From an uncultured Bacteroidota bacterium (lineage in GTDB: Bacteria > Bacteroidota > Bacteroidia > Chitinophagales > Chitinophagaceae): 48,671 nucleotides of DNA. The stretch covers positions 1-48,671 of the forward strand of contig CAMLGR010000015.1 of NCBI GenBank assembly GCA_946479615.1, given 5' to 3'. The position numbers and the translations under genes were made by a program. Under the pieces are notes generated by a model. That model was not told the DNA's origin. It saw only the letters and a program-made list of their open reading frames with translations, and ran no database searches. Positions 1 to 48,671 of this stretch are shown piece after piece. The stretch's first letter is position 1. Each line of letters starts with the position of its first letter.

Positions 1-30
1 AATGATGAATGAGTACTTCCATTCATCATT
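1..30. repeat. short perfect inverted repeat after the M1 peptidase gene
   Basis: AATGATGAATG and CATTCATCATT form perfect 11-bp arms around an 8-nt loop. The repeat lies just past the 3' end of the minus-strand peptidase gene, so it could end its transcript, although there is no clear T-run. The same word style (aatgatgaatg) recurs at about 2098 and 36282. Confidence 0.5.
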
Positions 31-46
31 CATAACTCATAATTTA

Positions 47-2008
47 TCAGAAGGCTTTTTTCCACTTATTATTTTCCCTGTTCCAGTCGGGAAGCAGGTT
101 GTCAGGATCAAGTGTTACTTCCGTGATCGTACTCGTTGTAGGTACGCCAAATGTCCATTCAGGACCGCGTTGCCATACTTCTACCGGCAACTGTATCTTA
201 TGTTCTTTACCATTACTTTCTTTTATCAATACCGTTACAGGCATCGCCATCTTTTCCAGGTTCTCCAGTGTTATTTCTGCACCATTGGAAGGGTTACTCT
301 TGATATACGCAACACCTTTTACGGATTGATCCAGTTTCCAGGTATTCAGCACCCACGCTCTCCAGAACCATCCCAGGTCCTCACCGGAAGCATTTTCCAT
401 GCTATGAAAAAAATCCCAGGGTGTAGGATGTTTGAATGCCCAACGGTTGATGTATTCACGGAAAGCTGCATCAAAACGCTCGGGTCCCAGTACAACATTC
501 CGCAATGCCTCCAGCATTTGCGAGGGTTTCAGGTAAGCGGCTGTTCCCAGGTTGGCCTGCTGAATCACTTCGGGAATATTATAAAGACCATCCATCTTAT
601 CCCCGAACGTTCCTTTTACTACATAATCGGCAGTTGGGTTATCGAAGAAACTGGCGCTTCCAAATTCACCGTTATTAAATGCTTCTGATGAAAGATGATT
701 GATAAATGTGTTGAACCCTTCATCCATCCATGCATATTTTCTTTCATTGCTTCCTACGATCATCGGGAACCAGGTATGGCCAAATTCATGGTCTGTAACA
801 CCCCAAAGCCCCGCGCCGGTTGAGTTATAACTACAGAAAACAATACCGGGATATTCCATACCACCTACTATACCCGCTACATTGGTAGCAGCAGGATAAG
901 GGAATGTAAACCATTTGGAAGAATAATGCTCGATACAACCTTTTACCATTTCAGTAGAACGGCGCCAGTCATTTCCTTTTTTATCCTTTGTACTCTCTAC
1001 CGGGTAAGCACTTACTGCAAGAGATTTTTTGCCACCGGGTAAATTGATACGTGCTGCATCCAGGATAAAAGCGCGCGAAGCGCCCCAGGCGGCATCTCTT
1101 GTATTCTGGATCCTGAATTTCCAGGTACTGGATGTTTTTTTAGGTTGTGCATTTTTATCCGTGATATCTTTTTCACTGCGGATCATGACGGTCTTATCAC
1201 TATTTTTTGCTTCGTTGTATTTTTTTAACTGATCCGCAGTGAAACAATCCTGCGGATTTTGTAATTCACCCGAACCAACCACGATAAGATTGGCTGGTGC
1301 GGTAACACTGTATTCGATATCCCCGTATTCGAGATAAAACTCTCCTGCACCAAGATAAGGCAGTGTGTTCCATCCCTGGATATCATCATACACACACATC
1401 CGCGGGAACCATTGACCCAATTCATACACCCAGCCATTCTTCGTATTCAAACGACCCATACGATCAGTACCATATTCAGGAATCGTAAAATTAAATGCAA
1501 TGGTCAGTTTTATCTTGCCACCTGCCGCCTTTAGTGCATCCTGCAACCAGATCTGCATGCGTGTATCGGTAGTAATATGATTGGCGGCATATTTTTTCCC
1601 GTTGTATTCGATATTGATCGATTTGATCACATCACCATCCGTAAAATTGGAATTGGCCCAGCGACCGCCGGTTTCGGTAGTAGTGGCCGATGCGCGTGAA
1701 TCGCTCCGGTAAATATTCTGATCGAGCTGCAGCCAGAGAAATTTAAGATTGTCGGGGCTGTTATTGGTATAAGTAATTTCTACTTCACCTGTTATACCAT
1801 GTTTAAGTGTATCGAGCGTACAATCGATTTTATAATCAGCACGGTTTTGCCAGTATCTCGGACCGGGTTCACCGCTGGCGCTGCGAAAATCATTGCCGGG
1901 ATAAGGATAAAACTGTGGATTGAATGCTTCTTTTGCATCATAGCCGGATTGCGAAAACGAAAATGCCGTGATCATGGCAAGAATACCACACAAAACAATT
2001 TTTTTCAT
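47..2008 (-). CDS. exported M1-family (gluzincin) metallopeptidase
   Basis: A protein of about 653 residues read from the internal ATG at 2008. That start gives a clean signal peptide (MKKIVLCGILAMITAFSFSQ), whereas the longer frame adds 13 residues ahead of it. The M1 zinc site is complete: HEFGH near residue 406 followed after exactly 18 residues by the third ligand Glu in MDEGFN, preceded by a GGMEYPG motif equivalent to the family GxMEN exopeptidase motif. The N-terminal half has the beta-rich fold expected of M1 enzymes. It probably acts in the periplasm or at the surface, trimming peptides from the N-terminus. It is the last gene of a minus-strand run but is separated by over 100 nt from the gene upstream, so co-transcription is uncertain. 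Substrate is unknown. Confidence 0.9.
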   Translation of the reverse strand: MKKIVLCGILAMITAFSFSQSGYDAKEAFNPQFYPYPGNDFRSASGEPGPRYWQNRADYKIDCTLDTLKHGITGEVEITYTNNSPDNLKFLWLQLDQNIYRSDSRASATTTETGGRWANSNFTDGDVIKSINIEYNGKKYAANHITTDTRMQIWLQDALKAAGGKIKLTIAFNFTIPEYGTDRMGRLNTKNGWVYELGQWFPRMCVYDDIQGWNTLPYLGAGEFYLEYGDIEYSVTAPANLIVVGSGELQNPQDCFTADQLKKYNEAKNSDKTVMIRSEKDITDKNAQPKKTSSTWKFRIQNTRDAAWGASRAFILDAARINLPGGKKSLAVSAYPVESTKDKKGNDWRRSTEMVKGCIEHYSSKWFTFPYPAATNVAGIVGGMEYPGIVFCSYNSTGAGLWGVTDHEFGHTWFPMIVGSNERKYAWMDEGFNTFINHLSSEAFNNGEFGSASFFDNPTADYVVKGTFGDKMDGLYNIPEVIQQANLGTAAYLKPSQMLEALRNVVLGPERFDAAFREYINRWAFKHPTPWDFFHSMENASGEDLGWFWRAWVLNTWKLDQSVKGVAYIKSNPSNGAEITLENLEKMAMPVTVLIKESNGKEHKIQLPVEVWQRGPEWTFGVPTTSTITEVTLDPDNLLPDWNRENNKWKKAF

Positions 2009-2121
2009 ACGTAGAATGATTAATAAAAGATATCTAAGGTATAACAAATGACTGCAAAGCTATTGCCGTTAACCTTGTATTTGGAAATATTTACATAAAT
2101 GAATGATGAACGGCAGAAAGA

Positions 2122-2838
2122 TCAGGAGAATAAGGATGCGGCAACAGCCACACTTTCAGGTTTGCCTACATCGACCCATTTATCGCCCTGGTGATCATAA
2201 CCCAGAATAACATGGTTTCGAGCCAGTTCGAGGTATAAATCGGTCAGTGAAAATTTGCCGGGGAATGGCATATTACGGAAAACATCGTACTCGAATACCA
2301 CAACGCAACTGTAAGCTTTTTGTATAAGATCGGGTTGCTGAACAGAGATCTTTTGTTCGCCGGTTGTATTATTGATCCATCCGCACAGCCTGTTATTATT
2401 ATTGAATAAAAAATTACGCGATGTTTTCCGATCGCTTACCGCAAAAGAAATAAGTGGTTTGTGTTGCTGATGAAAAGAAAGAAGTTGATTGACGTCCAGG
2501 TCGGTCAGCACATCTACATTGCAGGTGATGAATCGTTCGCCGGGTGTAAAAAGTGGTTCCGCTTTTAACAGGCCGCCTCCCGTTTCCAATACCTTATCTG
2601 TCTCATCGCTGATGATAATATTACTACCCCAGCCATTATTCGTTTTGATCGCATCGATGATCTGGTCGGCGAAATGATGAACATTGACGATGACATCGGT
2701 GATATGGAAACGTTGCAGGTATTCAATATTCCGTTGCAGCAATGATTTTCCATTGACAAGCGCCAGTGCCTTGGGATGTTTGTCGGTCCAGGGTTTGAAA
2801 CGGGTGCCTAAACCGGCCGAGAATATCATTGCTTTCAT
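2122..2838 (-). CDS. MurU-like sugar-1-phosphate nucleotidyltransferase
   Basis: A 238-residue protein of the NTP_transferase family. The N-terminus MKAMIFSAGLGTRFKPWTDK is the nucleotide-binding signature (GxGTRxxPxT), followed by HPKAL, and TCNVDVLTDLD supplies the metal-binding Asp. Length and sequence are closest to MurU (N-acetylmuramate-1-phosphate uridylyltransferase) and to mannose-1-phosphate guanylyltransferases. The gene upstream on the same strand encodes an AmgK-like sugar kinase, and the AmgK/MurU pair is the known anomeric peptidoglycan-recycling route in Pseudomonas. That neighbour is the main reason for favouring the MurU reading; another hexose-1-phosphate is possible. Confidence 0.8.
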   Translation of the reverse strand: MKAMIFSAGLGTRFKPWTDKHPKALALVNGKSLLQRNIEYLQRFHITDVIVNVHHFADQIIDAIKTNNGWGSNIIISDETDKVLETGGGLLKAEPLFTPGERFITCNVDVLTDLDVNQLLSFHQQHKPLISFAVSDRKTSRNFLFNNNNRLCGWINNTTGEQKISVQQPDLIQKAYSCVVVFEYDVFRNMPFPGKFSLTDLYLELARNHVILGYDHQGDKWVDVGKPESVAVAASLFS

Positions 2839-2861
2839 ACTATTGCTTTTTTATCAAATAG

Positions 2862-2934
2862 GATCATGGGATTCACATCGAAATTCTATGTGTGTATTCC
2901 TATTTGTCCTATGATTCTATGTGGTAAAAATTAA
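2862..2934. repeat. degenerate copy of the CTATGTG dispersed repeat
   Basis: The gap between the uridylyltransferase and kinase genes contains repeated CTATGTG-like words and ends in CTATGTGGTAAAAA, matching the arm and start of the conserved centre of the palindromes at 21246 and 42629. Only one arm is clear, so this is a decayed or half copy. Confidence 0.5.
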
Positions 2935-2944
2935 ATCGATATTA

Positions 2945-4402
2945 TCAATAGGCGCTATTCTGCCAGTTCTTTGCATCCTGTACCAAATGTTTTACCTCGA
3001 TCTTTACCTTGAATTTATTTCTTAAATGCCTGGCTAATGCATCTGCGGCATACACGCTACGATGTTGCCCGCCGGTGCAACCAAAGCTCACCGATAAATT
3101 ACCGAAGCCTCGTTTGATATAATCTTCCACGGAAATATCCACCACATCGAATATACTATTGATAAATTCCGGCATTTTGGTTTGCTGTTCCAGGAAATCC
3201 TTTACTTCTTTATCACGACCGGTTTTTGTTTTCATGCTCTCCACGCGACCGGGATTGAGAATACCCCGGCAGTCAAATACAAAGCCACCACCATTGCCGG
3301 ATTCATCCACCGGGATAGCATTACGGTAAGAAAAACTATGGATCCTGACCACTAAAGGCGTTTCATCAGTTGCCTGCACCGGTGTGAATTGCCGGACGAT
3401 CTCATCCGAAACACAGAGATCAAGTACTTTTTTAAATTCCGGTACAGCGATACCCATACTTTGATTCCGGAAAAAATCGCCCAGGTTTTTTAAGGCCAGG
3501 GGAATGCTGGTAAGAAACTGTGCTTTCCGTTCAAACAAACCACGGAATCCATAGGCACCTAGTACCTGTAACAAACGGATCAATACATATCCATTGTACT
3601 GGCTGCGGAAAATAGTCCTGTCAAGCGGAGCATTGATCAGCGCTTCAAAACTATCCATATAATCTTCCAGCAGGTTATTCTTCCATTCGGCAGGAAGATT
3701 GGCCCTTGCCTGCCAGAGCATAGAGGCTACATCATATTGCGGCGCACCTTTCATGCCGCCCTGGTAATCGATAAAGTGAACACTGTTATCTTCCTTCACC
3801 ATAATATTCCGGCTCTGAAAATCGCGGAACATAAAATATTTATACTCGGTATGAGTAAGGTAATTGCTCAATGCCTCGAAGTCATCGATGAGTTTTTGTT
3901 TGTCATACGGTTTACGTAAAGCATCGAGGAAATAATATTTGAAATACAGCAGATCGGCCATGATAGCTTGTTTGCCGAATTCTTTATTGGTAAGACATTT
4001 ATTATAATCCAATCCCAGGTCGCCTTTTACCTGCAGGTTGGCCAACGCATCAAGGCTTTTCTTAAACAGGTCGTATACGGACGACGCCATTCCTTCCGAT
4101 TCCAACCGGTTGAGAAGGGATACATCCCCAAAATCTTCCTGTAAATAAAAAATCTCATCGTCACTTACGGCGAGTATGCGTGGTACAGCCAGGTTTTTAA
4201 TGATAAACTGGCGGGAAAAATAAATAAAGCTGTTATTCTCTTTGACATTGGCCCCATAAGTTCCGATAACAGATTGATCAGGACCATATAAACGGAAATA
4301 GCGACGCTCGCTGCCCGATTGCGGTAATACATCTACCGAAACTGCATCAGCGCCCTTCCATTTTTTATATAATGCATTGATTGAATTGAGAATTGCTTCC
4401 AT
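2945..4402 (-). CDS. AmgK-like sugar kinase fused to a RapZ C-terminal domain
   Basis: A protein of 485 residues in two parts. Residues 1 to about 320 are an aminoglycoside-phosphotransferase-fold kinase: FRDFQSRNIM is the catalytic loop (Asp and Asn kept, first His replaced), and HFIDYQGG holds the metal-binding Asp, both close to AmgK, which phosphorylates MurNAc/GlcNAc at C1. Residues about 335-485 match the RapZ C-terminal domain, including SFGCTGGQHRSVY and the preceding FDCRGILNPGR. RapZ in E. coli binds glucosamine-6-phosphate through this domain. The fusion suggests sugar activation coupled to sensing of an amino-sugar metabolite (inference). The downstream MurU-like gene supports a recycling pathway. 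Start is the only good ATG, with little upstream space. Confidence 0.85.
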   Translation of the reverse strand: MEAILNSINALYKKWKGADAVSVDVLPQSGSERRYFRLYGPDQSVIGTYGANVKENNSFIYFSRQFIIKNLAVPRILAVSDDEIFYLQEDFGDVSLLNRLESEGMASSVYDLFKKSLDALANLQVKGDLGLDYNKCLTNKEFGKQAIMADLLYFKYYFLDALRKPYDKQKLIDDFEALSNYLTHTEYKYFMFRDFQSRNIMVKEDNSVHFIDYQGGMKGAPQYDVASMLWQARANLPAEWKNNLLEDYMDSFEALINAPLDRTIFRSQYNGYVLIRLLQVLGAYGFRGLFERKAQFLTSIPLALKNLGDFFRNQSMGIAVPEFKKVLDLCVSDEIVRQFTPVQATDETPLVVRIHSFSYRNAIPVDESGNGGGFVFDCRGILNPGRVESMKTKTGRDKEVKDFLEQQTKMPEFINSIFDVVDISVEDYIKRGFGNLSVSFGCTGGQHRSVYAADALARHLRNKFKVKIEVKHLVQDAKNWQNSAY

Positions 4403-4430
4403 AGAACAAATGTAGAATAAACAAAATGGG

Positions 4431-5420
4431 TTAACAATGTTTCAGCCATTCATTTAATACAATCATTTCTTTTTCTTCCACTACGTTGATCTTTAACAAT
4501 GCTTCATAGGCATTATAAAGATTATCTTTTACTGTGGCGCTGCTCATGGCATTCTTTACTGCTTCCAGCGATTTTTCCGTATGAAGATACATAGGTACTT
4601 CACTTTCAAAATCCTTGAAATAATCATGCACATTCCTTTTTTGTACTACTGTCGCTTCTGTAAAACCAAGCCGGTAATCATGTTGCCAAAGGATCGGTTG
4701 GGCAATAATGCCACGCAGAATATCGGTAAAACGAAAAGTCACAAAGGAGGGAAGGAACAATAAAGGAAACAGTTCTTTACGGATCGCTGTATTCTGTGAG
4801 TTAAAAGGGGAAACAGTTTCTTTTTCCAGTACCACCGGTTCTTTTTTCTGGAAAACGCAGGGTTTGTCAGAAGTCAGCCGGTAAATGGCATCCACATCGG
4901 GATCTTCATCTGCCAGGCCCTGCCAGATACCAATGTTTTGGGATTGTTTATGTTGCTGCCAGGTCAGTTTTTCGCGGCTGTCATTGATATTGCGCAAGGG
5001 TAAACCACGGGGCCAGATTGGTTGTTCGCTGAAATGATGGTATACATTCACCCATCCCAGCCCGGCAGTGGAGGAAATGAATTCGCCTTTGAAACCGGGA
5101 AAATTCCAGTTTTTATAAGGGATGTTATCGTCATCGGTATCGATGATCACTTCGGCACCCTGCTGCATGGCATAGACATAGCCCAGCATTTTTCTGCCGT
5201 AATGATTATACGGAATAGCACCTGCAAAAGAAGAAGAAAGTTCCAGTTGTTTTTCTACATCCAGATAAACGCAATTCTTATAATTCCAGTCAGCAGGTGT
5301 TTTTTTATCTCCGACCACCACTAATTGATAATCATCGAGACCAGCAAATGCTTCGATCGCTTCGGTAGGTTTGAAAATACTGGTGATAACGATGAACTTC
5401 TTTACAGGTCGTTTTGCCAT
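4431..5420 (-). CDS. STELLO/DUF288-type glycosyltransferase-like protein
   Basis: A protein of 329 residues resembling the DUF288/STELLO family. Near the N-terminus is FIVITSIFKPTEAI, then VVVGDKKTPADW, and EVIIDTDDDNIPY, an acidic DxD-type cluster expected of a GT-A sugar-nucleotide binding site. There is no signal peptide or membrane span, so it is probably cytoplasmic. The start overlaps the end of the upstream gene by 19 nt, so the two are almost certainly co-expressed and may act on the same glycan. Donor and acceptor are unknown; the fold is inferred from motif pattern. Confidence 0.75.
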   Translation of the reverse strand: MAKRPVKKFIVITSIFKPTEAIEAFAGLDDYQLVVVGDKKTPADWNYKNCVYLDVEKQLELSSSFAGAIPYNHYGRKMLGYVYAMQQGAEVIIDTDDDNIPYKNWNFPGFKGEFISSTAGLGWVNVYHHFSEQPIWPRGLPLRNINDSREKLTWQQHKQSQNIGIWQGLADEDPDVDAIYRLTSDKPCVFQKKEPVVLEKETVSPFNSQNTAIRKELFPLLFLPSFVTFRFTDILRGIIAQPILWQHDYRLGFTEATVVQKRNVHDYFKDFESEVPMYLHTEKSLEAVKNAMSSATVKDNLYNAYEALLKINVVEEKEMIVLNEWLKHC

Positions 5421-6331
5421 TTCGATAATTTAATAGGGTGGTAAAATAATTGATCCGGCGGAAACCCAGCCAGTAAGGATGATAATGATTTATGGTATTC
5501 TTTTTCTACCGCTTCAATCTCCTGTGCCGACCACAACGCCTTTCCCTTTAGCAGGCTATCTTTACTCTGCACGATCGAGCGCGAGGATAATAAAAGCGCT
5601 GTGGGAATAGCTATTTCAACGAACAATCCTGCCGCTGCCATGATACCGCAATAGCGGCAAAAATCATAAATACTATTGTTGGTAATGATCAGTACATCGG
5701 AATAGGAACCGGCGACGGGATAAGGTAATTCTATCTTGCCATGCTTCTTGAATCGTTTCCAGCCCATCCAATGGTATTGTTTGAAAAGCCAGTAACGTAA
5801 ACTTTGGATGCCTTTCGGTTTTTTGGTGCCAAAAATATTCGATTTGGATACGGGTGTTACTTCCAGTCCGTGATGGTTAAAACGTCGTACGGCTTCTTCC
5901 CGGGAAGGCAATTCGTTTTGGATCTCGGCTCCTTTCCGGTTCTTAAAAAAATCGATGCCTTTATACGTGTGCCACCAGGCTTCCTGTATATTTTGAAAGG
6001 AAAAAATGCCCGGTATAAAATCTGACCCTGCAGGCACACCGGTTTTGTCTGATACATTCGATTCATTGATAGCCGGGTTCAGGATGCAATCGTCTCCTGT
6101 AAAAATATAATGGGTGAATTCTTCTTTAAAAAAACGGGGATAGCCCTGGGCAAAAAAGGATTGAAAATAATGGGAGCTTTCATACACAGGGATGACATTG
6201 GGATGCGACCCGTTGTAAAAAGGAACCAGGAAATAGATATTCGAAAACCTTTTCGCATACATTTTTTCAAGCACGGGTATGTTCTTGTCATACCGGTGAT
6301 TGAATACTATGATCAGACATGCTTTTGTCAT
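5402..6331 (-). CDS. hypothetical glycosyltransferase-like protein
   Basis: About 309 residues from the ATG at 6331; the longer frame starting at 6379 adds 16 residues that do not look native. The N-terminus MTKACLIIVFNHRYDKNIP resembles the first strand of a GT-A fold, and HYIFTGDDCILNP places a GDD acidic motif where a DxD metal site would be. The C-terminal half (SDVLIITNNSIYDFCRYCG) shows no family I can name. It overlaps the DUF288-type gene downstream by 19 nt. Probably a partner glycosyltransferase of that protein. The function is inferred only from shape and neighbourhood. Confidence 0.6.
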   Translation of the reverse strand: MTKACLIIVFNHRYDKNIPVLEKMYAKRFSNIYFLVPFYNGSHPNVIPVYESSHYFQSFFAQGYPRFFKEEFTHYIFTGDDCILNPAINESNVSDKTGVPAGSDFIPGIFSFQNIQEAWWHTYKGIDFFKNRKGAEIQNELPSREEAVRRFNHHGLEVTPVSKSNIFGTKKPKGIQSLRYWLFKQYHWMGWKRFKKHGKIELPYPVAGSYSDVLIITNNSIYDFCRYCGIMAAAGLFVEIAIPTALLLSSRSIVQSKDSLLKGKALWSAQEIEAVEKEYHKSLSSLLAGFPPDQLFYHPIKLSKWQNDL

Positions 6332-6383
6332 AAGGTTGCCAAAAGTAGAAAGAAAGTATGAACCGGGGTCTGAAATCAAATGT

Positions 6384-6558
6384 CTGAACCATGATTTTAA
6401 GGATTAGGGGGATTTAGGGGAAATGAAAGAGGCTGATTATTTTATTTCTGCCGGGAAGACGGTAAGACGGAAAGGAGTAGATCGTTTTGCTAATACTCAT
6501 CTTTCCGGCACACTTTCCTGAAAATCCCCTAATCCTTAAAATCATGGTTCAGACAGCC
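6384..6558. repeat. nested palindromic repeat (two families)
   Basis: Outer arms of about 33 bp begin TGTCTGAACCATGATTTTAA on the left (from 6384) and read as its reverse complement on the right (to 6558), with one extra G. Inside, from about 6451, lies a second palindrome with GCCGGGAAGACGGTAAGACG on one side and CTTTCCGGC on the other. Relatives of the inner element are at 25350 and 37302. It separates divergent genes, so it is not a simple terminator. Confidence 0.75.
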
Positions 6559-6570
6559 TACTAACAACTG

Positions 6571-6599
6571 TTTGCCACCATCTATTTTTATTACTTTTG
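6571..6599 (+). promoter_or_regulatory. Bacteroidota-type promoter for icmF
   Basis: TTTG at 6571-6574 and TACTTTTG at 6592-6599, separated by 17 bp, match the Bacteroidota -33/-7 pattern (TTTG, about 19 bp, TAnnTTTG), with a slightly short spacer. Transcription would start near 6606, leaving a very short leader before the ATG at 6618. Confidence 0.5.
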
Positions 6600-6617
6600 C
6601 AACTGCATACAAATAAT

Positions 6618-9600
6618 ATGGCGTATACCCCTACCAGTAAAGTAAGAATTGTAACGGCAGCGGCCCTGTTCGATGGTCATGATGCGGCGATCAATGTCAT
6701 GCGGCGGATCATGCAAAGCAAGGGCGCGGAGATCATTCACTTAGGGCATAACCGTTCGGTCAAAGAAATCGTGGAAACGGCGATAGAAGAGGATGTGCAG
6801 GGTATTGCCATTACCAGTTACCAGGGCGGGCACGTAGAGTTTTTCAAATACATGAAAGACCTGTTGACGGAGAATGGCTGCGGTCATATTAAAATATTTG
6901 GTGGCGGCGGCGGCACCATTCTGCCCGAAGAAATTGAAGAATTGCACCAGTATGGTATTACCCGCATTTACTCACCTGATGACGGCCGTCACATGGGGCT
7001 GGAAGGAATGATAGAAGATGTGATTGCGAAATCGGCAGATTCAACGCTCAGCATCCAGGCCCCCTCTAAATCTGCCCCGGAGGGAGAGACTTCCGAAAAG
7101 TCTGTAAATGGAGAGAAGCGTTATGTTTTAGGAGAGTGGAAAGATGTTAAAAGGATTGCAAAGGCGATATCGTTGGCTGAAAATGGCGAGCCATATAAAT
7201 TTTTGTTTACTAATAAAGCAATAAACGGACGTGAATTTTTCGAAACATCCGATAAATCTTATTATAAAATATTAAAAGAGTTTGCCCTCAGCCATAGAAG
7301 GAAATCCACAGAAGCAGAAGATTTTCTATGGCAACAATTAAGAGATAAACAGGTGGATGGGATTAAATTCAGAAGACAACATATTATTGATAAATACATA
7401 GCAGATTTCGTTTCACTGAAAAACAGGTTAATTATCGAAGTAGATGGCAGTATACATCAATTACCGGATAACCTTGTCAGCGATCAGCAACGTACCGAAA
7501 GATTAAATGAACTCGGGTTTAACGTATTGCGCTTTACAAACGATGAGGTATTGCATAAAACAGAAAGCGTAATCACTTCCATAAAGAAAAAATTTCACGA
7601 ATTATCAGCATCTTCGGAAGTCTCCCCCGTAGGGGGAGATTTAGAGGGGGCCGAAGAGCCCGTTGTTCTCGGTATCACCGGTACCGGTGGCGCCGGAAAA
7701 TCATCCGTTACCGATGAGATCGTGCGCAGGTTCCTTACCAACTTCAGGGATAAAACCATTGCGGTCATTTCTGTCGATCCTTCCAAAAAGAAAACAGGTG
7801 GCGCCTTGCTGGGTGACCGCATACGAATGAATGCTATTTCGCATCCGCGGGCATATATGCGTTCACTGGCTACCCGGGAAAGTGATAAGGCATTGAGTGA
7901 ATATGTGCAGGAAGCGATCGATATATGTAAAGACGCGGAATTTGATTTTATTATCCTGGAATCGGCCGGTGTAGGGCAAAGCGATGCTTCCATTCTCGAT
8001 TATTGCGATATCAGTATGTATGTGATGACGCCGGAATACGGCGCGGCATCGCAACTGGAAAAGATCAATATGCTCGATTATGCCGATCTTATCTGTATCA
8101 ATAAATTTGATAAATCCGGTGCGCTCGATGCGCTTGCTGATGTAAAAAAACAATACAAGCGGAATCATTTATTATTTACCGCCAAAGACAGTGATCTTCC
8201 TGTTATCGGTACGGTGGCCAGCAAATTCAATGATGATGGCATCAATCATTTATTTGAATTATTGCTTAAAAAGATCATCGAAAAAAAGCAGGTAAGTTTT
8301 GGGGAGTATCATTTTTCCGAAACGGCAAAAATGTCGCAGGCGATTATACCCAGTAGCCGGGTGCGATATCTTTCCGAAATCACGGCCGGTAACCGCGGCT
8401 ATGATAAACTGGTAAAAGAACAGGCGGCCATTGCTTCCAGATTGTACCAGTTGCAGGGCGCTTTAAATGTCATCACATCTTCGGGAGATGCCACAGACAA
8501 ATTGCAGGAAGCATTGCAGAAGCAGATTGAGTTTTTTACCGAACAATTAACTCCTGTCAGCCGTAAACTACTCACCAACTGGGAAGAGAAACTAAAAGAA
8601 TACCAGAAAGATTTTTATGAATATACGGTAAGGGATAAGGTCATCAAACAACCGATGACATCCCAAAGCCTGAGTGGAACAAGAATACCTAAAGTCGTCT
8701 TACCCAAATTCAGGGACTGGGGTGATATTCTCCAATGGCAGGCGCAGGAGAACGTACCGGGTCATTTCCCATTTACAGCCGGTGTGTTCCCATTGAAAAG
8801 AGAAGGAGAAGATCCTACACGGATGTTTGCCGGTGAAGGTGCACCCGAACGAACCAATAAACGCTTTCACTATGTAAGTACGGATCAGCCGGCCAAACGT
8901 TTATCAACTGCGTTCGACAGTGTTACTTTATATGGAGAAGATCCCGATCATCGTCCCGATATATTTGGAAAGATTGGCAATAGCGGCGTGAGCATTGCTA
9001 CTGTTGATGATGCTAAAAAACTATACAGCGGTTTTGATCTTTGCGATCCCAAGACATCTGTATCCATGACCATTAATGGTCCGGCGCCCATGCTTCTTGC
9101 TTTCTTTATGAATGCAGCCATCGATCAGCAATGTGAGAAATGGATAGAAGCGAATGGTCAATGGGCAATGGTCAATGAGGCATACGCTAAAAAATTTGGT
9201 ACTACAAAAAAACCGGTATATTTCGATTCGTCAGTTTCCGGTTCATCAAGGGAAAATCTTCCTCCCGGCAATAATGGGCTGGGCTTAAAACTTTTGGGTC
9301 TTTCCGGGGATGAAATATTGCCAGTTGATGCCTATGAACAATGCAAACAGGCGGCTTTGCAACAGGTGCGCGGAACCGTGCAGGCCGATATTTTAAAAGA
9401 AGACCAGGCGCAGAATACCTGCATCTTCTCTACCGAGTTTGCGCTTAAACTCATGGGTGATGTACAGGAATACTTTATTCAAAATAAGGTCCGCAATTTT
9501 TATAGTGTATCGATCAGCGGTTATCATATTGCAGAAGCCGGTGCGAATCCTATCACCCAACTGGCGTTTACGCTGGCGAATGGATTTACCTATGTGGAAT

Positions 9601-10469
9601 ATTACCTCAGCCGTGGAATGAACATCGATGATTTCGCTCCCAATCTTTCCTTTTTCTTCAGTAATGGAATGGATCCTGAATACAGCGTGATCGGCAGGGT
9701 GGCAAGAAGGATCTGGGCCAAGGCGATGAAATATAAATACAACGCGAATAAAAGAAGCCAGATGCTGAAATATCATATTCAGACCTCCGGCAGAAGTTTA
9801 CACGCCCAGGAAATTGATTTCAATGATATCAGGACAACGTTGCAGGCATTATATGCGATCTATGATAATTGCAATTCACTTCACACCAATGCCTACGATG
9901 AAGCGATCACTACGCCTACGGAAGAAAGTGTAAGGCGCGCCATGGCCATCCAGTTGATCATTAACCGTGAATTGGGTACTGCCAAAACAGAAAACTTTAT
10001 CCAGGGATCTTTTGCGATAGAAGAATTAACCAACCTTGTGGAAGAAGCAGTACTTGCTGAATTTGACCGGCTCACGGAAAGAGGCGGTGTATTGGGTGCC
10101 ATGGAACGTATGTACCAGCGGAATAAGATACAGGAAGAAAGCCTCTACTATGAACACCAGAAACATACAGGTGAATTACCCTTGATCGGAGTAAATACAT
10201 TTTTGAATAAAAAAGGAAGTCCTACTGTTATCCCCGGCGAAGTGATCCGCAGTACTATGGAAGAAAAAGAACAACAGATCCATAACCTGCATTCCTTTTG
10301 GGCAAGAAATGAAAACAGGTCAGTTGAAATGCTCAACAGGTTACGATCCGTTGCTATCAATAACGGCAACCTTTTTGCTGAATTAATGGAAACCGTTAAA
10401 TACTGTTCGCTGGGCCAGATCACGCATGCTTTATATGAAGTAGGCGGACAATACCGCAGGAATATGTAA
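6618..10469 (+). CDS. icmF: fused isobutyryl-CoA-type mutase IcmF with inserted nuclease domain
   Basis: A protein of about 1283 residues from ATG 6618; the open frame extends to a TTG at 6597. Order: B12-binding domain ([10 protein letters not shown] with the cobalt-ligand His), a linker holding a foreign DUF559 domain, MeaB-like G domain ([12 protein letters not shown] near residue 355, [11 protein letters not shown]), then the large acyl-CoA mutase domain ending GGQYRRNM as in other Bacteroidota IcmF proteins. IcmF interconverts branched and linear acyl-CoAs such as isobutyryl- and butyryl-CoA using adenosylcobalamin; the G domain loads and guards the cofactor. Usual length is around 1100, so this copy is roughly 190 residues too long, matching the insert described separately. 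The catalytic domains look intact and the frame is open throughout, so the enzyme is probably still made. Confidence 0.95.
7058..7652 (+). mobile_element. DUF559 nuclease-domain insertion with inverted-repeat ends inside icmF
   Basis: Arms at 7058-7097 and 7613-7652 are inverted repeats matching at 35 of 40 positions, both ending in GGCC outward (left GGCCCCCTCTAAATCT, right AGATTTAGAGGGGGCC). Between them, in frame with icmF, is a complete DUF559/Vsr-like endonuclease domain: [57 protein letters not shown]. The Asp of ADF and the E-V-D triad of the PD-(D/E)XK fold are kept. The core is visibly more AT-rich than icmF around it. One caveat: [13 protein letters not shown], just inside the left arm, resembles a normal IcmF linker helix, so the left arm may be a separate repeat copy and the mobile part may start near 7190. 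Confidence 0.75.
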
Positions 10470-10490
10470 GTTGCGGTATCAATTACCCGC

Positions 10491-11294
10491 ATGAGGAAAT
10501 TTATTATTATCGTTATTGGCTGTTTCCTGGCATGGAGCTGTTCTCCTTACGCGAAGACCAATCGCAGCTATAAAAAACAGGCCAAAGAATTTGCAAAAAT
10601 TTTAAAGGAATACCCGGTAAAAGATTCTGCCGGTCTGCTTTATGCAGATTCATGGGTAGGTACTACTAACTTTACTATGCGCCGGCCCAATTTCGTGGTC
10701 ATTCATCATACCGCGCAGAATAGCTGCGAACAAACCTTACGCACTTTTACACTTCCCCGTACTGCTGTCAGCGCACATTATGTTATCTGTCGTGACGGTA
10801 CGGTGCATCACATGCTTAATGATCTTTTACGTGCGCATCATGCAGGTGTAAGTAAATGGGGTAATACGATCGATCTCAACAGCAGCAGTATCGGTATCGA
10901 AATCGATAACAACGGGTTCGAACCTTTTACAACCGAACAGATCAATAGCTTACTGCAATTGCTCGGCCGTTTAAAAAGAGCGTACACCATTCCTACTGCT
11001 AATTTTATGGGTCATGCAGATGTAGCGCCCGGAAGAAAAGTAGACCCGAGCCGTCTTTTTCCCTGGAAGCAATTAGCGGATTCAGGATATGGTCTGTGGT
11101 ATGATACAACGCATACAACAGTGCCGGTTGGATTCAATGCGCTGCAGGCTTTACGTATTGTTGGATATAATATAAAAGATAGTTTTGCAGCTATCCAATC
11201 ATTCAAACTTCATTTTGATCAGGCCGATTCATCCAGATTCATTACAGAACCAGAAAGAAAAATACTGGCTGATCTTGTTAATAAATATCTCTAG
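10491..11294 (+). CDS. lipoprotein N-acetylmuramoyl-L-alanine amidase (Amidase_2)
   Basis: A protein of 267 residues with a lipoprotein signal (MRKFIIIVIGCFLAWSC, lipobox Cys at 17). The Amidase_2 zinc site is visible: VVIHHTAQ (first His), HHAGVSKWGN, and MGHADVAPGRKVDP (later His and Asp). It resembles AmiD, an outer-membrane lipoprotein that cleaves the amide between MurNAc and L-Ala in peptidoglycan fragments. The C-terminal part (about residues 215-267) looks like a small helical peptidoglycan-binding domain. It starts 21 nt after the icmF stop and is probably transcribed with it, although the functions are unrelated. Confidence 0.9.
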   Translation: MRKFIIIVIGCFLAWSCSPYAKTNRSYKKQAKEFAKILKEYPVKDSAGLLYADSWVGTTNFTMRRPNFVVIHHTAQNSCEQTLRTFTLPRTAVSAHYVICRDGTVHHMLNDLLRAHHAGVSKWGNTIDLNSSSIGIEIDNNGFEPFTTEQINSLLQLLGRLKRAYTIPTANFMGHADVAPGRKVDPSRLFPWKQLADSGYGLWYDTTHTTVPVGFNALQALRIVGYNIKDSFAAIQSFKLHFDQADSSRFITEPERKILADLVNKYL

Positions 11295-11434
11295 GTAACA
11301 TCTCACAGGCTGTTATTTTAATAGCAAACGACTGATAATTGCGCCTTATGTATTAATTTCACAATGCATGAATCAAGCTGCCACCCGGCAGTCTTCTGCC
11401 TAACGACCAGCCGCCATAGATTTAAATAAATTGA

Positions 11435-14098
11435 ATGACAGAAGAACAACAAAGACTGGCCGTCAATACAGGAAAGCCTGTACCATTAGTACAATGGGGG
11501 CCTTATCTTAGTGAACGGCAATGGGGCACTGTCCGCGAAGATTATAGTGCGCATGGTGATGTATGGCATTATTTTCCTTTCGACCATGCACATAGCAGGG
11601 TCTATCTCTGGGGCGAAGATGGATTAGGCGGTATCTCCGATTATTTTGGGAATCTTTGTTTCAGCATGGCATTGTGGAATGGTAACGATGCGATCCTGAA
11701 GGAACGTCTTTTCGGATTAAGCAATCCGCAGGGCAATCATGGAGAAGATGTAAAAGAACTTTACTATTATCTCGATAATATTCCTACGCATTACTACATG
11801 GAATATTTGTACAAATATCCGCAGCAGGCATTTCCCTATGATCAATTGCGCCAGGAAAATAAAAACAGGAACCGCAACGATCCGGAATATGAAATTCTTG
11901 ATACAGGCGTATTTGATAACAATCAATACTTTGATGTAAAACTTACCTATGCCAAGCAGAGCGATACAGATATTTTTATCAGGATCGATATTACCAATCG
12001 CTATAACAAAGCGGCGGAAATAACGGTATTACCTACGCTATGGTTTTATAACCGCTGGCAGTATGATGAATTCAAAAAGAAACCATCGATTACCCAAATC
12101 AATACGACATCAGTCAGGGCAGAACATAAAAGACTGGGAGAATACTATTTCTATTTCCAGTCCCCTGATAAATGTCTTTTTACCGAGAATGAAACGAATA
12201 CAGAAAAAATAAAAGGGATTCCTAATGAATCCATTTTTGTGAAAGATGCTTTTCATGATGCGATCATCGAAGGCAAAAACATAGCAGAACTTTCCAAAAG
12301 GGGAACGGGAACCAAATTTTCACCGGTCTATAAAATGAAAATAGGCGGCGGTGCTACCAAAACGATTTATTGCCGCCTGAGTGATGAAAACACGAGTACC
12401 CCATTCGCCTCAGGCTTCAGGGATATTTTTGATATCCGTAAACAGGAAGCCGATGATTTTTATGCGGCTATCATGCCGGCTGAAGCCGATCCTGCCAGGG
12501 CATTGATCCACCGCCGTGCGCTGGCCGGCGTATTATGGAGCAAGCAATATTATCATTTCGATATAGAAAGATGGCTCAACCAGGATGATGGCATTACACC
12601 AGTCAGCATCAGTAAAATGAATGGACGCAATAGTGACTGGACACATTTAAAAAACCAGGACATCATCATGATGCCTGATAAATGGGAATATCCCTGGTAT
12701 GCAGCCTGGGACCTGGCATTTCAATGTATCCCGATGGCGATCGTGGATGCCACATTCGCCAAACACCAGTTATTGCTGATGATGCGCGAGTGGTACATGA
12801 AACCAGACGGACAGTTACCTTCCTATGAATGGAATTTCAGCGATGTAAACCCGCCCGTGCAGGCATGGGCCGCCATGCAGGTATATTATATCGAAAAAAA
12901 GCAGAAGGGTAGTGGCGATGTGGTCTTTCTGAAAAAAGTATTTCAAAAATTACTGATCAATTTTACCTGGTGGATCAACCGGAAAGATCTACGCGGCAAT
13001 AACATCTTTGAAGGAGGATTTCTCGGTCTTGATAACATCGGTGTATTCAATCGCAGTTTTCATTTTCCAGGTGAAATGCAACTGGAGCAGGCCGATGGCA
13101 CCAGCTGGATGGGAACCTACGCATTGGATATGATGGACATGGCGATAGAAATTGCCATGCACGACAGGTCCTTTGAAGATACCGCGACTAAATTTTTCGA
13201 ACATTTTGTATTGATCGCCGAAGCATTGAACGAACATCGTCTTTGGAATGAAGATGATCGTTTTTTCTATGATGTATTATGCGTAAGCGATGCGGATATC
13301 ATTCCGTTGCGCATACAATCCATCGTGGGCATCACTTCTTTATTTGCTGTATCTACCATGAGTAAAAAAGTGATGGACAACCTGAAGGATTTTAAAAAAC
13401 GCATTACCTGGTTCGAAAACTACCGGAAAAAGAATAATAAATTCTGGCCGAATGAAGAAAGAAGTGATGATGGTGAATTACTATTATCACTCGTGCCAAA
13501 GGACCGTTTGATCGATCTGCTGAAACGGCTACTGGATGAAGCTGAATTTTTATCGCCGGGTGGTATCAGGGCTTTGTCGAAATATCATGAAAAAAATCCT
13601 TACTCGGTCGTCGTGGAAGGAAATACCTATAGCATACAATACGATCCGGGTGATTCTACTTCCGATATGTTTGGTGGTAACTCAAACTGGCGCGGTCCTG
13701 TATGGATGCCGGTGAATTTTCTCGTCATTCAATCATTGCGCAAGTATGGAGAATTTTATGGCGATAGTTTGCAGGTAGAATATCCCGGTGGTTCGGGACA
13801 TATGATGAACCTGAAACAAGTAGCCGATTTCCTGGCACAACGGGTGATCAGTTTATTTGAAAGAGATAAGGAAGGTAACCGCCGTTCGTATGGTGAGTAT
13901 AACTGGTTTTATAAACAGCCCGGGAATGAAGATCTTCTTTTATTCTATGAATACTTCCATGGTGATAGCGGTAAAGGCTTAGGCGCCAGTCACCAGACAG
14001 GATGGACCGCACTCGTAGCAGAAATGCTTACCTGGAAATTATCCTGCGATACTACTATGGAAACTAAAAAAAAGGAAGATGAAAAGATCGGAATATGA
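11435..14098 (+). CDS. GH63 / MGH1-like glycoside hydrolase
   Basis: A cytoplasmic-looking protein of 887 residues without a signal peptide. The N-terminus (QWGTVREDYSAHGDVWHYFPFDHAHSRVYLWGEDGLGG) and the (alpha/alpha)6-barrel half (PWYAAWDLAFQCIPMA, DGQLPSYEWNFSDVNPPVQAWA, NSNWRGPVWMPVNFL) are typical of the GH63-related MGH1-like glucosidase/mannosylglycerate-hydrolase group. The Asp in AAWDLAF and acidic residues in the barrel are candidates for catalysis. Such proteins hydrolyse alpha-glucosides or glucosyl/mannosylglycerate; the substrate here cannot be told. It stands alone between a 140-nt and a 115-nt gap. Confidence 0.85.
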   Translation: MTEEQQRLAVNTGKPVPLVQWGPYLSERQWGTVREDYSAHGDVWHYFPFDHAHSRVYLWGEDGLGGISDYFGNLCFSMALWNGNDAILKERLFGLSNPQGNHGEDVKELYYYLDNIPTHYYMEYLYKYPQQAFPYDQLRQENKNRNRNDPEYEILDTGVFDNNQYFDVKLTYAKQSDTDIFIRIDITNRYNKAAEITVLPTLWFYNRWQYDEFKKKPSITQINTTSVRAEHKRLGEYYFYFQSPDKCLFTENETNTEKIKGIPNESIFVKDAFHDAIIEGKNIAELSKRGTGTKFSPVYKMKIGGGATKTIYCRLSDENTSTPFASGFRDIFDIRKQEADDFYAAIMPAEADPARALIHRRALAGVLWSKQYYHFDIERWLNQDDGITPVSISKMNGRNSDWTHLKNQDIIMMPDKWEYPWYAAWDLAFQCIPMAIVDATFAKHQLLLMMREWYMKPDGQLPSYEWNFSDVNPPVQAWAAMQVYYIEKKQKGSGDVVFLKKVFQKLLINFTWWINRKDLRGNNIFEGGFLGLDNIGVFNRSFHFPGEMQLEQADGTSWMGTYALDMMDMAIEIAMHDRSFEDTATKFFEHFVLIAEALNEHRLWNEDDRFFYDVLCVSDADIIPLRIQSIVGITSLFAVSTMSKKVMDNLKDFKKRITWFENYRKKNNKFWPNEERSDDGELLLSLVPKDRLIDLLKRLLDEAEFLSPGGIRALSKYHEKNPYSVVVEGNTYSIQYDPGDSTSDMFGGNSNWRGPVWMPVNFLVIQSLRKYGEFYGDSLQVEYPGGSGHMMNLKQVADFLAQRVISLFERDKEGNRRSYGEYNWFYKQPGNEDLLLFYEYFHGDSGKGLGASHQTGWTALVAEMLTWKLSCDTTMETKKKEDEKIGI

Positions 14099-14143
14099 TC
14101 TTCTTTAATTGATAAAGCAATCATGGTGTAACACTTATTTTCA

Positions 14144-14172
14144 TGCAACGGTAACCGTCGAAATCCTGTCAA
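14144..14172 (+). promoter_or_regulatory. possible ECF-sigma-type promoter
   Basis: TGCAACGGTAACCG followed about 10 bp later by CTGTCAA resembles the CAAC / GTC pattern of ECF-sigma promoters in Bacteroidota. It lies 42 nt before the ORF that leads into the TonB-receptor locus. Weak evidence from pattern only. Confidence 0.25.
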
Positions 14173-14213
14173 CCCCTTACTTCGTGTTTGGTTTATAGCT
14201 ATCTTTAAAAACG

Positions 14214-14936
14214 ATGACCAGGATAACACTGCTTTTTATTTCCCTCCTGACTACTTCCATACTTCATGGCCAATCTTCGTATGCAGATACCTCGGAAACA
14301 GCCAGGGTAACGGCCCCTGTAAAATTTATGTATGATTCAGAAAGAGGAGACGAATCGGGCATCTACAACGGTATTCTTTATTATTCCTATTCTTCCCTGA
14401 TCGAAGGTGTTCCTTTTTATAGAACCGGTGAATGGCATAAAGGAACTGTTTTGTTTGATGAGATCTGGTACAAAGATATTTTTATGCGCTACGAACTCGT
14501 CAGCGATCAGTTGATCGTAGCAAAAGATACCAGCACTGGTATTTACATCTCCCTTTATAGTCCCCGCGTCAAAGAGTTTTCGTATTCAGGTATGCAGTTT
14601 CTTCGCCTCAATAAAAAAGACGCCAGCCCTGCACCGGAAACCGGTTTTTATCATATACTGGTCAGTGGAAAATTGACTGCCCTGCGTCGTTCAGTAAAAG
14701 TAATTGAAGAAAAACTGGAAGCGAATAAAGTTGATCGCTGGTTTGAAGAGAAAACAAAATATTACATGCTGAAAGATGGCATTTATCATCATGTAAACAA
14801 CAAAAAAGACATTTTATCGGTTTGTAAGGATCATAAAAAAGAAGTCCAGCAATTTTTATCTAAAAAGAAATTGAAATACCGGCAGAATCCGGAAACCATG
14901 ATTGTTCTTGTTGCAGGATTTTATAACCAGTTGTGA
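14214..14936 (+). CDS. hypothetical exported protein
   Basis: A protein of 240 residues with a signal peptide (MTRITLLFISLLTTSILHGQ). The body is beta-rich with many aromatic residues (GILYYSYSSLIEGVPFYRTGEWHK) and a Lys-rich C-terminus (VCKDHKKEVQQFLSKKKLKYR). No known domain is recognised. It ends 10 nt before the TonB receptor start, so it very likely belongs to the same operon and could be a periplasmic accessory of that system. Confidence 0.75.
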   Translation: MTRITLLFISLLTTSILHGQSSYADTSETARVTAPVKFMYDSERGDESGIYNGILYYSYSSLIEGVPFYRTGEWHKGTVLFDEIWYKDIFMRYELVSDQLIVAKDTSTGIYISLYSPRVKEFSYSGMQFLRLNKKDASPAPETGFYHILVSGKLTALRRSVKVIEEKLEANKVDRWFEEKTKYYMLKDGIYHHVNNKKDILSVCKDHKKEVQQFLSKKKLKYRQNPETMIVLVAGFYNQL

Positions 14937-14946
14937 CAATTGCTAT

Positions 14947-17718
14947 ATGAAAAATATTTTGTTATTGCTGCCATTTTGTTTGCTATTGGTATGTAGCAAC
15001 GTCTTTGCCCAGGACGGCGGCGATACAAAAATTGATGATACGTTCAATAACGTAAAACTGTCAGAATTTTTTTCGCGCCTGGAAACAAAATCCGGCTACC
15101 GGTTTTATTATGATGCGGTGCAGCTCGATTCATTCACCCTGCAATTGACTGTAAAAGATAAAACGCTTCCTGAAGTTCTGCAGGAAGCCTTCAAAGCCAC
15201 TGATATCAAATTCTCCATCGATAACAGCGGCAAAGTCATTTATGTTACCCGTAAGCTATCCATCACAATGGATCTGCCCAAAGGATTTTTCAGATCGAAA
15301 AATGACCCCCTAACCCACGCTGCTGATAGCAGTGGTGCGGTTGCTGATTATGATATTGAAGCCAAAAAAGCATCTCGTGTCAATACCGATAAAGTAGTCG
15401 AGATCGGAACACGGGCAGACCAGAAAGCAGGTCTTATTCCCCTGACCGGGTATGTGAAAAATTCCAAGACCGGTGAGCCGATTACCCGCGCCACAGTTTC
15501 TATCGATAGCATGTATGGTGCTACCACAGATATGGATGGCTGGTATGTAATCAATATTTCACCGGGTGCGCATCTGTTTACCGTAAGTAATATCGGTATG
15601 AAGGATAGCCGCATTCAATTAAAAATATATACCCGTGGAAAACTGGATGTAGACATGGACGAAGAGGTAAGAACTTTGAAAGAAGTGGTCATCTCCAGTG
15701 GCAGAACGATTAATGTGCGGACTGTTCAAATGGGAATGCAACGATTGACGATCGAAAACCTGCGGAAAATTCCTACTGTTTTTGGTGATGGGGATGTATT
15801 ACGCGCTATCACAACCTTGCCGGGTGTAAAGACAGTCGGTGAAGCGAGCACCGGTTTTAATGTAAGAGGCGGATCGGCTGATCAGAACCTGATCCTATTC
15901 AATGATGCTACTATATTCAACCCTTCGCATTTCTTTGGCTTGTTTTCTGCCTTCAACCCCGAAGTAATAAAGGATATTGAATTGTATAAAAGCAGTGTGC
16001 CGGCAAGATACGGTGGCCGTTTGTCTTCTGTACTCGATATCAGCGGAAGAGAAGGCAATAAAAAAACAATTACCGGTTCTGCCGGTATTGGCATCGTTAC
16101 CAGCCGGTTTAATATTGAAGGCCCGTTGGGAGATAATAAAACATCTTTCATTTTGGGTGGCCGTACTACCTATGCCAACTGGTTATTGAAATTATTACCC
16201 AATGAATACAGGGATAGCCGTGCCTCTTTCCAGGATATTAATTTATTGCTCGATCACCGCATAGACAGTAATAACCATCTTTACTTTACCGGGTATTTCA
16301 GTAATGACCGGTTCTCACTGGAAAGTGATACGGTGTATGGATATACCAATGGTAATATCAGTATGCGCTGGAAACATACTTTCAATAAGAAATTGAATAG
16401 TAATATTATTGCCGGGTATGATCAGTATAAATACAATGTCAGCAGCGATAAGAATAAGATCAATGCCTTTAAATTAGGATTTGATATCAGCCAGCTTCAT
16501 TTTAAAACAGACTTCGAATATTTCTTAAATACAAAACACTCCTTTGATTTTGGTGTCAGTACGCTCCGTTATAAACTAAATCCCGGTTACTATAACCCGG
16601 TAGGCGCCGAATCCGAGGTCATTCCTGATAAAGTACCTGCCGAGCAGGCGCTTGAAAGTGGTGCTTATATCACCCATCGTTTTAATCCCGATTCCAAATT
16701 ATCTATCAGCACCGGCCTGCGATATTCTTTATACAATTATCTGGGACCGCAACAGGTACGTTCGTATATCCCCGGTCAACCATTTACAACCACTACGCTG
16801 ACAGGAACGACAGACTATGGCAAGGGAAAATTCATTAAAACCTATGGAGGGCCCGAATACAGGGTTTCGGTACGATATGCGTTTTCAAATATGATCTCGC
16901 TGAAAGCAGCTTTTAACTCATTGCGGCAGTACATTCATCTATTGTCGAACACAACGATCATAGCGCCAACAGATATCTGGAAGCTCAGCGATCCGAATAT
17001 CAAACCGCAAAGAGGGCAACAGGTTTCTTTTGGTGTCTACAGCAACCTGAAATCGAATACCATTGAAACATCGGTGGAAGTATACTACAAAAAAATACAG
17101 GACTATCTCGATTATAAACCTGGCGCTACTCTTATCTTAAATCATACGGTGGAGACAGAAGTGATCAGCACACGAGGTAAGGCCTACGGGGTAGAAGTAT
17201 TGATTAAAAAATCAGTAGGCAAACTGAATGGCTGGATCAGTTATACCTGGTCGAGGATTTTGCTGCGGGCGTATGACAGCACACAGGGCACATTAGTGAA
17301 CAATGGACATTACTACCCGGCTAATTATGATAAGCCACACGATGTTACCCTGACCGGTAATTTCAAGATCAATCACCGTTTCAGTGTTTCATTGAATTCT
17401 ACGTATAGTACCGGTCGCCCTATTACGCTTCCTATCGGCAGGTATTATTATGCCGGATCGCAGCGTGTTTTATATTCGGACAGGAATGCATATCGTATTC
17501 CCGATTATTTCCGTACTGATTTCTCGATGAACATCGACGGTAATCATAAAGTGCATCAGAAAACACATAATTCATGGACCATTGGAGTGTATAATGTATT
17601 GGGAAGGAAAAATCCTTATTCCGTTTACTTTGTTTCGGAAAATGGACTGGTAAAAGGATATAAATTCTCCATTTTCGGAAGTGCGATCCCCTTTGTGAAC
17701 TTTAATATTAATTTTTAA
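14947..17718 (+). CDS. TonB-dependent receptor with STN and carboxypeptidase-like domains
   Basis: About 923 residues from the ATG at 14947, chosen because the signal peptide MKNILLLLPFCLLLVCSNVFAQ begins there; the frame extends 45 nt further up. Residues about 28-105 form an STN domain (FNNVKLSEFFSRLETKSGY), usual in receptors that signal to an anti-sigma factor. Then a CarboxypepD-regulatory-like domain (LTGYVKNSKTGEPITRATV), a plug (ITTLPGVKTVGEASTGFNVRG) and a 22-strand barrel ending in FVNFNINF. No FecR or ECF sigma gene is beside it. The gene is followed after one base by a DUF4249 lipoprotein, a common pairing. The ligand is unknown. Confidence 0.92.
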   Translation: MKNILLLLPFCLLLVCSNVFAQDGGDTKIDDTFNNVKLSEFFSRLETKSGYRFYYDAVQLDSFTLQLTVKDKTLPEVLQEAFKATDIKFSIDNSGKVIYVTRKLSITMDLPKGFFRSKNDPLTHAADSSGAVADYDIEAKKASRVNTDKVVEIGTRADQKAGLIPLTGYVKNSKTGEPITRATVSIDSMYGATTDMDGWYVINISPGAHLFTVSNIGMKDSRIQLKIYTRGKLDVDMDEEVRTLKEVVISSGRTINVRTVQMGMQRLTIENLRKIPTVFGDGDVLRAITTLPGVKTVGEASTGFNVRGGSADQNLILFNDATIFNPSHFFGLFSAFNPEVIKDIELYKSSVPARYGGRLSSVLDISGREGNKKTITGSAGIGIVTSRFNIEGPLGDNKTSFILGGRTTYANWLLKLLPNEYRDSRASFQDINLLLDHRIDSNNHLYFTGYFSNDRFSLESDTVYGYTNGNISMRWKHTFNKKLNSNIIAGYDQYKYNVSSDKNKINAFKLGFDISQLHFKTDFEYFLNTKHSFDFGVSTLRYKLNPGYYNPVGAESEVIPDKVPAEQALESGAYITHRFNPDSKLSISTGLRYSLYNYLGPQQVRSYIPGQPFTTTTLTGTTDYGKGKFIKTYGGPEYRVSVRYAFSNMISLKAAFNSLRQYIHLLSNTTIIAPTDIWKLSDPNIKPQRGQQVSFGVYSNLKSNTIETSVEVYYKKIQDYLDYKPGATLILNHTVETEVISTRGKAYGVEVLIKKSVGKLNGWISYTWSRILLRAYDSTQGTLVNNGHYYPANYDKPHDVTLTGNFKINHRFSVSLNSTYSTGRPITLPIGRYYYAGSQRVLYSDRNAYRIPDYFRTDFSMNIDGNHKVHQKTHNSWTIGVYNVLGRKNPYSVYFVSENGLVKGYKFSIFGSAIPFVNFNINF

Positions 17719-17719
17719 T

Positions 17720-18832
17720 ATGAAAGGTATTTATATATTATTAATGGCTATCCTGGTTACCGGTATGGGTTGCCGCGAATCGTACGATCCTAAAGTGAAG
17801 GATCTCGAGCAATCTTTCCTGGTGGTGGAAGCTAATCTCAACCCGGGACCTGATGCCGCAACGATCCGGTTATCAAGAACCAGTAAATTGTCAGAGGGCA
17901 ATTCCGTTAAACCACAAAATGGCGCTCTTGTAACTGTAGAGGGAAGGGACAACAGTACAAGAACAATGGCTGATATTGGCAGCGGTAAATACTTTTCTTC
18001 CAATCTTAATTTGATACCTGGTAATGAATACAGGCTTCATATTATCGTGGGTGGCAGTGAATATATATCGGAATATGTAAAAGCAAAAATAACCCCGCCG
18101 ATCGATAGCATTGGATTGGATAGAGTGGATGTAGGAGCAAGGATCTATGTCAATACAAGTGACCCTACCAACTCAACCAGGTATTACCGGTGGGAATTTG
18201 GAGAGACCTGGCAGATCCGTTCCTATTTTTATTCAACGATCATACTCGACAATGGACATTTTCGTCCGCGTGTTTTCCCGGCAGAAGATGTATCCAACTG
18301 CTGGAAATACGATTCTTCTTCGACGATCCTCCTGGGCAATTCTTCCAAACTGCAAAATGATATAATATATAAAGCGCCGCTGCTGGATATCTATTCAGGC
18401 AGCGATAAACTTTCAGTTCGTTACAGCATGTTATTACGCCAATACGCACTGGACCAGGGAGCTTATAATTTTTATGAGCTGATGAAGAAGAATACAGAAG
18501 AGATCGGTTCGCTTTTCAATCCGCAGCCATCAGAGGTCCGGGGTAATCTTACCTGTGTAACGAACCCTTCTGAATATGTGCTTGGGTATGTAACAGCTTC
18601 TACTATTCAGTCCAAAAGAGTATTCTTTGATAATGTAGTATGGGATTTCAGGATGAGTTGTGAGGCAAAGACACTTCCTAATACACAGAAGACATTGGAA
18701 GACTATTTTATATCCGGGGCATTATTGGGTATCGACACACTCATTATACCACCTGTTGTTTCCGGGTCAACCCCTGATTGTGTGGATTGCCGGGTAAGAC
18801 AGGGAACTACAGCAAAACCTTCCTACTGGTAA
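17720..18832 (+). CDS. DUF4249 family lipoprotein
   Basis: A protein of 370 residues. MKGIYILLMAILVTGMGC is a lipoprotein signal with the Cys at 18, so it is probably anchored in the outer membrane. SYDPKVKDLEQSFLVVEANLNPGPDAATIRLSRTS is the typical DUF4249 opening. The C-terminus contains a Cys pair (PDCVDCR). It starts right after the TonB-receptor stop codon, so translation is likely coupled. DUF4249 proteins accompany TonB receptors across Bacteroidota, and a role in substrate capture is assumed but unproven. Confidence 0.88.
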   Translation: MKGIYILLMAILVTGMGCRESYDPKVKDLEQSFLVVEANLNPGPDAATIRLSRTSKLSEGNSVKPQNGALVTVEGRDNSTRTMADIGSGKYFSSNLNLIPGNEYRLHIIVGGSEYISEYVKAKITPPIDSIGLDRVDVGARIYVNTSDPTNSTRYYRWEFGETWQIRSYFYSTIILDNGHFRPRVFPAEDVSNCWKYDSSSTILLGNSSKLQNDIIYKAPLLDIYSGSDKLSVRYSMLLRQYALDQGAYNFYELMKKNTEEIGSLFNPQPSEVRGNLTCVTNPSEYVLGYVTASTIQSKRVFFDNVVWDFRMSCEAKTLPNTQKTLEDYFISGALLGIDTLIIPPVVSGSTPDCVDCRVRQGTTAKPSYW

Positions 18833-18851
18833 TATTTAAGACAATATAATT

Positions 18852-21242
18852 ATGTACAGGTACTTTAGCCGGTTTATTGTTTTTTCTATACTAATTGTCG
18901 TGCAGATATCGTATAGCCGTATACAGGCGCAGGGAATAACTACATCATCGTTCACCAACTCATTCGCTCAATACACTGCCAAAGCTATCCAGGAAAAATT
19001 ATTCCTTCATACGGATAAAGATTTTTACCTCGCCGGTGAAATTTGCTGGTTCCGGATTTATTATGTCGATGGGTCTACTCATAAACCGGCAGGAGTGAGT
19101 AAACTGGCGTATACGGAAATCATTAACGAAAAGGGGCAATCTGTATTACAGGGGAAAATATCACTGGCTCCGGGCGAAAGTAACGGTTCTTTTTATCTTC
19201 CTGCTACTTTAAATACCGGTCATTATACGTTGCGGGCATATACCAACTGGATGAGAAATTTCGGTGAAGGAAATTTTTTCGAGAAAAAGATTACTATACT
19301 GAATACGGTAAAAACACCTGAACCATTACCGGCAACAGATTCAACTCCTGTTATCACAACTGCTTTTTTCCCGGAAGGTGGCAACCTGGTCAGCGGCATT
19401 CAAAGCAAGGTGGGAGTGATCGTTAAAAACAAGGGCAGAAGCCAGGGTTCTTATAAAGGATACATTATTGATAAAAATAATGACACCGTAACCAGTTTCA
19501 CTCCTTTAAAATATGGTATCGGAAGTTTTTATTTCAAACCGGAAGCTGGCAATACCTATAAGGCAATTATCGTCATTAATGATAGTTTGCCGGTTGTGCA
19601 ATCACTCCCTGCTATTTATGAAAATGGGTATGTAATAAGATTGACCGACAATAATGATAAGGTAATAGTGACCATTTACCGGAAAAGAATGCCGGGTGAA
19701 GGAGCCCAGGCTTACCTGATGCTCGTTGTACATACAAGGCAGGTATTGGATATGGCAGAAACAGTAACGGTCAATGACAATGATAGTACGGTAATAGCAG
19801 TCGATAAAAAGAAATTGGGAAAAGGAACAACCCAGTTTACTCTCTTTGCAGATAATGGTTCACCCCTTTGTGAGCGGATTTTTTATATAAAACCAACACA
19901 GGATATTTTATTACAGGTAACTGGTAATAAAAATGTAGTTGAACAACGAAATAAAATCGACTTATCGATAACCGCTCAATATAATCCTGGCATAAAACAG
20001 CAACCACTCGATCTGTCTGCTTCCGTATTTTATCTCGATGCATTACAGGATGTGGATCCTTCCAATATCGCAGACTATATGTGGCTGACTTCAGATCTTT
20101 CAGGACATATCGAATCGCCGGACTATTATTTTTCAAACGATCCTTCTGTGGCCGAAGCTACGGACAACCTGATGCTGACACATGGCTGGAGAAGATTTAA
20201 ATGGAACGATGTACTGAAAGGTGACAACTCATTTGTTAACTACCAGCCCGAGATCAACGGGCAGGTAGTTACAGGTATTGTCAGGAATAAAAATACGGGC
20301 AAACCTGCCGCTAGTGTCTATGCATATTTGTCTATACCCGGTCACCCGTTTGGATTTTACGTATCTGAAAGCAATGAACAGGGGCTTGTGAGGTTTGAAG
20401 TGAAAAATTATTATGGCAATAGCCAGGTGATACCACAGATCGAATCAAAAGGTGATTCTTTATCGCTGGAAATCATCAAACCTTTTGCAGACGGGCTTTA
20501 TATTCCCGGGGAAGATAAAAAGGATCTGATCGTAAAAAGAAATATTGGTATGCAGGCACTGAATATTTATCTCGCCGATAGCCTGCGCAACTTTGAGCCT
20601 CCTCTTATTACAGATACATTGCCTTTTTTTGGCAGGGGAGAAGCTGTCTATAAACTCGATGATTACCGGCGTTTCCCGACAATGGAAGAGGTGCTGCGTG
20701 AATATGTGAGTGAGGTAGGGGTAGGCGCAAGAGGAGGACATCTTATCTTCAAAATATTCAATCCTGCTGCACATGATTTTTATGATGCCAGTTCATTGGT
20801 ATTATTGGATGGAGTTCCGTTAAGAGATATCAATAAAATATTTCAATATAATCCATTGAATGTACAGAAGCTCGAAGTGATCCGCAGCCGGTATGTATTA
20901 GGCTCTATCACCTTTAATGGTATTGCCAGTTTTACTACTTACGATGGCACATTCGATGGGTTTGAACTGGATCCTTCGCTTGTTTCTATTGATTACGCCG
21001 GACTGCAATTGCGCCGTGAATTCTATTCACCTGTATATGAAACACAGGCGCAGATTCAAAGTAAAATACCGGATTTCAGAAACACCTTATTGTGGACGCC
21101 GCATATTACTACTTCAACTGAAGGAAAAAGCACACTTCAGTTTTATGCTTCTGATATTCCAGGGAAATATATGGTTATTATCCAGGGTATGAGTGCCAAC
21201 GGAGATTTTGTTTCTGCGACACAGTCTTTCGAAGTCAAATAA
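18852..21242 (+). CDS. exported MG2-like protein with degenerate plug domain
   Basis: A protein of 796 residues with an N-terminal signal segment. KLFLHTDKDFYLAGEICWFRIYYVDG begins a macroglobulin MG2-like domain, typical of a Bacteroidota family next to TonB receptors. Mid-protein there is a carboxypeptidase-regulatory-like segment (VVTGIVRNKNTGKPAASVYAYL). Towards the C-terminus, MEEVLREYVSEVGVG ... VLLDGVPLRDINKIFQYNPLNVQKLEVIRSRY resembles a TonB-receptor plug without a barrel, and the end (TEGKSTLQFYASDIPGKYMVIIQG) again looks macroglobulin-like. It lies 19 nt after the DUF4249 gene. It probably works at the cell surface with the receptor. The function is not established. Confidence 0.8.
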   Translation: MYRYFSRFIVFSILIVVQISYSRIQAQGITTSSFTNSFAQYTAKAIQEKLFLHTDKDFYLAGEICWFRIYYVDGSTHKPAGVSKLAYTEIINEKGQSVLQGKISLAPGESNGSFYLPATLNTGHYTLRAYTNWMRNFGEGNFFEKKITILNTVKTPEPLPATDSTPVITTAFFPEGGNLVSGIQSKVGVIVKNKGRSQGSYKGYIIDKNNDTVTSFTPLKYGIGSFYFKPEAGNTYKAIIVINDSLPVVQSLPAIYENGYVIRLTDNNDKVIVTIYRKRMPGEGAQAYLMLVVHTRQVLDMAETVTVNDNDSTVIAVDKKKLGKGTTQFTLFADNGSPLCERIFYIKPTQDILLQVTGNKNVVEQRNKIDLSITAQYNPGIKQQPLDLSASVFYLDALQDVDPSNIADYMWLTSDLSGHIESPDYYFSNDPSVAEATDNLMLTHGWRRFKWNDVLKGDNSFVNYQPEINGQVVTGIVRNKNTGKPAASVYAYLSIPGHPFGFYVSESNEQGLVRFEVKNYYGNSQVIPQIESKGDSLSLEIIKPFADGLYIPGEDKKDLIVKRNIGMQALNIYLADSLRNFEPPLITDTLPFFGRGEAVYKLDDYRRFPTMEEVLREYVSEVGVGARGGHLIFKIFNPAAHDFYDASSLVLLDGVPLRDINKIFQYNPLNVQKLEVIRSRYVLGSITFNGIASFTTYDGTFDGFELDPSLVSIDYAGLQLRREFYSPVYETQAQIQSKIPDFRNTLLWTPHITTSTEGKSTLQFYASDIPGKYMVIIQGMSANGDFVSATQSFEVK

Positions 21243-21245
21243 GCT

Positions 21246-21333
21246 CTATGTGAAATCTATGTTCCTATGTGCCTATGTGGTAAAAAAGCTGATTGGCGTA
21301 ATCTCACCACATAGGCACATAGATTTCACATAG
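21246..21333. repeat. CTATGTG palindromic dispersed repeat
   Basis: Long inverted repeat with outer arms CTATGTGAAATCTATG and CATAGATTTCACATAG around a centre containing GGTAAAAAAGCTGATTGGCG. The same centre, inverted, is in the copy at 42629. It fills the gap between convergent genes and could terminate both. Confidence 0.85.
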
Positions 21334-21334
21334 A

Positions 21335-21901
21335 TTAATGCACTATTGCTTTTTCATGAATACCTTCCCTGATCTCTTCCAGCATTTTTTTATTAAACGC
21401 TTCAAGATCTTCAGGACTTCTGCTGGTCACTAACCCCTTATCCACTACTACTTCTTTATCTTCCCAGGTAGCGCCTGCATTTTTCAGATCTGTTTTTACA
21501 GAATGAAAAGAAGTCATCCGCCGGCCTTTCAATAATTCCGTTTCGATCAATAATTGAGGACCATGACAAATAGCGGCCACCGGTTTTCCTTCTGCCAGGA
21601 ATGTTTTGGCAAAACTTACCGCATCTTCATTCCTGCGAAGCTGGTCGGGGTTCAGTACACCACCGGGAAGCATCAATGCATCATAATCATCGGGGTCTGC
21701 TTTATCGATCGGCACATCTACTTTTAGTTCAATGCTCCAGTGATCATGATTCCAGCCTTTCACTTTGTTTTTCTGTGGCGATACAATATGTACCGTTGCA
21801 CCTGCTTCTTCCAGTGCCTTTTTGGGGCTTGTTAATTCAGATTCTTCAAAACCATTCTCGGTAAGGATGGCTACTTTTTTCCCATCTAATCTATTTTTCA
21901 T
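21335..21901 (-). CDS. DJ-1/PfpI family protein (YhbO-type)
   Basis: A protein of 188 residues. The nucleophile elbow AAICHGPQLL holds the reactive Cys at about 110, with the partner Glu in ENGFEESEL near the N-terminus; DALMLPGGVLNP is also typical. The family includes PfpI-type peptidases and stress proteins such as YhbO, debated as glyoxalase or deglycase. It is single, with its stop codon touching the end of the palindromic repeat at 21246-21333. Probably cytoplasmic and stress-related. Confidence 0.9.
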   Translation of the reverse strand: MKNRLDGKKVAILTENGFEESELTSPKKALEEAGATVHIVSPQKNKVKGWNHDHWSIELKVDVPIDKADPDDYDALMLPGGVLNPDQLRRNEDAVSFAKTFLAEGKPVAAICHGPQLLIETELLKGRRMTSFHSVKTDLKNAGATWEDKEVVVDKGLVTSRSPEDLEAFNKKMLEEIREGIHEKAIVH

Positions 21902-22086
21902 AATTCATTTTTTTCAGGTTAACAATCATGTTCCGGTTACAGGGTCACAAGGATTGTGCCTTGCCGGGAAAATGTGGAAAAGGATCAAACTGCGTAATTT
22001 AATTCCCATAATTCAGTAGCATCACTTGCGGGAAACTGTTCCTTACTACTTATAAAAATGCTAATTTCAAGTCTTAAAATAGTAGT

Positions 22087-23019
22087 ATGGAATTTGGTCG
22101 TGTGAATAAAGAAGAATTAACCGGTATTGATTTTTCACTACCCGCCGAACCGGCTTACAATAAAAAAATATTGAAAGGTAAAGCGTTAAAATCGCCTAAA
22201 GTCTATGTAGGATGCGCGAAATGGGGTCGTACGGAATGGGTTGGGAAAATTTATCCACCGAAGACAAAAGAAAAAGATTTTTTACAGCATTATGTCGATC
22301 ATTACAATTGTATCGAGTTAAATGCTACACATTATAAAGTATATGGAGAAAATGGTATACGCAAATGGGCGGAAAAAGCCAAAGGAAAGGATTTCCTTTT
22401 TTGTCCCAAAATGTACAAGGGCGTAACGCATTTCGGAAGCCTGAAAGGAAAGGATTTTATTTCCAATGAATTTTTACGCGGTGTTACAGCATTTGAAAAG
22501 CACCTGGGGCCCATCTTTGTGCAGGTAAGCGATAGTTTTTCACCAAAGAGAAAAGATGAATTGTTTACTTACCTCGCCTCATTACCCACCGATCTCCAGT
22601 TTTTCTTAGAAGTACGTCATCCCGATTGGTTTGCCAAAAAGGATATTGAAAAGGAAATGTTTGAAAAACTGACCGAACTGAATATGGGCGCGGTAATAAC
22701 GGATACAGCCGGTCGGAGGGATTGTGCGCATATGCACCTGACAGTTCCGAAAACATTTATCCGGTATGTAGGAAATAGTCTGGACCCGACCGATTTTCCC
22801 CGCATTGATGCCTGGGTAAACCGGATGAAATACTGGCTGGATCATGGAATGAAAGAACTATTTTTCTTTATGCATATGCATGATGAAGCGACTTCCCCGG
22901 AATTGACAGTATATCTCGTCGATAAAATGAATGAAGTCTGCGGCCTGAATCTTATCAAACCAAAATTTCTGGATAAAAGCTTACTCCCCAAATCAACTCA
23001 AAAAAAGCTATTCGAATAA
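22087..23019 (+). CDS. DUF72 domain protein (YecE-like)
   Basis: A protein of 310 residues with a TIM-barrel-like DUF72 core: VYVGCAKWGRTEWVGKIYPPKTKEKDFLQHY, then FCPKMYKGVTHFG and FFLEVRHPDWF. An N-terminal extension of about 35 residues precedes the domain. DUF72 proteins have no settled function. The gene is convergent with the umuC-like gene, with a long palindrome in between. DUF72 often occurs near DNA-repair genes, which would fit here, but that is only suggestive. Confidence 0.88.
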   Translation: MEFGRVNKEELTGIDFSLPAEPAYNKKILKGKALKSPKVYVGCAKWGRTEWVGKIYPPKTKEKDFLQHYVDHYNCIELNATHYKVYGENGIRKWAEKAKGKDFLFCPKMYKGVTHFGSLKGKDFISNEFLRGVTAFEKHLGPIFVQVSDSFSPKRKDELFTYLASLPTDLQFFLEVRHPDWFAKKDIEKEMFEKLTELNMGAVITDTAGRRDCAHMHLTVPKTFIRYVGNSLDPTDFPRIDAWVNRMKYWLDHGMKELFFFMHMHDEATSPELTVYLVDKMNEVCGLNLIKPKFLDKSLLPKSTQKKLFE

Positions 23020-23020
23020 A

Positions 23021-23160
23021 CTCTGTGGCCCTCTGTGTCTCCTCTGCGGCTCTCTGTGTATAACTCCTGAAGTAAGATTTCTGATTAAAGCCTTATTTAG
23101 AACCTTTCTTACAAGAATTATACACAGAGAGCCGCAGAGGAGACACAGAGGGCCACGGAG
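23021..23160. repeat. CTCTGTGG long inverted repeat between convergent genes
   Basis: Arms of about 45 bp, nearly perfect: left starts CTCTGTGGCCCTCTGTGTCT at 23021, right ends with its near-complement at 23160. The loop is about 45 nt. It starts two bases after the DUF72 stop and ends three bases before the umuC-like stop, so it probably acts as a bidirectional terminator as well as being a dispersed repeat. Confidence 0.85.
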
Positions 23161-23162
23161 AG

Positions 23163-24506
23163 CTAATGTATTTCGAAGAGTTCCTCCCATCTTGTAGTGT
23201 AGCGCTGGCTTCGTAACTCCTGTCTCATCTTCCAATCCCGCGTAGTGCCGGAGGCTGCAAACTTCAATACATCATCCCGCTGACTGAAATTGATATTGTC
23301 GATCATATCCATCAATTTCTTTTCTGAATTTTTCATTTCCGTATTGAACAGGTTTCCCTGGATAGACATATCGGGTACAATCCCGCTCAACATCACCCCC
23401 GCTTTTTTATATAGCTTATTCTTTTCAAATAGTTCATCCACCAGCGCCACGGCCGGTTTGATCAGTTCATTGGTAAAAGAGGTCGCCTGTGGTAAAGTCG
23501 TATAACTGCTATGCGTGGCACCGCGGTTGAAACTGGCGTTATGATCCTGTTCCTTCGAAACAATAAATATACTGATCGTACTTGCTGCGCCACGTTGGCG
23601 ACGTAACTTTTCTGCCGCCCTCGACGTGTAGGTCGCTACCGCTTCTTTGATATCATTGATATTACCAACAGGGCTGCCAAACATACGCGTAGTCATGATC
23701 ATTTTTTTATTCACGAGTTCTTCTTCCATTTCCCGGGAAGCAATGCCTTTGAGTTCGCGTATCAACCGGGCGCCGACTACTCCTCCTAAATGTTTGGAGG
23801 CAAATTCTTCACTTACATTTCTCAATTGCAGGGCGTCATAAATACCCCACAGGTTTTTTAATTTTTCAGCATACTGCCATCCGATACCCCAGATATCGCC
23901 GGCAGGTGTTTGTTGAAGTGCATTAATAATGCGGTCTTCTGTATCCAGTACTGTTACACAGCCCGTAACTTTTTTATCTTTTTTTGAAAACCGGTTGGCA
24001 AGTTTGGCCAGCACCTTACTGGGCGCTACGCCAACGGAAACTTTAATACCTGTCCATTGTTCTACAGTCTCACGTATTTCACGGGCAACCGCCCGCAGAT
24101 CAGTACCAGGAAAAATGCTGAGATCGACGAACGCTTCATCAACGGAATAGACTTCTACATTTTTCTTACCCAGCATCACGCGCAGTGTTTCCATCACGCG
24201 CCAGCTCAGATCACCATATAAATTATAATTGGAAGAGAATACTGCTATTCCATGTTTTTCGATCAGGGGTTTGGCCTGGAAATAAGGACCGGCCATAGGT
24301 ATGCCGATTTTTTTGGCTTCATCGCTGCGGGAAACGATACAGCCATCATTATTACTTAATACAACAACAGGTTTGTGATCGAGATGGGGCTTGAATAACC
24401 GTTCGCAGGAACAATAAAAATTATTGCAATCAACAATCGCATACCATTTGGCGGCTTCCACCGGCGGAGACGGTGCATCGATAGTATGGATATCAGCAGC
24501 GATCAT
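23163..24506 (-). CDS. Y-family DNA polymerase, UmuC-like
   Basis: About 447 residues from the ATG at 24506 (MIAADIH); a longer frame starts at 24530. Palm motifs are complete: YAIVDCNNFYCSCERLF and VEVYSVDEAFVDLS carry the catalytic acidic residues. A helix-hairpin-helix region follows (GDIWGIGWQYAEKL), then the little-finger domain and a UmuC C-terminal part (SGIVPDMSIQGNLF). It performs error-prone translesion synthesis. Its start overlaps the end of the small DUF559-like gene by 14 nt, and a UmuD-like gene lies just upstream, forming an SOS mutagenesis-type operon. Confidence 0.92.
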   Translation of the reverse strand: MIAADIHTIDAPSPPVEAAKWYAIVDCNNFYCSCERLFKPHLDHKPVVVLSNNDGCIVSRSDEAKKIGIPMAGPYFQAKPLIEKHGIAVFSSNYNLYGDLSWRVMETLRVMLGKKNVEVYSVDEAFVDLSIFPGTDLRAVAREIRETVEQWTGIKVSVGVAPSKVLAKLANRFSKKDKKVTGCVTVLDTEDRIINALQQTPAGDIWGIGWQYAEKLKNLWGIYDALQLRNVSEEFASKHLGGVVGARLIRELKGIASREMEEELVNKKMIMTTRMFGSPVGNINDIKEAVATYTSRAAEKLRRQRGAASTISIFIVSKEQDHNASFNRGATHSSYTTLPQATSFTNELIKPAVALVDELFEKNKLYKKAGVMLSGIVPDMSIQGNLFNTEMKNSEKKLMDMIDNINFSQRDDVLKFAASGTTRDWKMRQELRSQRYTTRWEELFEIH

Positions 24507-24852
24507 GTATAAATTTTGTAATGGTGGCAAGCGCAGTCTCCGGTTGCCGTATCAGTTCGGTTTGTGATAAGTGAAGTGTTTTGATCCCCATTGCTTCCAT
24601 CATGTTTTGCCGTTCTGTGTTTACAATAACTTCTTCTTTATCATTACTTATTTCGATGGCGAGTTTTAATTCGCAACAAAAGAAATCCAGGGTATAAATA
24701 CTGACAGGATATTTTCTTTTGAATTTACAGCCGCCAGGTTTTGTTTTCAGGTAGTCCGCGACTATTGTTTCTGCAGTCATGGTATTGTATGATTTTATTC
24801 TTCGTTCAGATAATACAGGACTACTCATATAAAACAATTCCGGTTCCATCAC
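24493..24852 (-). CDS. small DUF559-like protein in the umuDC-like operon
   Basis: A protein of 119 residues. The layout matches DUF559/Vsr-like nuclease folds: GCKFKRKYPVSIYTLDFFC, then LKLAIEISND, ERQNMMEAMGIKTLHLSQTEL. The Asp of LDFF and Glu of AIEIS remain, but the usual E-V-D-G is changed to E-I-S-N, so nuclease activity is doubtful. It starts 38 nt after the UmuD-like stop and overlaps the UmuC-like start, so it is a true member of the operon. Several ATGs are possible (24852, 24849, 24825). It may bind damaged or single-stranded DNA (inference). Confidence 0.7.
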   Translation of the reverse strand: MMEPELFYMSSPVLSERRIKSYNTMTAETIVADYLKTKPGGCKFKRKYPVSIYTLDFFCCELKLAIEISNDKEEVIVNTERQNMMEAMGIKTLHLSQTELIRQPETALATITKFIHDRC

Positions 24853-24890
24853 TTCCTGGTTAATAAATCATTAAAAATGTTTAGCTTGTA

Positions 24891-25322
24891 TTAACAGGGA
24901 TGAATAACATAGGTGACAACTCCCCATACGGTGAAATCGCTGAACTCGGCCAGGTTAATGGAGCGGTAGCGATTATTTTCCGGTATCAGAAAAGCGGAGG
25001 AAAAATTTTTGTGAAACCGGCGCACGAGCAATTCGCCATTCAATACGGCTACAATAATTTTTCCTTCGGCCATTTTCAGGGAACGATCGACGATCAATAC
25101 ATCATTATCAAAGATCCCGGCCTCGCGCATGGCATCTCCTTTCATGCGAAAAAAATAAGTAGCGGGTTTGTTGCGGATCAATTCTTCGTTCAGATCAATC
25201 CCCCGTTCCATAAAATCATCGGCGGCGGCGCCAAAGCCTGTGGCATTGGCGGTCTTTACCTGTTGTTGTGTAAACTGTTTGAAGCCTTTATAGGCCGCGC
25301 CATAAAATTCTTCTCCTTCCAT
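24891..25322 (-). CDS. UmuD/LexA-like (S24) protein with catalytic residues replaced
   Basis: A protein of 143 residues that aligns end to end with UmuD: ATGFGAAADDFMERGIDLNE parallels the UmuD cleavage-site region, then ATYFFRMKGDAMREAGI, DVLIVDRSL and LNGELLVRRF. In active UmuD the nucleophile is the Ser of GDSM and the base is the first Lys of VKKL. Here they are Ala64 and Arg101, at the same 37-residue spacing. The cleavage-site Cys is also Thr. So it should not cleave itself. There is no HTH domain. It probably acts as a fixed partner or accessory of the adjacent UmuC-like polymerase. Confidence 0.88.
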   Translation of the reverse strand: MEGEEFYGAAYKGFKQFTQQQVKTANATGFGAAADDFMERGIDLNEELIRNKPATYFFRMKGDAMREAGIFDNDVLIVDRSLKMAEGKIIVAVLNGELLVRRFHKNFSSAFLIPENNRYRSINLAEFSDFTVWGVVTYVIHPC

Positions 25323-25349
25323 AACTGTAAATTTTCTTTTTATAAAAAT

Positions 25350-25422
25350 GCGGGGAAGGCGAAAAGACGGAAAGAGAATGCTTATTGATGTGTAGCGCTT
25401 ACCACCTCCTGGCCTTCCTCGC
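25350..25422. repeat. GGGGAAGGCG palindromic repeat in divergent promoter region
   Basis: GCGGGGAAGGC on the left and GGCCTTCCTCGC on the right form an imperfect inverted repeat; inside is GAAAAGACGGAAAG, close to the element at 6451 (GGTAAGACGGAAAG) and the one at 37302. It sits between the divergent repair operons, where it may influence both promoters. Confidence 0.6.
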
Positions 25423-25514
25423 GTTGCAAATATTTTATAGGATGCTGATTTTTAATACCTGTTTTCATATCTAAAAACCAGTCAAAAAAATTTTCTTAAA
25501 GATGCTGAAAAAAA

Positions 25515-25551
25515 TTGGAATAACTAAATATTTTAGTAAATTTATGCTAAA
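25515..25551 (+). promoter_or_regulatory. promoter with overlapping palindromic operator candidate
   Basis: TTGG at 25515 and TAAATTTA at 25537, about 18 bp apart, fit the Bacteroidota promoter pattern loosely. Between them is ACTAAATATTTTAGT (25523-25537), perfect 6-bp arms around 3 bp, followed by GCTAAATA. A repressor bound here would cover the promoter. A TTTAG/CTAAA site also precedes the HTH gene at 42266. Confidence 0.35.
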
Positions 25552-25582
25552 TAAATGGGTAATATTTTTAAAAGGAGGGAAT

Positions 25583-26191
25583 ATGAAAACGATAGTGAAT
25601 ACGATACCAGGTTACAGGGTATTTGAATACCTGCTTGTATTGAATCCGCATGAAGAATTGCGCAATAAGATCATGCAGGTGAAAAAGGAATTTACCGATA
25701 CTTACAAGGCATTGTCTTATGGAAAACCGCATATCACCCTGGTAAGTTTTGTGCAATATGAAATGATGGAGGAGCGGCTGGTGAACCGGTTGCGGACCGT
25801 GGCGATGGGATTTCCACCTTTCAAAGTGGAGTTGAAGGATTTTGGAAGTTTTCCTTCGCATACCATATATATTAATATCACTTCAAAAGTGCCGGTGCAG
25901 AATCTTGTCAAGGGCATCCGGGCAGAAACGCAACGGCTCATGAAATTGAATGAAGAACATAAACCTCATTTCATCATGGAGCCACATCTTACCGTGGCGC
26001 GTAAACTGCAGCCCTGGCAATATGAAAAAGGGTGGCTGGAATATAGTCACAAGCATTTTACCGGCCGTTTTATCGCCGATAGTATGTTGTTATTAAAAAG
26101 ACCAGCCGGCGAATTGAAATATTCTCCTGTACAACGATTCGATTTCCAGAATTTACCGGTAAGTACAAAGCAGGGAGAGCTATTTGCCTGA
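25583..26191 (+). CDS. 2H phosphoesterase, 2'-5' RNA ligase family (LigT-like)
   Basis: About 202 residues. The ATG at 25583 is chosen because a strong ribosome site (AAAAGGAGGG) lies just ahead, unusual for this genome; the open frame runs on to 25502. Both HxT/S motifs of the 2H superfamily are present: KPHITLVSF and EPHLTVARKL. Such enzymes open or form 2'-5' or cyclic phosphate bonds in RNA. It heads the right arm of the divergent repair cassette. Its own substrate is not evident; handling of RNA ends with 2',3'-cyclic phosphate is one option. Confidence 0.85.
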   Translation: MKTIVNTIPGYRVFEYLLVLNPHEELRNKIMQVKKEFTDTYKALSYGKPHITLVSFVQYEMMEERLVNRLRTVAMGFPPFKVELKDFGSFPSHTIYINITSKVPVQNLVKGIRAETQRLMKLNEEHKPHFIMEPHLTVARKLQPWQYEKGWLEYSHKHFTGRFIADSMLLLKRPAGELKYSPVQRFDFQNLPVSTKQGELFA

Positions 26192-26335
26192 GTACCGGGT
26201 CAGGCCGGATGGTGGAGCAGAAAGATCTTGAAGAGGGTAGCGCGACTACCTGCATATCCTTCTCCCTGCTTATTTTTTCCTGGTGAAAAACCATTAGCTA
26301 TTAAACCAGATTCTTGTCGATTCACGTGAGTTATT

Positions 26336-26365
26336 CAGGGTCGTGAGCACCGCCTCACGACCCTG
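26336..26365. repeat. perfect 12-bp hairpin
   Basis: CAGGGTCGTGAG, loop CACCGC, CTCACGACCCTG. No T-run follows, so it is not a classical terminator. Two further CACG/CGTGAG words flank it (about 26324 and 26368). It lies 45 nt before the PA0069-type gene and may be an operator, an RNA processing site or a dispersed repeat. Confidence 0.6.
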
Positions 26366-26409
26366 CTCTCACGATTGCAACCGGCACACAACTTTTAACG
26401 TACCAAGTC

Positions 26410-27519
26410 ATGCCAGATAAACTCCAGCAGGATCATTATAAAGTGGCTGTTAATAAAACCGAAGAAGACAAACAATATCTCCAGGGACGCGGCGCACAGT
26501 ACAATACCAAAAACAGGTTTTTGAAAGATGAAAAAACAAGAGAACATATAGAAGGCATCGATGACTGGACCGAAGAAAATATCCGTACTCAATACATCGA
26601 ACAGGAATCCAAAACGATCGTCAATAAAGTAGAAAGCCCGGATGTAGGAATGGGGTATAGTATGAACCCTTACGCCGGTTGCGAACATGGATGTATTTAT
26701 TGTTATGCGCGCAATGTGCATGAATACTGGGGGTATAGTGCAGGTCTTGATTTTGAACAAAAGATCATCATCAAAAAAAATGCACCGCAACTGCTTCGCA
26801 AATTCCTGATGAATCCCAAATGGCAATGTGCGCCGATCATGCTGAGCGGGAATACCGATTGTTATCAACCGGCAGAACAAACCTACCGGCTCACCCGCGG
26901 CTTGCTGGAAGTGTGCAATGAATTTAACCAGCCTGTAGGTATCCTTACTAAAAACTCCTGGATACTAAAAGATAAAGATGTATTGCAGGAAATGGCAAAG
27001 AAAAGATTGGTTTCTGCGATGGTCTCCATTACTTCTTTTAATGAAGACCTGCGCCGGGTGATGGAACCCCGCACCACCACTGCCAAACAAAAACTGAAAG
27101 TCATTGAAGAATTGAGCAATGCCGGTGTGCGGATGGGAATCATGATGGGGCCTATGATCCCCGGTCTTAACGAACATGAAATGCAACGCATCATGAAAGC
27201 AGCGAGGGATAGTGGCGCCACTTTTACGGCCTATACATTTATCAGGTTGAATGGCGCGATCAAATTCCTGTTTCATGATTGGTTATATAAAAATTTCCCT
27301 GACCGGGCCGATAAGGTCTGGCACCTGGTAGAGCAATCGCATGATGGAAAAGTGAATGATACCCGCTGGGGCGTGCGGATGCGTGGCGAAGGAAACATTG
27401 CGCAAATGGTGGCCCAGCAATATAAAAAATATGGTAAGCTCTATGGCATGAATGCAGAAGAATGGAGCCTTGATACCAGTATTTTCAGAAGACCGGGCGA
27501 ACAGGGAAGATTGTTTTAG
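26410..27519 (+). CDS. PA0069 family radical SAM protein
   Basis: A protein of 369 residues. MNPYAGCEHGCIYCYARNVHEYWGYSAGLDF carries the CxxxCxYC iron-sulfur motif in the form typical of the PA0069 / spore-photoproduct-lyase-related group. The barrel continues with IMLSGNTDCYQPAE and VRMGIMMGPMIPGLN. The family chemistry is not established; resemblance to SPL and the neighbours suggest work on nucleic acid. It is followed by a second radical-SAM gene 21 nt downstream. Confidence 0.9.
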   Translation: MPDKLQQDHYKVAVNKTEEDKQYLQGRGAQYNTKNRFLKDEKTREHIEGIDDWTEENIRTQYIEQESKTIVNKVESPDVGMGYSMNPYAGCEHGCIYCYARNVHEYWGYSAGLDFEQKIIIKKNAPQLLRKFLMNPKWQCAPIMLSGNTDCYQPAEQTYRLTRGLLEVCNEFNQPVGILTKNSWILKDKDVLQEMAKKRLVSAMVSITSFNEDLRRVMEPRTTTAKQKLKVIEELSNAGVRMGIMMGPMIPGLNEHEMQRIMKAARDSGATFTAYTFIRLNGAIKFLFHDWLYKNFPDRADKVWHLVEQSHDGKVNDTRWGVRMRGEGNIAQMVAQQYKKYGKLYGMNAEEWSLDTSIFRRPGEQGRLF

Positions 27520-27540
27520 TGCGATAAAAAAGGAGTGTGA

Positions 27541-28788
27541 ATGAGTGACCGTATTCTTGAGAAATTGTCCATACTGGCCGATGCAGCAAAATATGATGTC
27601 AGCTGCGCCAGTAGCGGCAGTAACCGTAAAAATGAAAACAAAGGGTTGGGTAATGCCAGCATGGGTATTTGTCATGCCTATACGGAAGATGGCCGTTGTG
27701 TTTCATTACTGAAAATATTACTGACCAATCATTGCATCTATGATTGCGCCTATTGCGTCAGCCGTCGCAGCAACGATGTAAAAAGAGCTGCTTTTACGGT
27801 GCAGGAAGTCGTTGATCTGACGATCAATTTTTACCGCCGTAATTATATTGAAGGATTATTTCTTAGTTCAGGCATTTTCTCCAATGCCGATTTTACAATG
27901 GAACGATTGGTGCTCATCGCCAAAAAACTCCGCACAGAACATAAATTCAATGGATATATTCATTTGAAAACAATTCCGGGTGCCAGCGATGAATTATTGC
28001 AACAGGCCGGTTTGTATGCAGACAGGTTGAGCGTTAATATCGAAATGCCTACGAAACAAAGCCTGGCTTTACTTGCGCCCGATAAGAACCGGGATGATAT
28101 GATCACGCCGATGAAATACCTCAAAGGCGCCATCGAAAAGAACGAGGATGAGAAAAAGATATTTAAAAAAGTACCGCTGTTTGCACCGGCTGGTCAAAGT
28201 ACGCAAATGGTGATCGGCGCTACTCCCGAAACCGATCTGCAGATCTTATGGATTGCCAGCCAGTTTTATCAAAAGATGAAACTAAAACGGGTTTATTACT
28301 CGGGATATGTTCCTGTCAGTACCGATAACCGGTTGCCGGCTGTTGGAACACCCGTGCCTGTTATCAGGGAAAACCGTTTGTACCAGGCCGATTGGCTGAT
28401 GCGCTATTATGAATTCAAAGCGGAAGAAATTGTTACTCCTTACGAGCCGTTACTGGATATAGATATCGATCCCAAACTTAGCTGGGCGCTGCGGAATATG
28501 GACCTGTTCCCGCTTGATATTAATACAGCGGATTATCATTTGATGATAAGGGTGCCGGGGATCGGCATACAATCAGCTAAAAAGATCTTTTATGCCCGCA
28601 AATTCAATCGTCTTACCTGGGATCATTTGAAAAAGATCGGGATCGTTATCAATAAGGCCCGCTATTTCATCAGATGCAGTCATGATTCGATAAAGGAATG
28701 GCAGCCACAACAGATCAGGCAATTTATACTGGCAGAAGGCAACAGTAAATACAAACCGGATTTTTCACCTCAATTAAAAATGTTCTGA
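27541..28788 (+). CDS. TIGR03916-type radical SAM protein, putative DNA modification/repair
   Basis: A protein of 415 residues. LLTNHCIYDCAYCVSRRSND is the CxxxCxxC radical-SAM motif. The C-terminal part contains a helix-hairpin-helix (MIRVPGIGIQSAKKIFYARKF), a DNA-binding element. This architecture is that of TIGR03916, a family named for its linkage to uracil-DNA glycosylase-type proteins. The stop codon overlaps the ATG of the following TIGR03915-type gene, so translation is coupled. No UdgX gene is present here. The reaction is unknown. Confidence 0.9.
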   Translation: MSDRILEKLSILADAAKYDVSCASSGSNRKNENKGLGNASMGICHAYTEDGRCVSLLKILLTNHCIYDCAYCVSRRSNDVKRAAFTVQEVVDLTINFYRRNYIEGLFLSSGIFSNADFTMERLVLIAKKLRTEHKFNGYIHLKTIPGASDELLQQAGLYADRLSVNIEMPTKQSLALLAPDKNRDDMITPMKYLKGAIEKNEDEKKIFKKVPLFAPAGQSTQMVIGATPETDLQILWIASQFYQKMKLKRVYYSGYVPVSTDNRLPAVGTPVPVIRENRLYQADWLMRYYEFKAEEIVTPYEPLLDIDIDPKLSWALRNMDLFPLDINTADYHLMIRVPGIGIQSAKKIFYARKFNRLTWDHLKKIGIVINKARYFIRCSHDSIKEWQPQQIRQFILAEGNSKYKPDFSPQLKMF

Positions 28789-29555
28789 TGACTGTTGTAA
28801 TATATGATGGCAGTTATACAGGATTGTTGACTGCTGTATTCGAGGTGTATGAGTATAAATTCAGGGATGTTTCAATGACCAGCGATGAAACCGCCTACAG
28901 CCTTTTTGGTAACCGGCATACTGTATTTGCCGATGCTGTCAAAGCGAAACGGGTATTGGATAAACTGGAACAAAAACTGTCGGGCACTGCCATATCGCAA
29001 TTTTATAAAACATTTCTTTCTGCCTTGCCTGGTATTGAAAACACCTTGTTGCGGTATGTGCAGTATGTTTTGTCCTCTAAAAAACCAGTGGAGAATGATT
29101 ATAGTCATCCTGATGTATTGTTATTGCAACAAACCAGCCGCAAAGTGGATCGTGAAAAGCACCGGATGGAGGCATTTGTAAGATTTCAATTGACCAAAGA
29201 CAAACTTTTTTATTCTCTGATCCAACCTGATTTTAATGTGTTGCCGCTGATCGCCCGGCATTTTAAAGACCGGTATGCGGATCAGCGCTGGCTTATTTAC
29301 GATACAGTAAGAAAATACGGACTTTATTATGATCTCGGAACAGTGAGCGAAGTGCAGATGGAATTTTCGGCTGATATCAATAATAAAGGACAGATGGCTG
29401 TCATTCACGATGAAAAAGAAAATCTTTATCAAAAGTTATGGCAGCAATATTTCAGCAGTGTGAATATAAAAGCCCGGAAAAATATGAAACTGCATATCCA
29501 GCATATGCCCAGGCGTTACTGGAAAAATCTCATAGAAAAGAAAATGGATGGCTGA
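28788..29555 (+). CDS. TIGR03915 / DUF4130-type putative DNA metabolism protein
   Basis: A protein of 255 residues. The opening TVVIYDGSYTGLLTAVFEVYEYK and the segment RHFKDRYADQRWLIYDTVRKYGLYYDLG are characteristic of the TIGR03915 family, which is paired with TIGR03916 radical-SAM proteins across bacteria. Its start codon overlaps the stop of that partner. No catalytic motif can be named. It is the last gene of the cassette, followed by a hairpin at 29662-29686. Confidence 0.88.
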   Translation: MTVVIYDGSYTGLLTAVFEVYEYKFRDVSMTSDETAYSLFGNRHTVFADAVKAKRVLDKLEQKLSGTAISQFYKTFLSALPGIENTLLRYVQYVLSSKKPVENDYSHPDVLLLQQTSRKVDREKHRMEAFVRFQLTKDKLFYSLIQPDFNVLPLIARHFKDRYADQRWLIYDTVRKYGLYYDLGTVSEVQMEFSADINNKGQMAVIHDEKENLYQKLWQQYFSSVNIKARKNMKLHIQHMPRRYWKNLIEKKMDG

Positions 29556-29661
29556 TTTTATAAGTGGTTGCACATCGTCAACAATCTTAGTGCCGCTGCT
29601 CCCGCCGAGTGAAACCTGACCGGAATAGAACAGGTATTTATCGAAAAGTAATAATAGCTGA

Positions 29662-29692
29662 GGAAAATATTGTTCAATATTTTTCCTTTATC
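29662..29692 (+). terminator. hairpin terminator candidate after the repair operon
   Basis: GGAAAATATT pairs with AATATTTTTCC (one bulge) around a 4-nt loop, followed by TTTATCCCTTTTTG. It lies about 105 nt after the TIGR03915-type stop codon. Confidence 0.45.
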
Positions 29693-29814
29693 CCTTTTTG
29701 TTTAATGTTTTTACTGGCATCGGTATACACCATAATACAAATGGAATGGTATGAATTATGCTGTATATGCACTGAATTTGTCAAATGGCCAATTTGTTTA
29801 TTAAGATAACTATC

Positions 29815-29967
29815 ATGGCAATAGGAAAGAAAGCAGCCCCTAAAAAGAAAGCTGTAAAAAAAGGAACGAGATTGAAGAATAAGCTGGGCGTAAAAAACTC
29901 CTTGGTAAATAATATCAATGCCCGAAAAAGAAAGGCATTTCAAGGTCAAAGAAAAAATCCAAAATAA
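29815..29967 (+). CDS. small Lys-rich basic protein, apparently frameshifted
   Basis: 50 residues from the ATG at 29815: MAIGKKAAPKKKAVKKGTRL then KNKLGVKNSLVNNINARKRK, then AFQGQRKNPK and a stop. A -1 shift near the A-run at about 29922-29935 would instead continue GISRSKKKSKIKRKNYDKMGKGWSKKK and end at 30017; that tail fits the ends of small basic proteins of Bacteroidota better. So the native product is probably about 66 residues, and the frame is broken by mutation, by a sequencing slip, or by programmed slippage. Such proteins may bind nucleic acid by charge; the role is unknown. Confidence 0.6.
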   Translation: MAIGKKAAPKKKAVKKGTRLKNKLGVKNSLVNNINARKRKAFQGQRKNPK

Positions 29968-30049
29968 AAAGGAAAAACTATGATAAAATGGGAAAAGGCT
30001 GGAGCAAAAAGAAATGAATAACATACATCTGTTGGTTCTTGTTGTTGAT

Positions 30050-30075
30050 ACCGCCCCCTTTGGGACGGTTTTTTT
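30050..30075 (+). terminator. rho-independent terminator
   Basis: ACCGCCCC and GGGACGGT pair with one mismatch around CTTT, followed by seven T. It lies 33 nt after the extended end of the small basic gene and ends that unit before the RtcB island. Confidence 0.75.
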
Positions 30076-30201
30076 ATGTGTTTAACACCGTAATCGGATG
30101 TTTTTTTCTATTGAGAAATTGTTTTTTTCACTTGGATTGCAGCAACTGATCCATCTACATTTATCCTGGCATTATTGATTCAATCACCAAATCTTATTTC
30201 T

Positions 30202-31038
30202 ATGTCAGAAAAAGTAAATCAACAAAATGAAGAGGAACGCTTGCGGGCAGAAAACGATTTCATAAAAATGAAACTCATGCTGGAAAGAGAAGCCAGTTTC
30301 GGTTCCGGGGGTGAGCTGCCAATACCTCCTGAACTGGAAAACATTTTCCTTAAAAATATAGTGGAATTTGAAAAGCAGTTCGAGACCAGGAAAAAAATTA
30401 AAGTATTCGATAAAATGGGTCAGCCTGCACAATTTGTACCATCAAGCGAGATACCCGATGATTCCATCGATGCTGCCTGGAAACAGTTAAAGGAATTTAT
30501 GAGAAAACATGGAGTAGGATTAACCGCCTGCAGCCCCAAAGTGACCAGCCGGGAACTATACCGGTTTGCCACGGAAGAGCTTTTTAAATATGAGATGGAT
30601 GATATCAATGTTCAGGGTGTTATAAATGAATTTATCTACGATGAATTTTACCCTGATCCTGTTTATGATAATACACGTCATGCGATACAGGATTGCATGG
30701 AAGAGATCTTTGATACAGAGCCTATCGAATTTTTTTATTGCTTTAACAGGGATAACCTTCGATTGAATCAGTACGAATCTCTTTCCATCGAAGAATTCAA
30801 GGAAAAGGTAAATGCTTTTAAAAAAGAATACCAGGAATTGAATATCAAGGATATCACAAGTACAAGATGTATGCTGGAAGGCGATAATTGTTTTGTGGAG
30901 GGAGAATATATTGTAAAGGCATTATCGGGAATGGGTAAGCAGTTCCTGGCCGGTAACTGGGAGGTGGAATTTGTTTTTAACAAGGACTATACCTGCTGGG
31001 ATATTGCCGGTGTGAAAATTGAAGGTGTGCAGTTTTAA
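30202..31038 (+). CDS. hypothetical protein, first gene of the RtcB island
   Basis: 278 residues from ATG 30202 (MSEKVNQQ); an upstream ATG at 30175 is less likely. The N-terminus is charged and helical (EEERLRAENDFIKMKLMLERE). The middle has FMRKHGVGLTACSPKVTSRELYRF. The last 100 residues alternate strand-like segments (CMLEGDNCFVEGEYIVKALSGMGKQFLAGNWEVEFVF) like an NTF2/SnoaL-type fold, but I recognise no named family. It is followed not by a gene but by a kilobase of structured non-coding sequence leading to the AAA ATPase, slipin and rtcB genes. It may belong to the same RNA-repair system. Confidence 0.75.
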   Translation: MSEKVNQQNEEERLRAENDFIKMKLMLEREASFGSGGELPIPPELENIFLKNIVEFEKQFETRKKIKVFDKMGQPAQFVPSSEIPDDSIDAAWKQLKEFMRKHGVGLTACSPKVTSRELYRFATEELFKYEMDDINVQGVINEFIYDEFYPDPVYDNTRHAIQDCMEEIFDTEPIEFFYCFNRDNLRLNQYESLSIEEFKEKVNAFKKEYQELNIKDITSTRCMLEGDNCFVEGEYIVKALSGMGKQFLAGNWEVEFVFNKDYTCWDIAGVKIEGVQF

Positions 31039-31141
31039 TGGCTATTATTGCAGCGAAATTTCAGCGCAAAAAGAAACCTGGAATTTTTTTTAAAAAAATC
31101 CGAACAAAAATTTGGCAACAACAAAAAAATAATCAAATCTT

Positions 31142-31308
31142 TGCAACGCAAAACAAAAATATGTTACGCAAACAACTACATATCGAATCAGTGAATTGGT
31201 GCAGCCCGGAAAAGGGTTTGGCAATTTGCGGAACACGTAAAACAATTGAATAAAGAGAACAACAGATTCAATGAAATACAGGCCCCGCAAGCAATTGCGG
31301 GGTTTTTT
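31142..31308 (+). ncRNA. candidate structured RNA A ending in a terminator
   Basis: Three hairpins in a row then a terminator: ATATGT/ACATAT (31159/31178), AATTG with inner AGCCC/GGGTT to CAATT (31194-31226), TTGAAT/ATTCAA (31246/31266), terminator 31283-31308. The 71-residue ORF across it has no protein character. It could be the 3' leader of the upstream transcript or a separate small RNA. Start is a guess. Confidence 0.4.
31283..31308 (+). terminator. rho-independent terminator
   Basis: CCCCGCAA, loop GCAA, TTGCGGGG, then six T: a perfect 8-bp stem. It lies 245 nt after the stop of the hypothetical gene, so either that transcript has a long 3' end or a small RNA ends here. Confidence 0.9.
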
Positions 31309-31334
31309 ATTTGAATTATTATGCAAAGAAGGTT

Positions 31335-31587
31335 ACGATAGCATCTAAATAAAAAACAGCAGTGCTGAAGCAAACACAACATACACGATTTAGAACAGCC
31401 GGCAGGTTACTGTGTAATGAGCTACTATCATTACGCGACAGCTACCCGTGTGTTGAGTTGATAATAGATGCGGTGTTCCTGAACAAAGTCATTGATTGGA
31501 TTTATAAACGACCAGGTTATAATCATACATAGCGGTATTGCATACACGCATGTCTGAAAGCCCGGTCATTACGACCGGGCTTTTTTA
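31335..31587 (+). ncRNA. candidate structured RNA B with nested helices
   Basis: Helices nest in order. P1 is GCATCTA (31341) with TAGATGC (31465). Inside it, CAGCAGTGCTG forms a small hairpin at 31357. P2 is CAACATACACG (31377) with CGTGTGTTG (31447), nine pairs with a two-base bulge. P3 is GGTTACTGTGTAATGA (31405) with TCATTAC, bulged GCG, ACAG, TACC (to 31446). P2 and P3 are adjacent on the 3' side. The unit lies between two strong terminators and has no credible ORF. This is the pattern of an independent non-coding RNA. No known family is recognised. Confidence 0.55.
31558..31587 (+). terminator. rho-independent terminator
   Basis: AAGCCCGGTC, loop ATTAC, GACCGGGCTT followed by a T-run and ATT. 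Perfect 10-bp stem. It would end candidate RNA B. Confidence 0.92.
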
Positions 31588-31809
31588 TTGCCCGGCAAAC
31601 AGAAACTGGTTAATTAAAAAATGAAAGTAAAGAACAGGAAGGTATGTGATGAAATTTTTACTCGTAGTACTCGCGATCCACTTTGCTGCAGAAGTGATCG
31701 GCAGGAGAAAAAATACTGCAGGCAATGAAACCGGTACAACAAATGGCAACATTCGTCACCCGGCAGAGCACAACCTGCGTTAAGGAACAGATGCAGAAAG
31801 GAGGGAATC
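31588..31809 (+). other. non-coding stretch with no recognised feature
   Basis: Between the RNA B terminator and the next hairpin. Short open frames exist but none has a convincing start or a protein-like sequence. It might hold a promoter for the tRNA-like RNA; no clear one was seen. Confidence 0.4.
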
Positions 31810-31844
31810 AAGTGAATCCCGGGAGATGCACCGGGATCACTTTT
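31810..31844 (+). terminator. strong hairpin followed by TTTT
   Basis: AAGTGAATCCCGG pairs with CCGGGATCACTT (one bulged A) around an 8-nt loop, with TTTT at the 3' side. It is a probable terminator or processing stem lying 9 nt before the tRNA-like cloverleaf. Confidence 0.65.
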
Positions 31845-31852
31845 CCTGAACA

Positions 31853-31926
31853 TATAGGAGTATTCCGATTGGCCGGATCCTTCATCTGGAATGAAGAGGC
31901 TGCAGGTTCGAATCCTGTCTCCTATA
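31853..31926 (+). ncRNA. tRNA-like cloverleaf RNA in the RtcB island
   Basis: A full cloverleaf can be drawn. Acceptor: ATAGGAG (31854) with CTCCTAT (31919), perfect 7 bp plus a flanking T-A. D arm: TCCG/CGGA with GG in the loop. Anticodon arm: CTTCA/TGAAG, perfect, loop TCTGGAA. Variable region of 5 nt. T arm: GCAGG, TTCGAAT, CCTGT. Oddities: the base before the anticodon position is C instead of the near-universal U33, the D arm is displaced by one base, and no CCA is encoded. The anticodon position reads TGG (Pro) if taken literally. It is either a decayed tRNA gene or a tRNA mimic. The location beside a tRNA-repair ligase favours a functional mimic (inference). Confidence 0.65.
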
Positions 31927-32079
31927 CTTTAGAAGTTGGCAGTGGTTGGCAATCAATCATCTTCCAGCGGCTGACAGGTAAGAATAATAATTAAAAATGA
32001 AATTATGCTGATCCTTGTATTGAAGTAGAACGAGGTTTTGAAGTAAATCAAAAATCTTTTTACTATAAATAAAATTAAA

Positions 32080-33156
32080 ATGGAAAATTTTTACAACCAG
32101 AAAATATTAAATACAAATAATGTATTTAATGATGATTTCCTGGATTCAAAAATACTGTACCTATATTGCTTTAACACATTGCCGAGTATAAATTATATTA
32201 ACCAGGTAAATGGGGAAAAAGCATTCGGAGTATTCAAAGAAAAGTTTGCTGATCTTATCAGTCATATGCACTATACGAAATGGTATAAGAAAGAGGCTAA
32301 AAAATACCAGTTCGATAAGACGATCGTCATTTTAAAGAACAGGTTCGTCCTTGAATTCGATGATTCTTATTGTGAAATATTTCATGATTCTGCTGATACT
32401 GATTTTTTGAACGAAGTAACATCGGTCATAAGCAGGTTCAGGTCAAGACAACGAAGAGAGCCGTTGGAGATCAACCTGATCGTAAATGATCACGGTAGAC
32501 ATTCGCTGAGATCGATGGAAATAAAACGTACGAAGCTGGACCTTGATCTTTTTTACGAAGATGATTTTAAACCGGTAGACCAGATGGTACAACAGCGATT
32601 AGGAAAGGAAAAGGATAAAGGCATTGTATTGTTACATGGATTGCCAGGTACAGGAAAAACAACTTACCTGCGTTACCTGGTTGGGAAAATAAAGAAGCGT
32701 GTGTTGTTTTTATCTCCCTCGGTAGCCGGCAATTTGATGAATCCTGACTTTATCGAACTATTGATTAGCAATCCGAATACAGTATTGATCATAGAAGATG
32801 CGGAAAATGTGATCATGGACAGGAAATATAATAGCGGATCATCGGTGTCTGGGTTACTGAATATTTCGGATGGGCTGCTGGCTGACTTTCTGAATGTACA
32901 ATTGATCTGCACATTCAACAGTTCGCTTACTATGATCGATAGCGCCCTGATGCGGAAAGGCCGGTTAATCGCGAAGTATGAGTTTGGAAAGCTCGGTATT
33001 GAGAAATCACAGCGGTTGAGTAATCATTTAGGATTTGCCGAAACAATTACAAAACCGATGACGATTGCTGAGATCACCAATCCCGGCCAGCCTGATCAGC
33101 CGTCAGAAAAAGTGCAGGTAATAGGATTTCAAAGACAAGGCGATCTGTTAAACTAA
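32080..33156 (+). CDS. BCS1-like AAA ATPase of the RtcB island
   Basis: A protein of 358 residues. Walker A is LLHGLPGTGKTTYLRYL, Walker B is TVLIIEDAENVIM, followed by a sensor Asn (ICTFNSS) and MRKGRLIAKYEF with arginines typical of the second region. GLLNISDGLLADF matches the BCS1/AAA pattern. The N-terminal 170 residues are a distinct beta-rich region with no recognised family. AAA ATPases of this type occur with slipin/Band-7 and RtcB genes in bacterial RNA-repair operons. Role unknown; remodelling of a membrane-associated or RNA-bound complex is plausible. Confidence 0.9.
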   Translation: MENFYNQKILNTNNVFNDDFLDSKILYLYCFNTLPSINYINQVNGEKAFGVFKEKFADLISHMHYTKWYKKEAKKYQFDKTIVILKNRFVLEFDDSYCEIFHDSADTDFLNEVTSVISRFRSRQRREPLEINLIVNDHGRHSLRSMEIKRTKLDLDLFYEDDFKPVDQMVQQRLGKEKDKGIVLLHGLPGTGKTTYLRYLVGKIKKRVLFLSPSVAGNLMNPDFIELLISNPNTVLIIEDAENVIMDRKYNSGSSVSGLLNISDGLLADFLNVQLICTFNSSLTMIDSALMRKGRLIAKYEFGKLGIEKSQRLSNHLGFAETITKPMTIAEITNPGQPDQPSEKVQVIGFQRQGDLLN

Positions 33157-33171
33157 AGTTCTTTACATAGC

Positions 33172-33430
33172 GACCGGTGGAAACCGGTCCTGCAAAAGCT
33201 TGCTTAACAGCAAGACGGGAACCTGTATATCGGCAGTAAATCGAATCAGTGTTTAAAAAGCACGATAGTGCAGATGTAGTAACATCCTGTATGCTGTTAC
33301 CCGGTTGTGCAGTTCCCCACCACTCAAAATGTGGGTTCAAGTCCCACTCCTGGCTTATCCCGGGATGGCGGAATGGTAGACGCTCAGGTCATGGGAACCT
33401 GTGTTCTTAAAGAAGTACATCGCTTCTTAA
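33172..33430 (+). ncRNA. structured RNA with a circularly permuted tRNA-Leu-like domain
   Basis: After the ATPase stop come perfect hairpins: GACCGGT-GGAA-ACCGGTC (33172), CTTGCT/AGCAAG (33199), GCAC/GTGC and GATGT/ACATC. Then a tRNA-like unit in permuted order: T arm GTGGG-TTCAAGT-CCCAC (33331-33347), acceptor 3' strand TCCTGG (33348), a 6-nt loop, acceptor 5' strand CCGGGA (33360), TG, D arm GCG-GAATGGTAGA-CGC (33368-33383), anticodon arm CAGGT-CATGGGA-ACCTG (33385-33401), and a long variable-type hairpin AAGAAG/CTTCTT. D arm, T arm and long variable arm are of tRNA-Leu type. No T arm follows downstream. The acceptor is thus closed by a loop. Boundaries are approximate. Confidence 0.6.
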
Positions 33431-33708
33431 AAAATGATGATCCTGTAAAGCTGGCTTACCGGCTGGCGGTTACTATCTTCTTTACCGGGGATATACATCG
33501 CAGTCTGGTTGACACCTGTAGAACGTAACGGCCCGTTTGAAGAATTGTTTCACTTCGTCTTTACCTGTTTGCCTTTCTGGTATGATGGGTACTGATGAAC
33601 TGGTCCAAAAGGCAACCGGAATTATTTTCTCCGTGGATGCCGATGGCTGGTAAGCGGGGCTTTATTATTAATAACCAAAATACTTCCTGCGGGAAGGAAG
33701 GAGGGTTT
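33431..33708 (+). other. non-coding leader of the slipin gene
   Basis: Between the tRNA-like RNA and the slipin ATG. It contains local pairing possibilities (GCTGGC words, ACCGGGG) but no terminator, no clear promoter and no credible ORF. The frame open from 33595 into the slipin gene lacks protein character before 33709. Confidence 0.4.
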
Positions 33709-34806
33709 ATGAAAAAAATAAAAATCAATGAATACCAGGTCGGATTGGTATTTAAAAACAAAGTGTACCAGGGTATGCTGATGACCGGTACTTACTGGTT
33801 CTGGAAGAATGAAATTATTTATGTTTACGACATGACCCGGCAGTTTGAAGCGCCGATAGAACTGAACATTCTTTTGAAGGATAATTTACTGGCAGATGTA
33901 TTGCAAGTGGTAGAGGTAAAGGATAATGAAATCGTTCTTCATTACGAGAATAACCTGTTGAAGCAGGTATTGACTGCAGGTCGCTATACTTTCTGGAAAA
34001 GTGTGGTGAAGCATGAGTTTGTATACGCAGATACCAGCTATATCGAGATCGAAGGACTGCCAAGAAACATTTTGCAAAACCGGTTGATCGCTCCTTATGT
34101 GCGGAGTTATACTGTGGACAGCTTTGAAAAAGCCTTGCTGTTTGTAGATGGTAAATATGTTCGCATTTTGCAAAGTGGTGTTTACTACTGGTGGAAAAAC
34201 AGTACAACGATCCATATAGGTAAGATCGATACCCGGCAACAACAACTGGAGATCAACGGCCAGGAGATACTGACCAAAGACAAAGCGGCCCTGCGGATCA
34301 ATGCATGGGCGCAATACAAAGTGGTGGATATAGAAAAAGCATTGCTGTTGAATAAGGAATATGATAAACAATTGTATGTTGCTTTTCAGCTGGCCTTGCG
34401 GGAATATATCGCGGGTTATGGATTTGATGAATTGCTGGATAAAAAAGAGGCGGTGGCTCCATTTATTCTGCAGAATGTAAAAGAAAAAGCAGCAGGGTTG
34501 GGTATTGAAGTCAATGGTTTTGGTATCCGGGACATCATCCTGCCAGGTGATGTTAAAGAGATCATGAACCAGGTGTTGATCGCGGAGAAAAAAGCACAGG
34601 CAAATACTATTATGCGGCGGGAAGAAACCGCCAGCACCCGTAGCTTGCTGAACACTGCAAAACTGATGGAAGAAAACGCGATGCTGTGGAAGCTGAAAGA
34701 GATGGAATACGTGGAAAAGATCGCGGAGAAAATCAGTACTATCAGTGTTAACGGAAATGGAATGTTGATCGAGCAATTGAAACAGATCTTCATTCCGGAC
34801 AAATAA
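33709..34806 (+). CDS. slipin (SPFH/Band-7 family) of the RtcB island
   Basis: 365 residues from ATG 33709, preceded by GGAAGGAGGG, a strong ribosome site; an earlier in-frame ATG at 33595 lies in leader sequence. The N-terminal 150 residues are repeated beta units (QVGLVFKNKVYQGMLMTGTYWFWK, then LLFVDGKYVRILQSGVYYWWK). The Band-7 domain follows (DKAALRINAWAQYKVVDIEKALL ... LGIEVNGFGIRDIILPGDVKEIMNQV), then a helical tail (AEKKAQANTIMRREETASTRSLL). No transmembrane hairpin is evident. Slipins with RtcB are a known association in bacterial RNA repair; they may assemble a scaffold for the ligase and ATPase. Confidence 0.9.
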   Translation: MKKIKINEYQVGLVFKNKVYQGMLMTGTYWFWKNEIIYVYDMTRQFEAPIELNILLKDNLLADVLQVVEVKDNEIVLHYENNLLKQVLTAGRYTFWKSVVKHEFVYADTSYIEIEGLPRNILQNRLIAPYVRSYTVDSFEKALLFVDGKYVRILQSGVYYWWKNSTTIHIGKIDTRQQQLEINGQEILTKDKAALRINAWAQYKVVDIEKALLLNKEYDKQLYVAFQLALREYIAGYGFDELLDKKEAVAPFILQNVKEKAAGLGIEVNGFGIRDIILPGDVKEIMNQVLIAEKKAQANTIMRREETASTRSLLNTAKLMEENAMLWKLKEMEYVEKIAEKISTISVNGNGMLIEQLKQIFIPDK

Positions 34807-34810
34807 CACT

Positions 34811-34845
34811 AAGACAGATCATACAAGCTGTATGATCTGTCTTTT
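34811..34845 (+). terminator. 15-bp perfect hairpin between slipin and rtcB
   Basis: AAGACAGATCATACA, loop AGC, TGTATGATCTGTCTT, then TT. The rtcB ATG is only 13 nt later. It looks like an intrinsic terminator or attenuator inside the operon, allowing separate control of rtcB; an RNase III site is an alternative. Confidence 0.75.
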
Positions 34846-34856
34846 AAAAGAATTAT

Positions 34857-36278
34857 ATGGCTAAATTAAAATTATCAGGAAAAGAATTAAGAGCGATCGG
34901 TTACCCGGAAGGGCCGGTAATCAGTATTGCTATGAATGTGATGCAAAAAAATTACAAGTACCACAAGATGGAGGAGGTGATGAAAATACTGGAAAATGTA
35001 CTGGCAGCGCCGGTAGAATATGAGAACGATGCGGTATTGGGATTGATCGCACAGCAGTTAATCCCTAAGAAAATAATTGAAGGGCAGGAAATTTCACTGA
35101 ATAACAGCGGTATCCGGTTCAATGTATTCGGGCAGGAACACATTGAAGAAGGGGCCATGCACCAGATGTACCAGGCAGCTAAATTGCCTGTTGCAGTAGC
35201 AGGGGCTTTGATGCCGGATGCTCATTCGGGATATGGCTTACCGATCGGCGGCGTGTTGGCAACAGAAAATGCGGTGATCCCTTACGGAGTAGGAGTAGAC
35301 ATCGGTTGCCGGATGTGCCTGAGCATTTTCGATATCGATGTAAAAGAATTAGTGCAGAAAGAATCTTTTTTCACCAGGGAGATCAATGAAGCTACCTTGT
35401 TTGGGAGCGGTGCGCAATTCAGGCAGGCCAGCGATCATGAAGTAATGGAACATGAAGCATTTTATACATTGCCATTGCTGAAAAACCTGCATGGAAGAGC
35501 CTGGAAACAATTGGGTTCATCCGGTTCGGGAAATCACTTTGTTGAATTTGGTATTGTAGAGATTGCCGCAAAAGATGAAGTATTGGGTATTGATGCGGGA
35601 ACGTATGTAGGATTATTGTCTCATTCAGGTTCAAGGGCATTGGGTGCCAATATTGCGAATCATTATACGAAGATCGCGAAGCAAAAAAGACGGTTGCCGG
35701 GAGAAGCGAGCAACCTTGCCTGGCTGACATTGAACGAAGAAGAAGGAATGGAATACTGGATCGCCATGAACCTGGCCGGTGATTACGCGTCTGCGTGTCA
35801 TCATATCATTCATGAAAAAATCGCCAGGCAATTGGGCCGGAAACCGGTGAAAAGGGTAGAGAACCATCACAATTTTGCATGGAAAGAAAACTGGGAAGGA
35901 AAAGAGGTGATCGTTCACCGGAAAGGAGCAACGCCTGCTGGTAAGAATGTACTGGGCATCATCCCGGGTTCTATGACTGCGGATGGCTTTATTGTAAAAG
36001 GTAAAGGTGAAGAAGCTGCGGTCAACTCGGCTGCTCATGGTGCAGGAAGAAAAATGAGCCGGACTAATGCCTTGAAATCAATCACGCATGAAGCCATGAA
36101 AGATGAATTGAAAAAGCACGGGGTGAAATTACTGGGTGGTGGATTGGATGAAGCGCCTTTTGCGTATAAGAACATTATCGAAGTGATGAAAAGCCAGCAG
36201 CAACTGGTAGATATTGTAGGAACCTTTACTCCTAAGATTGTAAAAATGGATGGAACGGCGCCGAAGCCACGGAGGTGA
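34857..36278 (+). CDS. rtcB: RNA-splicing/tRNA-repair ligase RtcB
   Basis: A protein of 473 residues. Metal- and GTP-site motifs are intact: MPDAHSGYGLPIGGV, GVGVDIGCRM (metal-binding Asp and Cys), GSGNHFVEFG, LLSHSGSRALG, HHNFAWKENW, and AAHGAGRKMSR, whose His is the one guanylylated in the family. RtcB joins 2',3'-cyclic phosphate or 3'-phosphate ends to 5'-OH ends. It is the last gene of an island with a AAA ATPase, a slipin and tRNA-like RNAs; no archease gene is present. The last codons and the stop (TGA) lie inside a palindromic repeat arm. Confidence 0.95.
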   Translation: MAKLKLSGKELRAIGYPEGPVISIAMNVMQKNYKYHKMEEVMKILENVLAAPVEYENDAVLGLIAQQLIPKKIIEGQEISLNNSGIRFNVFGQEHIEEGAMHQMYQAAKLPVAVAGALMPDAHSGYGLPIGGVLATENAVIPYGVGVDIGCRMCLSIFDIDVKELVQKESFFTREINEATLFGSGAQFRQASDHEVMEHEAFYTLPLLKNLHGRAWKQLGSSGSGNHFVEFGIVEIAAKDEVLGIDAGTYVGLLSHSGSRALGANIANHYTKIAKQKRRLPGEASNLAWLTLNEEEGMEYWIAMNLAGDYASACHHIIHEKIARQLGRKPVKRVENHHNFAWKENWEGKEVIVHRKGATPAGKNVLGIIPGSMTADGFIVKGKGEEAAVNSAAHGAGRKMSRTNALKSITHEAMKDELKKHGVKLLGGGLDEAPFAYKNIIEVMKSQQQLVDIVGTFTPKIVKMDGTAPKPRR

Positions 36279-36383
36279 ATGGTGAATGATGGGGGGTATA
36301 AAATTACAATATTTATATGTAAGCTTCGAAACTCATTATGATTAAATTCCCTGATCAGTTATTGACCATTCACTATTCACCTC
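36272..36383. repeat. GGTGAATGGTGAATG inverted repeat over two stop codons
   Basis: GAGGTGAATGGTGAATG (36272-36288) and CATTCACTATTCACCTC (36367-36383) are inverted with one mismatch. The stop of rtcB is in the left arm and the stop of the convergent SAM-hydrolase gene is in the right arm. Confidence 0.8.
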
Positions 36384-37276
36384 TTTATCTCCACGCTCCA
36401 CTCGCTGCCGCTTGCTATATGGTAGAGATTCGCAAAACTACCCTGGTTCAATGCGAATGAAACCTGTAACAAGCTGTTTAAATAAGCCAGAGGCTTTCCT
36501 TTTGCCACCTCACCGAAAGTTTGCGCATAAGGCATTTTGCCTTCATATACTTTTTTCCCCGAATGAAAAATGGTTACCAGCAATATATCCCCGTATTTCA
36601 ATTGTAACTGGTTAAACAGGTCGCTGCCAATATTGGTCCACACATTACCATATTGAATGTCCAATACCGGAATGTTTCCTTTGATCACATTACCCGTTTT
36701 CACTGCCTGCTGGTAAGAGATCATTATCACAGACGCAGGCAATGCTTTTCCTACCTGTTCATAAGTAATAGCACCCGCTGCTAAGCGCGCACCGGTATAT
36801 GCATATACATCGCGGCCATGAAAGGTATACGACTTTTCAGAATCTTTTCTGCGGTTGACTGCTTCATCAATTTCTCTTACCGAATCGATACCCAGGGTTT
36901 CGGCTAATAATGTCAACGTGCCATTATCCGGCGTTACGATATAATGACCGCTTTTTGTTTTTAATACTACTGATTTCCGTGTCGTGCCCACACCGGGGTC
37001 TACTACTGAAACAAACACAGTCCCTGGCGGCCAGTAAGGTACGGTTTGCATCAGCCGGTAAGCAGCTTCCCAGATATTGTATGCAGGTATCTCATGGGTG
37101 AGATCATATAACTTAAGATCGCCCGATACAGTCATGGCAACTCCTTTCATCGCAGAAACAGCGCCGTCCTTTACTCCAAAGTCGGATTGAAAGACAACGA
37201 TCTTTGGTTGCTGCGCGGATGTTTGAATACTGGCAAGAAAAAATAGAAGCCCCGAAAGGATAAGTACACGTTTCAT
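36377..37276 (-). CDS. exported SAM hydroxide adenosyltransferase (DUF62) family protein
   Basis: A protein of 299 residues. MKRVLILSGLLFFLASIQTSAQ is a clear signal peptide. The domain that follows is the SAM hydrolase/halogenase-type family: VFQSDFGVKDGAVSAMKGV, YDLTHEIPAYNIWEAAYRL, VVDPGVGTTRK, VTPDNGTLT, FHGRDVYAYTGARLAAG. These are the Asp, Arg and His positions of the water-activating site. Known members hydrolyse S-adenosylmethionine to adenosine and methionine in the cytoplasm, so export is unexpected; the periplasmic substrate is unclear. Confidence 0.9.
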   Translation of the reverse strand: MKRVLILSGLLFFLASIQTSAQQPKIVVFQSDFGVKDGAVSAMKGVAMTVSGDLKLYDLTHEIPAYNIWEAAYRLMQTVPYWPPGTVFVSVVDPGVGTTRKSVVLKTKSGHYIVTPDNGTLTLLAETLGIDSVREIDEAVNRRKDSEKSYTFHGRDVYAYTGARLAAGAITYEQVGKALPASVIMISYQQAVKTGNVIKGNIPVLDIQYGNVWTNIGSDLFNQLQLKYGDILLVTIFHSGKKVYEGKMPYAQTFGEVAKGKPLAYLNSLLQVSFALNQGSFANLYHIASGSEWSVEIKR

Positions 37277-37301
37277 GATATGGTATTATAAAATTAAAAT
37301 A

Positions 37302-37363
37302 GCCGGGGAAGCGGTAAGACGATATGTTGCCATAAACATTCCCGTCTTGCTGTCTCCCCGGCC
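37302..37363. repeat. GCCGGGGAAG palindromic repeat
   Basis: GCCGGGGAAGCGGTAAGACG and CGTCTTGCTGTCTCCCCGGC form imperfect arms around about 20 nt. Same family as the elements at 6451 and 25350. It lies between the TonB receptor gene and the SAM-hydrolase gene, both on the minus strand, and can act as a terminator for the former. Confidence 0.75.
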
Positions 37364-37375
37364 AATAAAATTAAA

Positions 37376-40225
37376 TCAGAAATTCAATACAATCTTGCTG
37401 AACAGTCTTAATCCGTTAAAACCCATTTGCACGGATTCCCAGGCACCACCGGTTTCATTATCGAACGATTCGTAGCGGCCATTCGGAACGGCTGCAAAAT
37501 CTGGATGAACATTGAAAAGATTATCAGCACCAATGAAAAGACTTACTTTTTTAGAAAAACTATACGAGAAGAAAAGATCAGTGGTTACTTTTCCACCATA
37601 GTTAAAAACTTCCGGGGTTACATGAACCTGGTCGCTATATCCATCTATATCGACATAAGGATCGATGCCGGTAAAACTTCCCGAAATATCAGGATCACCG
37701 GGGCCACCTGTTCCTGCTGCACTGGCCAGTCCCGTCCATCCAAAACCTTTGGTCGCCATCTTGCCATAATAAGTAAAATGCAGACCGGTGCCAAATTTCT
37801 TCAAGGTATAATCAAGATTCAAAGATAGCTTGGCCTTTGGTGCAGATGCCAGGAGAAAGGCTTCTTCCCTGTCGCTGAAAAAAGTTCTGCGATGCAAATA
37901 ACTATCATCGAGTTTGGCAGGAATATGTACATCGTTAATCTTCATATGCTGGATATTGCCGGTCAGCAATGCCCTGAATGTATTATCACCCCATCTTTTT
38001 GAATAATCTACTACGATGTCAAGTCCGAAATTGGTGGTGTTGACAGCATTATCAAAAAACTGTGCAGTAGATACATTGATCGCCTGAAGCTGCGAAGTAA
38101 ATTCAGCAGGCAGGCTATTATCATCTGCACTGAACAATCCTGATAATACGATCCTGTTTTTCACCTTCACCATATACCCATCCAGTGTGATAGTAAGATC
38201 TTTGACCGGTTTTACAGAAAACCCAAGACTGGCATTCACTGAAGTCTCTTCCTTCAGATCGGGAATGCCCGCTGCTTTGGTAATGGCATCATTGTTACGG
38301 GCGATGCGCGATTGAACGAGTTGACCGCCACTGAACGAAGTAAGCGTATTACTGAAATTGATCTGTTGTAAAGAAGGTGCGCGGTAACCCGTGCTGACAG
38401 AACCACGAAGATTGAAATTGGAGGCCACTTTGTAACGTGTAGCAAATTTTCCGGTGAGGATAGAACCAAAATCAGAATAATTTTCAAAACGCGCAGCAAC
38501 ATCTATCAGCCATTTATTGGTAATATTTAATTCTCCATCGGCATAAACACCTGCAGTAGTACGATTTTCACTTACTTCATCAGCCGGGCTGAATCCGGGA
38601 AATCCCTGTGCACCCGGTGCCTGGTCAAAAGGATTGGTATACCCCTGGTAGGAGGCTTCTTCTCCTTTATAGATGGAATATCGTTCATACCTGAATTCAG
38701 CGCCAATGCCAAGGTTAAATCCTTCCGCAAAAGAAGGAATTGCCTTGGTGAAATCAAGATTGACAGTATTCTGTAAAAAATTAAAACCACCATCATCGAA
38801 ATGATCAGGTGTGGTAACGCCGATCAGGGATGCATTGAATGTTTTATCTCCGTAGTAATGAAAATTATTCCTGCCAATCGTATTGCTCAGGTCCCAGGTC
38901 CATTCTTTCGGCAGATCACCTTTGATACCCGCAGCCAGTGACATATCGGTAATATGTGTTTGAATATGCGGGTTGTAATACACTTCTCCATCAACCGATG
39001 TACGCATGATACCGGGAACAAAAATGAGATTACCACTATTATCTACAGGAAAACGGTCGGGTCTCGCACTGAAATTTCTTGTGTAAGCGAATGCATCGGA
39101 GGCTTTATAATTGTATCCACCGAAGGAATAAAATTTCGTGTTATTCTTTCCGGCAGGTAATTCCATATTGAACATACCGCCACCGGTTGTAACCGATCCG
39201 TCACCAAATGCACGACGACCGTTATTGAGTAATAAGGCATCGGGATTTGTCATGATATTGGTATCAGCAACCTGGCGGTATGTTTTTGCCTGTTTTAAAA
39301 AGTCGAGCGAGATATTGATAAAACCACCTTGTTTGCCTATTGAAAATCCATTATTTACCGATAAAGAAAAAGTGCCTCCATCGATAGGATGACTGGAATA
39401 GTATTGATTATCTTTTCTTGTTTGATACGCATTGAATTTTTTATCATAATATCCTGACCAGCCTGCATTGACATTCCAGTGATTCACATCTTTTTTCAGG
39501 ATGATATTAATAACACCCGCCATCGCATCGGAACCATATTGTGCAGAAGCTCCATCGCGTAATATCTCGATGCGATCTACAGCCGATTGCGGAAATGCAT
39601 TGAGATCGGCGCCGGAATTACCACGGCCCCTTGTGCCAAACAAACCAACGAATGCAGTCTGGTGTCTTCTTTTTCCATTGATAAGTACCAGTGTCTGATC
39701 GGGACCTAAACCACGTAATGTTCCGAGATCGATATGGTCAGCCCCATCTGCGCCACTTTGTTTATTATAATTAAAAGAAGGAGCGGCAGAATTTAAGATG
39801 GAAGTAAGATCCATTTTAGCAGTAGGTATACCAGCCTGGTTAATATTGATCACATCTACAGGCACGGGCAATTCTGTTTTTACCCGTCCACCGCGCCGCG
39901 ATCCTACAACTACGATCTGTCCTAATTCTTCGGTGGAACTTTCGAAGCTGACAGCTATAGTGCTGGCGCCACTGATATTTACCCGTTGTGTTATATAACC
40001 GATGCGACTGATCTCCAATACATCGTCAGGACCGGCTTTGATAGAGAAACTGCCGTCTTCTTTGGTAGTGGTGCCTGCTCTTGTAGAACGGACCATTACA
40101 GAGGCTCCGCTGACAGGCTCGCTGGTTGTTTTATCGGTGACCTTTCCTGTTACGGTCTGGCCGTAAAAAAAAGAAGTGACCATCATGGCCACTGTCGTTA
40201 AAAGCAGTTTTTGCAGCAGTTTCAT
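37376..40225 (-). CDS. TonB-dependent receptor with carboxypeptidase-like N-domain
   Basis: A protein of 949 residues with signal peptide (MKLLQKLLLTTVAMMVTSFFYGQ). Residues about 24-105 are a CarboxypepD_reg-like domain (TVTGKVTDKTTSEPVSGASV), residues about 120-250 a plug (LGPDQTLVLINGKRRHQ, GASAQYGSDAMAGVINIILK), and the rest the barrel ending in FSKIVLNF. It lacks an STN domain and has no SusD partner, so it resembles the siderophore/peptide-type receptors more than SusC. The ligand cannot be told. It is monocistronic, with palindromic repeat sequence after its stop. Confidence 0.92.
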   Translation of the reverse strand: MKLLQKLLLTTVAMMVTSFFYGQTVTGKVTDKTTSEPVSGASVMVRSTRAGTTTKEDGSFSIKAGPDDVLEISRIGYITQRVNISGASTIAVSFESSTEELGQIVVVGSRRGGRVKTELPVPVDVININQAGIPTAKMDLTSILNSAAPSFNYNKQSGADGADHIDLGTLRGLGPDQTLVLINGKRRHQTAFVGLFGTRGRGNSGADLNAFPQSAVDRIEILRDGASAQYGSDAMAGVINIILKKDVNHWNVNAGWSGYYDKKFNAYQTRKDNQYYSSHPIDGGTFSLSVNNGFSIGKQGGFINISLDFLKQAKTYRQVADTNIMTNPDALLLNNGRRAFGDGSVTTGGGMFNMELPAGKNNTKFYSFGGYNYKASDAFAYTRNFSARPDRFPVDNSGNLIFVPGIMRTSVDGEVYYNPHIQTHITDMSLAAGIKGDLPKEWTWDLSNTIGRNNFHYYGDKTFNASLIGVTTPDHFDDGGFNFLQNTVNLDFTKAIPSFAEGFNLGIGAEFRYERYSIYKGEEASYQGYTNPFDQAPGAQGFPGFSPADEVSENRTTAGVYADGELNITNKWLIDVAARFENYSDFGSILTGKFATRYKVASNFNLRGSVSTGYRAPSLQQINFSNTLTSFSGGQLVQSRIARNNDAITKAAGIPDLKEETSVNASLGFSVKPVKDLTITLDGYMVKVKNRIVLSGLFSADDNSLPAEFTSQLQAINVSTAQFFDNAVNTTNFGLDIVVDYSKRWGDNTFRALLTGNIQHMKINDVHIPAKLDDSYLHRRTFFSDREEAFLLASAPKAKLSLNLDYTLKKFGTGLHFTYYGKMATKGFGWTGLASAAGTGGPGDPDISGSFTGIDPYVDIDGYSDQVHVTPEVFNYGGKVTTDLFFSYSFSKKVSLFIGADNLFNVHPDFAAVPNGRYESFDNETGGAWESVQMGFNGLRLFSKIVLNF

Positions 40226-40378
40226 ATTGGAATATTTCTTTTAAGGTAGAGAAATATATGAATCTGGCAAAAAGAAAGAGGTGGAATCGGGGAATTGATC
40301 ACCAGTAGAAATTGTATTACGGAAATGAGGCATATTGAGATCCGTAATGAATTTCGAATTGAAAAAATTTCCTAATTC

Positions 40379-41596
40379 CTACACCTTGATATAAATCTTT
40401 TTCTTATCCATCCACCAGCAGATAAGCCACATAAAAATGATTACGCAGATGGCATATAGCATGGAGCCCAGTCTCGGATCGCCGGGGACATGTACCAGTA
40501 CTTTTCTATACAACCAGTTCCAGGGATTGATGCCATCGCCCAGTTTGATAAGCGCGAAGCCTTTAATAAGGAAAGCGCTCAGCGCAAATACAAACAAAGC
40601 ATTTTTACCAAATACATCAAAGAAACGGGTCAGCCAGCCTTTTACATTCCTGAATTCTATGAAATAGATCATAGTAGCCAGGGTGATCATGGCCAGTCCC
40701 GATGTATAAACCGTATAGGAACTTGTCCATATTTTTTTATTGATCGGGAAAACCATATCCCAGCAAAACCCGGTAACGAGCAAGGCAACGCCGCCGACAA
40801 ACAATCCTGTCAGCATTTCAAAATTCTTTCCCTTCTTTTGAATATAATCTCCTACCATATATCCAAAAATCACTTCAGTGATGGCAGCAATAACACTGAC
40901 CAGGCCTTCTGGATCAAAAGGGATCTTTTTACCATGCAGCATTTCCTGCTGGTACATATGGGGAACACTAAGAATTTTTTTATCGATATCAGTGCCAAAC
41001 CAACCTGACAAACTAAACGGATCGGAAGGATTGCCGAGTACACAAAGTACCCAATACACCAGCAATAAGACAAGACCAGTGTAGAATGCTTTTCTCAATT
41101 TGAGATAATAGATAATAATGGAAGCAAAAAAGTAACAAAGTGCGATACGTTGCAATACACCAAGCACACGTACACCTTTTACTGTTTCTACAATATTGCC
41201 GGCAGCATCTTTTGAATAATCGATCCAGGTAAATCCTTTGGCAATAGTAACGGTTTGCAATTCGTTCGTTCCTTCGATCACCCGATTGACAGAAGTAACG
41301 AATGGCCACCAGTTAAGGAACAGGCCGATCATGATGATCAGTAATGTTCTCTTGATTTTTTGTTTCCTGTTAGCGGCATCGCCTCCGGCTTCCAGTCTCG
41401 GCATTACAAATGACATGGCATTACCTACCGCAAATAGAAAAAAGGGGAATACCAGGTCGGTAGGTGTCAGGCCGTGCCATTCGGCATGATCGAGCGGTGG
41501 ATAAATATGACCCCAGTCACCGGGATTATTGACGAGTATCATCAGGCATACCGTAGCGCCGCGAAAAACATCGAGCGAATAATAACGTTGGTTCAC
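40379..41596 (-). CDS. DUF5009 / HGSNAT-like membrane acyltransferase
   Basis: About 405 residues from a GTG at 41596 (VNQRYYSLDVFRGATV, where related proteins begin); an ATG at 41647 would add 17 residues. Around ten hydrophobic segments are visible. RYYSLDVFRGATVCLMILVNNPG and HAEWHGLTPTDLVFPFFLFAVGNAMSF are signatures of the heparan-alpha-glucosaminide N-acetyltransferase-like family, with the conserved His in the latter. Such proteins move acetyl groups across the membrane to sugars. It may decorate a cell-envelope glycan. It is a single gene. Confidence 0.85.
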   Translation of the reverse strand: MNQRYYSLDVFRGATVCLMILVNNPGDWGHIYPPLDHAEWHGLTPTDLVFPFFLFAVGNAMSFVMPRLEAGGDAANRKQKIKRTLLIIMIGLFLNWWPFVTSVNRVIEGTNELQTVTIAKGFTWIDYSKDAAGNIVETVKGVRVLGVLQRIALCYFFASIIIYYLKLRKAFYTGLVLLLVYWVLCVLGNPSDPFSLSGWFGTDIDKKILSVPHMYQQEMLHGKKIPFDPEGLVSVIAAITEVIFGYMVGDYIQKKGKNFEMLTGLFVGGVALLVTGFCWDMVFPINKKIWTSSYTVYTSGLAMITLATMIYFIEFRNVKGWLTRFFDVFGKNALFVFALSAFLIKGFALIKLGDGINPWNWLYRKVLVHVPGDPRLGSMLYAICVIIFMWLICWWMDKKKIYIKV

Positions 41597-41761
41597 TGGC
41601 AGGGAGTTTAATAACAGGCACCCGGTAAATACCAGGTTCGCAATCAATTGAATTTACCAGTAAGTTATTACTATTATAAGCAAATAGCAATAGTTAATTA
41701 GCGGCGCAGAATTGATAACGGCGAACCTGGCAGTTGATGGGTGTGGTAACAGAAACTACAG

Positions 41762-42049
41762 TTAGCTGCCGGCTTCATCTGCATGCTGCCTGCTGATAAG
41801 ATGAATCGCTTCTACCAGCTTTTCCAATCGCTCATAAAAATACAGCATGTTCGATCGTTCGCGGCGCGACAAGGTTTTGCAATAATTGCCGGTGATAGTT
41901 GTTTTGAGCAGTTCCCATAATTGGTCCCTGATCTCGGGGAGATGACCGTAACTAAAAAAATCATGGATCACCTGCATCGGTTCATCCATTTCTTCACGGC
42001 TCAGATGCCGTGGTTTTAATTCCCATGAGGGATAATCCTGTAATGGCAT
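41762..42049 (-). CDS. small conserved-looking hypothetical protein
   Basis: A protein of 95 residues, charged and predominantly helical (LSREEMDEPMQVIHDFFSYGHLPEIRDQLWELLKTTITGN, then LSRRERSNMLYFYERLEKLVEAIHLI). No signal peptide and no named family. The codon pattern and lack of low-complexity sequence favour a real gene. It is divergent from the HTH gene at 42266, with 216 nt between them. Confidence 0.65.
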   Translation of the reverse strand: MPLQDYPSWELKPRHLSREEMDEPMQVIHDFFSYGHLPEIRDQLWELLKTTITGNYCKTLSRRERSNMLYFYERLEKLVEAIHLISRQHADEAGS

Positions 42050-42234
42050 ATATAACCATTAAAAAATACCAGGAGAATCTTACGACACTTTTTATTAACT
42101 TCGGATGGCTCTTTTCGTTGATAAGCTCCCAATTATTCAGAAGAGCCAGCACTGCGAATGCTACGATCCGCGATTTTATTCTTTATTTCGTAAGACAATA
42201 CACGAAGATAAGCAAGAAACTAAGTAAAAAAGTC

Positions 42235-42260
42235 AAATTTAGATTATTTTCTAAATATTT
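42235..42260 (+). promoter_or_regulatory. candidate operator before the HTH gene
   Basis: ATTTAGATTATTTTCTAAAT has arms ATTTAG/CTAAAT around 8 bp, ending a few bases before the GTG start. It resembles the TTTAG/CTAAA elements at 25523-25551. It may be an autoregulatory site for the encoded HTH protein. Confidence 0.35.
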
Positions 42261-42265
42261 ATTTT

Positions 42266-42637
42266 GTGCGTTTAATAGATCGTCTAACTAAATACCTGGA
42301 ACTGAAGGGAATCAGTCCACATGTTTTTGAAAAAAATTGTGGCCTCGCCAATGGATATATCGGTAAACAACTGAATGGAAAAGGGTCGGTTGGTTCTGAT
42401 ATCCTTGAAAAAATCGCCCATGAATATCCTGAACTGAATCTCGTATGGTTAATTACCGGCAAAGGCAAGGCGGTTATAAAAACAGGAAAATATAAAGACG
42501 GCGAATGGGCCGGCCTGGAATTAAAAGAAGTAGAGGCTGTATATGAAGCAAGGAAAAAAATTCTCGAAGTACTGGAAGAACAGATCGATGTGATTTCATC
42601 GATGATGCCGGGCAAAAGAACAAAAAAACCTATGTGA
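42266..42637 (+). CDS. helix-turn-helix regulator, repressor-like
   Basis: A protein of 123 residues starting at GTG 42266. IDRLTKYLELKGISPHVFEKNCGLANGYIGKQLNGKGSVGSDILEKIAHEYPELNLVWLITGKG is the same HTH form found at the N-terminus of HTH-S24 (CI/LexA-type) repressors of Bacteroidota, but the peptidase domain is absent; instead there is a short helical tail (EVEAVYEARKKILEVLEEQIDVI), perhaps for dimerisation. Its stop codon lies within the CTATGTG palindrome. A palindromic operator candidate lies just upstream. Targets are unknown. Confidence 0.8.
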   Translation: MRLIDRLTKYLELKGISPHVFEKNCGLANGYIGKQLNGKGSVGSDILEKIAHEYPELNLVWLITGKGKAVIKTGKYKDGEWAGLELKEVEAVYEARKKILEVLEEQIDVISSMMPGKRTKKPM

Positions 42638-42710
42638 ACCTATGTTCCTATGTAGTGAAAATTACGCCAGTCAGCTTTTTTACCACATAGGATCATAGGT
42701 TTCACATAGG
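42629..42710. repeat. CTATGTG palindromic dispersed repeat, inverted copy
   Basis: CCTATGTGAACCTATG and CATAGGTTTCACATAGG are the arms; the centre contains CGCCAGTCAGCTTTTTTACC, the reverse complement of the centre of the copy at 21246 apart from one base. The left arm supplies the stop codon of the HTH gene. Confidence 0.85.
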
Positions 42711-42721
42711 GAAAAAATAAT

Positions 42722-43300
42722 ATGGCTGGAAATAATTTTATACATGCAAGTGCCATTATCGATGAGGGTGCACAGGTCGGTCGCGATACCAGGATCTGGC
42801 ATTTTTGTCACCTGATGCCGCGTTGCAAAGTGGGCGACGGCTGCACGATCGGGCAAAATGTATATATCGACAATGAAGTAACGATCGGTAATAATGTCAA
42901 GATCCAGAATAATGTATCTGTATATACCGGTGTAATTATCGAGGACGATGTGTTTCTTGGCCCCTCGATGGTGTTTACCAATGTGATCAATCCCCGTTCT
43001 TTTATCGACCGCCGGAAAGAATTTAAAAAAACCATCGTGCGCAAGGGAGCAACCATTGGCGCCAATGCTACCGTATTATGCGGCGTTGAAATTGGTTCTT
43101 ATGCCATGATCGGCGCTGCGGCAGTAGTCGTGGACAATGTTTTTCCCTATGCATTGGTGATCGGCAACCCCGCCCGCCAGATCGGTTGGGTCAGCGAAGC
43201 CGGCATCACTCTTGATTTTACCGCTGATGGCCTGGCCACCTGTCCGCAAACAGGAAAAAAATACAGGTTGAAGAACGAGGTGGTTTTTCCCGTTTCATAA
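42722..43300 (+). CDS. left-handed beta-helix sugar N-acetyltransferase (WbpD/WlbB-like)
   Basis: A protein of 192 residues made of hexapeptide repeats (IIDEGAQVGRDTRIW, CTIGQNVYIDNEVTIGNNVKIQNNVSV, ATIGANATVLCGVEIG), with MPRCKVGDGCTIGQNVYID and FLGPSMVFTNVINPRS typical of acetyltransferases acting on UDP-3-amino-sugar uronates (WbpD/WlbB type). It uses acetyl-CoA to make a di-N-acetylated sugar for surface polysaccharide. It precedes the exopolysaccharide operon and belongs to that pathway, though a repeat and promoter separate it from the next gene. Confidence 0.88.
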   Translation: MAGNNFIHASAIIDEGAQVGRDTRIWHFCHLMPRCKVGDGCTIGQNVYIDNEVTIGNNVKIQNNVSVYTGVIIEDDVFLGPSMVFTNVINPRSFIDRRKEFKKTIVRKGATIGANATVLCGVEIGSYAMIGAAAVVVDNVFPYALVIGNPARQIGWVSEAGITLDFTADGLATCPQTGKKYRLKNEVVFPVS

Positions 43301-43302
43301 TT

Positions 43303-43383
43303 AAAAATCAAAAGTAAAAATTCAAAAAAGAGACCCTTAAACCGGCTCCCCTTTTTGATTTTTGGTTTTTGAATTTTGACTTT
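43303..43383. repeat. AAAAATTCAAAAA inverted repeat
   Basis: AAAGTAAAAATTCAAAAA (43311-43328) and TTTTTGAATTTTGACTTT (43366-43383) are inverted with one mismatch. It starts a few bases after the acetyltransferase stop; terminator-like, and of a different family from the other repeats. Confidence 0.75.
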
Positions 43384-43451
43384 CCGTTTCTCCGCCCTCG
43401 AGGTTATCAACTCGTGGGGATAAATCATTCACTATCTGCTAATTTTATTCT

Positions 43452-43482
43452 TTTGCCACTCCCATTCTCCCGTTTATATTTG
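43452..43482 (+). promoter_or_regulatory. Bacteroidota promoter of the exopolysaccharide operon
   Basis: TTTG at 43452-43455, 19 bp, TATATTTG at 43475-43482: an exact match to the TTTG / TAnnTTTG consensus. The predicted transcript starts near 43490, leaving about 100 nt of leader before the UpxY gene. Confidence 0.65.
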
Positions 43483-43593
43483 CAGCCGGAAAGCAGCAGT
43501 CAGCCTGGATTGCATTTCTGTGAACCATTTTTAACCGGTTGTATAAAAATTCTTATGTGACCGAGGTGGCGAAGCTTTCTAAATACTTTTCAT

Positions 43594-44094
43594 TTGACGC
43601 GTAAGTGGTTAGCCGTATATAGCCGTCCCCGCTGGGAAAAGAAAGTCAACCAGCTTCTTTTGGAAAAGGGATTCGAGAGCTATTGCCCGCTCAATAAGAT
43701 CCGTCGCAAATGGAGTGACAGGGTAAAAGTGGTGGAAGAACCGCTTTTTAAATCCTATGTCTTTGTAAAAGTGAGTGATGACGACCGCACCACGGTACGC
43801 ATGACCCCCGGCGTTATCAACTTTGTCTACTGGGAAGGCAAACCGGCCCTGATCAGGGAAAAAGAGATCAATGCTATCCGGCGCTTTCTCAACGAGTATG
43901 AAAATATTGAGCTGCGCCCTATGGATATCAAAGTGGATCAGCGGGTAAAAATAACCACCGGCCCCCTCATGGACCGCGAAGGCCAGGTGATCAGCATGAA
44001 CCGGAAAACCGTAAAAGTGGCGATCGAAAGCCTGGGTTATCTCCTGGTGGCTCATATTGACAGAACTAAAGTAACTTCGGCCGGCCCGGAATAG
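43594..44094 (+). CDS. UpxY-family (NusG-like) transcription antiterminator
   Basis: A protein of 166 residues read from a TTG at 43594, the only plausible start because a stop lies 35 nt upstream in the frame. KWLAVYSRPRWEKKVNQLLLEKGFESYCPL is the NusG N-terminal domain, and DQRVKITTGPLMDREGQVISM is the KOW domain. UpxY proteins load on RNA polymerase in the leader of their own capsule or exopolysaccharide operon and prevent early termination. It is followed by the export genes, as expected of a first operon gene. Confidence 0.88.
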   Translation: MTRKWLAVYSRPRWEKKVNQLLLEKGFESYCPLNKIRRKWSDRVKVVEEPLFKSYVFVKVSDDDRTTVRMTPGVINFVYWEGKPALIREKEINAIRRFLNEYENIELRPMDIKVDQRVKITTGPLMDREGQVISMNRKTVKVAIESLGYLLVAHIDRTKVTSAGPE

Positions 44095-44139
44095 GCGAAT
44101 ACTTATTCCCGACGGCATCTCATCCTTAAAGAAAATGAA

Positions 44140-44910
44140 ATGAAAATTTTCAGGTCGTTTTTATTCTTGGCCCTTCCGCTATACCTCATTTCCTGCGCCA
44201 CCCATAAACCAATACCCAATTACCTGCAGCAACTGAATGATACTACTATTAAAAAACAGGTGCAGATACCTGAGTTGAAGATTGAAAAAAACGATCTTCT
44301 TTTTATCCAGGTATATAGTGCCAGTGTGCGGCCGGAAGCAGATGCTCCTTATAACCTTCCTTCTGCCGGAGCTTCCACTTCAGCTACTACCACAGGTTTT
44401 TTGGTAGATGCCAAAGGAAATATTGAATACCCCCGGTTGGGTACATTCCATGCCGAAGGGCTGACAAAAGGAGAACTGGCGGATCAGATCACTAAAAAAC
44501 TCAATGATATGGCTGTCCTGGAAAAACCGGCTGTGGTTATCCGTTTCCAGAATTTAAAAATAACCGTACTCGGAGAAGTGAATACACAGGGCGTGATGAC
44601 GATTCCCGGTGAAAGAGTAACGATCCTGGAAGCGGTTGGTCTTGCAGGTGGAGTTACTGATTTCGGTTTAAAAAATGCAGTAAAAGTGATCCGGGAAACA
44701 GATGGTCAGCAGGAGGTAGGGATTGTTGATCTTTCCTCCAAAGATTTGTTTGAATCTCCTTATTATAACCTGAAACAAAACGATGTAGTGCTGATTGATC
44801 CTACACCCAGGAAAGCCAAAAAGACTGAGCAGGATGTTACTTTCCAGCGTTTAACTTTTGGCTTGACAATCATCACAACATTGGCATTATTGTATAATAT
44901 TTTTAAATAA
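44140..44910 (+). CDS. polysaccharide export lipoprotein (Wza-like)
   Basis: A protein of 256 residues. MKIFRSFLFLALPLYLISCA is a lipoprotein signal with the Cys at 19. LKIEKNDLLFIQVYSASVRPEADAPYNL begins the Poly_export domain, and ITVLGEVNTQGVMTIPGERVTILEAVGLAGGVTDFG is the SLBB domain. The end has a single hydrophobic helix (LTFGLTIITTLALLYNIF). It forms the outer-membrane channel part of a Wzy-type export machine, with the Wzc-like protein encoded next. Confidence 0.92.
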   Translation: MKIFRSFLFLALPLYLISCATHKPIPNYLQQLNDTTIKKQVQIPELKIEKNDLLFIQVYSASVRPEADAPYNLPSAGASTSATTTGFLVDAKGNIEYPRLGTFHAEGLTKGELADQITKKLNDMAVLEKPAVVIRFQNLKITVLGEVNTQGVMTIPGERVTILEAVGLAGGVTDFGLKNAVKVIRETDGQQEVGIVDLSSKDLFESPYYNLKQNDVVLIDPTPRKAKKTEQDVTFQRLTFGLTIITTLALLYNIFK

Positions 44911-44943
44911 GTATTATAGCCAATCACCATATACTTCTGAAGA

Positions 44944-47343
44944 ATGGATGAACAACAGATTAATAGTAATAAGAGCGAGCTCTGGAACCTAAGCGTAAGA
45001 GATATATTTTATAAATATGTCCGGTTCCTCCCTCTCTTCCTGCTATCGCTTGCTTTAGCATTATTGATTGCATGGACCTATCTCCGTTATGCTACCCGCA
45101 TCTACGGTGCCGGTGGAACTATGCTGATCAAAAATGAGCAGACAAGCAGCCGTAATGATAAAGTAGAAGATATTATCATGGGCGACAACCGCTCACAGAA
45201 TATCCAGAATGAAATTGAAATATTGAAATCTACCCCATTGATGGAAAGGGTAGTAAAAAAATTACAGCTCCAGTTCAGCTACACCGCTATTGGTAAGATC
45301 AAAGAATTCAATGTATATAAACAAGGACCTTTTATCGCCGAAGCATTTGAACTGGCGGATTCATCGACTTCCTTTACTACCAAGGTGAAATTTCTTGATC
45401 ACGAACAGTTCCGCATTAATGGCAAGCCCACGATATTTAAAATGGGCCAGCTTTTTGAAAATGAGCAGGGTGTCTTCCGGCTTACGAGAGTAGGTGTTCC
45501 TTCTGCGGGCAATGAATATAGCTTTACCTGGCAGCCGGCGCACTCAGTGGCTGTTTCTTTAACCGGCGGAGTAAAAGTGCAGCCAAAGACCCCGGGTACC
45601 GGCATTCTTTCCATCAGCTACCAGACGACTAATGCGCAAATGGCTGCTGATATCGTGAACAACCTGATGATTGAATATGATTCGATGACTGTAGAACAGA
45701 ATAATTTTTCTACTGACCAGATGCTTGGATTCATCGATGGACGACTGAAGATTCTGACCAGCGAACTGGATACCCTGCAACTGAAGTATCTTGATTACAA
45801 GCAGAAGTATAACCTGATCGATATTGATAAACAATCAACCAACTCTTTTACCAAGATCACCGATGCGGAAAAAGCAATTACCGAGCAACAGGCGAAAGTG
45901 ATCATTGTAGATGAAATAAATAATTACCTCAACGATAAGCAATACCAGTATAACCGCGTTATCGTTCCTTCGTCTCTGGGATTGGAAGATATTACACTCA
46001 ATGAAATGGTCAGTGCTTATAATAAAGCACAGTTGGACAGGCAGGCATTGGTGGATGCAAACGTACCAAGAGGGAATCCTGCTGTGATCGGGGTAGAAGG
46101 ACAAATAGAAAAACTCAGGGAAAGTTTACTCGAAAACCTGAAGAATATGCGGGCGTCTTATTCAGTAGCGATCAACCGCATGGAGAAAATGAATAACTCC
46201 GAGCAATCGCAGTTACAGGATATGCCTTTTAAACTAAGGGCGCTGGTGGAAATGGAAAGACAGATCAATACCAAACTTGGATTATATAATTTATTACAGG
46301 GAAAACGTGAAGAAGCTGCTATTGGCCGCGCTTCTACTATATCCAATTCAAAGATCATTGACCTGGCCGCCCCTTTGAACAGTCCGGTGAAACCAAATAA
46401 ACGTGCTATCCAGTTACTGGCTATACTCGTCGGGATCGGATTGCCTGCCATTATTATATTTGTAGGGGAAGTGATCAATGATAAGGTAAGTACAAGATTT
46501 GATATCGAGAAAATCACAGGCGCGCCGATACTGGGTGAAGTAGGGCACTCTTATTCCGATAAGACACTTATAGTCAACAAGACCAGCCGCAGCATGGTAG
46601 CGGAACAGTTCCGCATCATCCGTTCCAACCTTCAATACATCCTGCCCAAGATCGAGAACCCGGTTATTCTTGTTACATCGTCTTTCAGTGGTGAGGGTAA
46701 ATCATTTATCAGCACCAATATGGGTGCTGTTTTTGCGCTAACGGGTAAAAAAACAGTGATCCTCGAATTCGATATCCGCAAACCGAAAGTATTGTCAGGA
46801 TTGGGTATGACGAAAAAATCAGGTATCAGTAATTACCTGGTAGGTAAAGCAGAACTGAAGGACCTGATCATACCTGTTCCTAACCAGGAAAATTTATTTG
46901 TATTTCCCTGCGGACCCATACCACCCAACCCTTCCGAATTACTATTGGATATAAAGATCACCGAAATGTTTACCTGGTTGAGAGAAAATTTTGATGTGAT
47001 CTATGTCGATACCGCACCCGTAGGAATGGTAAGTGATGCGATGACATTGGGAAAATTTGCTGACTGTACTCTATACCTCGTGCGCCAGGGCCATACATTT
47101 AAAAAACAAGTAGCGCTTATCGATGAATTTTACCGCGAGAAAAAACTGCCCCGGGTATCTATCGTTATCAACGATGTGAAAGTAAAACCCGGTTATGGCT
47201 ATTATGGATATGGAAGATACGGATACGGGTATGGATATGGCCAGAAGAGCAGCTACTACGAGGAAGAAACACCACCGGAAGGATTTTTGGAAAGATGGCT
47301 GGGAAAACTTGACCCCAGGGGCTGGTTTAAAAAACGGAAATAA
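44944..47343 (+). CDS. Wzc-like chain-length regulator with BY-kinase domain
   Basis: A protein of 799 residues. Wzz domain with a first membrane segment near residues 30-48 (FLPLFLLSLALALLIAWTYL), a long periplasmic coiled region (GFIDGRLKILTSELDTLQLKYLDYKQKY), a second segment (AIQLLAILVGIGLPAIIIFVG), then a BY-kinase: Walker A SSFSGEGKSFISTNMG, Walker A' ILEFDIRKPK (first Asp replaced by Glu), Walker B VIYVDTAPVG. The C-terminus is a Tyr/Gly cluster (GYGYYGYGRYGYGYGYGQ), the autophosphorylation tail. It controls export and length of the polymer with the Wza-like protein. Confidence 0.93.
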   Translation: MDEQQINSNKSELWNLSVRDIFYKYVRFLPLFLLSLALALLIAWTYLRYATRIYGAGGTMLIKNEQTSSRNDKVEDIIMGDNRSQNIQNEIEILKSTPLMERVVKKLQLQFSYTAIGKIKEFNVYKQGPFIAEAFELADSSTSFTTKVKFLDHEQFRINGKPTIFKMGQLFENEQGVFRLTRVGVPSAGNEYSFTWQPAHSVAVSLTGGVKVQPKTPGTGILSISYQTTNAQMAADIVNNLMIEYDSMTVEQNNFSTDQMLGFIDGRLKILTSELDTLQLKYLDYKQKYNLIDIDKQSTNSFTKITDAEKAITEQQAKVIIVDEINNYLNDKQYQYNRVIVPSSLGLEDITLNEMVSAYNKAQLDRQALVDANVPRGNPAVIGVEGQIEKLRESLLENLKNMRASYSVAINRMEKMNNSEQSQLQDMPFKLRALVEMERQINTKLGLYNLLQGKREEAAIGRASTISNSKIIDLAAPLNSPVKPNKRAIQLLAILVGIGLPAIIIFVGEVINDKVSTRFDIEKITGAPILGEVGHSYSDKTLIVNKTSRSMVAEQFRIIRSNLQYILPKIENPVILVTSSFSGEGKSFISTNMGAVFALTGKKTVILEFDIRKPKVLSGLGMTKKSGISNYLVGKAELKDLIIPVPNQENLFVFPCGPIPPNPSELLLDIKITEMFTWLRENFDVIYVDTAPVGMVSDAMTLGKFADCTLYLVRQGHTFKKQVALIDEFYREKKLPRVSIVINDVKVKPGYGYYGYGRYGYGYGYGQKSSYYEEETPPEGFLERWLGKLDPRGWFKKRK

Positions 47344-47357
47344 AGTTCAATTACTAC

Positions 47358-48317
47358 ATGCGTATTTTAATTACCGGTGGTGCAGGTTTTATCGGGTCCA
47401 ATCTGGCTGAAGAACTGCTTCGCGATAAAAGAGTAACATTGGTCCGTGTATTTGATAACCTGGCGACAGGTTTCTTGCAAAATATACATGACTTCCAATC
47501 TTCTCCCCGCTTTGAATTTATTGAAGGTGATATAAGAGATTATAATAAATGCCTGCAGGCCTGTGAAGGGATCGATTTTATTTCGCACCAGGCGGCACTG
47601 GGTTCTGTACCACGTTCGGTCAATGATCCGCTGACGACCAACGAAGTCAACATTACCGGCACACTGAATGTTTTTACTGCTGCCAAAGAGAAAAAGGTAA
47701 AAAGAGTTGTGTATGCAGCAAGTTCTTCTACGTATGGCGATCATCCTGGTCTGCCGAAAGTAGAAGACAAGATCGGGAACCCGCTTTCACCGTATGCTGT
47801 TACCAAATATGTAAACGAACTGTATGCAAATGTGTACGCCGGTTTATATGGAATGGAATTTATAGGTCTTCGTTATTTTAATATTTTCGGCCCCCGGCAA
47901 AATCCACAAGGTGCTTACGCGGCCGTGATACCGCTTTTTGTGAAAGCTATCCTGCAAAATAAACCGCCAGTTATCAATGGAGATGGCAGTCATAGCCGTG
48001 ATTTTACATTTGTAGCCAATGCAGTGGCCGCTAATATTGCTGCCATGACCACAACGGATAAAAAGGCGGTGAACCAGGTATATAATATCGCCTGCGGACA
48101 CCAGACATCTTTATCAGCGCTCTTTGAAGATTTAAAGAAACAGGCAGGAAGCGATCTTGCTCCTGTATATGGTCCGGAAAGAGCAGGTGATGTAAAACAT
48201 AGTTTGGCTGATATTTCAAAAGCAAAAGCTGGGTTAGGCTATGAGCCAGTTGTTTCGGTACAGGAAGGATTACAGATCACTTTTGATTGGTATAAGAATA
48301 ATCCTGATCGTTTATAA
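47358..48317 (+). CDS. NAD-dependent UDP-sugar epimerase (WbpP/Gne-like)
   Basis: A protein of 319 residues of the extended SDR family. ITGGAGFIGSNLAEELL is the NAD-binding GxxGxxG motif, SSSTYGDHPGLPKVED and PYAVTKYVNELYA hold the Ser and YxxxK catalytic residues, and GLRYFNIFGPRQNPQGAYAAVIP is typical of UDP-GlcNAc 4-epimerases such as WbpP/TviC. It makes UDP-GalNAc or a related sugar for the surface polymer. It lies 14 nt after the wzc-like gene. Confidence 0.9.
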   Translation: MRILITGGAGFIGSNLAEELLRDKRVTLVRVFDNLATGFLQNIHDFQSSPRFEFIEGDIRDYNKCLQACEGIDFISHQAALGSVPRSVNDPLTTNEVNITGTLNVFTAAKEKKVKRVVYAASSSTYGDHPGLPKVEDKIGNPLSPYAVTKYVNELYANVYAGLYGMEFIGLRYFNIFGPRQNPQGAYAAVIPLFVKAILQNKPPVINGDGSHSRDFTFVANAVAANIAAMTTTDKKAVNQVYNIACGHQTSLSALFEDLKKQAGSDLAPVYGPERAGDVKHSLADISKAKAGLGYEPVVSVQEGLQITFDWYKNNPDRL

Positions 48318-48325
48318 TAATCCGG

Positions 48326-48671
48326 ATGTCTAAAACGATTATCATAACAGGTGGTGCAGGATTTATCGGCTCTCATGTCGTGCGCCTGTTTGTAAATAAA
48401 TACAGCGATTACAGGATCGTTAACCTCGATGCATTGACCTATGCGGGTAATCTCGAAAATCTCCGGGATATAGAAAAAAACAGGAATTATATTTTTGAAA
48501 AAGCCAATATCCTGGACATACAACAGCTTGATGATCTCTTTGCAGATCATCAGCCGGATGGGATTATTCATTTGGCAGCAGAATCCCATGTAGACCGATC
48601 TATTCTTTCTCCTACCGATTTTGTATATACCAATGTGGTAGGAACGGTCAACCTGCTGAATGCGGCTAAAA
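48326..48671 (+). CDS. rfbB: dTDP-glucose 4,6-dehydratase RfbB, 5' part (runs off the window)
   Basis: The frame starts at ATG 48326, 8 nt after the epimerase stop, and is open to the end of the window. It reads MSKTIIITGGAGFIGSHVVR, then NLDALTYAGNLENL, and HLAAESHVDRSI, with TNVVGTVNLLNAAK at the edge, all typical of RfbB. It makes dTDP-4-keto-6-deoxyglucose, the precursor of rhamnose and related sugars. The 3' part is outside the window; about 115 residues are visible. Confidence 0.92.
   Translation, partial: MSKTIIITGGAGFIGSHVVRLFVNKYSDYRIVNLDALTYAGNLENLRDIEKNRNYIFEKANILDIQQLDDLFADHQPDGIIHLAAESHVDRSILSPTDFVYTNVVGTVNLLNAAK

What the first reader, a model, noticed from the sequence alone, without database searches (positions are those of the whole stretch)
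7058..7652. Nuclease (DUF559) domain with inverted-repeat ends lodged in frame inside icmF
Seen: an intact DUF559 PD-(D/E)XK-type domain in the linker between the B12 and G domains, arms matching 35 of 40, AT-rich core, frame open, catalytic parts of IcmF intact, protein about 190 residues over usual length. There are no intein splice motifs (no N-terminal Cys/Ser block, no HN-C end), so it would stay in the protein. Inference: a selfish element made of a Vsr-like nuclease plus GGCCCCCTCTAAATCT ends that survives by entering linkers of housekeeping genes in frame; the nuclease might drive its spread by cutting empty sites, as homing endonucleases do.
Basis: partly seen in the sequence, partly recalled or inferred. 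Interest (0 to 1): 0.9.

Follow-up and report, generated by a model that had tools for sequence, protein, structure and literature searches.

The report
Nuclease element inside housekeeping genes
A small DNA-cutting enzyme flanked by mirror-image repeats sits in frame inside a bacterial metabolic gene, and its relatives sit the same way inside many other enzymes, which points to a kind of mobile DNA that lives inside working proteins.

Summary
In detail: icmF (6618-10469) carries an intact DUF559 nuclease domain in frame, with inverted arms matching 35 of 40. It is not an ancestral IcmF domain: at least 6 of 130 family genomes with icmF have it there, and on an icmF tree 8 filled copies need 7 changes. 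Related DUF559 domains sit in frame in LeuRS (two sites), MetRS, MetH, AroC, CinA, adenine deaminase, IspG and others. Inverted, mostly C-rich arms flank 62 of 104 DUF559 domains against 1 of 515 control segments, and 7 of 10 checked outside Bacteroidota. Arm sequence tracks nuclease sequence (Mantel r 0.46, 0 of 2000 permutations). One genome holds two copies, 97.7% identical over 484 nt, in otherwise unrelated loci. I read it as a mobile element: hairpin-like arms plus a Vsr/homing-endonuclease-like nuclease that stays in the host protein. Corrections: a native linker helix lies between left arm and nuclease, and the gain is about 135-165 residues, not 190. That the nuclease drives movement is inferred; no cleavage, target duplication or exact empty site was shown.

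The parts
6618..10469 (+). icmF (fused isobutyryl-CoA mutase) host ORF, 1283 aa, open across the insert
   Evidence: Pfam; NCBIfam IcmF; aligns to PDB 4xc6 at residues 5-150, 341-852 and 909-1283
7058..7097 (+). left arm, read in frame as [13 protein letters not shown]; matches the right arm 35 of 40 (52 nt at 81% if extended to 7109)
7128..7187 (+). native IcmF linker helix [20 protein letters not shown], enclosed between the arms
   Evidence: present in insert-free IcmFs; coordinates
7263..7601 (+). DUF559 nuclease domain (residues 216-328) with conserved E, RQ, D and ExDGxxH residues
   Evidence: Pfam; conservation; model pLDDT 85.8; coordinates
7613..7652 (-). right arm (inverted), read in frame as [13 protein letters not shown]; folds as a hairpin (z -1.9)

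Best explanation
It is one copy of a family of small mobile elements: a DUF559 (Vsr/EDxHD-like) nuclease gene bounded by mostly C-rich, often hairpin-forming inverted arms that can be read through without stops. Copies are tolerated in loops and linkers of essential or metabolic enzymes, where the nuclease stays as an extra domain, and just upstream of genes, where the right arm becomes the N-terminus of the next protein. Shown by sequence: patchy presence at a constant position, many host genes, a recent within-genome copy, arm-nuclease co-variation, purifying selection on the nuclease. Inferred: the nuclease nicks or cuts DNA at its cognate arms or at the insert-free allele, and repair copies the element. 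In icmF this would spread allele to allele by gene conversion, taking the helix between the arms along.
Against: No nuclease activity, target-site duplication or exact empty site was shown; the nearest empty site (Shinella L226 vs Sinorhizobium L225) is too diverged. 42 of 104 DUF559 have no arm pair at 28 or more, and 5% of mismatched pairs reach 28. Among the 7 filled icmF read at DNA level two are at chance (L094 22, L110 18). 3 of 10 plasmid-borne and 9 of 10 further Bacteroidota loci have chance-level or weak arms. The arm patterns were made from DUF559 loci of the same genomes and the counts include the arms of the elements themselves, so one search is partly circular. G044 (29 arms) and G050 (16) have no detected DUF559. 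Genomes are related, so p-values are too small. A PD-(D/E)XK nuclease alone does not join strands. In-gene and standalone copies largely separate in the tree, so jumps between the two states look rare.
Confidence: 0.7

Rival explanations
1. The arms are ordinary REP or TIR palindromes moved by HUH transposases (RAYT/TIRYT, Y1_Tnp), and DUF559 is a passenger between two of them.
For: Y1_Tnp is in 107 of 147 genomes. PMC3733652 describes RAYT-like genes flanked by TIRs sharing GGGGWSAS (section 16 read), which the arm tail GGGGTGAG fits. G044 and G050 have arms and Y1_Tnp but no detected DUF559.
Against: Type A arms do not track Y1_Tnp (p 0.09 overall, 1.0 among DUF559 genomes, 0.36 among the others) but track DUF559 among Y1_Tnp-free genomes (8 of 11 vs 3 of 29). 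Of 20 Y1_Tnp loci I picked from 13 arm-bearing genomes none is flanked by DUF559-type arms, one has a single type A motif within 1 kb, and several have hairpins of their own. Arm sequence follows nuclease sequence.
Confidence: 0.13
2. The filled alleles spread only by ordinary horizontal transfer and homologous recombination of icmF, leuS and so on; the nuclease plays no part in its own spread and serves another role (for example Vsr-like mismatch repair).
For: The helix between the arms appears to travel with the cassette in icmF (small numbers). The Caulobacter DUF559 protein VsrA is proposed as a Vsr-type repair enzyme (PMC12907096, passages read).
Against: Recombination of alleles does not make a second copy in unrelated loci or put related domains into a dozen genes; nor does it explain arm-nuclease co-variation.
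Confidence: 0.14
3. An ancestral accessory domain of IcmF, inherited vertically and lost in many lineages.
For: The IcmF copies found have it in the same linker.
Against: At least 6 of 130 family genomes, 7 changes for 8 filled rows, related copies in other proteins, closest PDB IcmF without it.
Confidence: 0.03

Closest known systems
Rickettsia palindromic elements (RPE) and intragenic REPs
   Same: Palindromic DNA inserted in frame in genes that likely encode functional proteins (PMC3733652, passages read); arm-like peptides without DUF559 also occur at icmF and LeuRS sites (recognised by eye).
   Different: Those passages describe palindrome-encoded stretches of 20-30, in clusters 43-82 residues; here a conserved nuclease domain is carried.
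REPtrons / RAYT with REPs and REPINs; RIME of Rhizobiaceae
   Same: An enzyme gene flanked by hairpin repeats that are also scattered alone in the genome; the Sinorhizobium element is a double-hairpin unit, DUF559, and a second such unit (likeness to RIME is recalled, not tested).
   Different: HUH tyrosine transposase there, Vsr-like nuclease here; none of 20 Y1_Tnp loci is flanked by DUF559-type arms.
EDxHD homing endonucleases (I-Bth0305I)
   Different: I-Bth0305I is described as a long multidomain group I intron enzyme (PMC3943268, passages); here no intron was found and hairpin arms flank the domain.
Inteins and free-standing homing endonuclease genes
   Same: Nuclease inside or beside conserved genes, at recurring positions.
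   Different: No splicing residues at the borders, so the domain should remain in the protein; inverted arms bound it.

Membership tests
Intein | Splicing motifs at the borders (N-terminal Cys/Ser block, C-terminal HN then C/S/T) | tested here: not met
   Read directly: borders are [10 protein letters not shown]... and ...[14 protein letters not shown]; no intein family in the Pfam scan
DUF559 / PD-(D/E)XK Vsr-like nuclease | Profile match, fold and conserved acidic residues | tested here: met
EDxHD homing endonuclease | Same catalytic fold | tested here: met
EDxHD homing endonuclease | Site-specific cleavage of the insert-free allele | not testable with these tools
   needs a cleavage assay
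EDxHD homing endonuclease | Carried in a group I intron or intein | tested here: not met
   frame open through the insert; Rfam at gathering threshold finds only a tRNA in the window
REPtron / RAYT | HUH tyrosine transposase (Y1_Tnp) | tested here: not met
   the encoded domain is DUF559; no Y1_Tnp in the Pfam scan of the ORF
REP/REPIN-like repeat | Hairpin units dispersed as many copies in the genome | tested here: inconclusive
   window genome not held; in relatives type A arms reach 29 per genome and type B 10; folding clear for L067 (z -3.2), moderate for the window right arm, absent for its left arm
RPE-type in-frame palindromic insert | In-frame insertion in a working gene | tested here: met
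   host domains on both sides; only LeuRS match in 20 of 21 filled genomes; that the proteins work is inferred
Insertion sequence / MITE | Target-site duplication | tested here: inconclusive
   no close empty site found; the G069 copies show no obvious duplication; Shinella/Sinorhizobium comparison too diverged

The most novel reading that the evidence does not exclude
DUF559 nucleases are the mobilisers of a phylum-spanning class of C-rich hairpin repeats (type A/B arms of Bacteroidota, double-hairpin units of Rhizobiaceae, CCCCCTAAATCCCCC repeats of cyanobacteria): a nuclease-based counterpart of RAYT/REPIN. One lineage has specialised in living in frame, unspliced, inside essential proteins and spreads by homing-like conversion.
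Probability: 0.4. Interest if true: 0.92.

Novelty: categorically new. Interest (0 to 1): 0.86.

Why it matters
If right, a DNA-cutting selfish element persists by becoming an extra domain of essential enzymes, without splicing, which widens what counts as a mobile element and may explain puzzling DUF559 fusions (such as the methyltransferase fusion left open in PMC1829167, passage read). It offers a testable mobiliser for abundant palindromic repeats, and warns that some annotated multidomain enzymes hold parasitic domains.

Tried and rejected
Ancestral IcmF domain: rejected. RAYT as the mobiliser: not supported. GIY-YIG genes as another partner of arms in genomes without a strong DUF559: 6 genomes searched, 16 matches, 12 loci fetched; none of the 12 holds a strict type A arm; G044 and G050 stay unexplained. 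Exact borders from an empty site: tried with Sinorhizobium/Shinella, too diverged. Linker-type test on the icmF tree: suggestive only; my pattern left 12 of 60 linkers unclassified, the association on the other 48 (p 0.005) ignores kinship, and 3 to 5 independent pairs are too few. Phage records: 2 hits, not pursued. Rfam: only a tRNA.

Literature: ten full-text searches, in open-licence PMC papers only. 14 papers name DUF559; I read passages of three, and those passages describe no arms; one of them does place a DUF559 gene in the EDxHD homing endonuclease family and one mentions DUF559 fusions. Further passages: PMC3943268, PMC3733652 (and its section 16). 'Not in print' holds only for these searches.

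Limits of the counts. The 100 loci were picked long frames first from the listed matches, so 64 long-ORF of 105 domains is not a prevalence. One search leaves out one of 105 domains (the degenerate window ORF near 24.5 kb). One search uses the 57 elements with score 28 or more and both arms near the domain (36 in long ORFs). One search uses 60 rows: the best-matching loci of two searches plus filled ones, duplicates L164 and L179 dropped, loci without a readable linker absent; the 5 'arms only' rows were labelled by eye, and the four I folded out have chance-level complementarity. Of 130 icmF genomes I opened only some; several truncated frames were not opened, hence 'at least 6'. 'Strong' DUF559 (best E up to 1e-20) is my cut; with any match it is 46 of 76 against 11 of 71. 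The reversed-pattern control gave 2 hits against 455 for type A but 13 against 27 for type B, so type B counts are weak. In one search I chose 15 pairs: 7 computable (one of them with dS 2.5, one with very few changes), 7 saturated, 1 without synonymous change. L093, first thought to be IspG, is not matched by that family; IspG rests on L103 and proteins.

Full report
WHAT IS THERE. The ORF at 6618-10469 is a fused isobutyryl-CoA mutase (IcmF; NCBIfam equivalog): B12-binding, MeaB-like G domain and mutase domain are present, with DUF559 at residues 220-325. Its best PDB match, the IcmF 4xc6, aligns at 5-150, 341-852 and 909-1283 and not between 150 and 341. The arms at 7058-7097 and 7613-7652 match 35 of 40; DUF559 is 34% GC, the rest of the gene 44-50%.

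Insert-free IcmFs have a linker helix of the form LGEVKDVRKIARQITNAENG. In the window it lies at residues 171-190, between the left arm and DUF559. So the left arm is not the border of the nuclease; the right arm is next to it. Counted the same way, the linker is 233 aa here and 69-98 aa in 27 insert-free relatives.

NOT ANCESTRAL. In 147 genomes of the same family, icmF was found in 130. Four have insert-length frames (G018, G145, G005, G004) and two contig-truncated ones carry DUF559 (G001, G043), so at least 6 of 130; some truncated frames were not opened. In 59 genomes of the genus of G001, 54 have icmF; G186 (L198) and G001 are filled, while G166 (1220 aa) and G196 (1207 aa) have longish frames I did not open. 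On a tree of 60 IcmF rows with the linker left out (47 empty, 8 filled, 5 arms only by eye), 'filled' needs 7 changes and is no more clustered than chance (148 of 500 shuffles as low). Filled copies pair with empty sisters: window with L155, L060 with L203, L104 with L180, L110 with L171. L060 and L203 are 86% and 80% identical in the DNA on either side.

OTHER HOSTS. A search with the insert alone, among proteins of 0.55-1.75 times the IcmF length, returned 629 proteins, 120 listed; besides IcmF the list includes methionine synthase, methionyl- and leucyl-type tRNA synthetases, adenine deaminase, IspG and acyl-CoA synthetase, with two copies in one protein in P0017 and P0062. In genome loci NCBIfam confirmed AroC, CinA, MetH, ArgB, ThrB, HisA, MurU, adenine deaminase and IspG, the 10 proteins of that call all matching the DUF559 model too, and LeuRS, MetRS and MetH. 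LeuRS was found in 142 of 147 genomes and is filled in 21; in 20 of the 21 it is the only LeuRS match, so the filled enzyme presumably works, with the caveat of incomplete genomes. At LeuRS site 1 the inserts lie in one short loop...GAEIxF^...^VYTTRPDTIFG, without loss of the conserved flanking residues.

THE ARMS. Around 104 DUF559 domains, 62 have an inverted-arm score of 28 or more, against 1 of 515 control segments from the same loci; at 40 or more it is 40 of 104 against 0 of 515. A harder control, pairing left flanks with right flanks of other elements, has its 95% point at 28, 99% at 42 and maximum at 50 (n 516), as expected if arms resemble each other between elements. Many arms are hairpins in themselves, for example CCTCACCCCTAACCCCTCTCC-AAA-GGAGAGGGG (L067, z -3.2). 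The filled icmF copies score 55 (window), 45, 43, 36, 29, 22 and 18, the last two being chance level. Arm-like sequence without DUF559 was seen by eye in 4 of the 30 closest icmF loci of the family set (L157, L158, L173, L174), in L202 and at LeuRS site 2 (for example L239, L092, L241, L252); in the four icmF cases the two sides are not complementary above chance. L198 has three tandem left arms and three tandem right arms, so the two sides seem to change in concert.

ARMS GO WITH THE NUCLEASE. Type A arms occur in 44 of 65 genomes with a strong DUF559 and in 13 of 82 without; four or more arms in 26 of 65 and 3 of 82; type B in 10 of 65 and 1 of 82. This test is partly circular, since the patterns were drawn from DUF559 loci of these genomes and the elements' own arms are counted; and type B's reversed control is high (13 hits against 27). 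Y1_Tnp (RAYT) does not predict type A arms, and DUF559 predicts them in Y1_Tnp-free genomes (8 of 11 against 3 of 29). Of 20 Y1_Tnp loci fetched from arm-bearing genomes none is flanked by DUF559-type arms. Arm similarity follows nuclease identity: r 0.46 over 57 elements, 0.33 between different host labels, 0.77 at LeuRS site 1, 0 of 2000 permutations each; in 11 same-genome pairs the nucleases are 35-49% identical and arm similarity is 0.21-0.66. Against: G044 (29 arms) and G050 (16) have no detected DUF559, and genomes are not independent.

MOBILITY. In genome G069 two 8.3-kb loci share 484 nt at 97.7% and no other match; the shared part ends at the end of the right arm, while on the left it starts inside the left arm, which is present but more diverged in both. 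In both, the DUF559 stop overlaps an ATG from which the right arm is read as MNNNSPSTSAATSSPSGAGG and continues into the next gene, which in one case reads like ThrB (by comparison with L106). A similar reading of the arm appears in N-terminal fusions to ArgB, ThrB, HisA and MurU.

BREADTH. Of 10 DUF559 loci taken from the 38 plasmid records with a match, 7 have arm pairs scoring 34-208, in Sphingomonas, Picosynechococcus, Deinococcus, Azospirillum, Pseudanabaena and Sinorhizobium; 3 are at chance level. Mismatched controls (n 90) have their 95% point at 37.6, so the Picosynechococcus pair (34) is borderline, and their maximum of 80 exceeds several of the true pairs. The Sinorhizobium element is two double-hairpin units around DUF559, and Shinella has the flanking genes without it. 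Of 10 further Bacteroidota loci, only one (L003, 41) scored above chance.

MECHANISM. Shown by sequence: in-frame residence, mobility, arm-nuclease pairing, selection on the nuclease. Inferred: nicking or cutting at arms or at the empty allele followed by repair copying. The icmF linker helix seems to move with the cassette (L060 resembles the window there but its empty sister L203 in the flanks), as expected of gene conversion; numbers are small.

KNOWN OR NEW. In-frame palindromes without a nuclease (RPE, intragenic REPs), RAYT/REP systems and EDxHD homing endonucleases are known, and DUF559 has been linked to the EDxHD family in print. I found no description of a nuclease with inverted arms residing unspliced in essential genes in ten searches of open-licence papers, which do not cover most subscription journals. 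Each family considered fails or leaves open at least one defining feature, hence the rating; a reader who weighs the shared parts more could call it a new variant.

Noticed in passing
window 24493-24852 (-): A second, degenerate DUF559-like ORF (at best 34% identical to the set, DGxxH motif lost) lies between what read like a Y-family polymerase (23163-24530) and a LexA/UmuD-like gene (24891-25322; both names by reading, not searched); arm score around it at chance.
   Followed up: partly
window 6381-6555: A separate 45-nt inverted repeat (87%, 85 nt between) just upstream of icmF, with GGATTAGGGGGATTTAGGGG in one arm; the arm does not fold by itself.
   Followed up: partly
window 23021-23160: A 68-nt-armed palindrome (84% complementary, 4 nt between) rich in CTCTGTG between two genes; no Rfam match.
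   Followed up: no
L198 (G186) icmF linker: Left arm tandemly triplicated and right arm tandemly triplicated in the same gene.
   Followed up: partly
genomes G044, G050: 29 and 16 type A arms with no detected DUF559: another partner enzyme, a lost one, or an incomplete genome.
   Followed up: partly
G018:C262 and G018:C265: One genome yields two LeuRS fragments, both with DUF559 at site 1 but from different nuclease clades: two genes or a mixed bin.
   Followed up: no
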